A DNA stretch of 64,000 nucleotides, from contig NZ_JAJAVC010000007.1 in assembly GCF_020532725.1 (NCBI RefSeq), positions 1-64,000 of the forward strand, written 5' to 3'. Below are positions 1-64,000 of the stretch, one piece after another (positions within the stretch are counted from its first letter, which is position 1; the number at the start of each line of letters is the position of its first letter). Position numbers and translations under genes: made by a program. The notes beneath the pieces were generated by a model. It had not been told where the DNA came from. It was given only the letters and a program-made list of their open reading frames with translations, and ran no database searches. The stretch is from Methylobacillus arboreus (GTDB lineage: Bacteria > Pseudomonadota > Gammaproteobacteria > Burkholderiales > Methylophilaceae).

Positions 1-123
1 GACAACGTCTCCATCACCGTTGCCCTGATTGCCCCGATCGCCATGGAAGAAGGCCTGCGCTTCGCGATTCGCGAAGGTGGCCGTACCGTGGGTGCCGGCG
101 TCGTCGCTAAGATTATTGAATAG
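1..123 (+). CDS. tuf: Elongation factor Tu, C-terminal end only
   Basis: The first 40 codons of the window, ending in TAG, encode the C-terminal beta-barrel end of EF-Tu, with the near-invariant stretches [18 protein letters not shown] and TVGAGVV. EF-Tu carries aminoacyl-tRNA to the ribosomal A site as a GTP complex. The gene is cut by the window edge. Its place directly before rpsJ is the usual str/S10 junction. A terminator-like hairpin follows the stop. Confidence 0.97.
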
Positions 124-135
124 TTGATCCCGTCA

Positions 136-165
136 GGCCGCAGGCTTTAATGCTTGCGGCCTTTT
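136..165 (+). terminator. Rho-independent terminator after tuf
   Basis: A ten-pair stem (GGCCGCAGGC with GCTTGCGGCC, one G-U pair) with a six-base loop TTTAAT is followed by TTTT. It lies between the tuf stop and the rpsJ ribosome binding site, so it probably ends or attenuates the str operon transcript. The T run is short, so some read-through into rpsJ is likely. Confidence 0.7.
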
Positions 166-201
166 CGCTCTTTGGAAGTATCGCTCTTTAAGGAAAGTTA
201 T

Positions 202-510
202 ATGGCAGCTCAAAAAATCCGTATCCGCCTCAAGGCATTTGATTACCGTCTGATTGATCAATCTGCGCTTGAGATTGTTGAAACGGCTAAGCGTACCGGT
301 GCAGTAGTCAAGGGTCCTGTGCCTTTGCCAACGCGTATCGAGCGTTTTGATATTCTGCGTTCACCACACGTTAACAAGACTTCTCGTGATCAGTTCGAGA
401 TTCGTACCCATCAACGCCTGATGGATATTGTTGATCCTACTGACAAGACAGTGGATGCATTGATGAAGCTGGACCTGCCAGCTGGTGTTGATGTAGAAAT
501 CAAGCTGTAA
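202..510 (+). CDS. rpsJ: 30S ribosomal protein S10
   Basis: A 102-residue protein of the S10 (NusE) family, which sits in the 30S head and also joins the NusB antitermination complex. The family's extended loop is visible as [15 protein letters not shown]. The frame is open further upstream, but the ATG at 202 is preceded by AAGGAAAG and gives the family-typical start [14 protein letters not shown], so it was chosen. First gene of the S10 cluster, separated from rplC by a 97-base structured gap. Confidence 0.98.
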
Positions 511-511
511 C

Positions 512-540
512 TTGTTTTTTTGAAGTGGGTCGGATATAAT
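512..540 (+). promoter_or_regulatory. Possible sigma-70 promoter between rpsJ and rplC
   Basis: TTGTTT (512-517), a 17-base spacer and a perfect TATAAT (535-540) fit a sigma-70 promoter starting near base 547. The -10 box is inside a perfect inverted repeat (GGGTCGGAT, ATA, ATCCGACCC, 527-547), so the palindrome could be an operator instead of, or as well as, an RNA hairpin. Seen in sequence; promoter activity is inferred. Confidence 0.45.
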
Positions 541-586
541 CCGACCCTTTCGCGTACCGGGTCGGTCAATTGTAATCGGCCTTTTT
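527..586 (+). promoter_or_regulatory. Attenuator-like alternative hairpins before rplC
   Basis: Four pairing segments are present: 1 = GGGTCGG (527-533), 2 = CCGACCC (541-547), 3 = GGGTCGG (559-565), 4 = ATCGGCC (575-581) followed by TTTTT. Segments 1:2 form a nine-pair hairpin. Segment 3 with flanking bases (560-566) pairs with 4 to make a terminator-like hairpin. Segments 2:3 would pair instead and break the terminator. This is the layout of a transcription attenuator. Enterobacterial S10 operons are attenuated by L4, but upstream of rpsJ; function here is inferred. Confidence 0.5.
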
Positions 587-607
587 AATTATTATAAGGA
601 ATCGATC

Positions 608-1252
608 ATGAGCTTAGGGCTTATTGGTCGCAAGGTGGGCATGACCCGCATTTTTACCGAAGAAGGCGAAAGCATTCCGGTAACAGTGCTGGAAGTCGTT
701 CCTAACCGTGTGACACAGATCAAGACTGTCGCAAGCGATGGCTATACAGGCCTTCAAATTGCTTACGGCGAGCGTCGTGCCAGCCGTGTTGGCAAGGCAC
801 TGACAGGTCACTATGCCAAAGCTGGCGTATCTGCCGGCGCTGGTATCAAGGAATTCCCTGTTACTGATGATATTCTGGCTAACTACAATGTTGGTGGCCA
901 GATTACTGTTGAGCTTTTCCAGGCGGGTCAGCTGGTAGATGTTACCGGTACTTCGCTGGGTAAAGGTTTTGCAGGTGCCATCAAGCGACATAACTTTAGT
1001 TCCAATCGTGCTTCCCATGGTAACTCCAGGTCCCACAATGTGCCCGGTTCTATCGGCATGGCGCAAGATCCTGGCCGTGTTTTCCCTGGTAAGCGCATGC
1101 CTGGTCACCTGGGTGCGGCGAAGACTACCGTGCAGAATCTTGAAATTGTGCGTGTAGATGCTGAGCGCAACCTGTTGTTGATCAAGGGTGCGATTCCTGG
1201 CTCTAAAGGCGGCGATGTTGTCGTGCGCCCTAGTGTGAAGGTGAAGGCATAA
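608..1252 (+). CDS. rplC: 50S ribosomal protein L3
   Basis: A 214-residue L3, a primary 23S rRNA binder that helps shape the peptidyl transferase centre. It starts with the family-typical [15 protein letters not shown] and keeps [20 protein letters not shown], including the glutamine that PrmB modifies in relatives. AAGGA precedes the ATG. The TAA stop shares one base with the rplD start, so the two are likely translationally coupled. Confidence 0.98.
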
Positions 1253-1878
1253 TGGAAATCAAATTAATCGACAAGAATGGCAAGCCAGCAAAGGCTGGTT
1301 TGGCTGTTTCTGAGGCGACTTTTGGTCGCGAATTCAATGAGGCGCTGGTACACCAGGTTGTGGTGGCCTACCAGGCGAATGCGCGTACAGCCACTCGTGC
1401 CCAATTGGGTCGTGGCAATGTTAGCCATACCACCCACAAGCCATGGAATCAGAAGGGAACTGGCCGTGCCCGTTCCGGTATGAGCTCCAGCCCGATCTGG
1501 CGTGGAGGCGGTCGTGCCTTCCCAAATAGCCCTGACGAAAATTTCAGCCACAAGATCAACCGTAAGGTTTATCGCGCCGGTGTTCGCGCTATTCTCTCCG
1601 AGTTGGTGCGCCAAGAGCGCTTGAGTGCGGTTGAAGAATTTGCAGTGGATAGTCCTAAAACCAAGCAGTTGGTGGAAAAGATCAAGAACTTCGGTTACAC
1701 CGATGGTTTGCTGGTGTTGGTTGACAGCTTTGATGAAAATCTTTACCTGTCTGCCCGTAACCTGCCAAATGTGCTCGTGATCGAAGCGCAGTATGTTGAT
1801 CCTGTTAGTTTGGTGCGTTTCCCCAACGTGCTGGCAACCAAGGGTGCGGTTAAGAAACTTGAGGAGATCCTGGCATGA
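1252..1878 (+). CDS. rplD: 50S ribosomal protein L4
   Basis: A 208-residue L4, which lines the exit tunnel and in enterobacteria also represses its own operon. The central loop [19 protein letters not shown] is the conserved tunnel extension. It overlaps rplC by one base and rplW by four bases. If the hairpins at 527-586 are an attenuator, L4 is a natural candidate ligand, though nothing in the sequence proves it. Confidence 0.98.
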
Positions 1879-2183
1879 GCGCATTGAGTACCCAAGAGCG
1901 TTTGCTGCAAGTGATTCTTGCGCCGCAAATTACAGAAAAGGCAACTCGCATTGCTGACAAGAACCAGCAAATCGCTTTCCGTGTGCGCACTGATGCAACC
2001 AAGCCTGAAATCAAGGCTGCAGTTGAGTTGGTGTTCAAGGTGGAAGTGGATGCGGTGACTGTTGTCAATGTTGGCGGCAAGGTGAAGCGCGCAGGCCGTA
2101 ATTTTGGCCGCCGCAAGGACTGGAAGAAGGCTTATGTGAGCCTGAAGCCAGGTCAAGAAATTAATTTCGCAGCGGGCGAATAG
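1875..2183 (+). CDS. rplW: 50S ribosomal protein L23
   Basis: A 102-residue L23, the exit-tunnel rim protein that docks trigger factor and signal recognition particle. The family pattern [11 protein letters not shown] near the N-terminus and the basic [11 protein letters not shown] near the C-terminus are present. It starts in the ATGA overlap with rplD. Confidence 0.98.
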
Positions 2184-2191
2184 GAGAAATC

Positions 2192-3025
<834 letters not shown>

Positions 3026-3030
3026 TCAAT

Positions 3031-3306
3031 ATGGCACGTTCAATTAAGAAAGGGCCATTTGTTGATGGCCATCTGGCTAAGAAGGTAGAAGTGGCTGCAG
3101 CTGCTCGCGATAGAAGGCCGATCAAGACTTGGTCCCGTCGTTCTACCATTCTGCCTGATTTCATTGGTTTGACCATCGCGGTTCACAACGGCAGACAGCA
3201 TGTGCCGGTGTTGATTTCTGAAAACATGGTAGGTCACAAGCTCGGCGAATTTGCGCTGACCCGTACGTTCAAGGGTCATGCTGCCGACAAGAAGGCCAAG
3301 AGGTAG
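3031..3306 (+). CDS. rpsS: 30S ribosomal protein S19
   Basis: A 91-residue S19 of the 30S head, which forms a complex with S13 near the A-site t[18 protein letters not shown] and [14 protein letters not shown] are diagnostic. It begins five bases after rplB and ends just before the rplV ribosome binding site. Confidence 0.98.
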
Positions 3307-3316
3307 GAGAATGACG

Positions 3317-3646
3317 ATGGAAGTATCCGCAGTATTAAGAGGTGTTCATCTGTCCCCGCAAAAGGCTCGCTTGGTTGCTGACTTGGTCCGTGGCAAGAAA
3401 GTTGACAATGCACTCAATATCCTGAATTTCACGCCTAAAAAGGGTGCTGAAATCATCAAGAAGGTAGTTGAGTCCGCGATTGCCAATGCAGAGCACAATG
3501 AAGGCGCAGATATCGATGAGTTGAGGGTGACCTCAATCTATGTCGACAAGGGTCTGGTATTGAAGCGTATTCGCGCTCGTGCCAAGGGTCGCGCTGGACG
3601 GATTATCAAACCAACTTGTCACATCACTGTGACAGTCGGTAACTAA
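3317..3646 (+). CDS. rplV: 50S ribosomal protein L22
   Basis: A 109-residue L22 whose long beta-hairpin reaches into the exit tunnel. The family start region [21 protein letters not shown] and the tip region [15 protein letters not shown] are clear. Upstream in-frame starts exist; the ATG at 3317 was chosen because GGAG at 3306-3309 stands seven bases before it, whereas the ATG at 3311 is too close. Confidence 0.96.
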
Positions 3647-3656
3647 AGGAATCGTT

Positions 3657-4367
3657 ATGGGTCAGAAAATTCATCCGTTTGGTTTCCGTCTGAGCGTCCA
3701 GAAAAACTGGTCTTCTCGTTGGTATGCCAATAGCAGTAATTTCCCTGCGATGCTGAACAGCGACGTCAAGGTGCGTGAGTTCCTGAAAAAGAAACTTTCT
3801 CATGCTGCTGTGAGCAAGATCGTGATTGAGCGTCCTGCCAAGAACGCCAAAATTACCATCTACAGTGCACGTCCCGGTATCGTCATCGGCAAGAAGGGCG
3901 AAGACATCGAGTCATTGCGCTCTAATCTTCAAGGTTTGATGGGTGTACCTGTTCATTTGAACATTGAAGAAGTGCGCAAGCCTGAAATCGATGCGACACT
4001 GATTGCCGAAAGCATTGCACAACAGCTTGAAAAGCGCGTAATGTTCCGTCGTGCCATGAAGCGTGCGATGCAAAACGCCATGCGTCTGGGTGCTCAAGGC
4101 ATCAAGATCATGAGTTCCGGTCGCTTGAATGGTATCGAGATTGCACGTACTGAATGGTACCGTGAAGGCCGTGTGCCTTTGCATACCCTGCGTGCTGATA
4201 TTGATTATGGTGTGGCTGAAGCGAAAACCACCTACGGTATCATCGGTATCAAGGTGTGGGTATTCAAGGGCGAAGTGTTCGGCAACAAGCTTGAACAAGC
4301 TGCCCAGCCTGCTGAGCCAGAAAAGAGAGTAAGAAAGTCGGGGGCAAAAAATGCTGCAACCAGCTAG
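3657..4367 (+). CDS. rpsC: 30S ribosomal protein S3
   Basis: A 236-residue S3 with the type II KH domain motif VIGKKGEDI around residues 76-84; it forms part of the mRNA entry tunnel. [12 protein letters not shown] at the start is invariant in the family. A basic, alanine-rich tail of about 20 residues follows the conserved core. It overlaps rplP by 17 bases. Confidence 0.98.
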
Positions 4368-4767
4368 ACAAAAATTCCGCAAGATGCAGAAGGGCCGTAA
4401 CAAGGGCATCGCAACTACCGGCAACAAGGTAAGCTTTGGCGAGTTCGGTCTGAAAGCAATTGGTCGTGGTCGTTTGACCGCACGCCAGATTGAAGCGGCC
4501 CGTCGTGTGATGACCCGTCATATCAAGCGTGGTGGTCGAGTATGGATCCGCGTCTTCCCAGATCAGCCGATTTCTAAGAAGCCAGCTGAAGTGCGTATGG
4601 GTAATGGTAAGGGTAGTACCGAGTACTACATTGCCCAGATCCAGCCTGGAAAGATGTTGTATGAAATGGACGGTGTTAGCGAAGAGCTGGCACGTGAAGC
4701 GTTCCGTCTGGCTGCTGCCAAGCTGCCAATCGAGACTACCTTCATTACACGTCATATTGGGAGCTAG
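4351..4767 (+). CDS. rplP: 50S ribosomal protein L16
   Basis: A 138-residue L16, which sits near the A site and organises 23S rRNA. It starts [19 protein letters not shown], as in relatives, which fixes the start inside the end of rpsC. The conserved [20 protein letters not shown] loop is present. Confidence 0.98.
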
Positions 4768-4769
4768 TC

Positions 4770-4979
4770 ATGAAAGCGTCCGAATTGAGAAACAAGACTG
4801 TTGAAGAGTTGAATAATGAGTTGATCGAGTTGCGTCGTGCGCAATTCTCTCTGCGCATGCAACTTGCCACTCAACAATTAAACAAAGTTGACCAGGTAGG
4901 CAAAGTGCGCCGTGATATTGCTCGCGTTCGCTCTGTGCTTGCTGAAAAAGCCAAAGTGGCTAATTCAAGTCAAGCTTAA
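4770..4979 (+). CDS. rpmC: 50S ribosomal protein L29
   Basis: A 69-residue, mostly helical L29 at the exit-tunnel rim beside L23. [18 protein letters not shown] and the helix [10 protein letters not shown] are typical. It begins two bases after the rplP stop. Confidence 0.97.
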
Positions 4980-4990
4980 GCGGAGTCATT

Positions 4991-5263
4991 ATGAGCGAAA
5001 ATCAAACAGAAAAACTGGTTCGCACTTTGAGTGGCCGTGTAGTGAGCGACAAAATGGACAAGACGGTAACCGTGCTGGTCGAGCGTAAGGTGAAACACCC
5101 TTTGATCGGCAAGGTGGTACGTCGTTCCAACAAGTTCCACGCTCACGACGAAAACAATGAGTGCAAAGAAGGCGACCTGGTCGTGATCGAGGAAAGCCGC
5201 CCGCTTTCCAAGACCAAAGCCTGGCGCGTAAGCAAGATTGTAGAAAAAGCACGTATTGTGTAA
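4991..5263 (+). CDS. rpsQ: 30S ribosomal protein S17
   Basis: A 90-residue OB-fold protein S17, an early 16S rRNA binder. The core reads [16 protein letters not shown] and [20 protein letters not shown]. It closes the S10 cluster; a 160-base gap with a promoter and hairpins separates it from rplN. Confidence 0.97.
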
Positions 5264-5281
5264 TTAATATTGCCCTTCCAC

Positions 5282-5389
5282 TTGCAATCGCCTGGGAGGG
5301 CAATATATAATGTTTGACCTTTTGGCGCCCAACAAGCTGGCGCCCCAATACTGACCGTAGTGCTGTCAGCCGTTTTTGACAAGCGGCTG
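5282..5389 (+). promoter_or_regulatory. Likely promoter and structured leader of rplN (spc) operon
   Basis: TTGCAA (5282-5287), an 18-base spacer and a perfect TATAAT (5306-5311) suggest a sigma-70 promoter. ATATTGCCCT (about 5267-5276) and AGGGCAATAT (5297-5306) form an inverted repeat that runs into the -10 box, as also seen before rplC. The leader then holds two GGCGCC palindromes (around 5324 and 5339) and a CAGCCG/CGGCTG stem (5367-5372 with 5384-5389). No ligand can be named from the sequence. Confidence 0.45.
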
Positions 5390-5425
5390 GTGTTGGTTTA
5401 ACGGATTAAGTTGGAGATTATTCTC

Positions 5426-5794
5426 ATGATTCAAATGCAGTCTCGGCTGGATGTTGCCGATAACACTGGTGCGCGTTCTGTTATGTGCATCAAGGTGTTG
5501 GGTGGTTCTAAGCGTCGTTATGCTGGTATTGGTGACATCATCAAAGTCAGCGTCAAGGATGCTGCGCCACGTGGTCGCGTCAAAAAAGGCGAGGTCTATA
5601 GCGCGGTTGTTGTTCGCACAGCCAAGGGTGTGCGCCGTCCTGACGGTTCCCTGGTCAAGTTTGATAGCAACGCTGCAGTATTGTTAAACAACAAGCTGGA
5701 ACCGATTGGTACCCGTATTTTCGGGCCGGTGACACGTGAGCTGCGTGGCGAGCGTTTCATGAAGATCGTTTCTCTGGCACCCGAAGTTCTGTAA
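5426..5794 (+). CDS. rplN: 50S ribosomal protein L14
   Basis: A 122-residue L14, which forms an intersubunit bridge with 16S rRNA. The family start [16 protein letters not shown] fixes the ATG at 5426, with GGAG about nine bases upstream; the open frame begins a few codons earlier. First gene of the spc cluster here, following the gap with its own probable promoter. Confidence 0.97.
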
Positions 5795-5805
5795 GGAGTT
5801 GCTGG

Positions 5806-6123
5806 ATGAGTAAGATTCGCAAGGGTGATGAAGTCATCCTGAATACAGGTAAAGACAAGGGTAAGCGCGGCACAGTGCTGCGCGTACTGGAGTCTGGCCA
5901 GGTTCTGGTCGAGGGTATCAACATTGTGAAGAAGCATGCCAAGCCCAACCCAATGCGCGGTGTGGCTGGTGGCATCATCAGTAAGGAGATGCCTGTCGAC
6001 ATCTCTAATGTTGCTTTATTCAATCGTGCCACCCAGAAGGGTGATCGCGTTAGCTTCAAGACATTGGATGATGGTCGCAAGGTTCGCGTATTCAAGTCCA
6101 GTGGTGAAGTTGTGGACGCATAA
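5806..6123 (+). CDS. rplX: 50S ribosomal protein L24
   Basis: A 105-residue L24 with an N-terminal KOW motif ([21 protein letters not shown]); it starts large-subunit assembly. AAGGAG stands just before the ATG. It is followed nine bases later by rplE. Confidence 0.97.
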
Positions 6124-6132
6124 GGGTAGATC

Positions 6133-6672
6133 ATGGCTCGTTTAAAAGATTTTTATAAGGACACCGTGGTTAAGCAGCTGGTCGAGCAGTTTGGCTACAA
6201 GTCTGTGATGGAAGTGCCTCGCATCGAGAAGATTACCGTCAATATGGGTGTTGGCGAAGCTGTTGCCGACAAGAAGGTCATGGAAAATGCCGTGGCTGAC
6301 CTGGAGAAGATTGCAGGCCAGAAGGTTGTTGTAACCAAGGCCAAGAAGTCTATTGCCGGTTTCAAGATCCGTGATGGCTATCCTGTTGGTTGCAAGGTAA
6401 CGCTGCGTCGCGAACATATGTATGAGTTCCTGGATCGTCTGATCACGGTTGCAATTCCCCGGATCCGTGACTTCCGCGGTATTTCACCTAAATCGTTTGA
6501 TGGTCGTGGTAATTACAATCTGGGTGTGCGTGAACAGATTATTTTCCCGGAAATTGAATACGACAAGATCGATGCGTTGCGCGGGATGAATATCACCATC
6601 ACTACCACTGCAAAGACTGATGAAGAGGCGCGTGCGCTCCTCTCCGCATTCAGCTTCCCTTTTAGGAACTAA
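6133..6672 (+). CDS. rplE: 50S ribosomal protein L5
   Basis: A 179-residue L5, the 5S rRNA binder of the central protuberance. [33 protein letters not shown] and [20 protein letters not shown] are family blocks. Full length, two bases before rpsN. Confidence 0.98.
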
Positions 6673-6674
6673 TC

Positions 6675-6980
6675 ATGGCAAAAACCTGCTTGATTGAACG
6701 CGAACAAAAGCGTCGCGATACAGTAAAGAAATATGCAGCCAAGCGTGCTGAGCTGACTGCGGTTGCAAATGATGTGAATGCATCGATTGAAGACCGTCGC
6801 GCTGCTCGCAGCAAGCTGCAAAGTCTGCCACGTAATTCCAGTCCGGTTCGCCTGCGTAATCGTTGTGCGCTGACTGGTCGCCCACGTGGTGTGTTTAGTA
6901 AATTTGGCATTGCGCGCGGTAAGCTGCGCGAGTTGATGATGCGTGGCGAAGTGCCAGGCGTCACCAAGGCTAGCTGGTAA
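6675..6980 (+). CDS. rpsN: 30S ribosomal protein S14, zinc-free form
   Basis: A 101-residue S14 of the long type, without the CxxC pairs that bind zinc in the short form. The C-terminal [20 protein letters not shown] and the end GVTKASW are diagnostic. S14 belongs to the 30S head. Confidence 0.97.
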
Positions 6981-6994
6981 CGGAGGAATTTAGT

Positions 6995-7390
6995 ATGAGT
7001 ATGAGTGATCCGATTGCCGATATGCTGACACGCATCCGTAATGCGCAAAGCACTAATAAGGTATCTGTTTCCATGCCATCGTCCAAGGTGAAGCGCGCAA
7101 TTGCTAATGTGCTGAAGGACGAAGGCTATATTGATGATTTTGCTGTGCAGGATGTAGATGGCAAGCCGCAGCTGAATATCAGCCTGAAGTACTATGCTGG
7201 ACGTCCGGTAATTGAGAAGATCGAGCGCGTAAGCCGCCCTGGTCTGCGCATTTATCGCGGCAATCAAGATATTCCAGTGGTATTGAATGGTTTGGGCGTG
7301 ACGATTGTTTCCACGTCCAAGGGTGTAATGACTGATCGTAAAGCACGTGACGCCGGTATCGGTGGCGAAGTGCTGTGCGTAGTGGCTTAA
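6995..7390 (+). CDS. rpsH: 30S ribosomal protein S8
   Basis: A 131-residue S8, a primary binder of 16S helix 21 and, in enterobacteria, translational repressor of the spc operon. [18 protein letters not shown] and the C-terminal GGEVLCVVA are typical. CGGAGG precedes the ATG. Confidence 0.97.
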
Positions 7391-7400
7391 GGAGAAAACG

Positions 7401-7934
7401 ATGTCTCGTGTAGCTAAAAATCCAGTCGCTATCCCTGCCAAGGTTGAAGTCGTTCTGAGCGCTAACAATATTGCAGTGAGTGGTCCGCTTGGAAAACTGT
7501 CGCTGCCATTGAGTGGTGATGTTGCGCTTGAGCGTGATGGCGACAATATTACATTTGCCGTTGCTCGTGAAACACAACATGCGCGTGCCATGTCTGGTAC
7601 GTTGCGTGCACTGGTATCCAATATGGTGGCTGGTGTTTCTCAGGGTTTTACTCGCAAGCTCACTCTGGTGGGTGTGGGTTACAAGGCGCAGGCGCAGGGT
7701 ACTAACCTGAACCTGGACCTGGGGTTCTCCCATCCAGTAAACCACAAGATGCCTGAAGGCGTGACCGTGCAGACACCATCTCCTACCGAGATCGTGTTGA
7801 CCGGTGCCGACAAGCAAGTGGTTGGTCAGGTTGCCGCGCAGATTCGCGCATATCGTGCTCCAGAACCTTACAAGGGTAAGGGCGTGCGCTATGCCGATGA
7901 AGTGGTAATTATCAAAGAAACCAAGAAGAAGTAA
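7401..7934 (+). CDS. rplF: 50S ribosomal protein L6
   Basis: A 177-residue L6 of two related RNA-binding domains near the GTPase centre. [17 protein letters not shown] starts the first domain, and the second ends with [26 protein letters not shown] precedes the ATG. Confidence 0.98.
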
Positions 7935-7943
7935 GGTTTAGCC

Positions 7944-8297
7944 ATGAATAATGTTAATTCACGTCTGCGTCGTGCACGTAAAACTCGTGCCAAGATCGCC
8001 GAGTTGAGAGTTACACGCCTGAGTGTGCATCGTAGCAATAGCCACATCTATGCTCAGATTATTGATGCAACTGGCGACAAGGTGCTTGCCAGCGCGTCTA
8101 CGCTTGAAGCTGAAGTGCGCAAGGATATCCAGAATGGCGGCAATATTGCTGCCGCTGCGGTGATCGGTAAGCGTATTGCTGAAAAGGCCAAGGCTGCAGG
8201 AGTTACTACTGTTGCGTTTGACCGTTCCGGCTACAAGTACCATGGTCGTATCAAGGCGCTGGCTGATGCCGCCCGTGAAAACGGCTTGTCCTTCTAA
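7944..8297 (+). CDS. rplR: 50S ribosomal protein L18
   Basis: A 117-residue L18, 5S rRNA partner of L5. [21 protein letters not shown] at the start is cut short here for length; it and the C-terminal [20 protein letters not shown] match the family. Nine bases after rplF. Confidence 0.97.
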
Positions 8298-8312
8298 AGA
8301 CTGAGGTTGATG

Positions 8313-8822
8313 ATGGCAAAAGTTGAAATTGAACAGCAGCAAACTGATGGTTTGCGCGAAAAGATGATCGGTGTCAACCGTGTCACCAAAGTGGTGAAGG
8401 GTGGCCGGATCATGAGTTTTGCCGCACTGTCCGTAGTAGGTGACGGTGATGGTGGTGTTGGTATGGGCAAGGGCAAGGCGCGTGAAGTGCCGGTTGCCGT
8501 GCAGAAAGCAATGGACGAAGCACGTCGCGGCATGATCAAGGTAAGCCTGAACAATGGCACGCTTTATCACGCAGTGACTGGTGTCCATGGTGCTGCCAAG
8601 GTGTTCATCCAGCCAGCTTCCGAAGGTACCGGTATTATTGCCGGCGGTGCAATGCGCGCCATCTTCGAAGTAATGGGTGTGACGAATGTGCTGGCCAAAT
8701 GTATCGGCTCTACCAATCCATACAACGTGGTACGTGCAACACTCAATGGCCTCCAATCCATGAATACTCCTGCTGAAGTTGCTGCCAAGCGCGGCAAGAG
8801 CGTAGAAGAAATCAGAGGTTAA
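8313..8822 (+). CDS. rpsE: 30S ribosomal protein S5
   Basis: A 169-residue S5, a fidelity protein at the mRNA entry site. The double-stranded RNA binding block [18 protein letters not shown] and the C-terminal [13 protein letters not shown] region are present. TTG and ATG codons directly upstream also fit the frame, but the ATG at 8313 has GAGG at the best distance (six bases). Confidence 0.96.
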
Positions 8823-8824
8823 TA

Positions 8825-9022
8825 ATGGCTAAGGCAAAAAAAGCAACTGAATTGATCAAGGTTACCTTGGTCAAGAGCACCATCGGTAGAATCCAGTCTC
8901 ACCGTGCAAGTGTCGCAGGTCTTGGCTTGCGTCGCCTGAACCAGACCGTTGAAGTGCAAGACACTCCAGCGAATCGTGGCATGATCAATGCGGTGAGCTA
9001 TCTGTTAAAGGTAGAAGAATAA
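8825..9022 (+). CDS. rpmD: 50S ribosomal protein L30
   Basis: A 65-residue L30, slightly longer than the usual 58-60 because of a lysine/alanine-rich start. [21 protein letters not shown] and the closing [13 protein letters not shown] match the family. The last base of its stop is the first base of rplO. Confidence 0.96.
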
Positions 9023-9456
9023 TGAAACTGAACACTATCAAGCCTGCTGAGGGCGCGAAGCATGCCAAACGCCGTGTTGGCCGAGGTATTGGTTCTGGCC
9101 TGGGCAAGACTGCCGGCCGTGGTCACAAGGGTCAAAAGTCCCGTACAGGCGGTTTCCATAAGGTAGGTTTCGAAGGCGGTCAAATGCCTTTGCAACGTCG
9201 CTTGCCAAAGCGTGGCTTTAATTCCTTGACCAAGGCTGATACAGCGAATGTGCGTACTAGTGATCTGGTTCGCGTAGAAGCTGAAGTGATCGACTTGTTG
9301 GCACTTAAGCAAGCTAACGTGATTTCCGGTAGTGCTCGCACTGTCAAGGTATACCTGTCAGGTGATGTAGGTCGTGCAGTGACTGTACAAGGCCTGATCC
9401 TGAGCAAGGGTGCTCGTGCTGCGGTAAAAGCAGCTGGCGGCAAGATTGTAGAGTAA
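9022..9456 (+). CDS. rplO: 50S ribosomal protein L15
   Basis: A 144-residue L15, a late-assembly 23S rRNA protein. The N-terminal glycine- and basic-rich [20 protein letters not shown] block is typical. It overlaps rpmD by one base and is followed seven bases later by secY. Confidence 0.97.
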
Positions 9457-9463
9457 TCGATTC

Positions 9464-10786
9464 GTGGCTAGCGATAGTATTTTTGGCGCAGTAGGTAAAA
9501 TGAGCGAGTTGAAAAACCGCTTACTTTTCGTACTGGGAGCTCTGATCGTTTTCCGTCTTGGCGCGCACATTCCGGTGCCGGGTATCGACCCGGATGTGCT
9601 TGCCCGTCTGTTTGAGTCGCAGAGTGGCGGTATTCTTGGCATGTTTAACATGTTCTCGGGCGGTGCCCTTGAGCGGTTTACCATTTTCGCCTTGGGTATC
9701 ATGCCGTATATTTCGGCTTCCATTATCATGCAGCTCTTGACCGTGGTTTCGCCACGCATGGAGCAGCTGAAGAAGGAAGGTGAAAGCGGTCGTCGCACAA
9801 TTACCAAGTACACGCGCTACGGCACTGTGTTCCTGGCGACTTTCCAGGCACTGGGCATTGCGATTGCGCTTGAAGGGCAGGCAGGTCTGGTGCTTGACCC
9901 AGGATTGATGTTCCGCTTTACCACGGTGATTACCCTGGTTGGCGGTACCATGTTCCTGATGTGGTTGGGTGAGCAAATTACCGAGCGCGGTATTGGCAAT
10001 GGGATTTCAATCATCATCTTTGCCGGTATTGTTGCAGGGTTGCCGCATGCGATTGGTGGGACTCTGGAGTTGGCGCGTACAGGTGCATTCTCAATTCCAT
10101 TGGTATTGTTCCTGTTTGTTGCGGCTATCTTGGTCACTGCGTTTGTCGTGTTTGTTGAACGCGGCCAGCGCAAGATCACCGTGAATTATGCCAAGCGTCA
10201 GGTGGGCCGCAAGGTATTTGGTGGACAAACCAGCCACTTGCCATTGAAGCTGAATATGGCTGGGGTGATTCCGCCGATCTTTGCCTCGAGCATTATCTTG
10301 TTCCCGGCAACGATGGCGGGTTGGTTCGGTAGCCACGAAAGTATGTCATGGCTGAAGGATATTGGTTCAACCCTGTCCCCAGGCCAGCCGCTGTATATTA
10401 TTTTCTTTGCTACGGCAATTATCTTCTTCTGTTTCTTTTACACGGCGTTGGTATTCAACCCAAAAGAAACAGCGGATAACTTGAAGAAGAGTGGTGCATT
10501 TGTTCCTGGGATTCGTCCTGGAGAGCAGACAGCGCGATATATTGATCGCATCATGGGTCGCTTGACCCTGGCAGGAGCGTTATATATCACTGCAGTATGT
10601 CTGCTTCCAGAATTTTTGATTCTGAAGTTCAATGTTCCGTTCTATTTTGGCGGTACTTCACTGTTGATTATCGTGGTTGTGACTATGGATTTCATGGCGC
10701 AAGTGCAATCTCACCTGATGTCACACCAGTATGAAGGTCTGCTGAAAAAGGCTAACTTTAAGGGTGGGGCGGGTCTCCCGCGTTAA
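9464..10786 (+). CDS. secY: Preprotein translocase subunit SecY
   Basis: A 440-residue, ten-helix membrane channel of the Sec translocon. The N-terminal plug region [12 protein letters not shown], the cytosolic loop [14 protein letters not shown] that contacts SecA and ribosome, and the end [11 protein letters not shown] are all present. It uses a GTG start. Its place between rplO and infA is standard for betaproteobacteria. Confidence 0.98.
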
Positions 10787-10797
10787 TTGGCAGCAGT

Positions 10798-11016
10798 ATG
10801 GCAAAAGAAGATCGTATTGAAATGCAGGGCGAGGTTCTGGAGAACCTGCCGAATGCAACATTCAGGGTCAAACTGGAAAATGGCCATGTAGTACTGGGCT
10901 ATATTTCAGGCAAGATGCGTATGCACTATATTCGTATCCTGCCCGGTGACAAGGTCACCGTGGAAATGACTCCTTATGATTTATCGCGTGCGCGGATTAT
11001 TTTCCGCGCCAAGTAA
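10798..11016 (+). CDS. infA: Translation initiation factor IF-1
   Basis: A 72-residue OB-fold protein ([40 protein letters not shown]) that blocks the A site during initiation. Location between secY and rpmJ is the usual betaproteobacterial arrangement. Confidence 0.98.
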
Positions 11017-11038
11017 GATTTTAGCGAAGAGGTGAGAG

Positions 11039-11152
11039 ATGAGAGTTCGTGCATCAGTAAAGACATTGTGCCGTAATTGCAAGGTGGTTCGCCGTCGTGG
11101 TGTCGTGCGTATTATTTGCACCGATCCACGTCATAAGCAACGCCAGGGTTAA
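11039..11152 (+). CDS. rpmJ: 50S ribosomal protein L36
   Basis: A 37-residue protein read directly from the DNA. It has the zinc-ribbon ligands of the C+ form: Cys11, Cys14, Cys27 and His32 ([27 protein letters not shown]). GAGG lies before the ATG. L36 stabilises 23S rRNA near L6. Last gene before the hairpin and promoter of the alpha cluster. Confidence 0.97.
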
Positions 11153-11173
11153 TTCGGTAACGTGGTTTAATGG

Positions 11174-11220
11174 GACTGGTTTTTAATCTATTTGTTAAAA
11201 ACCAGTCAAGCTGTTAAAAT
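11174..11220 (+). promoter_or_regulatory. Long hairpin overlapping a probable alpha-operon promoter
   Basis: A perfect 13-pair inverted repeat (GACTGGTTTTTAA at 11174-11186, TTAAAAACCAGTC at 11195-11207) lies between rpmJ and rpsM. TTGTTA (11192-11197), 17 bases and TAAAAT (11215-11220) resemble a sigma-70 promoter whose -35 box is in the right arm. The hairpin has no T run directly after it, so it is either a weak terminator of the spc transcript or a regulatory palindrome. Confidence 0.45.
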
Positions 11221-11276
11221 TTTGGGCTTTTTTGGCGATTTGATTAAACGATGCGCCATTATTTTGGAGTAGCTAC

Positions 11277-11639
11277 ATGGCTCGTATAGCAGGGGTAAAC
11301 ATCCCAAATCATAAACATACCGAAATCGCATTGACTTCGATTTACGGTGTGGGTCGTACTACGGCAAAACATATTTGTCTGGCTGCAGGTGTATCCGCTA
11401 CAGCGAAGATCAAGGATCTGAATGATGCTGAAGTGGAAAAGCTGCGTGATGAAGTCGCCAAGTTGCAGGTGGAAGGTGATCTGCGTCGCGAAGTGACAAT
11501 GAACATCAAGCGCTTGATGGATCTTGGTTGCTATCGTGGCATTCGCCATCGCCGTGGTTTGCCAGTTCGAGGTCAACGTACCAAGACCAATGCGCGCACT
11601 CGCAAGGGTCCAATCAAGCCTATCAAGGCATCCAAGTAA
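11277..11639 (+). CDS. rpsM: 30S ribosomal protein S13
   Basis: A 120-residue S13 of the 30S head, contacting the P-site tRNA and 50S bridges. [28 protein letters not shown] and the tail [18 protein letters not shown] are diagnostic. First gene of the alpha cluster. Confidence 0.98.
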
Positions 11640-11652
11640 GGAATAGCAAATA

Positions 11653-12042
11653 ATGGCTAAAGCTAACGTACGCGTACGCAAGAAAGTCAAAAAGAATATT
11701 GCCGAGGGCATTGCTCACGTGCATGCTTCTTTCAATAACACCATCATTACGATTACCGACCGTCAAGGCAACGCGCTTTCGTGGGCGACTTCAGGCGGCG
11801 CAGGTTTCAAGGGTTCTCGTAAGAGTACACCTTTTGCTGCCCAGGTTGCTGCTGAAGCTGCTGGCAAGGCTGCGCAAGAGTGTGGTGTCAAGAATCTTGA
11901 AGTACGCATCAAGGGCCCAGGCCCTGGTCGTGAATCTGCCGTACGTGCATTGAATGCCGTTGGTTTTAAGATCACCAGTATTTCCGACGTAACCCCTGTG
12001 CCACACAACGGTTGCCGTCCACCCAAGAAGCGTCGTATCTAA
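11653..12042 (+). CDS. rpsK: 30S ribosomal protein S11
   Basis: A 129-residue S11 of the platform, next to the mRNA exit. [19 protein letters not shown] and the end [13 protein letters not shown] match the family. In most proteobacteria rpsD follows directly; here an 81-base gap leads straight to rpoA. Confidence 0.98.
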
Positions 12043-12057
12043 GCTGGATACAAGGTT

Positions 12058-12095
12058 TCAACCACGATAACCTGGTTGTCGTGGTTGATTTGTTT
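12058..12095 (+). terminator. Hairpin with T-rich tail where rpsD would be expected
   Basis: A perfect ten-pair stem (TCAACCACGA at 12058-12067, TCGTGGTTGA at 12079-12088) is followed by TTTGTTT. It fills the rpsK-rpoA gap. It could partly terminate or process the transcript and so set the ratio of ribosomal proteins to RNA polymerase alpha. That role is inferred. Confidence 0.5.
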
Positions 12096-12123
12096 AAAGA
12101 AATCGAGGACCGTAAGGATAGCT

Positions 12124-13110
12124 ATGCAAAACAGTCCGACTGAATATTTGAAGCCACGCGTTGTTGATGTTGAGGTAATTTCGCCCGTGCGTGCACGCGT
12201 GACACTCGAGCCAATGGAACGCGGTTTTGGCTACACGCTGGGAAATGCCTTGCGTCGTGTGTTGCTGTCATCCATTCCTGGCTTTGCGATTACTGAAGTC
12301 AAGATCGATGGCGTGGTGCATGAGTACTCTACGCTGGATGGTGTGCAGGAAGACGTGGTAGATATCCTGCTGAACCTCAAGGGTGTTGCACTGAAGCTGA
12401 ATAGCAGAAGTGAAGCTACTCTGACCCTGAACAAGAGCGTTGAGGGTGTTGTGACCGCTGGTGATTTCGAGACCGGTCATGACGCAGAAATCGCTAATCC
12501 TGATCATGTGATTGCTCACTTGACCAAGGGCGGCAAGCTCAACCTGGAAGTCAAGGTCGAAATGGGACGTGGCTACCAGCCAGTACCGCAGCGTCAGAAA
12601 ACTGAAGACGAGGATCGCATCTTGGGTTTCATCCAGGTTGATGCTTCTTTCAGCCCAATCAGCAAGGTGAGTTACCAGGTTGAAAGTGCGCGTGTTGAAC
12701 AGCGTACTGACTTGGACAAGCTGATCATGGATGTGGAAACCAACGGCGTGGTTGAGCCTGAGCAGGCTATCCGTGACGCGGCTCGTATCCTGATCGGTCA
12801 ATTGTCTGTGTTCGCAGATCTTGAAGGTGCGCCTTCCGAAGTTGAGGTAAAGCATGCGCCACAAGTTGATCCTATCCTGCTGCGTCCGGTAGATGATCTT
12901 GAGTTGACCGTGCGTTCGGCAAACTGTCTCAAGGCAGAAAATATTTATTACATTGGTGACCTGATTCAGCGTACTGAAAATGAGCTGTTGAAAGCACCAA
13001 ATCTGGGCCGTAAATCTTTGAATGAGATTAAGGATGTACTGGCCTCTAAGGGCCTGACATTAGGCATGAAACTGGAAAACTGGCCACCAGCGGGCCTGGA
13101 AAAGGTGTGA
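12124..13110 (+). CDS. rpoA: RNA polymerase alpha subunit
   Basis: A 328-residue alpha subunit. The N-terminal assembly domain contains [20 protein letters not shown], and the C-terminal domain that contacts UP elements and activators contains [17 protein letters not shown] and [13 protein letters not shown]. The ATG at 12124 was chosen over an upstream in-frame start because AAGGA precedes it and the family begins MQ(N/G).... It directly precedes rplQ. Confidence 0.98.
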
Positions 13111-13120
13111 GGAAATCACT

Positions 13121-13516
13121 ATGCGTCATCGCAACAGCAATCGTAAATTAAACCGCACCAGCAGCCATCGTCAGGCTATGTTGCGTAACATGGCCAACTC
13201 TCTGCTGCGCCATGAAGTTATCAAGACAACTTTGCCCAAGGCTAAAGAATTGCGCCGCGTGGCTGAGCCTTTGATTACTTTGGGCAAGCAGGCAACACTG
13301 GCTAACCGTCGCTTAGCGTTCAATCGCCTGCGTGACCGTGCTATCGTTGGCAAGCTTTTCAACGAACTTGGCCCACGTTACCAGACTCGCAATGGCGGTT
13401 ACCTGCGTATCCTGAAGTGCGGTTTCCGTGTAGGCGACAATGCACCGATGGCATTGGTTGAACTGGTAGACCGTCCTGAACTGGCTACAGATAGTGAAGT
13501 TGTATCAGCTGAGTAA
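13121..13516 (+). CDS. rplQ: 50S ribosomal protein L17
   Basis: A 131-residue L17 at the exit-tunnel side of 50[21 protein letters not shown] and [20 protein letters not shown] are conserved. It is the last gene of the ribosomal block and is followed by a strong terminator. Confidence 0.98.
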
Positions 13517-13540
13517 ATCAGCCGCAGCAAGCCATTAAGC

Positions 13541-13569
13541 AAAAAGCCGGTTCTTGAACCGGCTTTTTT
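13541..13569 (+). terminator. Strong rho-independent terminator of the alpha cluster
   Basis: AAAAAGCCGGTT and AACCGGCTTTTTT flank a CTTG loop, giving a GC-rich stem with a T run, 25 bases after the rplQ stop. Confidence 0.9.
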
Positions 13570-13784
13570 GTTGCCATCAAGAATACTTATTCAAATCCGA
13601 TAATGGAGCTATTGCCTGACTTTTAATGGCAAGGTTCACAAATGGGAAATCATCATTACCATATAGTAAAGATGATCTTTCTTGATTGAGTTTAATTTCA
13701 GGATTAATTGTAAAATCTTCGAGTTAAGCCAAGATACTTAAAGAAATAGTTTAATATTTGGTGAAGCGGTATTGATGCTGAATA

Positions 13785-13822
13785 TATAATTTCTTGCTGC
13801 TATCAATGCCTGGCAGGCATTG
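13785..13822 (+). promoter_or_regulatory. -10 box and leader hairpin of mgtE
   Basis: The 286-base AT-rich gap 13570-13855 holds no gene that can be supported. TATAAT (13785-13790) is a good -10 box, but no good -35 hexamer lies 16-18 bases upstream. Just downstream, CAATGCCT (13804-13811) and AGGCATTG (13815-13822) form a perfect eight-pair hairpin that would be in the 5' untranslated region. Whether it senses magnesium cannot be judged. Confidence 0.35.
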
Positions 13823-13855
13823 ACCTCAACATATTGGCACGGGTCTTAAGAGCGT

Positions 13856-15295
13856 ATGGCGGATATTCAGGAATCAAAAGAAAGTTTGCAGGAAAGTCTG
13901 CAGCAGGTCATTACCCTGCTGAATAAGCACCGTCTTGTCGAGGATCTCGTGCACAAGCAGGATATGCCCAAGCAGGAGTTGGTGCAGACCCTTGTGCATC
14001 GTCAGAATCTCGTTGAGTTGCAGAAAAAGCTGGATAGCCTGCATCCGGCTGACGTGGCCTATATTCTTGAGGCGTTGCCGCTTGAGCAGCGGCTGGATGT
14101 CTGGGATTTGGTCAAGGCGGAGCGGGATGGTGAAATCCTGCTGGAAGTCTCGGATGCTGTACGGCAAACCCTGATTGCTGATATGGACAGCGACGAACTG
14201 CTTGCCGCTGCCGAACAGCTGGATACTGACGAGCTGGCAGACCTTGCCCCTGACTTGCCCAAAGATGTGTTGCAGGAGCTGTTGGAAAGCCTGGATAGCC
14301 GCAATCGTGAGCGCCTGCAATCTGCGCTGGCATATCCCGATGACGCCGTGGGCGCCTTGATGGACTTCGATATTGTCACGATCCGTGAAGATATTACCCT
14401 GGAGGTGGCGCTGCGCTACCTGCGCCGCATAGGCAGCCTGCCTGACCATACCGACAAGCTGTTTGTAGTGGATCGCAATGATGTGTTGCGCGGCGTGCTG
14501 CCTTTGAAGCGCTTGGTCGTTAACGACCTGGATTCAGGCGTTGCAGAAATCATGGCGGATGATGCGGTCGTTTTTCACCCGGAGGACAAGGCTGATGAGG
14601 CTGCCAAGGCATTTGAGCGTTATGACCTGGTGACGGCACCTGTAGTAGATGCGAATAATCGCCTGGTGGGCCGGTTGACCGTAGATACGGTGATGGACTA
14701 TATCCGTGAAGAAGCGGAAAGCGACATGCTGTCCATGGCCGGTTTGCGCGAAGAAGAGGATATTTTCTCTTCGGTCTGGAAGTCAGTGCAGAACCGTTGG
14801 ACCTGGCTGGCCATTAACCTGGTGACAGCATTTGTTGCATCCCGTGTCATTGGCCTGTTCGAGGGGTCGATCGAGAAAATAGTGGCCTTGGCGGCCTTGA
14901 TGCCGATCGTCGCAGGAATAGGCGGCAATTCCGGAAACCAGACTACCACCATGATTGTGCGTGGCCTGGCCTTGGGACAGGTTTCCGGTTACAACACCAA
15001 GTCGCTGCTGATCAAGGAAACCGGCGTGGGCTTGTTGAACGGCCTGATCTGGGGCAGCGTGTTGGGGATTCTGGCTTATTTCCTCTATGACAATGTCGCG
15101 CTTGGCGTGGTGATGACGGCTGCGATGACACTTAACCTGTTGCTGGCTGCTGTCATGGGGGTCATGATCCCTATCGTGATGTCGACGCGCTTCAACCGTG
15201 ATCCGGCGGTGGGTTCCAGCGTGTTGATCACTGCGGTGACAGATAGCGGTGGTTTCTTCATCTTCCTTGGACTGGCAACAATCTTCCTGCTATGA
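13856..15295 (+). CDS. mgtE: Magnesium transporter MgtE
   Basis: A 479-residue MgtE-type magnesium channel of the inner membrane. An acidic helical N domain (about 35-145, with HPADVAYILEALP) is followed by two CBS domains (about 150-270), then five membrane segments from about residue 320. The pore signature PIVAGIGGNSGNQTTTMI is intact. Cytosolic N and CBS domains bind magnesium and close the pore. The stop overlaps the next gene by four bases (ATGA), so the two are co-transcribed. Confidence 0.95.
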   Translation: MADIQESKESLQESLQQVITLLNKHRLVEDLVHKQDMPKQELVQTLVHRQNLVELQKKLDSLHPADVAYILEALPLEQRLDVWDLVKAERDGEILLEVSDAVRQTLIADMDSDELLAAAEQLDTDELADLAPDLPKDVLQELLESLDSRNRERLQSALAYPDDAVGALMDFDIVTIREDITLEVALRYLRRIGSLPDHTDKLFVVDRNDVLRGVLPLKRLVVNDLDSGVAEIMADDAVVFHPEDKADEAAKAFERYDLVTAPVVDANNRLVGRLTVDTVMDYIREEAESDMLSMAGLREEEDIFSSVWKSVQNRWTWLAINLVTAFVASRVIGLFEGSIEKIVALAALMPIVAGIGGNSGNQTTTMIVRGLALGQVSGYNTKSLLIKETGVGLLNGLIWGSVLGILAYFLYDNVALGVVMTAAMTLNLLLAAVMGVMIPIVMSTRFNRDPAVGSSVLITAVTDSGGFFIFLGLATIFLL

Positions 15296-16599
15296 ACAAT
15301 GCCTTATATACCGTGTGGCAAGATCTAGTCACGGACTTCTCCTCGGCAGTCGTGCTGTGGCAGGCCGGCATTATCGTAGCGAGTCTTGCGATTGCGTGGT
15401 CAATCAATAGCTTCCAGCGCGGCCGCCTTGCCAAAAGCAATGTACACCAGGCGGCAATTGATGGCCTGACGCGCATCCTGTTCCCGATCTCCTCGCTCAT
15501 CATGGTGTTGCTCGGTCAATTGGCGATCAGTCATTGGTATAGCACCAGCCTGCTGGAGCTGGCTTCCCGCCTCCTGATTGCAATGGCAGTGATCAGGCTT
15601 GCAGTTTATGTGTTGCGTTACGTGTTTTCGCCCAGCGGCTGGCTCAGGACTACGGAAAGCATATTCTCGACCACGGTCTGGTTGATCCTGGTATTGCATG
15701 TCACCGGCTTGCTGCCAGACATCATTAATGCTCTGGATGCTGTGCGCTTCAATATCGGCAAGAGCCCGGTCAGCTTGTGGCTGGTCATCCAGGGTTTGTT
15801 CACTGTCCTGGTGACAGTGTTCATTGCCCTGTGGCTAAGCCGCCTGATTGAGAATAAATTGATGCAGGCTTCGCATATCAACATCAATATGCGAGTCGTC
15901 ATCAACAAGGTCATACGTATTGCCTTCGTGTTTCTCGCAGTGTTGGTAGCATTGTCCGCGGTAGGCCTGGATATCACATTGCTGTCAGTGTTTGGCGGTG
16001 CCCTGGGCGTAGGCCTGGGCTTCGGTTTGCAGAAGATTGCGAGCAATTACGTCAGCGGTTTCATCATCCTGCTGGATGAGTCCATGAACCTGGGCGATAT
16101 CGTGACGATCGGCTCCTATTACGGCATTGTGCAGGAACTACGCTCGCGCTACATGGTGCTGCGCCAACTGGATGGCACGGAGGTCATCATCCCGAATGAA
16201 ACATTGATCACCAGCGCTGTGATTAACCATACGGCGATTCGCCGCAGGGTGCCGGTCAAATTGCCTATCCAGGTAGGATATGACACGGATTTGAAAGCTG
16301 CGCTGGCATTGATGGTAGAAGTAGCCAAACGCCACCCGCGCGTGATGAAGGATCCCGGCCCGGATGCCAAGCTGGTTGGTTTTGGCGAAAGTGGCATAGA
16401 TCTTAACCTGACGGTTTGGGTGCCCGATCCAGAGAATGGCGCGGGAGATATTCCTTCTACCGTCTATCTTGATTTATGGGACGAGTTCAAAGCGCGGGGC
16501 ATTTCGATTCCTTATCCACAGCGTGAGGTGCATGTTTTTGGGCATGGGGTGAGTATACAAGAGGCCAAATCTGGATTGAATAATGCTGGCGCAGCTTAG
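15292..16599 (+). CDS. MscS-family mechanosensitive channel
   Basis: A 435-residue inner membrane protein with about six hydrophobic segments, then the MscS pore helix GALGVGLGFGLQKIASNYVSG (about 238-258) and the beta domain with DGTEVIIPNETLIT. It is longer than minimal MscS (about 286) because of extra N-terminal membrane helices. Such channels release solutes on hypo-osmotic shock. The four-base overlap with mgtE suggests translational coupling and a link between magnesium entry and cell turgor, which is inference. Confidence 0.88.
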   Translation: MNNALYTVWQDLVTDFSSAVVLWQAGIIVASLAIAWSINSFQRGRLAKSNVHQAAIDGLTRILFPISSLIMVLLGQLAISHWYSTSLLELASRLLIAMAVIRLAVYVLRYVFSPSGWLRTTESIFSTTVWLILVLHVTGLLPDIINALDAVRFNIGKSPVSLWLVIQGLFTVLVTVFIALWLSRLIENKLMQASHININMRVVINKVIRIAFVFLAVLVALSAVGLDITLLSVFGGALGVGLGFGLQKIASNYVSGFIILLDESMNLGDIVTIGSYYGIVQELRSRYMVLRQLDGTEVIIPNETLITSAVINHTAIRRRVPVKLPIQVGYDTDLKAALALMVEVAKRHPRVMKDPGPDAKLVGFGESGIDLNLTVWVPDPENGAGDIPSTVYLDLWDEFKARGISIPYPQREVHVFGHGVSIQEAKSGLNNAGAA

Positions 16600-16635
16600 T
16601 CTGATGTTAGTGAGTTTAACAAAAGGGAGTTTGTT

Positions 16636-16926
16636 TTATTTGCAAGTGTCTTGCTTATAACTTTCCATGATAGTCGCAAAACTATATTCGTTCACTCCGC
16701 CTTTCATCATCCCACCTTCGATAACTGCCGTGTAATTTTCTTTGCAGAATGCAATCCCAGGGTTATCTGATTGCTTATCTTCAGTGATCTTCCAAAAAAG
16801 CCTTACGTAATACCCACTAGTGCATTGCGACAATAATTGGGTTTGTAGGTGATCAAAAGGTAATTAATCTACTTCCAGATTTGCTGTTGCCACCTCCCCA
16901 TCCGGAGTTTGAAGTGCTTTAGTCAT
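16636..16926 (-). pseudogene. Small hypothetical gene interrupted by an in-frame TAA
   Basis: Reading the minus strand from an ATG at 16926 (with AGGATAG upstream) gives 20 codons, MTKALQTPDGEVATANLEVD, then TAA at 16864-16866. The same frame stays open for another 75 codons to 16636, ending SFATIMESYKQDTCK. No family is recognised. The continuation has ordinary protein composition, so a single gene broken by a nonsense change is the simplest reading. Alternatives are two tiny genes or a restart at a TTG (16833). Confidence 0.4.
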
Positions 16927-17037
16927 ATTTTCTATCCTGCGAAACCATTAGAGACAAACACCTTTCAGTTAAAACCAGAAGCTTGTAAATAATTCCAGAA
17001 AATGTACTATTAAGTTCATAATCATACTATACTGTTT

Positions 17038-17127
17038 GGTATTGTTGGTATTGTTGGTATTGTTGGTATTGTTGGTATTGTTGGTATTGTTGGTATTGTT
17101 GGTATTGTTGGTATTGTTGGTATTGTT
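17038..17127 (+). repeat. Ten perfect tandem copies of a 9-bp unit
   Basis: GGTATTGTT is repeated ten times without a mismatch, ending 12 bases before the chosen ATG of the next gene. A TATACT (17028-17033) just upstream could be a -10 box, which would place the array in the 5' untranslated region. In the gene's frame the array reads Gly-Ile-Val, with no ATG, GTG or TTG start before it after the TAA at 17011-17013. Perfect short repeats of this kind change length by replication slippage. Confidence 0.97.
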
Positions 17128-17139
17128 GGGGTGATGGAT

Positions 17140-17676
17140 ATGCACAAGTTGATGAGAACAATAAAATCCGTAGTAATAATCGGCTGTTTAGTTTCTTCAG
17201 CAGCAAATGCTGAGGTTGGACCTAAGGTCGCAGTCATGGCCTTTTTATTAAATGACATGACTAATCTGCCAAATGCTCCTGAAGAGTTGAAACGGATCGA
17301 TTTACTCTCGACCAAATTTCATGAAAGCCTCAAGAGCAAAGGTATCAATGTGGTGCCTGAAGGCGCGAAAGTTAAATCGGAAATCGAAAAGCACTCTCCC
17401 ACCTACCTTTACGATAACGTTGAAACGGCCATTGAGCTCAATAAGAATACTGGTGCAGATTATCTAGTGATCGGAGTGGCACTGAAGCCTACGTATCTGT
17501 TTGTTTATCCCCGCTTGATCATTGTGGATGTCAAAAACAAATCTGTGGTGATGTCGAAGTCTGCTCAATTGGAGAGTTCCTGGACAGACGAAAATACGAC
17601 AATCCGTACCGCTGAAAAGCTTGCCCAGGTAGTTAAAGAACGCGTGGATGCTCTTCATGCTGCAGCAGAACAGTAA
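17140..17676 (+). CDS. Secreted DUF2380-like protein
   Basis: A 178-residue protein with an N-terminal signal peptide (MHKLMRTIKSVVIIGCLVSS then AANA). The mature part has the alternating VAVMAFLLNDMT, helix, GINVVP, GADYLVIGVAL and LIIVDVKNKSVV pattern of small DUF2380/DUF3280-type secreted proteins of unknown function. GTG (17131) and ATG (17134) codons are also possible starts; the ATG at 17140 has GGGGTGATGG at a good distance. The tandem repeat upstream may tune its expression. Family assignment is tentative. Confidence 0.6.
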   Translation: MHKLMRTIKSVVIIGCLVSSAANAEVGPKVAVMAFLLNDMTNLPNAPEELKRIDLLSTKFHESLKSKGINVVPEGAKVKSEIEKHSPTYLYDNVETAIELNKNTGADYLVIGVALKPTYLFVYPRLIIVDVKNKSVVMSKSAQLESSWTDENTTIRTAEKLAQVVKERVDALHAAAEQ

Positions 17677-17701
17677 ATAATGAAGATTTAGAGGTATGAA
17701 A

Positions 17702-17755
17702 ATGCTCAAGGAAGTATCCATTACGTCACTGTTGAATTTGCAGGAGTCCGAATAA
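17702..17755 (+). CDS. Possible 17-codon leader peptide
   Basis: ATG at 17702, with GAGG seven bases before it, opens MLKEVSITSLLNLQESE, whose TAA (17753-17755) shares its last base with the ATG of the next gene. The TAATG junction suggests translational coupling. It may be a leader peptide or the remnant of a lost N-terminal region. No conservation can be tested here. Confidence 0.35.
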   Translation: MLKEVSITSLLNLQESE

Positions 17756-18543
17756 TGGAATTGCTGAATAGTTCATGGTTAATTCGTATGATCGAAAAGG
17801 CAGGGCCACAGCCAATCGACAAGCTTCTTTCTTTGTATACCTTATTGGAAACTTGGTTGCATGCGCCTGGAGTTCGGCAAGGCATCAATGAAGAATATTC
17901 CAAAAACTCGCTAATGTTCCAGAGCTGTCCTGCACTAACTTCCTATCTTGTCTCCTTAGCCATAGCGTCCAAGCTCAAGAATCCTGCAATTGTCGTTACT
18001 CAAATGATGATTCTCCTGCAGGGGGCGATAGCAGAGGAATTACGCAATCCCGGGATGGGCGCTCTGCTTGCTGCGCAACAGGCTGCCAAGGCAGTAGTAA
18101 AACAAGCAAGGCCATCAATGATGGTGAGAGCGGATAAAGCCATTCGGACAAGTGGCTATGCCGCTTCATTCTTGGCATCCACTATATTGGCAGCGCATTT
18201 TTGGCCTTCAAAGAACTCAGCTCCAGTACACAATGCACGGCAGGATGTCGGATATCAGCAGGCTACTTTGACATCAAGTATCGATCCTGAGTTACTTCTA
18301 AAAGCTTTTGCACTTAGAAAAAGCATGGAGACCGGGACTTGCCCGGCCCCAAATTTCTTTAGTATGCCCAAGGAACAGATACCGGTATATATGGATATTG
18401 TTCACTCTAGGTTATCCAATAATCCGGATATCGATAATAAGAGACTTTCGACTTTCTTGGCGTGGTATGACCAACAGCGTGCGTGGGAGTGCTACCCAAA
18501 ATCTCAAATCAAGCAACGATTCATATCTAGGATAGGTGTTTAA
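17755..18543 (+). CDS. Membrane-anchored protein with a TetR C-terminal-like domain
   Basis: A 262-residue protein not recognised as a whole. Residues about 15-118 have the pattern of a TetR-family ligand domain (LLSLYTLLETWL; FQSCPALTSYLVSLA; KNPAIVVTQMMILLQGAIAEE), but no helix-turn-helix precedes it. One hydrophobic segment follows (about 133-150, SGYAASFLASTILAAHFW), then about 110 residues of unknown fold. AGGAG precedes the ATG. A true TetR gene starts two bases after its stop. It may be a ligand-binding partner or a sensor; this is inference. Confidence 0.5.
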   Translation: MELLNSSWLIRMIEKAGPQPIDKLLSLYTLLETWLHAPGVRQGINEEYSKNSLMFQSCPALTSYLVSLAIASKLKNPAIVVTQMMILLQGAIAEELRNPGMGALLAAQQAAKAVVKQARPSMMVRADKAIRTSGYAASFLASTILAAHFWPSKNSAPVHNARQDVGYQQATLTSSIDPELLLKAFALRKSMETGTCPAPNFFSMPKEQIPVYMDIVHSRLSNNPDIDNKRLSTFLAWYDQQRAWECYPKSQIKQRFISRIGV

Positions 18544-18544
18544 C

Positions 18545-19099
18545 ATGTCATCAAGAATGCGCGATTATATCCTTGAAGCTGCAGGCGATCTTTTTTCTCG
18601 CCAAGGTTTCAATTCGACCAGTGTTGATAATATTGCCGCACAGGCACAAGTGGCCAAAGTCACGCTATATAAATATTTCAAATCCAAAGAGTTGCTCATC
18701 ATTGAATATCTGCGCGAGCAGAATTCAAAGCTGTGGAAAAAGCTAGCTGAATCGCCTCAACAGGGAAATGCACGGGATGAGCTTGAGTCCATGGTGATCA
18801 GCCTCTTGGAAGTCATTGGCGACAAGGACTTCAAGGGGTTTGCCTCCATCAATGCCGGAGTTGAGTTTCCCCAAGCCGACAATCCAGTCAATCAAATATC
18901 GAAAGAGTTCTCCAAACAACTTCGAGAACAAATGACTGAGTTAGCTACTCGAGCAGGAATCAAGCATGCGGAAGCGCTGGCATTGCAGCTGGCCTTGGTA
19001 ATTGAAGGTGCTTCAATTGCCGAGAGAAACCAACAAGGCAGTCAATCAATTTTGCATGCACAGGCCTTGGTCAAGACACTGATTAACTCCGCTACTTAA
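18545..19099 (+). CDS. TetR-family transcriptional regulator
   Basis: A 184-residue repressor with the TetR helix-turn-helix at about residues 6-52 (AAGDLFSRQGFNSTSVDNIA; VAKVTLYKYFKSKELL). The rest is a helical ligand domain (GFASINAGVEFPQADNPVNQ; LALQLALVIEGASIA). The ATG at 18545 has AGG eight bases upstream; a GTG at 18536 is less likely. It follows the TetR-domain membrane protein by one base and precedes a secreted cupin gene after a 194-base gap, both plausible targets. Confidence 0.85.
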   Translation: MSSRMRDYILEAAGDLFSRQGFNSTSVDNIAAQAQVAKVTLYKYFKSKELLIIEYLREQNSKLWKKLAESPQQGNARDELESMVISLLEVIGDKDFKGFASINAGVEFPQADNPVNQISKEFSKQLREQMTELATRAGIKHAEALALQLALVIEGASIAERNQQGSQSILHAQALVKTLINSAT

Positions 19100-19293
19100 C
19101 GAAGGGAGGCTGCTAAGAGAGTCCATTTTGCAGCCACTGCCTCCGTCACGGATATGTGAAATACAGCTGAGTGGTCAACTTGGGCCTAGAGTTGAGATTC
19201 CTAAGATTTAACTAAGATTCAAGGTTTATAGGTTTTTTAAAAATCTGCTATGGCACGCGAAAACGCGAGCGATAATTAAATGGAGGAGTTGCA

Positions 19294-19773
19294 ATGAGAA
19301 ACATATTAATAGCGCTGTGTCTTTCACTTACAGCTTTGAGTTCATATGCTGCTGATCAGATTGAGAGAATGACAGCTGATAAGATGCAATCGTATAAAGA
19401 GTCTAAGATCGACTGGCAAGACGAAACTATTCTCCCAAAAGGTGCAAAAAGCGCACTCATTCTGGGTGATCCATCAAAACCAGGTGTTTTCATTGCGTGG
19501 CTTAAATTCCCAGCAAACTACCCAATCCCGGCGCATACACATCCATTTACTGAGGTCATTACCGTGCTTAAGGGTAAACTGGGAAATGGGATGGGTGAGA
19601 TTTTGGATAAGAAAAAGGGAGAAACTTTGAACGTAGGTGAGAGTTTTGTCCTGCCAGCGGGCCATGCGCATTATGTATGGACAGGGAATGAGGAAACTAT
19701 TGTAGAGTTGATTGCTACTGGGCCATGGGATATTACCTATTCCAATCCAAAAGATGACCCCAGAAAAAAATAA
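19294..19773 (+). CDS. Secreted cupin-domain protein
   Basis: A 159-residue protein with a signal peptide (MRNILIALCLSLTALSSYA, then AD) and one cupin domain. The metal-site motifs are PIPAHTHPFTEVITVLKG (two His and one Glu) and the second motif PAGHAHYVW. It resembles ChrR-type or storage-cupin oxidative proteins; the reaction is unknown. GGAGG precedes the ATG. The 194-base upstream gap (19100-19293) is AT-rich and shows no clear further feature. Confidence 0.75.
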   Translation: MRNILIALCLSLTALSSYAADQIERMTADKMQSYKESKIDWQDETILPKGAKSALILGDPSKPGVFIAWLKFPANYPIPAHTHPFTEVITVLKGKLGNGMGEILDKKKGETLNVGESFVLPAGHAHYVWTGNEETIVELIATGPWDITYSNPKDDPRKK

Positions 19774-19854
19774 AATGCTTGAGTGTGATTTTGTCTAACT
19801 TAAGCAAACGACAATTAGAAAGCTCTAACCCTTGATAGGGGCCTTCTAGGCGAA

Positions 19855-19882
19855 TAAAAAGCCCGCATTCGCGGGCTTTTTT
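19855..19882. terminator. Bidirectional terminator between cupin gene and rpmG
   Basis: AAAAAGCCCGC, ATTC and GCGGGCTTTTTT make a GC-rich stem with A and T runs on its two sides. It can end both the plus-strand cupin transcript and the minus-strand rpmBG transcript. Confidence 0.9.
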
Positions 19883-19899
19883 GTTCAGCTGAGATTATA

Positions 19900-20055
19900 T
19901 TACTTCAGCTTGGTTTCCTTGTACAGGACATGCTTGCGGGCAACGGGATCAAATTTTTTGATCTCTAGCTTTTCAGGCGTAGTGCGCTTGTTCTTGGTCG
20001 TGGTGTAGAAGTGACCAGTTCCTGCGCTGGATTCCAATTTGATTTTTTCACGCAT
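19900..20055 (-). CDS. rpmG: 50S ribosomal protein L33
   Basis: A 51-residue L33 read directly from the minus strand ([35 protein letters not shown]). It is the cysteine-free C- form, which needs no zinc, while L36 in this window is the zinc-binding form. It lies ten bases after rpmB, the standard pair. Confidence 0.96.
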
Positions 20056-20065
20056 GATTTAGTCC

Positions 20066-20302
20066 TTAGATCTTTTCGCCGCTGGCGCGCAGATCAGCCA
20101 GAACAGCATCGATGCCGTTCTTGTCGATAGTGCGCAGTGCAGCATTGGTGATACGTAGGCTTACCCAGCGGTTTTCGCTTTCGACCCAGAACTTGCGGTT
20201 TTGCAGGTTAGGAAGGAAACGACGCTTGGTCTTGTTATTTGCGTGGGAAACATTATTCCCAACCATCGGCTTTTTGCCGGTTACCTGACATACGCGTGCC
20301 AT
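20066..20302 (-). CDS. rpmB: 50S ribosomal protein L28
   Basis: A 78-residue L28 ([37 protein letters not shown]). The frame is open ten codons further, but the ATG at 20302 has GGAG six bases upstream and the family-typical start. First gene of the rpmB-rpmG pair. Confidence 0.97.
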
Positions 20303-20331
20303 GGCGGACTCCGAAATTCGAAAAGACCGCA

Positions 20332-20361
20332 TTTATACCATGAAAAACGACATCTTTTCAA
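20332..20361 (-). promoter_or_regulatory. Probable sigma-70 promoter of rpmBG
   Basis: On the minus strand TTGAAA (20361-20356), an 18-base spacer and TATAAA (20337-20332) are correctly placed 30 bases before the rpmB start. Confidence 0.6.
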
Positions 20362-20388
20362 GTGAATTCAAAGATTTTTATCTGGTAC

Positions 20389-20841
20389 TTACTGGGTGCC
20401 TGTGCTGCCGAAACCGCCTTCACCGCGTTCGCTGGCGCTGAAATCATCAACGATATTGAAGCTGGCTTGCGCTACCGGCACGATCACCAGTTGGGCAATG
20501 CGCTCCAGCGGGTTGAGGATGAAGCTTTCCTTGCCACGGTTCCAGCATGAGACCAGGAGCTGGCCCTGGTAATCCGAGTCGATGAGGCCGACCAGGTTGC
20601 CGAGCACAATGCCATGCTTATGGCCGAGGCCAGAACGCGGCAAGATCAGGGCTGCATAGTTGGGGTCGGCAAGGTGGATGGCCATGCCAGTGGGGATCAT
20701 GGTGGTTTCGCCGGGATGCAGGGTTTGCGTATGTGCTATACAGGCGCGCAGGTCCAGGCCCGCAGAACCTGGTGTAGCGTAGCTGGGTAGCATATGTTGC
20801 AGGCGGCTATCCAGAATCTTGACGTCGATCTTGAGGCTCAT
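20389..20841 (-). CDS. dut: dUTP diphosphatase
   Basis: A 150-residue trimeric dUTPase, which hydrolyses dUTP to dUMP and so keeps uracil out of DNA and feeds dTMP synthesis. The five motifs are visible: [49 protein letters not shown] and the C-terminal [10 protein letters not shown]. It overlaps coaBC by four bases, a pairing common in proteobacteria. Confidence 0.97.
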
Positions 20842-22046
20842 GAATGTATTTTCCTGGTGGGGTTGTCCAGCATCGCGGCAATATGTTGCAACAGTCCACG
20901 TGCCAGTGTGATCTTGGGAGCTAGTGGCAAGGGGTGGGAGCCTTGGGCGTCTATCAGCACAAGGCTGCTCTCATCCTGGCCTAATGCCTCGCTGGCGATA
21001 TTGGCTGCAATCAAGGGCAAGTGTTTCCTGCGTCTTTTTTCTTCGGCATATTGCAGCAGGTTTTCACTTTCTGCAGCAAAGCCTACACAGAATGGCGCGT
21101 CAGGCCGTGATGCTACGGTGGCAAGGATATCCGGATTGGCTTCCAGGGTCAGTGTGAGCGGTGTGCCGTTTTTCTTGATTTTGCTGGTGCTGGTTTGTTG
21201 CGGTCGATAATCAGCCACCGCAGCGACGGAAATAAAGATGTCCTGGCCTTGGAGATTGTTTTCCACGGCAGTGAGCATTTCATTGGCGCTGGTAACGTAA
21301 AGGGTGCGCGCATTGGCTGGCGCTGTCAGGGCAACAGGCCCGCTCACCAGGGTGACCTCAGCCCCCATTTCAATGGCGGCGCGGGCAATGCTGTAACCCA
21401 TCTTGCCGGAGCTGTGGTTGGTAATGGCGCGTACCGGGTCGATAGCTTCCTGCGTCGGGCCTGCCGTGATGAGGATGCGCTTGCCTGTGAGTAATTGGGG
21501 TTGGGCACGGGCCAATAAGCGTTCAAGTAGCTCTTCCGGCTCCAGCATGCGTCCAAGCCCGGTCTCGCCACAGGCTTGCGCGCCGCTTGCTGGGCCGAGG
21601 ACGGTGATGCCGTCATGCTGCAACTGGCGGATATTGCGCTGCGTTGCCGGGTTATGCCACATCTGCTGGTTCATGGCCGGGGCCACGAGCAGCTTGCAAT
21701 CGCGGGCGAGGCACAAGGTGGATAACAGGTCATCTGCAGCGCCATGTACCAGTTTGCTCAGGAAGTCCGCACTGGCTGGCGCAACCAGAATGGCATCTAC
21801 CTGGCGGGAAAGGTCGATATGGGCCATGCCGTTGCCGACATCAGGCTGCCATAAATCGGTATAGACCGGGTTGCCGGACAGAGCCTGGAATGTCACTGGG
21901 GTAATAAACTGTGTTGCTGCCGCTGTCATGACTACTTGCACATCAATATCTTGCTTGGTCAGCAACCTGACAAGCTCAGCGGCTTTATACGCAGCGATAC
22001 CGCCAGTGACGCCGAGCAATAGTTTTTTTATGGAATAATGGCTCAT
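20838..22046 (-). CDS. coaBC: Bifunctional phosphopantothenoylcysteine decarboxylase/synthetase
   Basis: A 402-residue CoaBC making 4'-phosphopantetheine for coenzyme A. The N-terminal flavoprotein CoaC half (about 1-185) has [20 protein letters not shown] and [14 protein letters not shown]. The C-terminal CoaB half has [28 protein letters not shown] and the CTP site near KIKKNG. It is divergent from radC across 82 bases and translationally coupled to dut. Confidence 0.97.
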
Positions 22047-22128
22047 CGGGATAGTGGGCAGATGCGTAAAACCGTACCCGCAAATGCTGTGCTGTGGAGT
22101 TGCTTGATTTTATCTGAAAGGCTGGACC

Positions 22129-22803
22129 GTGGCGATTACTGATTGGCCTGAGGGCGAGCGCCCCAGGGAGAAGCTGTTGGCAGGTGGGGCAGTGGCACTC
22201 TCTGATGCTGAGCTGCTGGCAATATTCCTGCGTACCGGCGTGGTGGGTAAAAGTGCCGTTGATCTGGCGCGTGACCTGTTAAGCCAGTTTGGCAGCCTCA
22301 ATGGTATTTTTGCTGCCAGTGTCGGGGATATTTGCCAGGTGCACGGCATAGGCGTCAGCAAGTTTGTGCAGTTGCAGGCAATTTTCGAGATGAGCCGCCG
22401 TGCGTTGCTGGAGCAGATGCAGGAGCGGGATATATTGACCTCGCCACAGGCTGTGCGCCAATATTTGAGCCTGAAAATAGGCGCCTTGCCGCGAGAAGTG
22501 TTCATGGTGATTTTTCTCGATGCCCAACACCGGGTACTGGCAATCGAGGAGCTATTCAGCGGCACCTTGACCCAGACCAGCGTCTACCCACGGGAAGTCG
22601 TCAAGCGCAGCTTGCAACATAATGCTGCGGCCGTGATCTTTGCGCACAATCATCCATCGGGTGTCCCTGAGCCCAGCCAGGCTGACCATGCGCTGACTGA
22701 GGCATTGAAGGCCGCACTCAACCTGATCGACATCAAGGTGCTGGATCACTTTGTCGTCGCGGGCAACAAGGTGATCTCATTCGCCGAGCGTGGCTTGCTT
22801 TAA
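22129..22803 (+). CDS. radC: RadC-family JAMM-domain protein
   Basis: A 224-residue protein with an N-terminal helix-hairpin-helix-like part ([20 protein letters not shown]) and a C-terminal MPN/JAMM domain whose zinc ligands are seen in [14 protein letters not shown]. The cellular role is unsettled despite the name. GTG start. The last A of its TAA is also the first base of the repeat element that follows. Confidence 0.93.
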
Positions 22804-22964
22804 GAGCCTGTTCAATATCTTTTCATGGGGTACGTTGCCCTGCCACGGCAGCCGCTGCGGCGTTGCAAATCCTCGCCGTGCAATGAGCACGTCTGCGGTT
22901 TGCGCCTTGCATCCACTACCCTGGCAGGGCAACGTACCCCATGAAAAGATATTGAACAGGCTCT
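22803..22964. repeat. Intergenic inverted-repeat element, copy 1 (short form)
   Basis: A 162-bp element with perfect 43-bp inverted arms (22803-22845 and 22922-22964), starting AGAGCCTGTTCAATATC and ending with its complement. The roughly 75-bp centre shares GCAGCCGCTG, GCGTTGCAAATCCTCGCC and TCTGCGGTTTGCGCCTTG with copy 2 (39989-40258), and partly with copy 3 (51394-51664). It lies between two convergent genes, so it may end both transcripts. Confidence 0.9.
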
Positions 22965-22984
22965 AAGAAACTGAACTGGCTCTC

Positions 22985-23281
22985 TTAGCGGCCCTTGCCG
23001 CTCAGTGAGCCGCGATTGAAATCCTTGTCGCCCGGCGGGACGCAGCGAGTGCCGAACCAGCCGCCTTGCGAACCAGGCGGACAATCCTTGCGGGAAGCGG
23101 CTTTCTTCTGTGCCGGTTCAGCATCGTCTGCATATCTCCAACTGCCATCAGGATTAAGGATGATGCGTTCCCCTTCCGCTGTGGTGGCATGTTGCGGAGA
23201 CTCCGCATTGGCGGCATCGTCGGCCCAAGCTGGCGAGGCTAATACACTGCCTAGAATGGCAGCAAAAAGAAACTGTTTCAT
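22985..23281 (-). CDS. Small secreted protein, paralogue of 39615-39923
   Basis: A 98-residue protein with a signal peptide (MKQFLFAAILGSVLASPAWA, then DD). The mature part has IILNPDGSWRYAD, then a C-terminal block CPPGSQGGWFGTRC followed by VPPGDKDFNRGSLSGKGR. The same block is in the protein at 39615-39923. Two cysteines remain in the mature protein and could form a disulfide. Function is unknown. Repeat copy 1 lies 20 bases after its stop. Confidence 0.75.
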   Translation of the reverse strand: MKQFLFAAILGSVLASPAWADDAANAESPQHATTAEGERIILNPDGSWRYADDAEPAQKKAASRKDCPPGSQGGWFGTRCVPPGDKDFNRGSLSGKGR

Positions 23282-23398
23282 GTCGCGATCTCCTCATGTT
23301 CTGATTATTGTCAGGCGCAATTTTGCCATTATTATAGGAGTGACATGCATATTGTCAGGATGGTTCCTGCTGCGTATATATGCCTTGGGCGGGAAGGA

Positions 23399-24724
23399 TC
23401 AAGCCGCAGGCGTGTTCAGATAGCTCTCCAGCGCAAGAACGGATTTGGCCACGTCCACCAGGTGGCGGTTTTGTTCCATGGCCATCTGCCGCATCATTTT
23501 GTAGGCGGCTTCTTCGCTGAGCTGGCGGTGTGTCATCAGCAGCCCCTTGGCCCGCTCAACGTATTTGCGCTCATGCAAGGCCGCCTTGGCCTTGTTGAGT
23601 TCGTCGCTCATGGTTTGCAGCCGCTGTGCCTGTTCCTGCATCATTTCCAGAATCGCCCGTTCCATTTGCGGACCGTAGCTGGCCGCCATACTGCCCGTGA
23701 CTTCGCCGGGAGGGCGTGGCTGGTGATCGTCAAAAAATGAGAAAGTGCTGTGGGTGGCGTTGGCATGTTCTGCTTCTGCTGTCGCTTTCTGTGAGGACAG
23801 GGTCTGGAGGATTTCGTTGTAGGCTTGCAGCTCGCTTTTTGCCCTCAGAATCTTTTCGCGGCACAGGGTTTGCAGCTGTTCGGCCAGCCGGTCTTCGATC
23901 TGCCGCATGCCATCGATGCGGCGGGTACAGCAGTCGTACCAGGTCACGCTCAAATCGTCCATGGGCGCAGGTGCCTGGGGCTTTGCCGCCAGGTGCGTCG
24001 TGCAGACCATGCGGCGCAGGCGCTCCAGTTCTGCGGTGAGAGGGCCGGACTCCTGGGTGGACCAGAATGACAGCGTGTCCTGGTCGGCAAAGCTGCGAAA
24101 GGTTTGCAGACAGCGCTCCTGCCCGTCAATCAGGTTCAGCAATTGCTGTTGCTGCTCGGCATTGCTTCTGCCATAGCCGAGAATGACGGCACCGATCGCC
24201 CGCTCTTGCCCGGCCAGTTCCTTGCCCTGCATGAAATTGAAGTAGGCTACTAGCAGGCGCGATATGTCGGGGTCGGTGGCACTGTCGGCAGCTTCAAACA
24301 CCACGGCCAACAGGCTGGTAATCAGCTTGACGTAGGCATTGACCACGTCCATGGCAGCAATGGCCTGTTGCGCGATGCGTTGGCGTAAACCGGGCAGGGC
24401 GTCCAGCCCGTGCAGTGCGTAGGCGATCCGGCTGAACAGGCGGGCGCGGCTGATCCCCGCGAAGCTCGCTTGCGGGTCAAGCCGGTCAAAAAAGTCCCGC
24501 GCATGGGCAATGGCCACGTCGCTGGAAGCCATGATCTGCTGGCGCTGCTCGGCGAACTGCACGCCGCCGGAGGCGAGGAACACGTTGGAGGCACCGCGTT
24601 CGCGTTGCAGTTTGTGTATGAGTTGGCCCAGGAGGTTGGTGAGTTCGCTGGATCGGGCGAGTTGTTCCAGCTCTACGATTTCACCTTGCCTGGCGGCAAC
24701 CAGAAAGCTCAGTCCGGATTTCAT
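23399..24724 (-). CDS. nasR: Nitrate/nitrite-responsive antiterminator, NIT-ANTAR (NasR type)
   Basis: A 441-residue cytosolic regulator. The N-terminal NIT sensor domain (about 30-260; LIHKLQRERGASNVFLASGG) binds nitrate or nitrite in the family. The C-terminal ANTAR RNA-binding domain (about 380-435; ERAKGLLMTHRQLSEEAAYK) binds paired hairpins with A1/G4 hexaloops. Such hairpins lie in the leader at 37461-37576, so it most likely prevents termination of the nas operon when nitrate is present. It is the last gene of that operon direction, after a 184-base gap containing a TTGACA on the minus strand that might be part of its own promoter. Confidence 0.93.
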   Translation of the reverse strand: MKSGLSFLVAARQGEIVELEQLARSSELTNLLGQLIHKLQRERGASNVFLASGGVQFAEQRQQIMASSDVAIAHARDFFDRLDPQASFAGISRARLFSRIAYALHGLDALPGLRQRIAQQAIAAMDVVNAYVKLITSLLAVVFEAADSATDPDISRLLVAYFNFMQGKELAGQERAIGAVILGYGRSNAEQQQQLLNLIDGQERCLQTFRSFADQDTLSFWSTQESGPLTAELERLRRMVCTTHLAAKPQAPAPMDDLSVTWYDCCTRRIDGMRQIEDRLAEQLQTLCREKILRAKSELQAYNEILQTLSSQKATAEAEHANATHSTFSFFDDHQPRPPGEVTGSMAASYGPQMERAILEMMQEQAQRLQTMSDELNKAKAALHERKYVERAKGLLMTHRQLSEEAAYKMMRQMAMEQNRHLVDVAKSVLALESYLNTPAA

Positions 24725-24908
24725 CGTCTGCTTGAGGTGATTATGTTATTCATACTTAAGCAAGAATCATGCTATTAAAATGCTATGTAATAGGTGCAGG
24801 GCATGCTGAATTTGAAGGTCTTGCTTGTCAATGGGATTTAGCTGGCGACCGGCCAGCACGTAATATGCGGTACTGTTAGCAGAGACGTCCTGAGCTGGTC
24901 GGGCACGC

Positions 24909-27900
24909 TCAATATACGTCACGCACATAGCGTTTGTCGCTGGCCATTTGCTTGACATATGCCTGTGCGGATTTTTCGTCCATTTTGCCATGTTCATGCA
25001 CAATCTGTACGAGCGCGGCATCCACATCCTTGGCCATACGGCTGGCATCGCCACAGACATAGAAGTGCGCGCCCTCTTGCAACCAGGTCCAGAGTTCCGC
25101 ACCGTGTTCCAGCATGCGGTTTTGCACGTAGATTTTTTCGGCCTGGTCGCGCGAGAAGGCGGTGTCCAGCCTTGTCAGCAGGCCGCTTTGCTGCATGGCG
25201 CTGAGTTCGTCACGGTAGTAGAAGTCGGTTGCGGCGTGCTGGTCGCCGAAGAACAGCCAGTTTTTGCCGCCGGCACCGGAGGCTTGGCGATCGAGCAGGA
25301 AGGCGCGGAAAGGTGCGATCCCTGTGCCTGGGCCGACCATAATTATCGGCTTGGTGCTGTCCTGTGGCGGGTGGAAGTGGGCGGATTTCTGCACGAAGAT
25401 GGAAACACCGCTGTTTTCTGCGTCATCAGCCAGGAAGGTTGAGCATACGCCGCCACGTGGCCGGCCTTCGCAGTCATAGCGCACTACCGAGACAGTGAGC
25501 TGTACTTCGTCTGGCGTGGTTTTGGCGCTGGACGAGATGGAGTACAGGCGTGGCTGTATTCCCTTGAGCACGCCCAACCATTCTTCTGCTGTGGCCTTGA
25601 TGGGGAACTGCAGCAGCAAGTCGGCGATATGGCGGCCCCATAGCCATTTCTTGAGAGCTTCTGCGTTTTCCGGATTCAACAGTTCGGCCAGTGCTGAGTC
25701 CTTGTTGCGAACATATACAAATTCCAGCAGGCCAGTGGTGATGCGGGCGATGTCGATGTGCTGTGCCAGCGCCTGCGCGAGCGGCATTGGGCCATGATCC
25801 TTGATGGTGACCGATGTGGTGCCATTCAGCCCCATGGCCTGGATCAGCTCTTGGACACGTTCTGGATTGTTGCGTGGCCATACGCCCAGTGCATCGCCTG
25901 CGTCATAGTGCAGCGCGGAGCCGCTCAGATCGAAGCCGAACTGGCGGGTTTCCTTGGTTGCACCTTCGCTATTCAGCAGGCGATTGCATGTCAGTTTGGT
26001 GGAAAGCGGGTGCTTGCGGCTGTATTCGATGATTGGGGCATTGCCGGCACTGGCATCGGCTAGGCCAGTCTTGGCCGTGGCGGCAACAGGTATTGTTGAG
26101 AGTGCCTGTGTGACGCCGTCCAGCCAGGTGATGGCGGTTTCTTCATCATCTGGTTCGCAGTCGGCGCGCGGGTACAGGCGTTGGGCACCCAGGGCTTCCA
26201 AGCGGGCATCAAGCGCCTTGCCGTAGCCGCAGAACTGGTCGTAGCTTGAATCGCCAAAGGCCAGTACGGAAAAATTGGCCCCTGCCAGGCTGGGAGCCGA
26301 GTCACCTTGCAGTTCGGCCCAGAACTCGCTGGCGTTGTCGGGCGGGTCGCCATCGCCAAAGGTGCTGGTCAGCAGCAGTACCTTGGGCGCACTGGCTAGT
26401 TGTGTGGGTTTTGCTGCGTTCATTTCCATCAGGGTGGTGGCGTAGCCCTGGTGCTGTAGTTGCTTTGCACACTGTATGGCAAATGCCTCTGCATTGCCGG
26501 TCTGTGAAGCCCAGAGAATCAACACCGGGGCGGATTTTGGGATGGTAGCGCCGGACTGTGCTGCTGGGGTATGGCTGATTGTAGGCAGGCTGTCATCGCC
26601 AGCGTAGCTGCGTGCAAACATGCCGGCGAGCATGCCGTTGACAATCATCCGCCTGGCGGGGGCCAGCGGTGATGTGGCAGGAATGAAGGGCACGCCCCCT
26701 GCTTGCCTGGCGGCATCGCTGCGCAAGGTAGCCAGATAGCCCTGCAGGTAAAGGTGTTCATGCTCATTGAGTGCGATGGTGATGGATGGTGAAGGCGCTT
26801 CGCCCAATCCCAGCATGGTGCTAAGCGTGTCGATCTGTTCCATTGCTAATTCCTTGCAACTGTACTGGATGGTATGGGCGGCTGACGGCCCGGTACCAGT
26901 GTTAGAGGTTTCTTCATCAGGTTCTTGTTTGGTCTGGACCTGTTGCGCTGCTACGCGAGAAAGCGTGACGGCGCAGAACTTGAGTTCGGGTTGCAGTGAG
27001 GCAGGATCAACCGCGTCATTGGTGACGGCATTGATACAGAGATTCTCGCCAAATAGATCATTCCAGTGGAATGGTGCAAAGCAGTTGCCGGGCAGTACCC
27101 GGCCGGTCACGATGGCAGGGAGGATGGCAAGGCCGCGGCGGGAACGTATTTCTACCTGGTCCTTGTCGGCAATGCCCAGGCGTTTGGCATCTTGCGGGTT
27201 GATTTCAACGAACGGGCCAGGATTCAGCTTGTTGAGCGTTGGAATCTTGCCTGTCTTGGTCATGGTATGCCATTGGTGCTGCATACGGCCGGTGTTGAGC
27301 ACGATGGGGTATTCATCATCCGGCAGTTCTGCCGGCGTCATATAAGGACGCGCAAAGAAAATACCCTTGCGGCTTTCGGTGGCAAAAGCCAGGCGTGGGC
27401 GTGTGCCGTTTTCTTTTTCCAGCAGGGCCTGGCTGATGCCATCGTTGATATAGCGAATCGGGTGACGGTCTGCCGTGTCGCCTGGAGGAATCGGCCATTG
27501 CAATGGCGTTTCGCGCAGGCGAGCGTAGCTGGCACCACGGATGTCGTAACCGGTCTTTGGATTCCAGAAGAGTTTGACCTCCTCGAATACTTCTTCCGCT
27601 GAAGAAAAGTTGAATCCATCGCCATAGCCCATCGCGGTGGCGATGCTGGCAATGATTTTCCAGTCCGGCATGGCATCGCCAGGAGGGTCCACGGCCTTGG
27701 GCATCAGTGTCAGGTTGCGCTCGGAGTTGATCATGACGCCATCGGCCTCGGCCCATAATGCACCGGGCAGCAGGATGTCGGCATGGCGGTTGGTTTCCGT
27801 ATCGATAAAGGCATCCTGCGTGATGACCAGCTCGGCCTTTTCCAGTCCGGCAATGGTGGTCTTGCGGTTGGGTGTGGTGGCCACCGGGTTGGTGCAGATA

Positions 27901-29093
27901 ATCCAGCAGGCCTTGATCTTGCCTGCCGCCATGTCCTCGTACATGGCGATGGTGCCGCTGCCTGTCTCGGTGCGCAAAGTGCCTTCGGGTACGCCCCAGG
28001 CTTTCTCGACAAACTTGCGGTCTTGCTCGGCCATGACAGCACGCTGGCCGGGCAGGCCTGGCCCCATATAGCCCATTTCCCGTCCGCCCATGGCGTTGGG
28101 CTGGCCAGTCAGCGAGAACGGCCCGCTGCCGGGCTTGCAGATGGCGCCGGTCGCCAGGTGCAGGTTGCAGATGAGGTTGGTGTGCCAGGTGCCGTGAGTG
28201 CTTTGGTTCAGTCCCATGGTCCAGCAGCTCATCCAGTTGGGGGCGGTACCGATCCATTCGGCAGCCTTGCGGATATCGGCTTCGGGAATGCCGGTGATTT
28301 CGGCCACTTTCTCTGGTGGATAGTCTTGCAGAAACTCGGGCATGGCGTCCCAGCCCTCGGTGAATTCGGCAATAAACTCGGGGTCTGTGTGGCCGTTCTT
28401 GATGATCAGGTGCAGCAGGCCGTTGAGCAGGGCGAGGTCGGTGCCGGGCCTGATCTGCATGAAGAGGCTGGCCTTGTCTGCAGTGGCGTTGCGGCGCGGG
28501 TCGACCACGATCAGTTTTGCACCGGCCTTGACGCGGTCCATCATGCGCAGGAACAGAATTGGGTGGCAATCAGCCATATTGGCGCCGATAACGAAGATCA
28601 GGTCAGTGGTGTCAAAGTCCTGATAGGAGCCGGGCGGGCCGTCTGCACCGAGAGACTGCTTATAGCCCGTACCTGCGCTGGCCATGCACAGGCGTGAGTT
28701 GGACTCGATATTGTTGCTGCCTATATAGCCCTTGATCAGTTTGTTGGCCAGGTATTGGGCTTCCAGTGACATCTGGCCGGAGACATAGAGTGCCACTGAG
28801 TCAGGGCCATGTTCGTCCACAATGGCGCGCAGGCGGGTGCCTGCCATTTCGATGGCTTTCTGGATATCGGTACGAACAGGCTCCATCCCGCGCTGACTGC
28901 GAGCATAGGCGTGCTCAAGGCGGCCGCCATTGGTGATCGCCTGTATGCAACTGCTGCCCTTGGTACACAGTCGGCCGAAGTTGGATGGATGTTGTTTGTC
29001 ACCTGCTACCTTGATGATGCGTCCAGCATCCACCTGCATGACGATACCGCAGCCGACCCCGCAGTAGGGGCAGACCGATTTGACTTCCGTCAT
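24909..29093 (-). CDS. Assimilatory nitrate reductase fused to CysJ-like flavoprotein reductase
   Basis: A 1394-residue fusion. About 1-740 is a NasA-type molybdopterin nitrate reductase with an N-terminal [4Fe-4S] site (Cys8, Cys11, Cys15, Cys43) and the molybdenum-region cysteine in SNSRLCMASAGTGYK. After a linker, a flavodoxin domain follows (about 855-1000, ILWASQTGNAEAFA), then an FAD/NADPH reductase as in sulfite reductase alpha (GPGTGIAPFRAFL; ending DVY). One chain could thus pass electrons from NADPH to nitrate without a separate NasC. It lies between nirD and nasR. Annotated fusions of this type are known in proteobacteria. Confidence 0.95.
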   Translation of the reverse strand: MTEVKSVCPYCGVGCGIVMQVDAGRIIKVAGDKQHPSNFGRLCTKGSSCIQAITNGGRLEHAYARSQRGMEPVRTDIQKAIEMAGTRLRAIVDEHGPDSVALYVSGQMSLEAQYLANKLIKGYIGSNNIESNSRLCMASAGTGYKQSLGADGPPGSYQDFDTTDLIFVIGANMADCHPILFLRMMDRVKAGAKLIVVDPRRNATADKASLFMQIRPGTDLALLNGLLHLIIKNGHTDPEFIAEFTEGWDAMPEFLQDYPPEKVAEITGIPEADIRKAAEWIGTAPNWMSCWTMGLNQSTHGTWHTNLICNLHLATGAICKPGSGPFSLTGQPNAMGGREMGYMGPGLPGQRAVMAEQDRKFVEKAWGVPEGTLRTETGSGTIAMYEDMAAGKIKACWIICTNPVATTPNRKTTIAGLEKAELVITQDAFIDTETNRHADILLPGALWAEADGVMINSERNLTLMPKAVDPPGDAMPDWKIIASIATAMGYGDGFNFSSAEEVFEEVKLFWNPKTGYDIRGASYARLRETPLQWPIPPGDTADRHPIRYINDGISQALLEKENGTRPRLAFATESRKGIFFARPYMTPAELPDDEYPIVLNTGRMQHQWHTMTKTGKIPTLNKLNPGPFVEINPQDAKRLGIADKDQVEIRSRRGLAILPAIVTGRVLPGNCFAPFHWNDLFGENLCINAVTNDAVDPASLQPELKFCAVTLSRVAAQQVQTKQEPDEETSNTGTGPSAAHTIQYSCKELAMEQIDTLSTMLGLGEAPSPSITIALNEHEHLYLQGYLATLRSDAARQAGGVPFIPATSPLAPARRMIVNGMLAGMFARSYAGDDSLPTISHTPAAQSGATIPKSAPVLILWASQTGNAEAFAIQCAKQLQHQGYATTLMEMNAAKPTQLASAPKVLLLTSTFGDGDPPDNASEFWAELQGDSAPSLAGANFSVLAFGDSSYDQFCGYGKALDARLEALGAQRLYPRADCEPDDEETAITWLDGVTQALSTIPVAATAKTGLADASAGNAPIIEYSRKHPLSTKLTCNRLLNSEGATKETRQFGFDLSGSALHYDAGDALGVWPRNNPERVQELIQAMGLNGTTSVTIKDHGPMPLAQALAQHIDIARITTGLLEFVYVRNKDSALAELLNPENAEALKKWLWGRHIADLLLQFPIKATAEEWLGVLKGIQPRLYSISSSAKTTPDEVQLTVSVVRYDCEGRPRGGVCSTFLADDAENSGVSIFVQKSAHFHPPQDSTKPIIMVGPGTGIAPFRAFLLDRQASGAGGKNWLFFGDQHAATDFYYRDELSAMQQSGLLTRLDTAFSRDQAEKIYVQNRMLEHGAELWTWLQEGAHFYVCGDASRMAKDVDAALVQIVHEHGKMDEKSAQAYVKQMASDKRYVRDVY

Positions 29094-29112
29094 GATGATC
29101 CCCTGGCTCTGG

Positions 29113-29514
29113 CTAGGCTGGGACTTGCACCCAGACCATGCCTTCGCGCAGTTCCACCGGATAGGTATTCAATCGGGTGTCCGCATCTTCCACGCATGCG
29201 CCAGTACACAATCGGTAATGGTGCTTGTAGATAGGCGACGCGACCACCGGCTCGCCACCAAGGTCGCCGACAATGCCGCGCGCGAGCACGTTGGCGCCGC
29301 TGTGCGGGTCGTGGTTGTCGAGGGCGTACAGCAGATCGTCCTTCATGCGGAAAATCGCGATCTGCCGTCCGCCCAGCAAAGCGCATACGCCAGTGTTGGG
29401 CCAGATATCCTCAAGCGGGCAAACTGCTTGCCAGGTGCCGTTTTTTTCTGCAGATATGGACATATTCAGGTTGCCTGTTGCTTGGGAGGAGGCGGATTGT
29501 TGTAATTGACTCAT
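29113..29514 (-). CDS. nirD: Nitrite reductase small subunit
   Basis: A 133-residue NirD with a Rieske-like fold that lacks the usual iron-sulfur ligands (NHDPHSGANVLARG in place of CxH), as is normal for NirD. It partners NirB in reducing nitrite to ammonium. GGAG precedes the ATG; it follows nirB by 17 bases and precedes the nitrate reductase by 19. Confidence 0.94.
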   Translation of the reverse strand: MSQLQQSASSQATGNLNMSISAEKNGTWQAVCPLEDIWPNTGVCALLGGRQIAIFRMKDDLLYALDNHDPHSGANVLARGIVGDLGGEPVVASPIYKHHYRLCTGACVEDADTRLNTYPVELREGMVWVQVPA

Positions 29515-29531
29515 GAGTTTTGCTCCATTGG

Positions 29532-32093
29532 TTACTCGACCAGTGCCAGCACCGGGATGACTTTTGCCTGGCGTTTTTCCTCCGGCGTGGCAGGACGCAT
29601 CTGCTCGCGCTCTTTCACGAACACGATGTTGGCGTCGGCAACCGTGCTGTTGACGAAGCTGCGAAAGCGCTTGCGGACTTCCGGGTCATCCACAGCGGAC
29701 TTCCATTCGTCCTGGTAGTTATCCACGACATGCTGCATCTGGGCTTCCAGCTCGGCACCCAGACCCAGCGAGTCGTTGATGACCACGTCCTTGAGGTAAT
29801 CCAGGCCGCCCTCGAGGTTGTCGCGCCAGGTGCTGGTGCGCTGCAGCCGGTCCGCGGTGCGGATGTAGAACATCAGGAAGCGGTCAATCATCTTGATCAA
29901 GTCTTCCTTGCTCAGGTCGCTCGCCAGCAGTTCGGCATGGCGCGGCTTCATGCCGCCGTTGCCGCACACGTACAGGTTCCAGCCCTGCTCTGTGGCGATG
30001 ATGCCCACGTCCTTGCCTTGTGCTTCAGCGCATTCACGAGTGCAGCCTGAGACGCCGAACTTGATCTTGTGCGGCGCGCGCAGGCCCTTGTAACGGTTCT
30101 CTAGCTGCACGGCGAGGCCCACGCTGTCGTCCACGCCATAGCGGCACCAGGTGGAGCCGACGCAGCTTTTGACGGTGCGCAGCGACTTGCCATAGGCATG
30201 GCCGGACTCGAAGCCGGCAGCGATCAATTCTTCCCAGATATCGGGCAGTTGCTCGACGCGCGCGCCGAACATGTCCACGCGCGCGCCGCCGGTGACCTTG
30301 GTGTAGAGGCCGTATTTCTTGGCGATATGGCCGATGGCGATCAGGCCGTCAGGCGTCACTTCGCCGCCGGGCATGCGCGGCACGACCGAATAGCTGCCGT
30401 CTTTCTGGATATTGCCGAGGAAGTAGTCGTTGGAATCCTGCAGCGATGCCAGGTCCTTCTTGAGGATGAAATCGTTCCAGCAGGAAGCGAGGATGCTTGC
30501 GGCGGTGGGTTTGCAGATATCGCAGCCCAGGCCTTTGCCGTGTTTTTCCAGCAGTTCGTCGAAGGTTCTGATCTGCTCTACGCGCACGATGTGGTAGAGC
30601 TCCTGGCGCGAGTAGGGGAAATGCTCGCATAGGTGGTTGTTCACCGCCATGCCGTGCTTGCGCATCTCGGCCTTCATCACCTGCGTGACCAGTGGCACGC
30701 AGCCGCCGCAGGTCGTGCCTGCCTTGGTGCAGGCCTTGATCTCGCCAATGGTGCAGGCGCCCGCGGCAACCGCTTCGCCAATCGCTCCCTTGGTGACGTT
30801 GTTGCATGAGCACAGCACGGCGCTTTCGGGCAGGGCATCCACGCCCAGGCCGGGCTTTTCCTTGCCGTCGCTGGCAGGCAGGATCAGGAACTCGGGATTT
30901 TCCGGCAATGGCATGCCATTGACCGTCATTTGCTGCAGGGTGCCGTATTCATCGGCATTGCCTATCAGGACTGCACCGAGCAATTTCTTGCCATCCTCGC
31001 TGACGACAATCTTCTTGTAGATATTGCGTACTTCATCCAGGTATTGGTAACTGCGGGAACCGTGTGTCTCACCATGCGCATCGCCCACGCTGGCCACATC
31101 CACACCCATCAGCTTGAGCTTGGTGCTCATGTCTGCGCCCTGGAAGGTGGTAGCGGACTCACCGGATAAGTGGGCGCATGCAATGCGGGCCATGTCATAG
31201 CCGGGGGCGACCAGGCCGTACATCTGCCCATTCCAGTTTGCGCATTCACCAATGGCATAAATGTTGTGATCGCTGGTGCGGCAGCGATCATCAATGGTGA
31301 TGCCGCCCCGCGCGCCGATCGCCAGCCCGCTTTGGCGGGCCAGTTCGTCGCGTGGGCGGATACCGGCGGAGAAGACGATCATGTCTGTCTCCAGCCAGGT
31401 TTCGTCAAAGAACACCATGCGGTGGCGTGCGGTGGCGCCGTCGGTAATGGCAGTCGTGTTGCGGCTGGTGTGCACATTAACACCCAGCTCCTCGATCTTG
31501 GTGCGCAGCACGCGCCCGCCGCTTTCGTCCACCTGCACGGCCATCAGGCGTGGGGCAAATTCCACCACGTGGGTTTTCAGGCCCATGTCGCGCAGGGCCT
31601 TGGCGCATTCCAGGCCGAGCAGGCCGCCGCCGACCACCACGCCGCTCTTGGCAGTGGCGCCCGCTGCCGTCATGGCTTCCAGGTCTTCAATGGTGCGGTA
31701 GACGAAGCAGTTTTCACGGTCGCGCCCAGGTACTGGCGGCACGAAAGGGACGGAGCCGGTGGCGAGTACCAGCTTGTCGTAATGCAAGGTGCTGTCGTCG
31801 GTCAGGGTGACGGTTTGCCTGTTGCGGTCAATCTGACTGGCGCGGGCGTTCAGGCGCAGTTCCAGGCCAGGGCGGTCGTAGAAGCCGGGTTCTACCAGCG
31901 AGAGGTCTTCCGCCGTGCTGCCGGAGAAAAAGCTGGAGAGGTGTACACGGTCATAGGCGGGGCGCGGTTCTTCGCCCAGCACTGTCACCTGTATTCCCGC
32001 AGCGGCCAGGTCAGGGTGGCGCTTGACCAGTTCCTGGACAAAGTAGTGGCCAACCATACCGTTGCCGACGACGATTAGTTTCTGTTGTTGCAT
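29532..32093 (-). CDS. nirB: NAD(P)H nitrite reductase large subunit
   Basis: An 853-residue cytosolic enzyme reducing nitrite to ammonium with six electrons. An N-terminal FAD/NAD(P) module (LIVVGNGMVGHYFVQEL; GVVVGGGLLGLECAKAL) is followed by a BFD-like [2Fe-2S] region (LCSCNNVTKGAI; GTTCGGCVPLV) and the siroheme/[4Fe-4S] domain (STWCRYG; FGVSGCTRECAEA). The ATG at 32093 was chosen because AGGAG precedes it and the family starts just before the first nucleotide-binding loop; the frame is open ten codons further. Confidence 0.96.
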   Translation of the reverse strand: MQQQKLIVVGNGMVGHYFVQELVKRHPDLAAAGIQVTVLGEEPRPAYDRVHLSSFFSGSTAEDLSLVEPGFYDRPGLELRLNARASQIDRNRQTVTLTDDSTLHYDKLVLATGSVPFVPPVPGRDRENCFVYRTIEDLEAMTAAGATAKSGVVVGGGLLGLECAKALRDMGLKTHVVEFAPRLMAVQVDESGGRVLRTKIEELGVNVHTSRNTTAITDGATARHRMVFFDETWLETDMIVFSAGIRPRDELARQSGLAIGARGGITIDDRCRTSDHNIYAIGECANWNGQMYGLVAPGYDMARIACAHLSGESATTFQGADMSTKLKLMGVDVASVGDAHGETHGSRSYQYLDEVRNIYKKIVVSEDGKKLLGAVLIGNADEYGTLQQMTVNGMPLPENPEFLILPASDGKEKPGLGVDALPESAVLCSCNNVTKGAIGEAVAAGACTIGEIKACTKAGTTCGGCVPLVTQVMKAEMRKHGMAVNNHLCEHFPYSRQELYHIVRVEQIRTFDELLEKHGKGLGCDICKPTAASILASCWNDFILKKDLASLQDSNDYFLGNIQKDGSYSVVPRMPGGEVTPDGLIAIGHIAKKYGLYTKVTGGARVDMFGARVEQLPDIWEELIAAGFESGHAYGKSLRTVKSCVGSTWCRYGVDDSVGLAVQLENRYKGLRAPHKIKFGVSGCTRECAEAQGKDVGIIATEQGWNLYVCGNGGMKPRHAELLASDLSKEDLIKMIDRFLMFYIRTADRLQRTSTWRDNLEGGLDYLKDVVINDSLGLGAELEAQMQHVVDNYQDEWKSAVDDPEVRKRFRSFVNSTVADANIVFVKEREQMRPATPEEKRQAKVIPVLALVE

Positions 32094-32112
32094 GACTTTC
32101 TCCTCTTGTTGC

Positions 32113-32865
32113 CTATGCTGCAATCAATACTGACTGCAGCAGATCCTTGCTGTGTGCCAGGCGGACGACGTCGCCGATGACGATAATGGCGGGACTGCCC
32201 AGGCCTGCCTGCCGCACTGCGGTTGTGAGATGCGACAAGGTGCTGGTGACGTGTTGCTGTTGCGGAAGCGAACCATTCTGGATGGCTGCTGCCGGGGTAT
32301 CGGGAGACATGCCGCTTGCCAGCAGTTCTCGCGTAATGGCGGATATATGTTTCATACCCATGTAGATCACCAGTGTGGTGCCGCTTTCCGCCAGGGCTTT
32401 CCAGTTCTGGCCGTTTTCACCGTCCTGCAGGTGGCCGGTGACGAAGCTCACCCCATGCGTGTAGGCGCGGTGGGTCACCGGGATGCCGATCATGGCGGGC
32501 ACGGCAATGCCGCTGGTGATGCCGGGGATGACTTCTACCGGAATGCCGGCTGCACGCAGTTCCAGCATTTCCTCGCCGCCACGGCCGAACAGGAATGGGT
32601 CGCCGCCCTTGAGCCGGGCGACGACCTGGCCTTGTTCTGCCAGGGCCACCATCATGCGGTTGATGAAATGCTGAGGCGTGGATTTGCAGCCGCCGCGCTT
32701 GCCGACCTCGATCACGCGTGCTTGTGGCGCATGTTGCAGCAGCTCGCGGTTGACCAGGTCGTCCAGCAGGATCACGTCTGCCGATGCCAAGGCCTTGACG
32801 GCCTTGAGCGTAATGAGCTCTGCATCTCCGGGTCCTGCGCCTATCAGAAAAATCCTGCCTGCCAT
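32113..32865 (-). CDS. cobA: Uroporphyrinogen-III C-methyltransferase
   Basis: A 250-residue SUMT that makes precorrin-2, the precursor of the siroheme needed by NirB. Motifs: [34 protein letters not shown] and [17 protein letters not shown]. The ATG at 32865, preceded by AAGGA, gives the family start; longer readings of the frame have unlikely sequence. Being inside the nas operon ties siroheme supply to nitrite reductase synthesis. Whether dehydrogenase and chelatase activities (CysG N-part) are encoded elsewhere cannot be seen. Confidence 0.94.
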
Positions 32866-32884
32866 GATGGTGGTCCTTTGTTGC

Positions 32885-34204
32885 CTAGAAGTTATACAGT
32901 GCGGTGATCCAGAACCGCTCCAGGTCGGCCTTGCGTGCAGCAGCCTGGGCGATGCGGTCGCCTTCGCGGAAATTGGCGTATTCCACCTTGAGTGACAGCT
33001 TCTGGTTGAAGCTCCAGGTCGCCGCGAGGTCGATTTCATTGCCATAGCGGTTGCTGGTGCCGCCATTGAAGGCAGTAAAATCCTCGTCGGCGCGGAATAC
33101 GTGGAACTCGCCCACCAGGCTCAATTGCGGCAAGGGCTTGCCGCCAAAGCTCAGGTAGCTGTCGCGCATCCCCCATACCGGCGTGACCAGGAACTGGTCA
33201 GCCCAGCCTTGGAACAGGCGGTTGGTGCCGAACGGCGTCTGGAAGGCGTAAACGCCGTCATTGCTCGACAAGCGTTCCTGATCGAGACGCAGATACCAGG
33301 TCTGGACCATTGCCCCGGCGCCGAAGTGGGCGTAATGGGCATCTATGCGGGAGTCGCCGCCGGAATAATCGGTTTGTTTCGCATATTCAGCCGTATAGAG
33401 CAGCTTCCAGGGATCACCCAGCTTACGGGCGCCATCCAGGCGCAAGCCCAATGTCTTGTTGGAGGCATCGGCATCCAAGCCCAGGCCATTGTTGGCATTG
33501 AAGCCCAGGTCGTTGAAGTTGTTGAAATAGCCGTAGGCTGTCACCGTCTCGCCGGGCGAGATGCTGTACGTGGCGTGGGCAATATCCAAGTTGCCGCTGC
33601 GCTTGCGGTTGTTGATCTGCTTCACGCGCTCGAAGTGGGCGAAGTAAAGGCTGGTGTTGGGCAGGCTCTTGTTTTCAATGGCGACGCCGTCGAAAACCTG
33701 CATGAGCTGGCGGAACTCTATATTGCCGATGAAGCGCACGTTGTCGAGCTTGACCGACTGCCGGCCCAGGCGGATGCTGGTGTCCTTGATGCCTTTCCAG
33801 TCCAGGTACAACTGGTTGATGTCGGTGGCGTCGGGGTCGACGATCGCAGGGTAATTGGCCATGCCGGGCTGGGAGGCGCCCAGGTCCATGTCGTTGTAGT
33901 CGTCCACCAGCTTGGCGACGTTGATGAGCTGCACGCCCAGGCTGAATTTGTGGAAGTCGGCGGTCTGCCAGCCGACCAGGGTGCGCAGCGTCAGCGCATT
34001 GGCATGTTCGCTGCGGTTGTCCTGGTCGACATGTTCATAGCGCAGGCGCAGGTTGCTCATGTTCTTGCCGGCATTGATTGCTTCAATCAATGTGTAGTCG
34101 GGTGCTGCATCTTCTGCGTGTGCCGGCGCAGCGGCACTGATGGCGAGTCCCAGCAGGCTGCCATAACAGGCTTGACGCATGGTGAATCTCGAATTACTTT
34201 GCAT
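32885..34204 (-). CDS. Outer membrane porin, alginate-export family
   Basis: A 439-residue outer membrane beta-barrel with a signal peptide (ending AAAPAHA, then ED) and a C-terminal phenylalanine typical of barrels. Blocks such as LRLRYEHVDQDN, LRTLVGWQTADF, INQLYLDWKG and SIRLGRQSVKLDN are typical of the alginate-export/porin group. Lying between the nitrate ABC transporter and the nitrite reductase genes, it is probably the outer membrane entry for nitrate or nitrite; this is inferred from position. Confidence 0.8.
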   Translation of the reverse strand: MQSNSRFTMRQACYGSLLGLAISAAAPAHAEDAAPDYTLIEAINAGKNMSNLRLRYEHVDQDNRSEHANALTLRTLVGWQTADFHKFSLGVQLINVAKLVDDYNDMDLGASQPGMANYPAIVDPDATDINQLYLDWKGIKDTSIRLGRQSVKLDNVRFIGNIEFRQLMQVFDGVAIENKSLPNTSLYFAHFERVKQINNRKRSGNLDIAHATYSISPGETVTAYGYFNNFNDLGFNANNGLGLDADASNKTLGLRLDGARKLGDPWKLLYTAEYAKQTDYSGGDSRIDAHYAHFGAGAMVQTWYLRLDQERLSSNDGVYAFQTPFGTNRLFQGWADQFLVTPVWGMRDSYLSFGGKPLPQLSLVGEFHVFRADEDFTAFNGGTSNRYGNEIDLAATWSFNQKLSLKVEYANFREGDRIAQAAARKADLERFWITALYNF

Positions 34205-34248
34205 GGGTTGCTCCTTTTTCTATGCGGATGAGGGGTAACGGTAGTACC

Positions 34249-34278
34249 GGCCCGTCCTGACCGACGGGCCCTTTTTTT
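34249..34278 (+). terminator. Intercistronic hairpin with T run facing the plus strand
   Basis: GGCCCGTC (34249-34256) and GACGGGCC (34263-34270) form a stem followed by CTTTTTTT on the plus strand, against the direction of the nas operon. For the minus-strand mRNA it is a stable hairpin between the ATPase and porin genes with no T run after it, so it may protect or split the message. As a terminator it would stop antisense transcription. Confidence 0.5.
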
Positions 34279-34296
34279 GTCTGCGCGCCTGCCTGC

Positions 34297-35121
34297 TCAG
34301 GCGGCCTTGCGGGCATGCCGCTCATAAAGGAACTTCAATACCTCGCTGCGCAGGTGGTTGTAATGGCTGTCTTCTGCCAGTTCCAGGCGTTTGCGCGGAC
34401 GCGCCAAGTCGACTTCGAGGATTTCCCCTATCGTCGCTGCCGGGCCATTGGTCATCATGACGATGCGGTCCGAAAGCAGTACGGCCTCGTCCACGTCATG
34501 CGTGACCATGACGGCGGTGCAGCCAGACTTGGCCATGATGCCCATCAACTCATCCTGCAAGTGCGCCCGGGTCAGGGCATCCAGGGCGCCGAAAGGCTCG
34601 TCTAGCAGCAGCACCTTGGGCTCCATCGCCAGTGCGCGCGCAATGCCTACGCGTTGCTTCATGCCGCCGGAAATTTCGTTGGGGCGCTTCTCAGCCGCAT
34701 GGGCCAGCCCGACCAGCTCGATCGCGGCCTGGGTGCGCTGCGCCAGTTTCGCTTTGCTTTCCTTGCCGCCGAATACGCGCTCGACGGCCAGGTGGACATT
34801 CTCGGCACAGGTTAGCCAGGGCAATAAGGAATGGTTCTGGAACACGACGGCGCGTTCCGGGCCAGGGCCAGCGATTTCGCGGCCGGCGCAGAACAGGTTG
34901 CCATCGGTGGGGTGCAGCAGGCCGGCTATCAGGTTGAGCACGGTGGATTTGCCGCAACCCGAGTGGCCGATGATGGAGATGAACTCGCCTTCGCGGATGC
35001 TGAAGTTCACATTCTTCAGCGCCTCGAATGTGCCTTTTTTGGTGAAAAAGGTCATGTTGACGTTTTCCAGCTGTACGTATCTGGTTTGCAGATTAATTTT
35101 TTCTTGCGCGGTTTTTTCCAT
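34297..35121 (-). CDS. nasD: Nitrate ABC transporter, ATP-binding protein (NrtC/NasD type)
   Basis: A 274-residue ATPase with Walker A GHSGCGKST, signature SGGMKQRVGIARALA and Walker B VLLLDEPFGALD. It powers uptake of nitrate with the two upstream proteins. The ATG at 35121, with AAGGA upstream, gives the natural start; the frame runs open into nrtB in another phase. It lacks the extra C-terminal substrate-binding domain of cyanobacterial NrtC. Confidence 0.93.
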   Translation of the reverse strand: MEKTAQEKINLQTRYVQLENVNMTFFTKKGTFEALKNVNFSIREGEFISIIGHSGCGKSTVLNLIAGLLHPTDGNLFCAGREIAGPGPERAVVFQNHSLLPWLTCAENVHLAVERVFGGKESKAKLAQRTQAAIELVGLAHAAEKRPNEISGGMKQRVGIARALAMEPKVLLLDEPFGALDALTRAHLQDELMGIMAKSGCTAVMVTHDVDEAVLLSDRIVMMTNGPAATIGEILEVDLARPRKRLELAEDSHYNHLRSEVLKFLYERHARKAA

Positions 35122-35132
35122 GATGTAGTTCC

Positions 35133-36023
35133 TTATTCGTAGCTGAAGCGTTTGGCCAGCGAGGTCAGCGCGACTTCCAGCAGCAGGCCGACGATACCCA
35201 CGACAAAGATGGCGATGATGATGTGTTCCACATTGAGGTTGTTCCATTCATCCCAGACCCAGAAGCCGATACCGACGCCGCCGGTGAGCATTTCCGCCGC
35301 CACGATCACCAGCCAGGCAACACCGATGGACAGGCGCACGCCGGTCATCATGTAAGGCAGCACGAAAGGGAAGAGGATCTTGGTCACAATCTTCCATTCA
35401 GAAAGGTTGAGTACCTTGGCCACGTTCATGTAGTCCTGCGGCACCTTGGAAACCCCAACCGCGGTATTGATGATCATTGGCCAGATGGCGGAGATGAAAA
35501 TCACCCAGATCGCAGCGGGATCGGCAGCCTTGAATACCAGCAGGCCGATGGGCAGCCATGCCAGCGGCGATACCGGGCGCAGGATGCCGATCACTGGTGC
35601 GGCCATGCGCGATATGAACTGGAAGCGCCCGATGATGAATCCCAGCGGAATGCCGACAAGGGCAGCCAGGCCAAAGCCCAGCGCTACGCGTTCGAGCGAT
35701 GCCAGGATGTTCCAGCCTATGCCCTGGTCATTGGGGTCGTTGATATAAAATGGGTCGCTGAACAATTCGGTTGCGGCCTGCCAGGTGGGGAGAGGGCCGG
35801 GCAGGTTGGGGGACTGATAGGAAATCAGCGCCCAGATTGCCACCAGCAACAACAGGCCAAATACCGGAGGCAACAGCCACTGGAAAAAAGCGCGTGACTT
35901 CAGCGCCAGCATGCTGGGCCGGGCAGCCACAGGAGGCGTGACAGCGGCCGCTGGTTTTACAATGGTTTGATCGCTTTTCATGATGGTCTTGATGTCCTTC
36001 TTGCTGATACTGACTGCGCTCAT
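35133..36023 (-). CDS. nasE: Nitrate ABC transporter, permease (NrtB/NasE type)
   Basis: A 296-residue permease with about six membrane segments and the binding-protein-dependent transport signature near RPVSPLAWLPIGLLVFKA. A hydrophilic N-terminal tail of about 45 residues precedes the first helix. Second gene of the operon, 11 bases before the ATPase start. Confidence 0.93.
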   Translation of the reverse strand: MSAVSISKKDIKTIMKSDQTIVKPAAAVTPPVAARPSMLALKSRAFFQWLLPPVFGLLLLVAIWALISYQSPNLPGPLPTWQAATELFSDPFYINDPNDQGIGWNILASLERVALGFGLAALVGIPLGFIIGRFQFISRMAAPVIGILRPVSPLAWLPIGLLVFKAADPAAIWVIFISAIWPMIINTAVGVSKVPQDYMNVAKVLNLSEWKIVTKILFPFVLPYMMTGVRLSIGVAWLVIVAAEMLTGGVGIGFWVWDEWNNLNVEHIIIAIFVVGIVGLLLEVALTSLAKRFSYE

Positions 36024-36087
36024 AATGATTTACCTCGCATCACGGTTGCTTTGATGGCGGCTTTATCCATGAGCCGCCGCTCATTTT

Positions 36088-37383
36088 TCATGCCTTGATC
36101 TTGAATCCGTTGGCGTAGGCCTTTGGATCCTTGCCGTCCCAGACCACGCCGTCGATCAGCTTGCTGGAGCGTATCGGGTCGCTGGGGACGGAAATGCCAA
36201 GCGATTTGGCAGCTTCGGTGTAGATGTCGATGCGGTTTACCTTTTTGGCGACCGCGAGGTAGTCTGGGTCTGCCTTCAACATGCCCCAGCGTTTGTGCTG
36301 GGTGAGGAACCACATGCCGTCCGAGAGATAGGGAAAGCTGGCCTTGCCGTCATCGAAGAACTTCATGTAGTGCGGGTCTTCCCATTTCTTGCCGATACCA
36401 TTGTCGTAGTGGCCGAGGAAACGGCCCTCAATGACGGCTTCCGGCGCATTGACATAGGCCTTGCTCGCGATCAGCTTGGCGACGGCGGGGCGGTTGGCTG
36501 CCGTGTCGATATAACGGGAAGCCTCAAGAATGGCCTTGGTGATGGCCAGGGCGGTCTTGGGATACTTGGCAACGAATTCCGAGGTGGTGCCCAGCACTTT
36601 TTCCGGGTGTTCGGGCCAGATATCCTGGGTGGTCGCCGCCGTGAAACCGATCTTGTCGTGAATTGCCCGGGCATTCCATGGCTCACCTACACAGTAACCA
36701 TCCATATTGCCTATGCGCATGTTGGCGACCATTTGCGGAGGCGGCACCACAATGGTCTTGATGTCCTTGAACGGGTCGATGCCATGGCTGGCTAGCCAGT
36801 AGTAGAGCCACATGGCATGCGTGCCGGTAGGGAAGGTTTGGGCAAACGTGAACTCGCGCTTTTCACTGCCCAGCAGGCGTTTGAGCTCAGTGCCGCCGGT
36901 AACGCCCTTTTCCTTGAGCTGGTTGCTCAGGGTGATGGCCTGGCCGTTCTGGTTCAGCGTGATGAGAATGGACATATCCTTCTGTTGGCTGCCAATGCCC
37001 ATCTGCACGCCGTAGACCATGCCATACAGCATATGGGCGGCATGCAGTTCACCGTTGACCACCTTGTCGCGAATGCCTGCCCAGGAAGCTTCCTTCGATG
37101 GCGTGATCTTGATGCCATATTTCTTGTCGAAACCCATTTTGGAAGCGACCACGATAGGCGCACAGTCGGTCAGCGGAATGAAGCCGATCTTGACTTCGCT
37201 GAGTTCAGGCGCATCGCTTCCCGCCGCCCATGCCTGGTTGCCCAGCTTCCCTGGCGCGATGCCCAGCATGGCAGATGCCAGCACCATGCCGGCACTGGCA
37301 CGGAAAAAGTCGCGGCGCTCGGTATTGACCGCGTTACTCTCCGGGACTATTGCGCCGGAAGTTTTTTTATCTTCAATACTCAT
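36088..37383 (-). CDS. nasF: Nitrate ABC transporter, substrate-binding protein (NrtA/NasF type)
   Basis: A 431-residue periplasmic binding protein with a twin-arginine signal (ERRDFFRASAG) followed by the core VKIGFIPLTDCAPIVVASKMG and the nitrate-type GYCVGEPWNARAIHD. The frame is open to an ATG at 37398, but GGGGAA lies just before the ATGs at 37386 and 37383, so 37383 was taken. First gene of the nas operon, 37 bases after the leader terminator. Confidence 0.94.
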   Translation of the reverse strand: MSIEDKKTSGAIVPESNAVNTERRDFFRASAGMVLASAMLGIAPGKLGNQAWAAGSDAPELSEVKIGFIPLTDCAPIVVASKMGFDKKYGIKITPSKEASWAGIRDKVVNGELHAAHMLYGMVYGVQMGIGSQQKDMSILITLNQNGQAITLSNQLKEKGVTGGTELKRLLGSEKREFTFAQTFPTGTHAMWLYYWLASHGIDPFKDIKTIVVPPPQMVANMRIGNMDGYCVGEPWNARAIHDKIGFTAATTQDIWPEHPEKVLGTTSEFVAKYPKTALAITKAILEASRYIDTAANRPAVAKLIASKAYVNAPEAVIEGRFLGHYDNGIGKKWEDPHYMKFFDDGKASFPYLSDGMWFLTQHKRWGMLKADPDYLAVAKKVNRIDIYTEAAKSLGISVPSDPIRSSKLIDGVVWDGKDPKAYANGFKIKA

Positions 37384-37420
37384 CATGTTTCCCCACATGG
37401 TTAATCAGAATTCAGGCAAT

Positions 37421-37470
37421 AAAAAAGGCGTCCTGCCGATGAGGTAAACTCATCAGGCAAGGACGCCTTT
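37421..37470 (-). terminator. Leader terminator of the nas operon
   Basis: On the minus strand AAAGGCGTCC with TTGCCTGATGAG, a TTTAC loop, then CTCATCGGCA with GGACGCC and a six-T run make a long intrinsic terminator ending 37 bases before the first start codon. A terminator here only makes sense as a controlled one. Its ascending arm overlaps the hairpin at 37461-37474. Confidence 0.93.
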
Positions 37471-37576
37471 GTCCGCGTGGGCCAGCACTGGCCCTGATAC
37501 TTCTATTTACTGTTTGGCTCCCGCCATTGGGAACCAAGTATTGTGTTTCGATGCACTGCAACAGCAACTTTGCTGT
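37461..37576 (-). ncRNA. ANTAR-target leader RNA with four A1/G4 hexaloop hairpins
   Basis: In transcript order: stem ACAGC/GCTGT with loop AAAGTT (37576-37561); nine-pair stem TTGGTTCCC/GGGAGCCAA with loop AATGGC (37537-37514); stem GGGCC/GGCCC with loop AGTGCT (37494-37479); stem GGAC/GTCC with loop AAAGGC (37474-37461). All loops have A at 1 and G at 4, the known recognition feature of ANTAR proteins. The last two are four bases apart, and the last shares bases with the terminator arm, so bound NasR would hold the anti-terminator form. Some stems are short, and some loops could be closed further by A-U pairs. Confidence 0.8.
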
Positions 37577-37595
37577 CTATGCTCGCTGTCATTCA

Positions 37596-37611
37596 AGCAA
37601 CAGCCATGCCA
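37596..37611 (-). promoter_or_regulatory. Sigma-54 promoter of the nas operon
   Basis: The minus strand reads TGGCATGGCTGTTGCT, one base from the TGGCACG-N4-TTGCT consensus, with the GG and GC doublets correctly spaced. Transcription should start near 37585, about nine bases before the first leader hairpin. Confidence 0.85.
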
Positions 37612-37702
37612 GGGTGTGGGGAATTAGGTTGAAATCCATACTGGACGCAGGGTTACAGCAAAAACAGTGGTGACGTTTGCGCTAATGGCAATGGAGATGT
37701 GA

Positions 37703-37719
37703 TGCACGGTGGGAGTGCA
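37703..37719 (-). promoter_or_regulatory. NtrC-type binding site
   Basis: TGCACGGTGGGAGTGCA is a 17-bp site with the GCAC-N7-GTGC core of NtrC boxes, centred about 126 bases upstream of the predicted start of the nas transcript, a normal distance for a sigma-54 activator. It implies nitrogen-limitation control in addition to nitrate control. No second full box was seen. Confidence 0.7.
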
Positions 37720-37728
37720 TTTTATGGG

Positions 37729-39531
37729 CTAATTGTCCTCATGCGGTGCATGCTGTGCTTGCAAGTCGAATTGCAGGCGGGCAAGACGGCTGTATAGCCC
37801 GGACTGCTGGCGAAGCTCGGCTGGCGTGCCGGTTTCCACGATATGCCCACGCTCCAGCACGACGATGCGGTCGGCATTCTGTACCGTGGCCAGGCGGTGG
37901 GCGATGATCAATGTGGTACGGCCCTGCATCGCGGCATCCAGGCCTTGTTGCACGAGGATTTCCGATTCCGCATCCAGGGCGCTGGTGGCTTCGTCCAGCA
38001 ACAGGATGGGCGCGTTCTTGAGCATGGCGCGCGCAATGGCAAGCCGCTGGCGCTGACCGCCCGAGAGCCGGGTGCCGCGTTCACCGAGGAAGGTATCGTA
38101 GCCTTGCGGCAATTGCTCGATAAACTCGGCGGCATTGGCGGCCATGGCAGCTTGCCTGACTTCCTCGTCGCTGGCTTGCGGCCTGCCGTAGCGGATATTC
38201 TCCAAGGCACTGGTGGAAAATATCACAGGGTCTTGCGGCACCAGGGCAATCATGCCGCGCAAGTCCTCCAGCTTGAGAGAGCGTATATCCTGGCCGTTGA
38301 TGGCAATCCGTCCATGATGGATGTCATAAAAGCGCAGCAGTAGCTGGAACAGCGTGGATTTTCCTGCGCCAGACGGGCCGACCAAGGCAATAGTTTCTCC
38401 TGCACTGATTTGTAGCGATACCTTGTCCAACGCAGGCTGGCCAGGTCTTGCCGGATAGTAAAAGCTTACTTCGTCCAGTGTAATGGAGGCCTGCGTACGA
38501 TTCTCCAGGTTGTGCGGCATGTCCGGGTTTTTAATTGGGGACTGGGCGTTCAGCAATTCCAGCAAGCGTCCCGTAGCGCCGGCGGCACGCATGATATCGC
38601 CCCAGACCTCGGCCATGGTGCTGACGCTGCCAGCTACCAGGGCGGCATAAAGGATGAAGGAGGCGAGTTGCCCGCCAGAAAGCTCGCCGCTGCCGACCTG
38701 GCGTGCACCGATCCACAATACGAAAATAATGGCAGCGCTGATCCCGGCAATGACGGCGGCGGCAAGGGCGGCACGTACGCGAATGCGGCGCACTGCGGTT
38801 GTGAAGCTGACTTCCACGCTATTGCGGAAGCGGTCGGTTTCACGGTGTTCCTGGGTATAGGATTGCACGGTAGGCATGGCATTGAGAATTTCCCCTGCCA
38901 TCGCTGAGCTGTCGGCAATCCTGTCCTGTGATTCTCGTGAAAGGTGTTTTACCTTGCGTCCGATCAGCAGTACGGGCACGGTCACCAGTAGCATGAGCCC
39001 GAGGTTGAGCGAAAACAGGTACCAGCTGGTCAGGGCCAGCATGGTCATGCCGCCGACGAACTGGATCAGGCTGCGCAGCCCCATGGATGCCGAGCTTCCC
39101 ACCACGGTCTGGATCAGGGTCGTGTCCGCGGTCAGGCGCGAAAGCACTTCGCCGGTCTGTAATGTTTCAAAGAATTGCGGCGATTGTGTCAGCACGCGTT
39201 GATAGACCTGGCTGCGCAAATCTGCCGTGACGCGTTCGCCCACCCATGAAACCGTGTAATAGCGGCAGGCGACTGCCAATGCCCAGAATGCCGCCAATCC
39301 CGTCAATAATATAAAGTGCCGGCTGAGGCTGGACTCGATGTCGGCGCTGGAGGCATTGGAATCAAAGCCGAGGTCGATCAGGTCGCGAAATGCCAGCGGT
39401 ACCAGCAATAATGCCGCGGATGCCAGGCATAGCAGGAGAAAGGCAAGCAGAATTTGCCAGCGATAAGGCCGCAATAGCGGCCATAGCTGGCGTAGCAGAA
39501 ATGCGGGTTGTTTGGGTGTTACGGGTTGCAG
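37729..39531 (-). CDS. ABC exporter, MsbA/LmrA-like half transporter
   Basis: A half transporter with six membrane helices (about 1-310 of the longer form), then an ATPase with Walker A GPSGAGKST, signature LSGGQRQRLAIARAML and Walker B LLLDEATSALD. It probably exports lipid or drug-like substrates. No ATG exists in frame upstream; TTG (39474) would cut off residues QPAFLLRQLWPL that fit the family, whereas CTG at 39531 has GAGG five bases before it. The start is therefore uncertain. A GNRA-type hairpin (GGCACC-GAAA-GGTGCC, 39556-39571) lies just upstream. Confidence 0.85.
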   Translation of the reverse strand: MQPVTPKQPAFLLRQLWPLLRPYRWQILLAFLLLCLASAALLLVPLAFRDLIDLGFDSNASSADIESSLSRHFILLTGLAAFWALAVACRYYTVSWVGERVTADLRSQVYQRVLTQSPQFFETLQTGEVLSRLTADTTLIQTVVGSSASMGLRSLIQFVGGMTMLALTSWYLFSLNLGLMLLVTVPVLLIGRKVKHLSRESQDRIADSSAMAGEILNAMPTVQSYTQEHRETDRFRNSVEVSFTTAVRRIRVRAALAAAVIAGISAAIIFVLWIGARQVGSGELSGGQLASFILYAALVAGSVSTMAEVWGDIMRAAGATGRLLELLNAQSPIKNPDMPHNLENRTQASITLDEVSFYYPARPGQPALDKVSLQISAGETIALVGPSGAGKSTLFQLLLRFYDIHHGRIAINGQDIRSLKLEDLRGMIALVPQDPVIFSTSALENIRYGRPQASDEEVRQAAMAANAAEFIEQLPQGYDTFLGERGTRLSGGQRQRLAIARAMLKNAPILLLDEATSALDAESEILVQQGLDAAMQGRTTLIIAHRLATVQNADRIVVLERGHIVETGTPAELRQQSGLYSRLARLQFDLQAQHAPHEDN

Positions 39532-39614
39532 GTCGACCTCATCATATTGGCATGAGGCACCTTTCGGTGCCTATGGATTGACCGGGCAAGCATGCTGTTG
39601 CCACTGTGGTTGGC

Positions 39615-39923
39615 TTAGCGGCCCTTGCCGCTCATGGAGCCGCGGTTGAAATCCTTGTCACCCGGCGGGATGCAGCGCCCAAAGCCAAATAGGCCGCCCT
39701 GGGTGCCGGGTGGGCAACCCTTGTTTTCCGGGTATTCCTTGGCAATTTTGTCGGCCTCGGCTTTTTTCACCTTGTCCACATATTCCCACTTGCCATTCGG
39801 ATGCAGCAGAATCTTGTCTCCGCTCGCGGTTGTGGTTTCGATCGGTTGCGCTTCATCTGGCGCTGCCCATGCAGGCAGGCTGAGGGCCAGCAAGGCCAAC
39901 AGGCTAACACAGCTTGATTTCAT
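39615..39923 (-). CDS. Small secreted protein, paralogue of 22985-23281
   Basis: A 102-residue protein with a signal peptide (ending LSLPAWA, then AP). ILLHPNGKWEYVD is followed by a lysine-rich helix and the C-terminal block CPPGTQGGLFGFGRC, then IPPGDKDFNRGSMSGKGR. This nearly repeats the block of the protein at 22985-23281, while the middle has diverged. Function is unknown. Repeat copy 2 starts 66 bases upstream of its start codon. Confidence 0.75.
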   Translation of the reverse strand: MKSSCVSLLALLALSLPAWAAPDEAQPIETTTASGDKILLHPNGKWEYVDKVKKAEADKIAKEYPENKGCPPGTQGGLFGFGRCIPPGDKDFNRGSMSGKGR

Positions 39924-39988
39924 GCTTATCTCTCACAATTGTTGGTTTGGGTGCAAATACTAGCAATATCTATTCCGGCCGGTTTTTC

Positions 39989-40258
39989 AGAGCCTGTTCA
40001 CCCTCTTTTCATAGAGGCACGCATGGCTTCAAAACGCGTCCGATCAAGGCGCAGTCCGCAGGTATGCTCATTGCCTTGCCAAGGACTGCAACGCAGAGCG
40101 GGCGCGTTTTGAAGCTATGCCCTCTGGGTTGTCCCGGCAGCGCAGCCGCTGCTGCGTTGCAAATCCTCGCCGGGCAACAAGCCCGTCTGCGGTTTGCGCC
40201 TTGTATCGACTACCCTGCCGGGGCAACGAGCCTCATGAAAAGAGTGTGAATAGGCTCT
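39989..40258. repeat. Intergenic inverted-repeat element, copy 2 (long form)
   Basis: A 270-bp element. Left arm AGAGCCTGTTCACCCTC and the complement of the right arm AGAGCCTATTCACACTC pair with few mismatches through TTTTCAT. Inside is an extra module of about 100 bp bounded by GGCTTCAAAACGCG and CGCGTTTTGAAGC, absent from copy 1 and shared with copy 3. It lies between two divergent starts (39923 minus, 40317 plus), so both promoters must be in or beside it. The rest of the 393-base gap 39924-40316 shows no other feature. Confidence 0.88.
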
Positions 40259-40316
40259 CAGCCTGCAGGTTTGGTTTTATACTGGCGGGCAATATTGGGA
40301 CATATCATAAACCTAA

Positions 40317-42386
40317 ATGAATAAAACCTTACAATTATTGGCTTGGTTCGCAGTCGCTATTGTCGGCGCTGCCGCGGTGGGCGGCATTGCCCTGCACCGT
40401 GGCGAGAGCATTAATGCGTTGTGGTTCATAGCTGCCGCAGTCTGTATATTCGCGATTGCCTACCGTTTTTATGCTGCATGGATAGCGGCCCGCGTGCTGG
40501 TAGTGGACGCCAGCCGCGCTACCCCGGCGGAGAGGTTGGATAACGGCCGCGATTATGTGCCCACCAACAAATGGGTGGTGTTCGGCCATCATTTCGCAGC
40601 TATTGCCGGCCCCGGGCCGCTGGTGGGGCCAACGCTCGCCGCGCAGTTCGGCTATTTGCCCGGCACATTGTGGATATTGGTGGGCGCGGTGCTTGGCGGT
40701 GCCGTGCAGGATATGGTGACCTTGTTCCTCTCCACGCGTCGCAATGGCCGCAGCCTGGGGCAAATGGCACGGGAGGAATTAGGCCCTATCGGCGGCTTTG
40801 CCGCGCTGGTGGGTACCTTCACCATCATGGTGATCCTGATTGCCGTGCTCGGGCTGGTGGTGGTCAACGCCATGAAGCATAGCCCATGGGCGACCTCGAC
40901 AGTGGCTGCTACCATACCGATTGCCATGATAGTGGGCATTTACATGCGCCATTTCCGGCCAGGACGTGTGCTGGAAGCTTCCGTGCTGGGGGTGGTGTTG
41001 CTCTTGCTCTCGGTGTTTGGCGGCGGTTATATCGACCAGCACGCTTTCCTGCGCGGCCTGTTCGACCATGACGGGCTCAGCCTGGCCTGGTGGGTGATTG
41101 CTTATGGCTTCGCTGCTGCCATCCTGCCGGTATGGCTGCTGCTGGCGCCGCGCGATTATCTTTCTACCTTCATGAAGCTTGGCACCATCTTCCTGCTGGC
41201 GATTGCGATCATCCTGCTCCAGCCTGAAGTGAAGATGCCTGCGCTTACCCAGTTTATTGACGGCACCGGGCCAATCTTCGGCGGCAGCCTGTTCCCATTT
41301 GTGTTCATCACCATTGCTTGTGGTGCGGTCTCCGGCTTCCATGCCTTGATTGCGTCCGGCACCACGCCCAAGCTGATTGCCAGCGAAGCCGATATCCGCA
41401 TGATAGGTTATGGCGCGATGTTGCTCGAATCGTTTGTTGCTATCATGGCGATGATTGCGGCCACGGTGCTTGATCCAGGCGTCTTCTTTGCCATCAACAG
41501 CCCGGCCGGCCTCGTCGGCAAGGAAGCGGCTGATGCCGTGGCGACTATTTCAAGCTGGGGGTTCCCGGTGACCGTGGAACAGATGGAAATACTCGCGCGC
41601 CAGATGGGCGAGGCAACCTTGTTCGCCAGAACCGGCGGCGCGCCTTCGCTTGCGGTGGGCATGGCAAGCATCTTCGGCAGCGCATTTGGCCAGCACCTGC
41701 TTGCACTCTGGTATCACTTTGCCATCATGTTCGAGGCGATATTCATCCTGACCACGCTGGATGCGGGCACCCGGGTTGGGCGCTTCATGCTGCAGGATAT
41801 GCTGGGTAACTTCTGGCCCAAGCTGGGGCAGACATCATGGTATCCATCGGTATTGCTGACCAGTGCCATTGTGGTGGCCGGTTGGGGTTATTTCCTTTAT
41901 ATCGGCGTGATTGACCCGAACGGCGGCGTGAATATCCTCTGGCCTTTGTTTGGCATCTCCAACCAGATGCTGGCGGCGATTGCGCTTTCGGTAGGGACCG
42001 GCATCCTGATCAAGTCCGGCCGCCTGAAATATGCCTGGGTCACTGCGCTGCCGTTGAGTTGGCTGGTGTTGGTAACCACGAGCGCAGCCTGGGAGAAGAT
42101 CACCAGCGATGATGTGCGTATCGGCTTCCTCGCGGCGGCCAACGATATGTCGGCCAAGCTGGCTGCAGGCTTGCTGCCGCCAGATAAAGCCGCTGTCGCT
42201 CCCCAGCTTATTTTCAATCAGCAGCTTGATGCTGCGCTGACATTGTTTTTTGTCGTGGTGCTCTGGATCGTGATCCTGGATATGCTGCGCGTGAGCTACC
42301 GCAGCCTGAGCGGCAAGCCGGTACGTCCCATGATTGAAGCGCCCTATGTCCAGACGCAACTGGATTCAGCGTGGGTGCGCGACTGA
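40317..42386 (+). CDS. cstA: Carbon starvation protein A, pyruvate/peptide transporter family
   Basis: A 689-residue inner membrane protein with about 16-18 hydrophobic segments. Family blocks: NGRDYVPTNKWVVFGHHFAA, AGPGPLVGPTLAAQFGYLPG and FHALIASGTTPKLI. Family members take up pyruvate or peptides. Its stop shares a base with the start of the YbdD-like gene, the usual partner. Confidence 0.95.
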   Translation: MNKTLQLLAWFAVAIVGAAAVGGIALHRGESINALWFIAAAVCIFAIAYRFYAAWIAARVLVVDASRATPAERLDNGRDYVPTNKWVVFGHHFAAIAGPGPLVGPTLAAQFGYLPGTLWILVGAVLGGAVQDMVTLFLSTRRNGRSLGQMAREELGPIGGFAALVGTFTIMVILIAVLGLVVVNAMKHSPWATSTVAATIPIAMIVGIYMRHFRPGRVLEASVLGVVLLLLSVFGGGYIDQHAFLRGLFDHDGLSLAWWVIAYGFAAAILPVWLLLAPRDYLSTFMKLGTIFLLAIAIILLQPEVKMPALTQFIDGTGPIFGGSLFPFVFITIACGAVSGFHALIASGTTPKLIASEADIRMIGYGAMLLESFVAIMAMIAATVLDPGVFFAINSPAGLVGKEAADAVATISSWGFPVTVEQMEILARQMGEATLFARTGGAPSLAVGMASIFGSAFGQHLLALWYHFAIMFEAIFILTTLDAGTRVGRFMLQDMLGNFWPKLGQTSWYPSVLLTSAIVVAGWGYFLYIGVIDPNGGVNILWPLFGISNQMLAAIALSVGTGILIKSGRLKYAWVTALPLSWLVLVTTSAAWEKITSDDVRIGFLAAANDMSAKLAAGLLPPDKAAVAPQLIFNQQLDAALTLFFVVVLWIVILDMLRVSYRSLSGKPVRPMIEAPYVQTQLDSAWVRD

Positions 42387-42589
42387 TGTTGCGGTTTTTC
42401 CGTCCAGCCTTGAACCGTACCTGGCGTTTTTTGCGCCAGGTATCCGGTGACGATGCCTATGAGCGTTACCTGCGTTTGTATGCCGCCAATCAGAAAAAGC
42501 ACCGGCACCAGGCCCCGCCTTTGTCGCGGGAGGCATTTTTCAAGGCGTGGCAGGATGAAAAGTGGGACGGGATAAAGCGCTGCTGTTGA
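42386..42589 (+). CDS. ybdD: YbdD/YjiX-family small protein
   Basis: A 67-residue protein starting at the ATG that overlaps the cstA stop (TGATG). The core SGDDAYERYLRLYAANQKKH, then LSREAFFKAWQDEKW and the C-terminal KRCC match the YbdD/YjiX group found next to CstA/BtsT transporters. Its role is unclear, probably tied to the transporter. Confidence 0.88.
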   Translation: MLRFFRPALNRTWRFLRQVSGDDAYERYLRLYAANQKKHRHQAPPLSREAFFKAWQDEKWDGIKRCC

Positions 42590-42616
42590 GGGGGCAGTGC
42601 AGATAATAGTCTTTGA

Positions 42617-44044
42617 CTAGTTCTGCTCAGTGCCTGCCAGCATTTCGCAGGCTAGTATTCCCACGTTGCGCACCGCCTGTTCGATGGCCAATGTCCACAA
42701 ATGGCTGAAGTTGAGGCGGATATAGTGGGTGAGGTCTTTCTTGCGCGAGAAGATGGTGCCGGGCGCCACGGTAATGCCATTATCAATCGCGGCACGGTAA
42801 AGCTTGAGCGAGTCCAGCTGCGGCGGCAATTGTACCCAGATCACGTATCCGCCCTTGGGCACCGAGAGCTGCGTGCCGGGAGGGAAGCTTTCCTCGATCA
42901 CGTTGCGGATCAGGATGTATTGCGAGCGCAAGGTGTGGCGCAACTGTTTCAGGTGCTGCTCGAAGCTGTCGCGCTGCATGAACTTGGCAATGGCGATCTG
43001 CGGTGCCGAAGGCAACGACAGGCTGTTGAGGAACATCAGCCGTTCTACCTCCTGCCGGTAGCGCCCGGCAGTGGTCCAGCCGACGCGATAACCCGGTGCC
43101 AGTGATTTTGAAAACGAGGAACAATGTAGCACCAGGCCCGAGCGATCAAATGCCTTGGCCGGCTTGGGGGCGGTTTCGCTAAAATACAATTCGCTGTAGA
43201 CGTCATCCTCGATCAGTGGAATCTGTTGCTCTGCCAGGAACTCCACCAAGGTTTGTTTTTTCTCATCCGGCATGACGAAGCCCAGCGGATTCTGGAAAGT
43301 GGTGGTGAGCACCACGGCCGCAATCCGGACATTGTCTGTCGTGGCGCGCAAGGCATCGAGGTCTATCCCGGTTTCAGGGTCGGTGCGCAGCTCGGCAACC
43401 TTCATGCCTAACCGCTCCACGGTGTGCGCAAGCGCATAATAGCCCGGTGCTTCCAGTGCAATGATGTCGCCAGCCTTGGTCACTGCCTGCAGGCAAAGCG
43501 TGATGGCCTCCGTGGCGCCATGGGTGATGACAATGTCGTCAGGCGAAACGTCCATGCCATAGACAAGATAGCGCCGGGCAATCTGCTGGCGCAGCATTTC
43601 ATTGCCTGGCGGCAAGTCGCTCAATATCCCCCATTCGCCTTCATCATCGGTCAGGGCTTTTTCATACTGGTGGATTTTCTTGAGCGGGAACAGCTGCGGA
43701 TCCGGGAATGGCGAGCCCAGTGGCACAGTGCCGAACTCGCGGATGGATTTGAGCGTGGTGAGTACCAGCTTGCTTGCGTCCACCTCGGAGAGGTTGATGT
43801 CCTTGGCAAGCGGCGAACCGCGCTGCTGCAGGCGTTTGCGTGGTGTGACGTAGTAGCCGGACTGGGGATGGCTGCTGATGATGCCTTCCTGTTCCAATAG
43901 CAGGTAGGCGCGTAGCACAGTGCTGATGCTGACCCCATATTTCTGGCTGGCCTGGCGTACGGAGAATATCTTGTCGCCGGGCCGCAGAACGCCTTCATCA
44001 ATCATCGCGCGTATGCGGGCAGCAAACGAGACATAAAGCTTCAT
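42617..44044 (-). CDS. MocR-type regulator: GntR domain fused to aminotransferase-like domain
   Basis: A 475-residue fusion. An N-terminal winged helix (about 1-75; RIRAMIDEGVLRPGDKIFSV; YGVSISTVLRAYLLLEQEG) precedes a fold-type I PLP domain (PPGNEMLRQQIARRYL; FQNPLGFVMP; LIEDDVYSELYF; the PLP lysine in HCSSFSKSLAPGYRVGW). Such proteins sense PLP or amino compounds. The ATG at 44044 gives the family start; no clear ribosome binding site is seen. Target unknown; it faces away from cstA-ybdD. Confidence 0.88.
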   Translation of the reverse strand: MKLYVSFAARIRAMIDEGVLRPGDKIFSVRQASQKYGVSISTVLRAYLLLEQEGIISSHPQSGYYVTPRKRLQQRGSPLAKDINLSEVDASKLVLTTLKSIREFGTVPLGSPFPDPQLFPLKKIHQYEKALTDDEGEWGILSDLPPGNEMLRQQIARRYLVYGMDVSPDDIVITHGATEAITLCLQAVTKAGDIIALEAPGYYALAHTVERLGMKVAELRTDPETGIDLDALRATTDNVRIAAVVLTTTFQNPLGFVMPDEKKQTLVEFLAEQQIPLIEDDVYSELYFSETAPKPAKAFDRSGLVLHCSSFSKSLAPGYRVGWTTAGRYRQEVERLMFLNSLSLPSAPQIAIAKFMQRDSFEQHLKQLRHTLRSQYILIRNVIEESFPPGTQLSVPKGGYVIWVQLPPQLDSLKLYRAAIDNGITVAPGTIFSRKKDLTHYIRLNFSHLWTLAIEQAVRNVGILACEMLAGTEQN

Positions 44045-44145
44045 GGTAAGCCGGGGAGAGTCGAGTCCTTGATGCCTGCCATTGTACTCCAGCCGCCTGC
44101 CGACGCGGTTTGTGTTTTGCCAGCCGGCTGGCTGGCGCATGAAGC

Positions 44146-44457
44146 TTATGCGACCTGCAAGGCCTGGGAAATTTCTTCGCCGCTTGCTGTCAATGCCGCT
44201 ACCAGGCGCTCTTTCTCGGTGGAAACTTCAACCAGTTCCTGCTCGGTGAGCGCGGTCATGAGGCGTTGCAGCGTGCTCATGCGGATGCCCAGCCGTTTGC
44301 AGATCGCGGCCAGGGACACACGTGCGCGTCCCTCTTCATGCTCGGCATGCAGCAATTCCAGGATCCCCAGCATCAGCACGGCGCTTTGGTCCAGTTGTCC
44401 GTGATCAAAGTTGGCATCCACCTCCTCGTGTTCGGCATGGTCATGATCAAGCAGCAT
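44146..44457 (-). CDS. Small winged-helix-like protein linked to the formate dehydrogenase gene
   Basis: A 103-residue protein with a very acidic, His-rich start (MLLDHDHAEHEEVDANFDHG) and a helix-turn-helix-like part (VSLAAICKRLGIRMSTLQRL; ELVEVSTEKERLVAALTASG). It overlaps the end of the molybdopterin enzyme gene by 11 bases, so the two are coupled. The pair resembles the fdh4A-fdh4B arrangement of methylotrophs; that it is an Fdh4B equivalent is inference. Confidence 0.65.
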   Translation of the reverse strand: MLLDHDHAEHEEVDANFDHGQLDQSAVLMLGILELLHAEHEEGRARVSLAAICKRLGIRMSTLQRLMTALTEQELVEVSTEKERLVAALTASGEEISQALQVA

Positions 44458-46771
44458 TGGATACCTCTGCCGCGACGGTCTTTTCGATAATGACGGGAAT
44501 CGACTTGGAAGTTGGCGTGTGGGAAAGATCGGCAACACTTTCCAATGGCACCAGGTTGTTGGTTTCCGGGTAATAGCCTCCCAGGCAACCTTGTGGGATG
44601 TCATAGGTCACGACCAGGAAGTTGTCGGCCCGACGGGTGATGCCATCCTGCCAGACGCTGATCAGGTTGACCCAGTCGCCCGCCTTGAGTCCCATGCGCT
44701 TGATATCCTCCGGATTCATGAACACGACACGGCGCTGGCCGAACACGCCGCGGTAACGATCATCCATGCCGTAGATCGTGGTGTTGTACTGGTCGTGTGA
44801 GCGGGTGGTCATCAGGACGAACATTTGGTCGCCGTATTGCTCGCGCGCCTGGTGGATAGGCGAGTTGCGCGGGATTTCATGCACTGTGAACTCAGCCTTG
44901 CCGGAAGGCGTGATCCAGACACGCTCGCTTGAAGGTACAGGCATGCGGAAGCCGCCTGGATGCTTGATGCGTTCGTTATAGTTTTTGAACAGCGCTGGCA
45001 TGGTCTGCTCGATGACATCGCGGATCTTGCTGTAATCCTTGATGTATTCCAGCCATGGGGTCTTGCTGTTCTTGAGCGTGGCATGGGCCATGCGGGCGAC
45101 GATCGCGGGCTCGGACAACAGATGTGGCGATGCCGGCTTGTTCATGCCGTAGGAGATATGCACCATGCTCATGGAATCTTCCACGGTCACGCCTTGCGGC
45201 CCGGTTTCCTGGTTGTCGATCTCGGTGCGGCCCAGGCATGGCAGGATCAGCGCTTCCTTGCCGTGAACCAGATGGCTGCGGTTGAGCTTGGTCGTGACAT
45301 GGGCGGTGAGATCGCAATTGCGTAGGCCATCCCAGGTGCGATCAGTGTCGGGCGTGGCAATCGAGAAATTGCCGCCCAGCGCGAAGAAGAACTTGGCCTT
45401 GCCGTCGATCATGGCCTGGATGGCAGACACTGCATCGTAACCCGGCTCCTTGGGCACCTTAATGTCGAACACGCGCTCTAGGCTTTCGAGGAAGGCCAAT
45501 GGCATCTTTTCGTAGATGCCCACAGTGCGGTTGCCCTGCACGTTGCTGTGGCCGCGTACTGGGCAGAGGCCGGCGCCTTCCTTGCCGATATTGCCGCGCA
45601 ACAACATGAGATTGACCAGGGTCTTGATAGTGGCCACGCCATGCTTGTGCTGAGTGATGCCCATGCCCCAGGTGGAGATCACGCGGTCGCCGGTGGCATA
45701 GATGCGGGCAATTTCCTCGATCTGCGCCAGTGGCACGCCGGATTCTTCGACGATCAGGTCCCAGCTTTCATTGCGTGCATCTGCTGCAATGGCTTCAAAG
45801 CCATTGGTATGCTGCTGGATGAATTCCACATCCACGACACGCTCTGTGCCATTCTTGATGGCTTCGTCGTCCCACTGGATCACGAACTTGATCATGCCCT
45901 TGACCAGGGCCAGGTCGCCGCCCAGCTTGGGCTGGATGAACATATCGCTGATCTTGCTGCCCTTGAACGACAACATGTCGAACGGGCTTTGCGGGTCGGC
46001 GAAGCGCTCCAGGCCGCGTTCCTTCAGCGGGTTGATCGCCACGATGCGCGCACCGCGCTTGGAGGCTTCACGCAACTCACCCAGCATGCGCGGATGGTTG
46101 GTGGCAGGGTTCTGGCCGAAGATCAGCAGGGTGTCGGCATGCTCGAAGTCATGCAATGTTACTGAACCCTTGCCGATGCCCACGGTAGGCGGCAACGCCA
46201 TGCTGGTGGATTCGTGGCAGAGGTTGGAACAATCCGGGAAGTTGTTGGTGCCGAATTCACGCACGAACAATTGATAGAGGAACGCCGCTTCATTGCTTGC
46301 ACGACCGGAGGTGTAGAAAATCGCCTCGTCTGGATCGTCAAGCGCATTCAGGTGTTGCGCTATCAACCCGAATGCGCCGTCCCAGGAAATTTCCTCATAT
46401 TTGTCTGTGGCCGCGTTATAGCGCATGGGGTTGGTCAGGCGGCCTTCACCTTCAAGGTCAAAGTCGCTCCACTCCATGAGTTCAGTGACGGTGTGCTTTG
46501 CGAAGAAGGCAGGCGGCACACGCTTGGCGGTCGCTTCAGCCGCCACTGCCTTGACGCCGTTTTCGCAGAATTCAAAGGTGGAAGTGTGTTCCTTGTCCGG
46601 CCAGGCACAGCCTGGGCAGTCAAAGCCATCGGGCTGGTTTTGCGACAACAGGGTGGTGATGCCCTTGACGGGAATCTTCTGCAATGCAAGTTGGGCTGCG
46701 ACTTGCTTCAACGCCCCCCAGCCTGCGGCAGGGTGGTGATATGGCTTGATGGCTGCTTTTGGTTGTGACAT
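44447..46771 (-). CDS. FdhF/YdeP-family molybdopterin oxidoreductase, Fdh4A-like
   Basis: A 774-residue enzyme of the FdhF/YdeP family. The N-terminus has GFDCPGCAWPDKEHT rather than the four-cysteine motif of classical formate dehydrogenases. Molybdopterin-binding blocks include FYTSGRASNEAAFLYQLFVR, NLCHESTSMALPPTVG, FGQNPATNHPRM and the C-terminal MTTRSHDQYNTTIYG. In methylotrophs a member of this family (Fdh4A) oxidises formate to CO2, the last step of C1 oxidation; assignment here is by family and context. Overlaps the small downstream gene. Confidence 0.85.
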   Translation of the reverse strand: MSQPKAAIKPYHHPAAGWGALKQVAAQLALQKIPVKGITTLLSQNQPDGFDCPGCAWPDKEHTSTFEFCENGVKAVAAEATAKRVPPAFFAKHTVTELMEWSDFDLEGEGRLTNPMRYNAATDKYEEISWDGAFGLIAQHLNALDDPDEAIFYTSGRASNEAAFLYQLFVREFGTNNFPDCSNLCHESTSMALPPTVGIGKGSVTLHDFEHADTLLIFGQNPATNHPRMLGELREASKRGARIVAINPLKERGLERFADPQSPFDMLSFKGSKISDMFIQPKLGGDLALVKGMIKFVIQWDDEAIKNGTERVVDVEFIQQHTNGFEAIAADARNESWDLIVEESGVPLAQIEEIARIYATGDRVISTWGMGITQHKHGVATIKTLVNLMLLRGNIGKEGAGLCPVRGHSNVQGNRTVGIYEKMPLAFLESLERVFDIKVPKEPGYDAVSAIQAMIDGKAKFFFALGGNFSIATPDTDRTWDGLRNCDLTAHVTTKLNRSHLVHGKEALILPCLGRTEIDNQETGPQGVTVEDSMSMVHISYGMNKPASPHLLSEPAIVARMAHATLKNSKTPWLEYIKDYSKIRDVIEQTMPALFKNYNERIKHPGGFRMPVPSSERVWITPSGKAEFTVHEIPRNSPIHQAREQYGDQMFVLMTTRSHDQYNTTIYGMDDRYRGVFGQRRVVFMNPEDIKRMGLKAGDWVNLISVWQDGITRRADNFLVVTYDIPQGCLGGYYPETNNLVPLESVADLSHTPTSKSIPVIIEKTVAAEVSNAA

Positions 46772-46840
46772 AGGTTCTCTACTTGATCCTGACAGTTAGG
46801 CCTGCGCGTTTTTTCACGCATGGGCCATGAATACACAATG

Positions 46841-46857
46841 ACGATTACAGCAATCGT
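46841..46857. promoter_or_regulatory. Palindromic operator-like site upstream of the Fdh4A-like gene
   Basis: ACGATTACAGCAATCGT is a 17-bp interrupted palindrome 70 bases before the start codon. A second short palindrome CATGGGCCATG (46819-46829) lies closer to the gene. Binding proteins are unknown. The remaining 464-base gap 46772-47235 holds only the small open frame at 46922-47026. Confidence 0.3.
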
Positions 46858-46921
46858 AAGGGAGCAAACGGAAGGAAACCAGATACAGAAGTAGGGGAAT
46901 TTTTAGGGTACAGTTTGGAAC

Positions 46922-47026
46922 TTAACTGGCGGGGATGGCGCGTGGTTGCTTGGCTGCTACGTTAATCACCATTCTGCTTCCACCAGATGGCATCTGGATG
47001 GTGACGTCCCTAGATGTTTTTGACAT
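46922..47026 (-). CDS. Possible 34-residue peptide upstream of the formate dehydrogenase gene
   Basis: An ATG at 47026, with GAGG nine bases upstream, opens 34 codons starting MSKTSRDVTIQMPSGG and ending AAKQPRAIPAS. The composition is protein-like and the frame lies in the direction of the Fdh4A-like gene, 150 bases ahead of it. It does not have the Glu and Tyr of PqqA. No homologue is known to me. Confidence 0.3.
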   Translation of the reverse strand: MSKTSRDVTIQMPSGGSRMVINVAAKQPRAIPAS

Positions 47027-47235
47027 AGTGCTTTACCTCACAAATGTTGGCACGGCACAGGCTGAGGATTCCGCATGACATCCAGTTTAACCGGAGCGCC
47101 GCTTGGTTGAGCATGGACTGATTAGGATGTTTTTCCGGGTTCGGGTGGTGCAATAGCACCGTGTGCCCCTATTGTCACCATGTTACGCCGCAGGTTTGGC
47201 AATGAATGCTTGTTTACCATTCCTAGGTTCAATGA

Positions 47236-48033
47236 TCAGACTTGCGATGGCTGCCGCAAGCTCACAATCATCAACCATACTCCCGCAATTACCATAGGCA
47301 AGCTCAGCCACTGCCCCATGCTCAGGCCGAGCGACAGCAACCCGAGGAAATCATCAGGTTGACGCGTGAACTCGACCAGAAAGCGGAAGCCGCCGTAGCC
47401 GATGAGGAATAGCGCAGAAACTGATCCCCTTGCGCGCGGTTTGCTCGAATACCACCAGAGCAGGATGAAGAGCACGACGCCTTCCAGGAGGAATTCGTAG
47501 AGTTGGGAAGGATGACGTGCAACGTTGTCTATTTGCGGGAAGACCATGGCCCAGGGAACATCGCTGGCGCGGCCCCATAGTTCGCCATTGATGAAGTTGC
47601 CCATGCGTCCGGCACCGAGACCGACAGGCACCAATGGTGCGACGAAGTCCATGATGCCCAGGAAGGTCAAGCCGCGTTTCCTGGCGAACAGCCACATGGC
47701 GATCATGACGCCGATGAAGCCGCCATGGAAGGACATGCCGCCTTGCCAGAGGAAGAGAATTTCATGTGGATGGGAAAGGTAGTAGCTGCCCTGGTAGAAC
47801 AGGGCATAACCCAGCCTGCCGCCCAGGATGACGCCCAGTGCGCCATAGAACAGGGCATCGTCGAGCGTTTTGGTTGTCCAGCCTGATTGGCTCCACCAGG
47901 TTTGGTGTTGGATACGCCATTTTCCCAGCCAGAGGAAGGCCAGGAACCCGATAAGGTACATCAGGCCATACCAATGGATGCCGAATGAGCCCAGATGAAT
48001 GGCGACCGGATCAAATTGTGGGTGAACAAGCAT
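47236..48033 (-). CDS. lgt: Prolipoprotein diacylglyceryl transferase
   Basis: A 265-residue inner membrane enzyme that transfers diacylglycerol to the lipobox cysteine of prolipoproteins. Seven hydrophobic segments and the signature [16 protein letters not shown] are seen, with [11 protein letters not shown] and [13 protein letters not shown]. Divergent from ilvD across 60 bases. Confidence 0.96.
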
Positions 48034-48093
48034 TGGGATTGGCCCTTGGATTGGAGTAAAATCTCCTAATTATACGTTTAGTTTAGGGTTTTT

Positions 48094-49944
48094 ATGCCGC
48101 AATACCGCTCCAGAACCTCCACCCATGGCCGTAACATGGCAGGCGCACGCGCCCTTTGGCGTGCCACCGGGATGAAGGAAGACGACTTTCAGAAGCCTAT
48201 CATTGCCATTGCCAATTCCTTTACCCAGTTTGTGCCTGGGCACGTGCACTTGAAGGACCTGGGGCAGCTGGTGGCGCGCGAGATCGAGCGTGCTGGCGGC
48301 GTTGCCAAGGAATTCAATACCATTGCCGTCGACGACGGCATCGCCATGGGCCACAGCGGCATGCTGTACAGCCTGCCTAGCCGCGACCTGATTGCGGATG
48401 CTGTGGAATATATGGTCAATGCGCACTGTGCAGATGCGCTTGTCTGCATCTCCAACTGCGACAAGATCACCCCGGGCATGCTGATGGCGGCCTTGCGTCT
48501 CAATATTCCTGTCGTGTTTGTTTCCGGCGGCCCGATGGAAGCCGGCAAGGTCAACTGGCAGGGCAACATCCACAAGCTTGACCTGGTGGATGCCATGGTG
48601 GCGGCTGCCGACAGCAATGTGTCTGATGAAGAGTCTGATGCGATTGAGCGCTCTGCCTGCCCGACTTGTGGCTCCTGTTCCGGGATGTTTACTGCCAATT
48701 CCATGAACTGTCTTACCGAGGCCTTGGGCTTGAGTTTGCCTGGCAATGGCTCGACGCTGGCAACGCATGCCGCGCGCAAGGATTTGTTCCTCAGGGCAGG
48801 CCGCCTGGTTGTGGAAATCGCCAAGCGTTACTATGAGCAGGATGACGAAAGCGTGCTGCCACGCAGCATTGCCAACCTGCATGCATTTGAAAATGCCATG
48901 AGCCTGGATGTGGCCATGGGCGGTTCCACCAATACCGTATTACATTTGTTGGCAGCGGCGCACGAGGCCCAGGTGGATTTCACCATGGCGGACATCGACC
49001 GTATCTCGCGCGGTGTGCCTTGCGTCTGCAAGGTGGCGCCTGCCACGGCCAAATACCATATGGAGGATGTGCACCGTGCGGGCGGTGTAATGGGCATTTT
49101 GAGTGAGTTGAGCCGTGCGGGGCTGATCCACCGAGATACGCCTACTGTACACAGCCCCAGCCTGGGCGATGCGCTGGACAAGTGGGACATCACAACCACT
49201 ACGGATGAGGATGTAAAAAAGTTCTACCGTGCTGCGCCGGGCGGCATTTCAACCACGATCGCCTTCAGCCAGTCCATGCTCTGGCCTGATCTGGACACAG
49301 ACCGCAACGAAGGCTGCATACGCAACAAGGAACATGCCTACTCACAGGATGGCGGCCTGGCCGTGCTTTACGGCAATATCGCGTTGGATGGCTGTATTGT
49401 GAAGACAGCCGGTGTGGATGACAGCATCCTCAAGTTCACCGGGCGGGCGCGTATCTTTGAAAGCCAGGACGATGCCGTGGCAGGGATTCTTGCCGACAAG
49501 ATCGAGGCCGGCGATATTGTCATCATCCGCTACGAAGGACCGCGTGGCGGCCCGGGCATGCAGGAAATGCTTTACCCTACGAGCTACCTCAAGTCCAAGG
49601 GCCTGGGCAAGGCTTGTGCATTGCTCACCGATGGAAGATTCTCGGGCGGCACTTCCGGCCTGAGCATCGGCCATGCTTCGCCGGAGGCGGCAGAAGGCGG
49701 CGCCATTGGGTTGGTGGAAGAAAATGACATCATCGAGATTGATATTCCGAACCGTACCATCCACTTGGCTGTCAAGGATGAAGTACTGGCACACAGGCGT
49801 GCCGCGATGGAGGCACGAGGCAAGGATGCCTGGAAGCCGGTCAACCGCCAGCGCCATGTATCCGTTGCATTACGTGCGTATGCTGCCATGAGCACTTCAG
49901 CCGCGAGAGGAGCTGTGCGCGACGTTAGCCAGATCGAGAAGTAA
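48094..49944 (+). CDS. ilvD: Dihydroxy-acid dehydratase
   Basis: A 616-residue [4Fe-4S] dehydratase for the penultimate step of valine and isoleucine synthesis. Cluster and active-site blocks: [38 protein letters not shown] and [12 protein letters not shown]. Full length for the long (E. coli-like) form. Its start is 60 bases from lgt, so the promoters overlap. Confidence 0.97.
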
Positions 49945-49995
49945 GCGGTACGAAAAATAATAATAAGAATTCATTAATTAGATTAATAAGAGCGT

Positions 49996-50907
49996 ATGCA
50001 ATCAGTACACGAATTGAATGCCCGGTACGGGGTCGGGCATAAAATCCATTTTTCCGCCGATCTTAACGGCCTGGTGACGCTGGAGATTGAAAATCCGCAC
50101 GCCACTGCCAAGGTTGCCTTGCAGGGTGGGCATGTCATGCAATGGAATCCGCGGCATGACGAGGCGCCGGTGCTGTGGCTGTCCGATCAGGCACGGTTTG
50201 TTGCCGGGCGCTCAATTCGTGGCGGCGTACCGGTCTGCTGGCCATGGTTCGGGCCGCATCCCACGGATGAAACCCTCTGCCCGCATGGGTTTGCCCGTGT
50301 CGTGCCATGGGAAGTCGTGGATGCCAGGCCCGAGCCGGACAATACCACCAGCCTGGTAATGCGTCTGGTGGATAGCCGCCAGGTGGAAAAGCAATGGCCT
50401 TACGATTGCGAGCTCACGTTGACGATTAATGTGGGGCCGGTGCTCAAGATGGCATTGACCACCATCAATCATGGCAGCGAACCGTTTGTGATCGGCGAAG
50501 CGTTGCATACTTATTTCCAGGTCAGCGATATCGAAGTGGTCAGAGTGCTGGGCCTGGACCATACCGAATACGAGGACAAGGTTGAGGATTACGCGCTCAA
50601 GCGCCAGTCTGGCGATGTTACTTTCAATGACGAGGTTGATCGTGTGTACCTTAATACCGAGTCTACCTGCGTGTTGGAAGACCCGGGCTTGCGGCGCAAG
50701 ATCATTATTGAAAAGTCGGGCAGCCGTTCAACCGTGGTCTGGACGCCATGGGAACGCAAAGCGGCCGAGATCGGCGACCTGGGCAGCCATTACGGCTGGC
50801 GGCATATGCTCTGTGTCGAGTCTTCCAATGTCAGGGATAATATGGTGACTGTGGAGCCTGGCAGCTCACACACCTTGAATGTTCAGTACAGCACCGAGAG
50901 CTTGTAG
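49996..50907 (+). CDS. D-hexose-6-phosphate mutarotase (YeaD type)
   Basis: A 303-residue aldose-1-epimerase-fold enzyme that interconverts alpha and beta glucose 6-phosphate. Blocks: QGGHVMQWNP, RGGVPVCWPWFGPHP, HGFARVVPWEV and the catalytic EALHTYFQVSDI. In a ribulose monophosphate methylotroph it would speed glucose-6-phosphate turnover toward its dehydrogenase; that link is inference. Confidence 0.88.
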   Translation: MQSVHELNARYGVGHKIHFSADLNGLVTLEIENPHATAKVALQGGHVMQWNPRHDEAPVLWLSDQARFVAGRSIRGGVPVCWPWFGPHPTDETLCPHGFARVVPWEVVDARPEPDNTTSLVMRLVDSRQVEKQWPYDCELTLTINVGPVLKMALTTINHGSEPFVIGEALHTYFQVSDIEVVRVLGLDHTEYEDKVEDYALKRQSGDVTFNDEVDRVYLNTESTCVLEDPGLRRKIIIEKSGSRSTVVWTPWERKAAEIGDLGSHYGWRHMLCVESSNVRDNMVTVEPGSSHTLNVQYSTESL

Positions 50908-51009
50908 CCGGTCTATTATTGACATGGCGGGCGGCATGGTCAACGCTGCTATGGCCTGAACCGTTGTAATGCATTCAGGTGAAGCAGGACGGCCTCCCAA
51001 GGAGATGGA

Positions 51010-51336
51010 ATGAAGACAATCATACGCATATTGGTGGCCACAAGTTGTTTGTTCATGGCAGGGCAGGCGGTAGCGCTGGATGCAAAAGCGGCAGAAGCGC
51101 TTGCCCAGAAGAATGGCTGCCTGGCTTGCCACACGATCAAGCAAAAGGTCATTGGCCCCGCGTTGCAGGATATTGCCGCGAAGTACCGGGGCGAGCAGGG
51201 GGCGGAAGCCAAGCTGATTGGCCGGGTCAAGAACGGCACGAGCGGAGTTTGGGGGCCGGTTCCCATGCGGCCCAACAGCCCACAGGTAAAGGATGAAGAC
51301 ATCAAGCTCATTGTGCAGTGGATACTGACCTTGTAA
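51010..51336 (+). CDS. Periplasmic class I cytochrome c
   Basis: A 108-residue c-type cytochrome with a signal peptide (ending MAGQAVA, then LD) and one heme site CLACH (about 37-41) with a distal methionine in PVPMRPNS. It resembles cytochromes c551/c552. AAGGAG precedes the ATG. It lies 2.5 kb before xoxF and could accept electrons from it, but XoxF partners (XoxG) are usually larger and adjacent, so this is only a possibility. Confidence 0.88.
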   Translation: MKTIIRILVATSCLFMAGQAVALDAKAAEALAQKNGCLACHTIKQKVIGPALQDIAAKYRGEQGAEAKLIGRVKNGTSGVWGPVPMRPNSPQVKDEDIKLIVQWILTL

Positions 51337-51355
51337 ACACTGTGGTTTAATCTTG

Positions 51356-51386
51356 AAAAACCAGTCGCTGATCGGCTGGTTTTTTC
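51356..51386 (+). terminator. Terminator of the cytochrome c gene
   Basis: AAAAACCAG and CTGGTTTTTT flank a GC-containing loop region 20 bases after the stop, giving a stem with a T run. The rest of the 327-base gap to 51664 is repeat copy 3. Confidence 0.85.
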
Positions 51387-51393
51387 TTGTCTT

Positions 51394-51664
51394 AGAGCCT
51401 GTGCAGCCTCGTTTCATGGGGTACGCATGGTTTAAAAACGCGTCCGGTCAAGGCGCAGGCCTCAGGTGATGCTTATTGCTTACGCCTTGTGACTGCGACG
51501 CGGAGCGGGCGCGTTTTGAGTCCATGCCCTTCGGGTTATCCCACCATGGCAGCCGCTGCTGCGTTGCCCATCCTCGCCGGGCAGTAAGCCCGACTGTGGT
51601 GGGCGCCTTGCTTCGACTACCATGGTGGGCAACGTACCCGATGAAACAAGGCTGCACAGGCTCT
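51394..51664. repeat. Intergenic inverted-repeat element, copy 3 (long form)
   Basis: A 271-bp element. Left arm AGAGCCTGTGCAGCCTCG and the complement of the right arm AGAGCCTGTGCAGCCTTG differ once, then both continue TTTCAT and, after one more mismatch, GGGTACG. The inner module with AACGCGTCCGGTCAAGGCGC and GAGCGGGCGCGTTTTGA is shared with copy 2. It lies between two convergent genes; the last base of the element completes the TAA stop of the sigma-54 activator gene. Confidence 0.88.
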
Positions 51665-53577
51665 TATGCCAGGCCGAGCGCCTTGAGCTTGCGGTAGAAA
51701 CGGTTGCGGCTCATGCCTAGCTCGCGTGCTGCGGCAGAGATATTGCCTTCATGATGTTGCAATGCCAGCCTGACTGCCTCATTGGTAATATCGTCGATAG
51801 AGCCTGCGGACAGGGCTGCCGTAGCGGCTTGTTCCGTGGTGATGCTACCCAGTTCTTCCATAAAGCCTGGTGGCAGGTGCTGGCGGCCCAGTGGCTTGCC
51901 TGCAGCTAGCGCCAGCATGGTTTTCAGCACATTGTGCAATTGGCGGATGTTGCCCGGCCAGGGGTGTTGGCGGAACAGTGCCAGCACCTCTTCATGAATC
52001 TCGATCTCGCTGGCGCCTTCCGCGGCCATGATGTGATTTACGAGGGCGTTCAAGTCTTGACGTTCTCGCAATGGCGGCAATGTCAGGCTGATACCGTTCA
52101 GGCGATAATAGAGATCCTTGCGGAATGCGCCCGAGGCTACTTTTTCCTGTAGTTTCTGGTTAGTGGCGCTGATGACGGCAAAATCCAGCTTTCTGGCCTT
52201 GCTGCCGCCCAGCGGGGTAACGCTGCGCTCCTGCAATACGCGCAACAAACGGGCTTGCAACAACAACGGCATATCGCCAATTTCATCCAGGAACAAAGTG
52301 CCGCCATGCGCTTGTTCCATCTTGCCCTGGCTGCCTTTCTGGCGTGCACCAGTGAAAGCGCCTTCCTCATAACCAAACAGTTCGGCTTCAATCAATCCTT
52401 CGGGCAATGCGGCACAGTTGACTGCAACCAGCGGGCCATGAGCGCGGGCGCTGCTCCGGTGAATGGCGCTTGCTAGCAATTCCTTGCCGACGCCGGTCTC
52501 ACCCTGGATCAGGATAGGAATATCCTGGTTCATGACCAGTCTGGCCTGGCTTAATACCTCGGCGATACGCGGGTCATCGCTGGTCATTTCGACCAAGAGG
52601 CCGGTAGGTGCGGAGGAGGTGCGTATCGCGGCAATCCTGTCATTCGCAGACGGATCTGCTTCAATCTCAAGTACGGCATGGAGCGGTTCACCATTGATCT
52701 GGCGTAGGTTTAATACGACATTTTGCTGGGATTGATTGCAAATGCCGGTAAATGACTCCGCGAAGATGGATTGGAAGTCGCCAGGAATGTCCTGCAAATC
52801 CAGCAGGCTGAGTCCATGCCTGTTGATGGCCAGCAGCTCGCCTTGTCGCGAAAATACTGCGATGCCTTCCCACTGGGTATTGACGAAGTCGGAGTGGGTA
52901 TGGAAATGCAGCCGTACCGGCCCCTGGTGGCAGGCCCTGAATATGCGGTTTTCTATGAGCTGGGCTGCCATTTTCACCAACGCCAGCGTGTGCGGCTGTT
53001 GAGTGGAGAAGGCATTGGATACATTGAGTGTGCCAAGCAGTTGCTGATTGGGACCAAAAATGGGGACTGCATAGCAGCTAAAGCTGTGTAGTTGCTCAAC
53101 AAAATGCTCGGCGCCTTGCACTGCCACGGCCTGTTTTTCCACAATCGCGGTACCGATGGCATTGGTGCCGCGCTGTTGTTCGCACCATGAATAACCGGGG
53201 CTTAGCAGCTCACTGGGGGCAAGGTCAGTCAGCAGGTGCTGGCCCTGGCTGTGCAGGATGGTGCCTTCTGCATCGGTGAGTGCTACCACGCTATGGGAGT
53301 GGGCGATTTGTTCATACAGCGTAGTGATCTCGGGTTTTGCCTGGGTAAGCAGCAAACGATTCTTGCTGCGCTTTTTATCCAGCTCAGCACTATTCAGTAT
53401 CGCCGTACTTAATGGCTGGGAGGCGCTGATGCCATTCTTCAGGCTGCGTCGCCAGGATTGTGCAATTGTTTTGTTGACCACGCCCTCCTGCATATCGCCT
53501 TGTGCAAGAAACTGTCGCCTTGCATGTCCGATTTGTTGCAGGGATTTTGTCATGGGGTGATGCATGAGTAACTTCAT
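51664..53577 (-). CDS. AcoR-like sigma-54-dependent activator
   Basis: About 637 residues. A GAF-type sensor region (about 60-200) is followed by the AAA+ domain with Walker A GETGVGKELLASAIHR, the sigma-54 contact loop EEGAFTGARQ and Walker B GGTLFLDEIGDM, then a Fis-type helix-turn-helix at the C-terminus (GNISAAARELGMSRNRFYRK). The frame opens at 53619, but that start would put a palindromic operator inside the coding region, so an ATG at 53577 (or 53565, 53553) is preferred. Divergent from xoxF, its probable target. Confidence 0.9.
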   Translation of the reverse strand: MKLLMHHPMTKSLQQIGHARRQFLAQGDMQEGVVNKTIAQSWRRSLKNGISASQPLSTAILNSAELDKKRSKNRLLLTQAKPEITTLYEQIAHSHSVVALTDAEGTILHSQGQHLLTDLAPSELLSPGYSWCEQQRGTNAIGTAIVEKQAVAVQGAEHFVEQLHSFSCYAVPIFGPNQQLLGTLNVSNAFSTQQPHTLALVKMAAQLIENRIFRACHQGPVRLHFHTHSDFVNTQWEGIAVFSRQGELLAINRHGLSLLDLQDIPGDFQSIFAESFTGICNQSQQNVVLNLRQINGEPLHAVLEIEADPSANDRIAAIRTSSAPTGLLVEMTSDDPRIAEVLSQARLVMNQDIPILIQGETGVGKELLASAIHRSSARAHGPLVAVNCAALPEGLIEAELFGYEEGAFTGARQKGSQGKMEQAHGGTLFLDEIGDMPLLLQARLLRVLQERSVTPLGGSKARKLDFAVISATNQKLQEKVASGAFRKDLYYRLNGISLTLPPLRERQDLNALVNHIMAAEGASEIEIHEEVLALFRQHPWPGNIRQLHNVLKTMLALAAGKPLGRQHLPPGFMEELGSITTEQAATAALSAGSIDDITNEAVRLALQHHEGNISAAARELGMSRNRFYRKLKALGLA

Positions 53578-53584
53578 GGATAAT

Positions 53585-53603
53585 TTTGGGAACTGTTCCC
53601 AAA
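53585..53603. promoter_or_regulatory. Upstream activator palindrome 1
   Basis: TTTGGGAACTGTTCCCAAA is a perfect 19-bp palindrome centred at 53594, about 164 bases upstream of the predicted xoxF start and just ahead of the activator gene. A near copy lies at 53701-53719. It is the likely binding site of the divergent activator and may also control that gene. Confidence 0.75.
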
Positions 53604-53700
53604 TGTAGCACTTGTGCAATTTTGTTACAACCTCTCATCGCCTGCCTTGAGCGACATTTAGGGATGAAACGGTATGGCAACATATTATTTTTGTTTGGTT

Positions 53701-53719
53701 TTTGGGAATTATTCCCGAT
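53701..53719. promoter_or_regulatory. Upstream activator palindrome 2
   Basis: TTTGGGAATTATTCCCGAT has the same half-site GGGAA as palindrome 1, perfect over its inner 13 bases (53704-53716). The two centres are 116 bp apart, close to 11 helical turns, so proteins bound at both would face the same side of the DNA. Confidence 0.7.
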
Positions 53720-53731
53720 TGTTGTGCCGGC

Positions 53732-53747
53732 TGGCATGCAGCTTGCT
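53732..53747 (+). promoter_or_regulatory. Sigma-54 promoter of xoxF
   Basis: TGGCATGCAGCTTGCT is one base from the TGGCACG-N4-TTGCT consensus and matches the nas operon promoter in both conserved blocks. Transcription should start near 53758, giving a leader of about 100 bases before the TTG start. Confidence 0.85.
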
Positions 53748-53858
53748 GAATAGGGCCTGCAAGTTGGTGACCAGAGGTTCATTGGTCATGGTGCCGTATT
53801 GACGGTGGAGAACGTCATACGGCAGATAAAACAACAATCACACTATGGAGAATATCCC

Positions 53859-55730
53859 TTGAAAGCCAAGAGTTTGAAAATAGCACTGGGTGCCAGCCTG
53901 ATTGGCCTGACATCCATTCCTGCTTTTGCAGCAGATGAGCTGGAAAAGCTGATTCAGGACGATAACCAGTGGGTGGCACCGCGTAAGGATTACGCCAGCA
54001 CTGGTTACAGCAAGCTGTCGCAAATCACCGCGTCCAACGTCAAGAATCTGAAGGCAAGCTGGACTTTTGCCACAGGCGTGAACCGCGGTCACGAAGGTGC
54101 CCCGCTGGTCATCGGCGATATCATGTATTTCACGACAGCCTTTCCTAACAATGTCTACGCGCTTGATCTTAATAATGAGGAAAAGATCAAGTGGTCGTAC
54201 TTCCCTAAGCAGGATCCTTCCGTGCAGGCGCTGTTGTGCTGCGATAACGTGACGCGTGGTCTTGCTTATGGCGACGGCAAGATTTTCCTGCAGCAGAATG
54301 ATGGCCAGCTGGTTGCACTGGATGCCAAGACAGGCGCCAAGGTCTGGGAAGTGAGCGTTGTCGATGTGAAGCAAGGCGCAACCACGACCAACGCCCCTCA
54401 TGTATTCAAGGATAAAGTCATCACTGGTTGCTCCGGTGGCGAATACGGCGTGCGCTGTTACCTGACTGCCTACAATATCAAGGATGGTTCGCAGGCATGG
54501 CGTGCTTACAGCACCGGTCCTGACAGCGAAGTGTTGATCGGCGACAACTTCAACAAGGACAACCCGCACTACAGCGCTCTGTCAGTATATGAAGACGTCA
54601 ATGGCGGCAACAAGGAAGGCGGCTCCTTCAAGCCATTACCCAAGGAAAAGCTGAAGTTCCCTGAAAAAGACCTGGGTGTTAAGACATGGCTCAAGCCACA
54701 AGCGACCAAGAACGGTTGGGAGCAGGGCGGCGGCGCTACTTGGGGCTGGTTCTCCTATGATTCCGGCCTGAACCTGGTGTACTACTCCACTGGTAACCCA
54801 TCCGTCTGGAACCCGGACGTACGTCCTGGTGACAATAAGTGGTCCATGACCATTTTTGCACGTGATCTGGACACTGGGTTTGCCAAATGGGGCTATCAGC
54901 TGACGCCGCATGATGAATGGGACTTTGATGCAGTGAACGAAACCATTCTCTGGGATGCCGACGGCAAGAAGCTGGCGACTCATTTCGACCGCAACGGCTT
55001 TGGCTACACCTTGGACCGTCAAACCGGCAAGCTGCTGGTTGCCGAGAAGATGCATCCCTTCGTTAACTGGGCCACTGGTATCGACCTGACGACTGGTATT
55101 CCAGTCAAGGATCCCAAGTTCTCTACCCATGAGGATGTGAACGTCACAGGTATTTGTCCTGCCGCCTTGGGCGTGAAGGATCAGCAGCCTGCTGCTTACT
55201 CACCCAAGACCAAGCTGTTCTATGTTCCGCTCAACCATGTTTGCATGGATTACGAGCCAGTCGAAGTGAAGTATGTGGCCGGTCAACCTTGGGTTGGCGC
55301 CACACTGAGCATGTACCCTGGTCCTGATGGCGTGATGGGTGGCTTTATGGCCTGGGATGGCCTGAAGGGCAAGCAAGCTTGGTACAAGAAAGAGAAGTTC
55401 TCGGTATGGAGCGGCGCTTTGGCAACCGCATCCGACGTTGTCTTCTATGGCACGCTGGATCGCTGGTTCAAGGCTGTTGACGCCAAGAGCGGCAAGGAAC
55501 TTTGGAAATTCCGCGTGGGCTCTGGTGTCGTCGGCAACCCGATTACCTATGGCCACAAGGGCAAGCAATACGTCGCAATCCTCTCCGGCATTGGTGGCTG
55601 GGCAGGTGTGGCAATGAACCTGGGCCTGACCAACGACAACGAAGGTCTGGGCGCAGCAGGTGGTTACAAGGAGTTGAAGGAGTGGAATGCGGCACCTGGT
55701 GGTGGTGCACTCAACGTATTCAGCCTCTAA
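53859..55730 (+). CDS. xoxF: Lanthanide-dependent PQQ methanol dehydrogenase XoxF
   Basis: A 623-residue periplasmic quinoprotein oxidising methanol. HDEWDFDAVNE has the catalytic Asp followed two residues later by the extra Asp that coordinates a lanthanide; the calcium enzyme MxaF has Ala there. The vicinal cysteines (ALLCCDNVTRG) and tryptophan-docking repeats (WKFRVGSGVVGNP) are present. The frame is open to 53799, but TTG at 53859 has GGAG eight bases upstream and begins directly with a signal peptide (KAKSLKIALGASLIGLTS, cut after AFA). No xoxG or xoxJ follows, so it is an orphan copy. Confidence 0.96.
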   Translation: MKAKSLKIALGASLIGLTSIPAFAADELEKLIQDDNQWVAPRKDYASTGYSKLSQITASNVKNLKASWTFATGVNRGHEGAPLVIGDIMYFTTAFPNNVYALDLNNEEKIKWSYFPKQDPSVQALLCCDNVTRGLAYGDGKIFLQQNDGQLVALDAKTGAKVWEVSVVDVKQGATTTNAPHVFKDKVITGCSGGEYGVRCYLTAYNIKDGSQAWRAYSTGPDSEVLIGDNFNKDNPHYSALSVYEDVNGGNKEGGSFKPLPKEKLKFPEKDLGVKTWLKPQATKNGWEQGGGATWGWFSYDSGLNLVYYSTGNPSVWNPDVRPGDNKWSMTIFARDLDTGFAKWGYQLTPHDEWDFDAVNETILWDADGKKLATHFDRNGFGYTLDRQTGKLLVAEKMHPFVNWATGIDLTTGIPVKDPKFSTHEDVNVTGICPAALGVKDQQPAAYSPKTKLFYVPLNHVCMDYEPVEVKYVAGQPWVGATLSMYPGPDGVMGGFMAWDGLKGKQAWYKKEKFSVWSGALATASDVVFYGTLDRWFKAVDAKSGKELWKFRVGSGVVGNPITYGHKGKQYVAILSGIGGWAGVAMNLGLTNDNEGLGAAGGYKELKEWNAAPGGGALNVFSL

Positions 55731-55834
55731 TACGGTTTCACCTTCAAACGTATAACGGCGTTGGGCCGCACTTGCCGTGCGCAAGCACTGCCTGCGGCGG
55801 CCCGCCTTGTTCTACGCTTGAATGCAAAACCGTA
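55731..55834 (+). repeat. Imperfect inverted repeat directly after xoxF
   Basis: TACGGTTTCACCTTCAAACG (from 55731) and the complement of 55813-55834, which begins TACGGTTTTGCATTCAAGCG, pair with a few mismatches, enclosing a GC-rich inner pair (GGGCCGC with GCGGCGGCCC). In RNA it makes a long stem immediately after the xoxF stop, upstream of the intrinsic terminator, and may protect the 3' end. Confidence 0.6.
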
Positions 55835-55900
55835 TAAACCATCGTTAAGCAGTACCCCTGTCGCCAGACAGGGCTCATCTCCATTTTAGTAGTCCCTTCT

Positions 55901-55931
55901 AGCCAGTCCCTTGTGGGCTGGCTCTTTTTTT
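55901..55931 (+). terminator. Intrinsic terminator of xoxF
   Basis: AGCCAG with CCC, a TTGT loop, then GGG with CTGGCT, followed by seven T after one C, 170 bases after the stop. Confidence 0.85.
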
Positions 55932-55937
55932 GCGAAA

Positions 55938-56444
55938 TCAAGGGCGAGCGCAGCGATGCCAAGTCCGGGTTTGACCTTCGCTCCCATGTGACCGCGCCGA
56001 GCAGCGCAGGGGATGTCGCGGGCAGTTGGGTCGCCTTTTCTTTGGTCCTGTTTCTTTTGGCGAGACAAAAGAAATGGACTCGCCCGGCGGGGCGAAACCC
56101 ATCCTCTCGTAAATAGCAGTATTGAATTAAGACCAGAAATTTTTAAGTGTTAAGGGCAATGATCTTGTCCCTCATTGCAAACAATTGAACGGTTGCCTTT
56201 CGCTTGCCAGCGAGTATCTTTCTTTTGCTTTGCCAAAAGAAAGATACCAAAGAAAAGGCGACCCCGATTGTCTGCGTCCCAGAGCAAAGCTCCGGGCAAC
56301 CTGCGTTGCTCGCTTTTAATGGGGTCTGGCTGAACTCGCTGCGCTCAGACAGCTGCCAGTCCTTTTTCCATTAAAAGCTGTGCTACTCGGCGCAGCCAGA
56401 CGGGAAGAAACTCCAGCCCTTGGCTTTTCTGCGCTCGCCCTTGA
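55938..56444. repeat. Large imperfect inverted-repeat element
   Basis: Both ends carry TCAAGGGCGAGCGCAG with GCCAAG a few bases inward (55938 onward; complement ending at 56444). Further in, the arms share GGGTCGCCTTTTCTTTGGT and TTTCTTTTGGC (56028 onward; complement ending at 56264). No open frame of recognisable function lies in the 731-base gap 55731-56461. The GTCGCCTTTTCTTTGG motif is familiar from scattered intergenic repeats of proteobacteria; here two such units face each other. Confidence 0.65.
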
Positions 56445-56461
56445 GTTCATGTTTGGCCGGG

Positions 56462-57868
56462 TTAGCTCTTTCGTTGCCTGAGTTTGCTGTGATGCATGGA
56501 ATAAGCAAAGTACACCACAATGCCAATGCCTACCCAGACCAGGAAACGGTGCCAGGTTTCATCGGGCAGGAAGGTCATGAGTGCACCGCATGACAGGATG
56601 CCTAATACTGGAATCACAGGGCCCCATGGGTTTTTGAATGGCCGGTGCAGATTGGGCTGGCGGATGCGCAATGCGATCACGCCGAAGCAGACCATGACGA
56701 AGCTGGCGAGGGTACCGATGTTGACGGTTTCTGCCAGTGTGCCAAGCGGGAAAAAGCCTGCGACGACGGAAATGATGCTGCCGCAAAGCAGGATCAGGCG
56801 TGTCGGGGTGTGGCGTTCCGGGTTTACCTCGGAAAAGATGGCGGGGATCAGGCCGTCGCGGCTCATGGCGTACAGGATGCGGGTGAGGCCGTAAAGCAAT
56901 ACCAGGAGCACGGTGATAAGGCCGGCGAGTATCCCGGTAGCGACTAGGGTGGAAGACCAGGAATAGCCCAGCTGGCTTAAGGCATAGGCGACCGGGGATG
57001 AGACATTGAGGTCGGTATAGTGCACTACGCCGGTGAGCACGCCGGATACCAGGATATAGACCAAAGTGCAGAAGCTTACTGCGACGATCAGGCCGATCGG
57101 CAGGTCGCGTTGCGGGTTGCGCGCTTCATCGGCGGCAGTGGATACGGCATCAAAGCCGAAATAGGCAAAAAACACCAGCGAGGCGCCGGCGAGAATACCG
57201 ATATTGTTGCCATCGGCCTGGGTTGAGAACCAGCCATAGGGCATGAAGGGCTGCCAGTTTTCGGTATTGACATGGCCGATGGCAATGGCGAGAAAAATGG
57301 CGATGGTGCTGAGCTTGATGGCGACCATGATGTTGTTGACGGTGGAGCTTTGCTTGACGCCGCTTATCAGGACTAACACCAGCAGCCAGATGATGCCGAA
57401 GGCGGGCAGGTTGATGATACCGCCCTGGCTTGGTGCCTTGGTCCAGGCTTCAGGAATCACGATGTTGAAGTTGGCGAGTGTGTTGATGAAGTAGCCAGAC
57501 CAGCCGTTGGCAACCGCGGCGGCGCCGACACCGTATTCGAGCAGCAGTATCCAGGCGATGACCCAGGCAAAGAATTCGCCGAAGGCGACATAGGTGTAGC
57601 CATAGGCGCTGCCTGAACCGCCGACCGAGGAAGCAAGCTCGGCATAGGCAAAGCCGGCAAAGGCTGCCGCCAGGCCGGCAATAATGAAGGAGATTACCAC
57701 GGCCGGGCCTGAGTACAGCGCTGCCGCGATGCCGGTGAGCACGAAAATCCCGGTGCCTATGGCACAGCCTATTCCGAGCAGGGCGAGGTCAAATGCGGAA
57801 AGGCATTTTTTCAGGCCGCTGTGGCGGCCTATCTCAACCGGTTTGGTGCGGAATAGCTGTGCAAACAT
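56462..57868 (-). CDS. APC-superfamily amino acid permease
   Basis: A 468-residue inner membrane carrier with about 12 helices, of the cationic amino acid transporter type (YfnA-like). Blocks: LSAFDLALLGIGCAIGTGIF, FAYAELASSVGGSGSAYGYT and FFAYFGFDAVSTAADEARNP. The ATG at 57868 has GGGAG just upstream; an earlier in-frame start is unlikely. The substrate cannot be named from sequence. Confidence 0.9.
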   Translation of the reverse strand: MFAQLFRTKPVEIGRHSGLKKCLSAFDLALLGIGCAIGTGIFVLTGIAAALYSGPAVVISFIIAGLAAAFAGFAYAELASSVGGSGSAYGYTYVAFGEFFAWVIAWILLLEYGVGAAAVANGWSGYFINTLANFNIVIPEAWTKAPSQGGIINLPAFGIIWLLVLVLISGVKQSSTVNNIMVAIKLSTIAIFLAIAIGHVNTENWQPFMPYGWFSTQADGNNIGILAGASLVFFAYFGFDAVSTAADEARNPQRDLPIGLIVAVSFCTLVYILVSGVLTGVVHYTDLNVSSPVAYALSQLGYSWSSTLVATGILAGLITVLLVLLYGLTRILYAMSRDGLIPAIFSEVNPERHTPTRLILLCGSIISVVAGFFPLGTLAETVNIGTLASFVMVCFGVIALRIRQPNLHRPFKNPWGPVIPVLGILSCGALMTFLPDETWHRFLVWVGIGIVVYFAYSMHHSKLRQRKS

Positions 57869-57948
57869 ATGGGCTCCCTTTATTGTTTTTCTAGTATGCA
57901 CGAATTATGCCCAGGTTCTAAATTTCCCGGACCTGGGCAGGGATGCGC

Positions 57949-58866
57949 TTATTTCGCCGGCTTGTTTTCTGTGAGCCAGTCGCGACCGGTGATAAAGTCG
58001 CTATAGAGCTTGGCTTCGGCCGAGCCGGTTTCCGGCTTCCAGTCGTAGCGCCATTTGACGATAGGTGGCATCGACAGCAGGATGGACTCGGTACGGCCAT
58101 TGGATTGCAGCCCGAAAATGGTGCCGCGGTCGTAGATCAGGTTGAACTCGACGTAGCGGCCACGACGATAAGCCTGGAAGTCGCGCTCACGCTCGCCGAA
58201 TGGGGTGTCCTTGCGGCGCTGCACAATGGGCAGGTAGGCATTGAGGAAGGCATCGCCAACGCTACGCTGGAATGCGAAACTCTGCTCGAATCCCAGCTCG
58301 CTGAAGTCATCAAAGAATATGCCGCCGATGCCGCGTGCTTCCTTGCGGTGCTTGAGGTAGAAGTAATCGTCGCATTCCTGCTTGAACTTGGGGTAATACT
58401 GCTCGCCGAACGGGTTGAGTGCATCGCGGCAGGTGCGGTGGAAATGCACGGCATCCTCTTCAAAGCCGTAATACGGTGTCAGATCCATGCCGCCGCCAAA
58501 CCACCAGATCGGTGCTTCGCCAGCCTTTTCGGCAACAAAGAAACGCACGTTCATATGCACGGTGGGCACATACGGGTTGCGCGGATGAAACACAAGTGAT
58601 ACGCCCATGGCCTGCCAGCTACGCCCCGCGGCCTCGGGATGGGCGATGCTGGCGGACGGTGGCAGCTTGTTGCCAATGACGTGGGAAAAGCCGATCCCGG
58701 CACGCTCGAACACATTGCCTTCTTCCAGCATGCAGGATGTCCCGCCGCCGCCTTCCGCTCGCTGCCAGCTATCATGCAGGAAGCGCTTGCCATCCACCAG
58801 CTCGACCGCTTCCACGATGCGGTTTTGCAGGCCTTGAAGGTAGTCGAAGATTGCATTTGGGTTCAT
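57949..58866 (-). CDS. hemF: Oxygen-dependent coproporphyrinogen III oxidase
   Basis: A 305-residue HemF converting coproporphyrinogen III to protoporphyrinogen IX in heme synthesis, aerobic form. Signature blocks [32 protein letters not shown] and [20 protein letters not shown] are intact. It follows the tsaC-like gene by 33 bases in the same direction. Confidence 0.97.
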
Positions 58867-58899
58867 GAAGCTCTCCAGGTATCACCGGGTCTCAATGCA

Positions 58900-59442
58900 T
58901 CACGGGCGCACTATCTTGCCTGTGATGAGATCCTGTATGGTCGAAGGTTTGCCCGCGCCGCCAGTCCTGCCGGGCAATACCCTGACACGGTTGCCGAATA
59001 GGCGGTAGCATTCGCGAGTGGTTTTGGCCGGAACACGGCCATTGTGGTTGGCACTGGTGGAAACCAGCGCCATACCAGCCTTGCGGCAAAGATCTGCCGC
59101 AAATGGGTTGGCGGTGACGCGCACTGCCAATGAACTGTGCTTGCCACGCAGTAATGCGGGGCAGCGTTTCGCTGCGGGTGCCAGCCAGGTATGCGGGCCA
59201 GGCCAGCGCTCGAACATGCGCTGTTTTTGTTCTGGCGACACTGGCAGTATCAGATTCTTCAATTGCGAGAATTGGCTCGCAATGACAATCAGGCCCTTGC
59301 GCTGGGGCCTACCTTTGATACGCAACAGGCGCTTGATGGCAAGGGGGTGGGTGGGGTCGCAACCGAGCCCAAAGCAAGACTCGGTAGGGTAGGCAATGAC
59401 ACCGCCGCTACGCAGGAAATGCTGTAGTGCGCGTGCTTGCAT
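58900..59442 (-). CDS. tsaC: Threonylcarbamoyl-AMP synthase, YrdC/Sua5 family
   Basis: A 180-residue YrdC-domain protein, the TsaC step of t6A37 tRNA modification. Blocks: GGVIAYPTESCFGLGCDP, LLRIKGRPQRKGLIVIASQ, RWPGPHTWLAPA and SLAVRVTANPF; STSANHNGR is near the C-terminus. The ATG at 59442 gives the family start. The only Shine-Dalgarno-like bases, AGG seven bases upstream, belong to the end of repeat copy 4. Confidence 0.92.
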   Translation of the reverse strand: MQARALQHFLRSGGVIAYPTESCFGLGCDPTHPLAIKRLLRIKGRPQRKGLIVIASQFSQLKNLILPVSPEQKQRMFERWPGPHTWLAPAAKRCPALLRGKHSSLAVRVTANPFAADLCRKAGMALVSTSANHNGRVPAKTTRECYRLFGNRVRVLPGRTGGAGKPSTIQDLITGKIVRP

Positions 59443-59445
59443 GTT

Positions 59446-59698
59446 AGGGCCTGTTGATACCGATTTCACCAGTGCGGTTAATCTGGTGGGATATGGAAGG
59501 TGCTTGACGCACGAGCAAACGATGGGGATGGGTAGTGAATGAGCCCAAAGCCAGCCACCCCTGCGGGTTGTGACATGAACACATGGCTTGCGGCGTTGCA
59601 AGGCTTGCGAAGGGGGTCGCCCTTCGCCGCACCTCGCGCCTTGCATTCCATATGTTCATGTCACAACGCATCTTGCGAAATCAGTATCAACAGGCCCT
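59446..59698. repeat. Intergenic inverted-repeat element, copy 4 (divergent form)
   Basis: A 253-bp element. Left arm AGGGCCTGTTGATACCGATT and the complement of the right arm AGGGCCTGTTGATACTGATT differ once. A nested pair of ACATATGG/ACATGG-like segments with TTGCGGCGTTGCAAGGC and GCGCCTTGCATTCC is inside; the centre differs from copies 1-3 apart from the GCGTTGCAA and GCGCCTTGCAT motifs. It fills the gap between purD and tsaC, starting three bases before the tsaC start codon. Confidence 0.82.
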
Positions 59699-59707
59699 TG
59701 TTCTTGA

Positions 59708-60976
59708 TCAAGACTTGACGGCGCGATAGCCGATGTCGGTACGGAACTGCATGCCATCAAACTTGATGCCATCGGCAATCTTGTAGGCTTGCGATTGTGC
59801 GAACTTGACGGTTTCACCTAGTGCGGCAACGCAAAGCACGCGACCGCCGCTAGTGACGACCTTGCCATCCTTGATGGTGCTGCCTGCATGGAAGACATGG
59901 GCATCCTCGAGCTCCTTGGGCAGGCCGGTAATTTCATCACCCAGCCGCGGGGTATCCGGATAGTTGGCCGATGCAAGCACCACGCCGAGTGCGCTACGGC
60001 GATCCCAATCCGTCTGGGCTTCATTCAGCGTACCGTTCACGGCATGTTCCACCAGGTTCACCAGGTCGCTCTTGAGGCGCAGCATAATGGGCTGGGTTTC
60101 CGGGTCGCCCATGCGGCAGTTGAATTCCAGTGTCTTGACGCTGCCATCCTCGCTGATCATGAGGCCCGCGTACAGGAACCCAGTGTAGGGAATGCCATCT
60201 TTTGCCATACCCGCCACGGTGGGCGTGATGATCTCACGCATGACCTTGGCATGAATGTCGGGCGTTACCACGGGGGCTGGCGAGTAGGCGCCCATGCCGC
60301 CAGTATTCGGGCCCTGGTCCCCATCCAGCAGGCGCTTGTGGTCTTGGCTGGTGGCAAGCGGCAAAATGTTCTTGCCATCGACCATGACAATAAAGCTGGC
60401 TTCTTCGCCAGTCAGGAACTCTTCAATCACGACGCGCGCGCCGGCTGCCCCCAGCTTGTTGTCAGCGAGCATGGCATCAATCGCAGCGTGGGCCTCATCT
60501 TCATTCGTGGCAACCACCACGCCCTTGCCCGCGGCCAGGCCGTCGGCCTTGATGACGATAGGCGCGCCTTGCTGCCTGACATAATCATGCGCGGCGGCGG
60601 CATCGGTGAAGGTGGCATAGGCGGCGGTGGGGATGTCGTGGCGGATCATGAAAGCCTTGGCGAAATCCTTGGAGCTTTCAAGCTGTGCCGCGGCCTGGGT
60701 CGGGCCGAAAATTTTCAGGCCAGCGGCACGGAATGCATCGACCACGCCTTGCGACAACGGGGCTTCAGGGCCGACGACGGTCAGGCCGATTTGCTCCTGC
60801 TGTGCAAACTCGACCAATTCGGGGACTTTGGTGATAGGCACGTTGACCATATCCGGATCTAGCGCGGTACCTGCGTTGCCTGGCGCCACAAATACGCGGC
60901 TGATCCGCTCGCTCTGCGCGAGCTTCCATGCCAGTGCGTGCTCACGTCCGCCGCCGCCGATTACCAAAATTTTCAT
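59708..60976 (-). CDS. purD: Phosphoribosylamine-glycine ligase
   Basis: A 422-residue ATP-grasp enzyme, second step of purine synthesis. Blocks: MKILVIGGGGREHALAWKL, APGNAGTA, VIKADGLAAGKGV, EEFLTGEEASFIVMVDG and FNCRMGDPETQPIMLRL. It follows purH by 141 bases in the same direction, probably one operon. Confidence 0.97.
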   Translation of the reverse strand: MKILVIGGGGREHALAWKLAQSERISRVFVAPGNAGTALDPDMVNVPITKVPELVEFAQQEQIGLTVVGPEAPLSQGVVDAFRAAGLKIFGPTQAAAQLESSKDFAKAFMIRHDIPTAAYATFTDAAAAHDYVRQQGAPIVIKADGLAAGKGVVVATNEDEAHAAIDAMLADNKLGAAGARVVIEEFLTGEEASFIVMVDGKNILPLATSQDHKRLLDGDQGPNTGGMGAYSPAPVVTPDIHAKVMREIITPTVAGMAKDGIPYTGFLYAGLMISEDGSVKTLEFNCRMGDPETQPIMLRLKSDLVNLVEHAVNGTLNEAQTDWDRRSALGVVLASANYPDTPRLGDEITGLPKELEDAHVFHAGSTIKDGKVVTSGGRVLCVAALGETVKFAQSQAYKIADGIKFDGMQFRTDIGYRAVKS

Positions 60977-61117
60977 CGTTATCCTTTAAATTACAACTGG
61001 GTTTGATCCCGTATTTTAACCCTGGCCCCAGGTTATTTCTGTGTCTTAAGTAAGTCATCAGCAAGGCGTTGCTGGCAAGGAGGTGCAACACCGCCAGCGG
61101 CGCCTTGATGATGACGA

Positions 61118-62704
61118 TCAGTGGCGGAAGTGGCGGATGTTGGTAAATATCATCACTAACCCATGCTCATCCGCGGCCGCAATCACCTCATCATCACGAA
61201 TACTGCCACCCGGCTGGATCACACAGCTGGCACCGGCCTCGGCCAATACGTCAACGCCGTCACGGAACGGGAAGAAGGCATCGGAAGCCACGACCGAGCC
61301 TTGCAGGGTCAGGCCGGCATTCTGCGCCTTGATCGCAGCGATCTTGGTGCTGTCGACGCGGCTCATCTGGCCTGCGCCCACGCCCAGCGTCATGCCGTTG
61401 CCGCAGAAGACAATGGCATTGGACTTTACATACTTGGCAACACGCCAGGCAAACAATAGGTCTTCCAGTTGTTCTGGCGTGGGATGCTTCTTGGTGACCA
61501 CCTTGATGTCATCCACGCTGATTTCGTGGTTGTCAGCGGTCTGGATCAGCAAGCCTGAACCGACGCGCTTGGTGTCGTGGGAGTTGCGGCCGTGGCTCCA
61601 GGCGCTATCGCCGCCTACGGGCAATGCAATCTTCAATACCCGTACATTGGCCTTTGCCTTGAATACTTCCAAGGCTTCGTTGGTGTAGTCGGGAGCAATC
61701 AGCACTTCCACAAACTGTTTGGAAACCGCTTCTGCCGCGGCGCCATCCAATGTGTGGTTGAACGCGATAATGCCGCCGAACGCGGAGGTCGGGTCGGTCT
61801 GGAACGCCTTTTGGTAGGCTTCGAGTGGATTGGCGCCCACCGCCACGCCGCAGGGGTTGGCATGCTTGACGATGACGCAGGCGGTGCTGTCAAAGCTCTT
61901 GACGCATTCCCATGCCGCATCGGCATCGGCGATGTTGTTGTAGGAGAGTTCCTTGCCCTGCAATTGCTGTGCAGTCACCAGGGAGCCGGGCGCAGGGTAG
62001 AGGTCGCGGTAGAACGCGGCCTTCTGGTGCGGGTTCTCGCCGTAACGCAGGTCCTGCACCTTCACCAGGCGGCCGTTGGCTTGGCCGGGGAATTCATTGC
62101 GCGTGCCGTCCGCATTGAAGGAGGAAAGGTAGTCGCTGATGGCGCCGTCGTAGTTGCTGATGCGGTTGAATGCGGCCACGGATAGGGCAAAACGGGTGGC
62201 TTTGCTGGTGGCGCCGCCAGTACTGCGCATTTCTGCCAGCACTTCTTCGTATTGGGAAGCGTCGGTTAGAACCGCCACGTCCTGCCAGTTCTTGGCAGCG
62301 GAACGCACCATGGCCGGGCCGCCGATGTCGATGTTCTCGATCGCGTCTTCCAGCGTGGCATCAGGACGCGCCACGGTAGCCTCAAACGGATAGAGGTTGA
62401 CGACGATGAGGTCGATATTGGCAATGCCGGCAGACTGCATCGCAGCCACATGCTCAGGCAGGTCGCGGCGGCCCAGCAGGCCGCCATGGATTTTCGGGTG
62501 CAGGGTCTTGACCCGGCCATCCAGCATTTCCGGGAAGCCGGTGTAGTCGCTGACCTCAGTGACCGCGACGCCATTGTCGCGGAACAGCTTTGCTGTGCCG
62601 CCGGTGGAAAGGATTTCAACGCCAAAGCCGGATAGGGCTTTGGCGAATTCGAGAATGCCGGTTTTATCAGAAACACTGATAAGCGCTCGTTTGATCACAG
62701 CCAT
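61118..62704 (-). CDS. purH: Bifunctional AICAR transformylase/IMP cyclohydrolase
   Basis: A 528-residue PurH catalysing the last two steps to IMP. The N-terminal IMP cyclohydrolase part (about 1-200) has [18 protein letters not shown] and [19 protein letters not shown]. The C-terminal transformylase has [28 protein letters not shown] and [18 protein letters not shown]. The formyl donor is 10-formyl-THF, linking it to C1 metabolism. Starts 25 bases after fis. Confidence 0.97.
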
Positions 62705-62729
62705 AATGAAAAGCTTTTAAGAAAAGAGG

Positions 62730-62966
62730 TTATTGAAGGTTGTGTTGCTGGAGTTTCTTGCGCAGGGTATTGCGATTGAGGCCGAGGATATCGGCGGCCT
62801 TGCTCTGGTTGCCGCCTGTGCGGTTCAGCACATACTCCAGCAGGGGTTTTTCCATGCACTGCAGCACCATGTCATACACAGCATGGGGAGGCTGCCCGTC
62901 CAGGTCCTTGAAATATTCATCGAGGGCTGTGCGGACGCAGCTTGCGAGATCCTGTTGGCTACCCAT
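62730..62966 (-). CDS. fis: Fis-family nucleoid protein
   Basis: A 78-residue Fis-like protein: an N-terminal dimer helix region and a C-terminal helix-turn-helix (TGGNQSKAADILGLNRNTLR). Shorter than E. coli Fis (98) at the N-terminus, as usual in betaproteobacteria. It shares one base with dusB, the classic dusB-fis operon. Confidence 0.94.
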   Translation of the reverse strand: MGSQQDLASCVRTALDEYFKDLDGQPPHAVYDMVLQCMEKPLLEYVLNRTGGNQSKAADILGLNRNTLRKKLQQHNLQ

Positions 62967-63997
62967 TATGCAGCCAGAACCTCATCAGTTGTGACAGCGG
63001 ACTCGGGTACATATTGCAGGCGTTCGTCGCGCTGCTTGAGTTCGCCGAAGAAATCGCTGATGGATTGCAATTGCTCTTCCACCGTTTGCAGTTGGTTCAT
63101 GTGGTGCCGGAAATTGGCGGAACCGACCAGGCCTTTGGTATACCAGGAGATATGCTTGCGCGCCACGCGCATGCCGGTGAGTTCGCCGTAGAAGTCATAC
63201 AGGTCATGGATATGCTCCAGCATGACCTGGTGGATTTCCTCGACTTCGGGCGCAGGCAGGTGCTCGCCAGTCGCAAGGAAATGTTCTGTCTCGCGGAAAA
63301 TCCAGGGACGGCCTTGCGCGGCGCGGCCTATCATCACGGCATCCGCTTTGGTGTAATCCAGTACGAACTTGGCTTTTTCCGGCGTGGTGATGTCGCCGTT
63401 GGCGATCAATGGAATCTTGATGGCTTGCTTGACGGCGGCAATGGTGTCGTATTCCGCATCGCCCATATAGAGACAGGCGCGGGTGCGGCCATGCATGGCA
63501 AGCGCCTGTACGCCAATATCTTCCGCCATCCTGGCCACAGCGACGGCGTTGCGGTTGTGCTTGTCCCAGCCGGTACGGATTTTCAGGGTGACAGGCACAT
63601 TCACGGCATTGACCACCGCCTTGAGAATTTGTGAAACCAGGGGCTCGTCTTTGAGCAGGGCAGAACCTGCCATCACGTTACAGATCTTCTTGGCAGGGCA
63701 GCCCATGTTGATATCAATGATCTGGGCGCCGTTATCCACATTGTGCTTGGCAGCTTCCGCCATCATCTTGGGGTCGGCACCGGCAATCTGCACCGAGATC
63801 GGATCTACTTCGCCTTCGTGGTTGGCGCGGCGCAGGGTCTTGGCGCTGCCGTAGAGCAGGGAGTTGGATGTCACCATCTCGCTTACCGCCAAGCCTGCGC
63901 CCATCTTCTTGCACAGGACGCGGAAAGGGCGATCAGTCACACCCGCCATCGGGGCGACCACAAGATTGTTCTTCAGCTTGTATGGACCGATTTGCAC
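62966..63997 (-). CDS. dusB: tRNA-dihydrouridine synthase B
   Basis: A 343-residue FMN enzyme reducing uridines in the tRNA D-loop. Blocks: VVAPMAGVTDRPFR, IDINMGCPAKKICNVMAGSA with the catalytic Cys, and IPLIANGDI. A GTG at 63997 gives the family start (M-QIGPYKL); the window ends three bases further, so an earlier start cannot be excluded. Co-transcribed with fis. Confidence 0.95.
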   Translation of the reverse strand: MQIGPYKLKNNLVVAPMAGVTDRPFRVLCKKMGAGLAVSEMVTSNSLLYGSAKTLRRANHEGEVDPISVQIAGADPKMMAEAAKHNVDNGAQIIDINMGCPAKKICNVMAGSALLKDEPLVSQILKAVVNAVNVPVTLKIRTGWDKHNRNAVAVARMAEDIGVQALAMHGRTRACLYMGDAEYDTIAAVKQAIKIPLIANGDITTPEKAKFVLDYTKADAVMIGRAAQGRPWIFRETEHFLATGEHLPAPEVEEIHQVMLEHIHDLYDFYGELTGMRVARKHISWYTKGLVGSANFRHHMNQLQTVEEQLQSISDFFGELKQRDERLQYVPESAVTTDEVLAA

Positions 63998-64000
63998 CTG

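Follow-up and report, generated by a model that had tools for sequence, protein, structure and literature searches.

Comparison across related genomes strongly supports the proposal that the lanthanide-type methanol dehydrogenase gene xoxF in the stretch of DNA analyzed here is transcribed from a sigma-54 promoter under the control of its divergently oriented neighbor. This stretch, hereafter called the window, is the initial 64 kb of contig C15, which belongs to a genome of 3.05 Mb assembled in 17 contigs. In the reading that we favor, to which we assign a probability of roughly 0.85, the product of the neighboring gene acts through GGGAA-N3-TTCCC operators and switches on sigma-54 transcription of xoxF. 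The components of the locus are as follows.

51010–51336, plus strand: small cytochrome c of 108 amino acids (PF00034), a probable partner by synteny
51664–53577, minus strand: divergent sigma-54 activator of 637 amino acids with GAF, AAA+, and Fis helix–turn–helix domains, assigned by Pfam and motifs
53588–53600, no strand: putative distal operator GGGAACTGTTCCC, centered at about −164 relative to the predicted start and 10 bp beyond the activator ATG
53602–53630, minus strand: candidate sigma-70 promoter for transcription of the activator, consisting of TTGTAA-N17-TACATT and an extended −10 TGC, proposed from sequence
53704–53716, no strand: putative proximal operator GGGAATTATTCCC, centered at about −48
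53731–53747, plus strand: predicted −24/−12 sigma-54 promoter CTGGCATGCAGCTTGCT, matching at 12 of 13 positions, 111 bases 5′ of the xoxF start
53758, plus strand: predicted transcription start of xoxF, placed from the geometry of the −12 element only and giving a 101-nt leader
53859–55730, plus strand: xoxF, lanthanide-type PQQ methanol dehydrogenase of the XoxF4 type, 623 amino acids, TTG start

Architecture of the xoxF locus

The two divergent genes are separated by 281 bases, and the TTG at 53859, as read from the sequence, is most likely the start codon of xoxF. The promoter element reads TGGCATGCAGCTTGCT at 53732–53747 on the plus strand and has the correct GG-N10-GC spacing. It was scored against the 13 positions of the sigma-54 consensus YTGGCACGN4TTGCW. 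Within the window the bare motif is no more frequent than chance would allow: there are four matches with at most one mismatch versus an expectation of 2.86, and four is a number that 39 of 100 shuffled sequences also attain. Because the motif alone is unremarkable, evidence from outside the window is needed to identify a promoter. A chance origin of the element, which is possible on the window alone, becomes very unlikely after the family comparison described below. The gene for sigma-54 itself, rpoN, has one match in the genome and a match in 176 of 187 genomes of the family.

A promoter scan revealed no sigma-70-like promoter on the xoxF strand. We also considered whether the 101-nt leader contains an RNA element, an idea that was rejected when a search of positions 50500–57000 gave no Rfam match there up to an E value of 1. 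The fold of the leader is mildly stable (z = −1.83), and seven of 200 shuffled sequences fold as well.

The divergent gene had been recognized in the first-pass annotation by its GAFTGA loop, and its protein indeed combines GAF, AAA, and Fis helix–turn–helix domains. The profiles PF01590, PF00158, and PF02954 all score over their cut-offs, with PF00158 at 225.6 bits. The protein carries the Walker A motif GETGVGKE at residue 359, GAFTGA at 406, the Walker B motif TLFLDE at 427, and the Fis recognition helix SRNR at 623. A receiver domain was not matched in a profile search restricted to the neighbors of the locus, and no histidine kinase/response regulator pair was found among the neighbors searched. 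The regulator of the locus is a one-component protein.

Paired palindromes between the divergent genes

The intergenic region contains two exact GGGAA-N3-TTCCC palindromes that are exactly 116 bp apart, just as the first-pass annotation had described them. The window has no others of this form. The distal palindrome extends to TTTGGGAACTGTTCCCAAA at 53585–53603. When the 281-bp intergenic region is shuffled with its dinucleotides preserved, one palindrome appears in four of 20,000 sequences and two appear in none. The 17-mer TTGGGAAYTRTTCCCRA has zero-mismatch matches genome-wide only at these two operator positions. A wider regulon defined by the GGGAA palindrome was rejected, since the exact 17-mer occurs nowhere else in the genome. 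Sites with two mismatches do exist.

Across five genomes, 7 of 13 and 10 of 13 operator columns are invariant, versus 9 of 66 and 11 of 91 columns in the neighboring stretches. The segment 53601–53634 is also well conserved, with 25 of 34 columns invariant in five genomes versus 9 of 66 in the next stretch. It overlaps the candidate sigma-70 promoter proposed for the activator, which matches 8 of 12 positions by manual count and is absent from the output of the promoter scan. Positions 53602–53630 might be an activator promoter adjoining the distal operator, or else the remnant of an ancestral operator. The proximal palindrome scores as terminator-like and is followed by a T-rich tail.

Pairing of the activator with xoxF in the family

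A search of 187 family genomes with the activator (E ≤ 1e-100) yielded at least 59 homologs in 53 genomes. This number is a lower bound: only part of the candidates was scored, and three more (L222, L223, and L225), which lie at contig ends or match in several frames, were found later. The surroundings of all 59 homologs were examined, with the window counted as one. The activator gene is divergent from xoxF in 44 cases (43 fetched loci and the window) and from an aldehyde dehydrogenase-like open reading frame of 506–543 amino acids in 10 cases, for which both of the two frames checked match PF00171. Two of the remaining activators are divergent from another open reading frame, one from a frame of 683 amino acids, and two are located at a contig edge. 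One genome has two activator copies (L158 and L159), neither of which has xoxF beside it. Genome G055 has a second xoxF whose neighboring activator (L222) matches in several frames, as if it were broken or misread.

Promoters were evaluated at 43 linked loci, made up of the window and 42 fetched loci; L166 was excluded with a partial xoxF match, and this locus also bears a 12/13 site. All 43 linked xoxF genes have a sigma-54 site matching at least 11 of 13 positions in the 250 nt that precede the start, versus 0.5% of 2150 shuffled sequences, although these genes are related by descent and their promoters are not independent tests. The elements all have the GG-N10-GC arrangement, match at 11–13 positions, and are located 75–130 bases 5′ of the start codon. 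Conservation is poor over most of the intergenic sequence that flanks the element. The promoter proposed for xoxF in the first-pass annotation has the −24/−12 consensus form, with a score of 12/13 in the window and an element of at least 11/13 at every linked homolog scored.

As a control, we chose 40 xoxF upstream regions outside the linked set from among the matches listed. Three of these turned out to carry an activator homolog together with a sigma-54 site, leaving 37 that have no activator in the fetched stretch, which covers ~2.2 kb upstream and less at contig ends. Only one of the 37 (L224) has a site, at 13/13; the other 36 all score below 11, with a best score of 10. The start codon in 18 of these 36 was set from match coordinates because their short coding tail gave no match. 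L224 represents a sigma-54-type xoxF in one family genome for which the activator is not nearby.

From these data we infer that the circuit is common to many genomes of the family (Methylophilaceae), where it serves one group of XoxF proteins. The first-pass annotation had suggested that sigma-54 control of an orphan XoxF would be a distinct circuit. The comparison strongly supports local sigma-54 control, whereas the restriction to an orphan gene does not hold.

Operators change together with the recognition helix

The recognition helix SRNR is present in five activators, all from the genus of the window. The exact pattern GGAAnTnTTCC occurs at five of five SRNR loci versus none of the 39 other xoxF-linked loci. 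Four of those 39 have a one-mismatch match, located at other places. Within the SRNR group, the proximal operator is present at all five loci and the distal operator at four, and the two are 116 bp apart in each of the four. At L139 the distal operator is degenerate.

The xoxF-linked loci whose activators lack the SRNR helix mostly carry CTGTnnCA-N3-TGnnACAG. Because the patterns for the SRNT and aldehyde dehydrogenase groups were derived from the very loci used to count them, their counts are descriptive, and it is the contrast between groups that serves as evidence: CTGTnnCAnnnTGnnACAG is found with at most two mismatches at 34 of 43 SRNT loci (1.6% of shuffles), with nine fitting poorly, and the aldehyde dehydrogenase group tends to TGTCTCAnnnTGAGACA, found with at most three mismatches at seven of 11 loci (2.7% of shuffles), with four that do not fit. 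The 43 SRNT loci include four that have no adjacent xoxF in the fetched stretch. All three operator patterns are dyads about a 3-bp center.

A midpoint-rooted tree of 31 chosen activators places the xoxF-linked proteins, together with L158, for which xoxF is missing, in one clade (support 99/98). One aldehyde dehydrogenase-linked protein, L175, adjoins this clade, and the other six fall outside it. This arrangement supports a single origin of the xoxF-linked activators. The SRNR proteins form a clade with 100/100 support on a long stem (0.81). Since the SRNR helix and its operator are confined to one clade, their joint change may have been a single evolutionary event.

These comparisons of helix and operator support the suggestion that the palindromes are the binding sites of the divergent activator itself. 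Together with the survey above, they lend support to the promoter, the gene pairing, the operators, and the co-change of operator and recognition helix.

A model for xoxF activation and its alternatives

The comparison of linked and unlinked xoxF genes and the tracking of operators with the helix both point to a local circuit built from sigma-54 and an enhancer-binding protein. In such a circuit, xoxF would be transcribed by sigma-54 RNA polymerase from 53731–53747 and would stay silent until the activator acts. An activator dimer would bind the GGGAA-N3-TTCCC operators. A small cytoplasmic signal would occupy or change the GAF domain and cause the activator to oligomerize, whereupon its GAFTGA loops would remodel the sigma-54 polymerase. 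Dependence on sigma-54 in vivo, oligomerization, autorepression, and the role of the proximal site are the elements of this model that we infer from what is known of other enhancer-binding proteins.

The two operators probably have different functions. The position of the distal site falls within the usual range for enhancers, and the site also coincides with the probable start of the activator transcript. It could therefore be the enhancer of xoxF and, at the same time, restrain the activator gene by negative autoregulation. The proximal center, at about −48, is too near the promoter for an ordinary enhancer, although another role is possible. Low-affinity governor sites exist at glnAp2, and by analogy the proximal operator would most likely tune or stabilize the loop, or cap output. 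The spacing of 116 bp corresponds to eleven helical turns, which would place both operators on one face of the DNA.

Twelve N-terminal positions (for example, H93, R136, F174, and T183) are kept in the xoxF-linked activators and not in those linked to aldehyde dehydrogenase, and these are the candidate places where we would look for GAF ligand specificity. Our first guess for the inducer is some C1-metabolic alcohol or aldehyde; the sole basis is that sister activators adjoin aldehyde dehydrogenase genes.

The alternative that survives best accepts the sigma-54 promoter as real and assumes that the palindromes are bound by some other regulator, such as a repressor, while the activator uses an ancestral remnant near 53610–53632. 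Of all stretches compared, the segment 53601–53634 shows the highest conservation (25 of 34 columns), and it sits where other members of the family have CTGTnnCAnnnTGnnACAG, which is matched with two mismatches at L138. In the window, however, no match to the ancestral pattern has fewer than three mismatches, and the best one is not in this segment but on the distal palindrome. Moreover, the new palindromes arise in the very clade whose helix has changed, and genome-wide they are confined to this intergenic region. We consider this explanation unlikely.

It is less probable still that sigma-70 transcribes xoxF, with the sigma-54-like element being fortuitous and the palindromes being hairpins or weak terminators. 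Such a scenario could draw on the chance-level frequency of the bare promoter motif in the window and on the terminator-like score and T-rich tail of the proximal palindrome. Yet it does not account for a sigma-54 site at 43 of 43 linked genes versus one of 37 copies that have no activator in the fetched stretch, and the xoxF strand lacks a sigma-70-like match. A terminator placed before the promoter, with no same-strand gene upstream, would also serve no obvious purpose. Equally improbable is a response of sigma-54-transcribed xoxF mainly to nitrogen, through NtrC or another general activator with the divergent gene as a bystander: excerpts of PMC5723320 describe methanol dehydrogenase expression that shifts with nitrogen source in communities containing Methylophilaceae, but the activator stays next to xoxF in 44 of 59 cases across diverged genomes, and the operators follow the helix of that divergent activator.

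A second activator–xoxF pair and an associated cytochrome

The first-pass annotation regarded this XoxF as an orphan, a description that does not hold, because the gene belongs to a module of activator, xoxF, and cytochrome c, and the genome has a second pair. Three further close copies of xoxF are present in the genome, one of which has its own divergent activator. This second pair, at C3:489120–493153, has an activator that is 53% identical and an XoxF that is 79% identical to those of the window, and it has its own CTGGCACACGCTTTGCC element.

Among the 43 fetched linked loci, 26 have a homolog of the cytochrome encoded at 51010–51336 directly 3′ of xoxF, and five have another type of cytochrome (154–162 amino acids) in this place. 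In the window and at L137–L140, the small cytochrome c gene sits beyond the activator gene instead. No cytochrome was found by the screen at eight of the 43 fetched loci. A small cytochrome beside Mmol_1770, noted in excerpts of PMC3728764, agrees with such a module. We also asked whether the circuit might have the cytochrome gene of the window as a further target. This idea was rejected, as the 220 bases upstream contain neither a sigma-54 site of at least 11 nor a palindrome in five genomes.

Both activator–xoxF pairs occur in this genome and in G056. We tentatively propose, at slightly less than even odds, that the module was duplicated in the genus and that one copy switched its helix from SRNT to SRNR and its operators from CTGTnnCA-N3-TGnnACAG to GGGAA-N3-TTCCC. 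Two paralogous sigma-54 circuits would then coexist in one cell, insulated from one another and each governing one of two XoxF enzymes in response to a separate GAF input. If true, this would be a natural case of enhancer rewiring, and the choice of methanol dehydrogenase could be made separately from the lanthanide switch. The switch of helix and operator would be a small and clean example of regulatory rewiring.

Classification of the XoxF protein

The XoxF protein scores 649.3 bits against TIGR03075 (PQQ methanol/ethanol dehydrogenase; cut-off 480.05), and the nearest solved chains are the XoxF structures 6oc5/6oc6 and 6dam. Its GGEYGVR, TGNPSVW, and EWDFDAV motifs (E195, N313, D355, and D357) align with 6oc5 and 6dam. 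When judged by the list of metal ligands for XoxF-type sites given in excerpts of PMC11845868, the protein has the extra metal-binding Asp two residues past the catalytic Asp, plus the Glu and Asn ligands. A lanthanide site is expected from the alignment of these motifs with the solved XoxF chains. The N terminus has a signal-peptide-like stretch.

The XoxF of the window is probably near the XoxF4-2 subtype. In a tree of XoxF proteins, those linked to an activator are separate from the group to which the proteins of the reduced genomes G002 and G007 belong. We take this group to be XoxF4-1 because reduced genomes are said, in excerpts of PMC6028718, to encode only XoxF4-1. The linked proteins do not form one clade, and that of the window splits off at a weakly supported deep fork. 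The linked type would correspond to XoxF4-2 (Mmol_1770), although the tree contains no sequence named Mmol_1770.

Published expression data fit a tightly controlled gene, though not uniformly. Excerpts of PMC3728764 report that Mmol_1770 is up 4- to 6-fold and Msip34_0016 100-fold in situ, and that m301_1208 is very low. XoxF4-2 activity is described as low in extracts, and XoxF4-2 is cited as decreased in communities, in excerpts of PMC6028718. Mutants in xoxF of Methylotenera mobilis JLW8 have been published (PMC6028718).

Occurrence beyond the family

We surveyed 370 genomes of the class and scored 30 loci from the 27 genomes that encode a near match to the XoxF of a Nevskia MAG. Upstream sites matching at 10–12 of 13 positions are present at six of these 30 loci, and sites of at least 11 at two. 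The possibility that every XoxF is under sigma-54 control was rejected on these counts. For five of the six loci, wider surroundings were inspected: a sigma-54 activator occurs within ~2.5 kb at L312 (site score 10) and within ~6 kb at L313 (site score 11), the latter activator being matched over its AAA and helix–turn–helix part only. No activator was found in the wider surroundings of the other three, including L314, which has the best site (12/13). At the Nevskia locus, the site matches at 12/13 positions, and an activator is encoded 2.7 kb downstream. There are thus weak signs that sigma-54 control of xoxF also exists outside the family.

Within the family, the circuit may explain why several XoxF copies in related methanol-using bacteria are expressed differently. 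A sigma-54 promoter and a dedicated activator on one XoxF4 group, with no such promoter at 36 of the 37 control copies, which have no activator nearby, would be a concrete reason for this difference.

Comparison with known regulatory systems

Among the matches listed in open-licence literature, we came across no account of a xoxF sigma-54 promoter or of its operators. For Methylosinus sporium, the sigma-54 sites mentioned in excerpts of a study of mapped promoters are those of nitrogen genes (PMC12403871). Excerpts of PMC11845868 treat the control of XoxF in terms of the lanthanide switch and of two-component systems. The legend to Figure 1 of that paper, as excerpted, includes a GAF-modulated sigma-54-specific regulator in the xox cluster, with Methylotenera mobilis among four species. 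This regulator is very probably the same neighbor gene as the activator described here, and the neighbor was accordingly already known. The excerpted legend differs from the present findings in that it is a listing of neighbors only, without promoter, operators, conservation, or function.

The systems MxcQE/MxbDM, MxaY/MxaB, and PedS2/PedR2 resemble the present one in that they control the same enzyme families (excerpts of PMC11845868). However, they are two-component systems linked to the lanthanide switch, whereas the system proposed here is one-component, sigma-54-dependent, and local.

Another parallel is MmoR and mmoX of methanotrophs, in which a GAF-related sigma-54 activator and a YTGGCACG-N4-TTGCW promoter govern an enzyme for the first step of C1 oxidation (excerpts of PMC5874634). 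Inactivation of rpoN in M. trichosporium abolishes expression of soluble methane monooxygenase, according to the same excerpts. The enzyme and the organisms are different, and mmoR is located in or near the mmo operon, whereas the activator here is divergent with its operators between the genes.

The domain order of the activator is identical to that of AcoR-type proteins. We take AcoR to be the label for GAF-AAA-Fis activators of aldehyde and acetoin catabolism genes. Sister proteins in the family are divergent from aldehyde dehydrogenase genes and have a similar dyad geometry. In contrast to the AcoR type, the target here is a periplasmic-type lanthanide quinoprotein, and both the helix and the operator differ.

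A second activator–xoxF pair, and xoxF genes with no activator close upstream or a possibly broken one

A second divergent activator–xoxF pair is present in the same genome as the window.

G000:C3:489120-493153, second divergent activator–xoxF pair (L136)

This pair has a good sigma-54 site (11/13 matches to the −24/−12 consensus), and its operators are of the other type (CTGTnnCA-N3-TGnnACAG), unlike those at the window xoxF. Given two pairs with differing operators, this genome seems to run two parallel activator–xoxF circuits.

At locus L224 (G177:C9), xoxF carries a 13/13 sigma-54 site and is preceded by ABC-transporter-like ORFs, by eye of the molybdate type. No activator was found within 2.2 kb upstream of this xoxF, which is perhaps controlled in trans. 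At locus L222 (G055:C28), xoxF retains an 11/13 site. The adjoining activator may be broken or misread, because its matches fall in several reading frames.

Flanks of the window module

By eye, the module is flanked by long inverted repeats, which are possibly linked to rearrangement at this locus.

Window 51390-51670, inverted repeat, AGAGCCTGTGCAGCC and its complement (by eye)
Window 55940-56430, inverted repeat, CCTTTTCTTTGG and its complement (by eye)

Downstream from xoxF, positions 55859-55930 weakly resemble RF02278 (Betaproteobacteria toxic small RNA), with an E of 0.45 that falls short of the threshold.

Related activators and clusters in other genomes

G054:C1:943030, SRNT activator (L158)
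G054:C1:1086062, SRNT activator, second copy in this genome of the genus (L159)
L056:2472-5001, closest activator from the scan of named genomes
L100:300-7004, L312 and L313, clusters containing xoxF from beyond the family, each with a nearby sigma-54 activator

Neither SRNT copy has xoxF alongside, and at both the divergent ORF encodes an unrelated 545-aa protein. Divergent from the L056 activator are an ORF that looks cytochrome-like by eye, a gene for a solute-binding protein and one for a PQQ-associated beta-propeller-like protein; the intervening region holds sigma-54 sites in opposed directions (12/13 and 13/13). In the three clusters outside the family, sigma-54-like sites scoring 10–12/13 lie upstream of xoxF. 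The downstream ORFs in L100 resemble by eye class III alcohol dehydrogenase and S-formylglutathione hydrolase.
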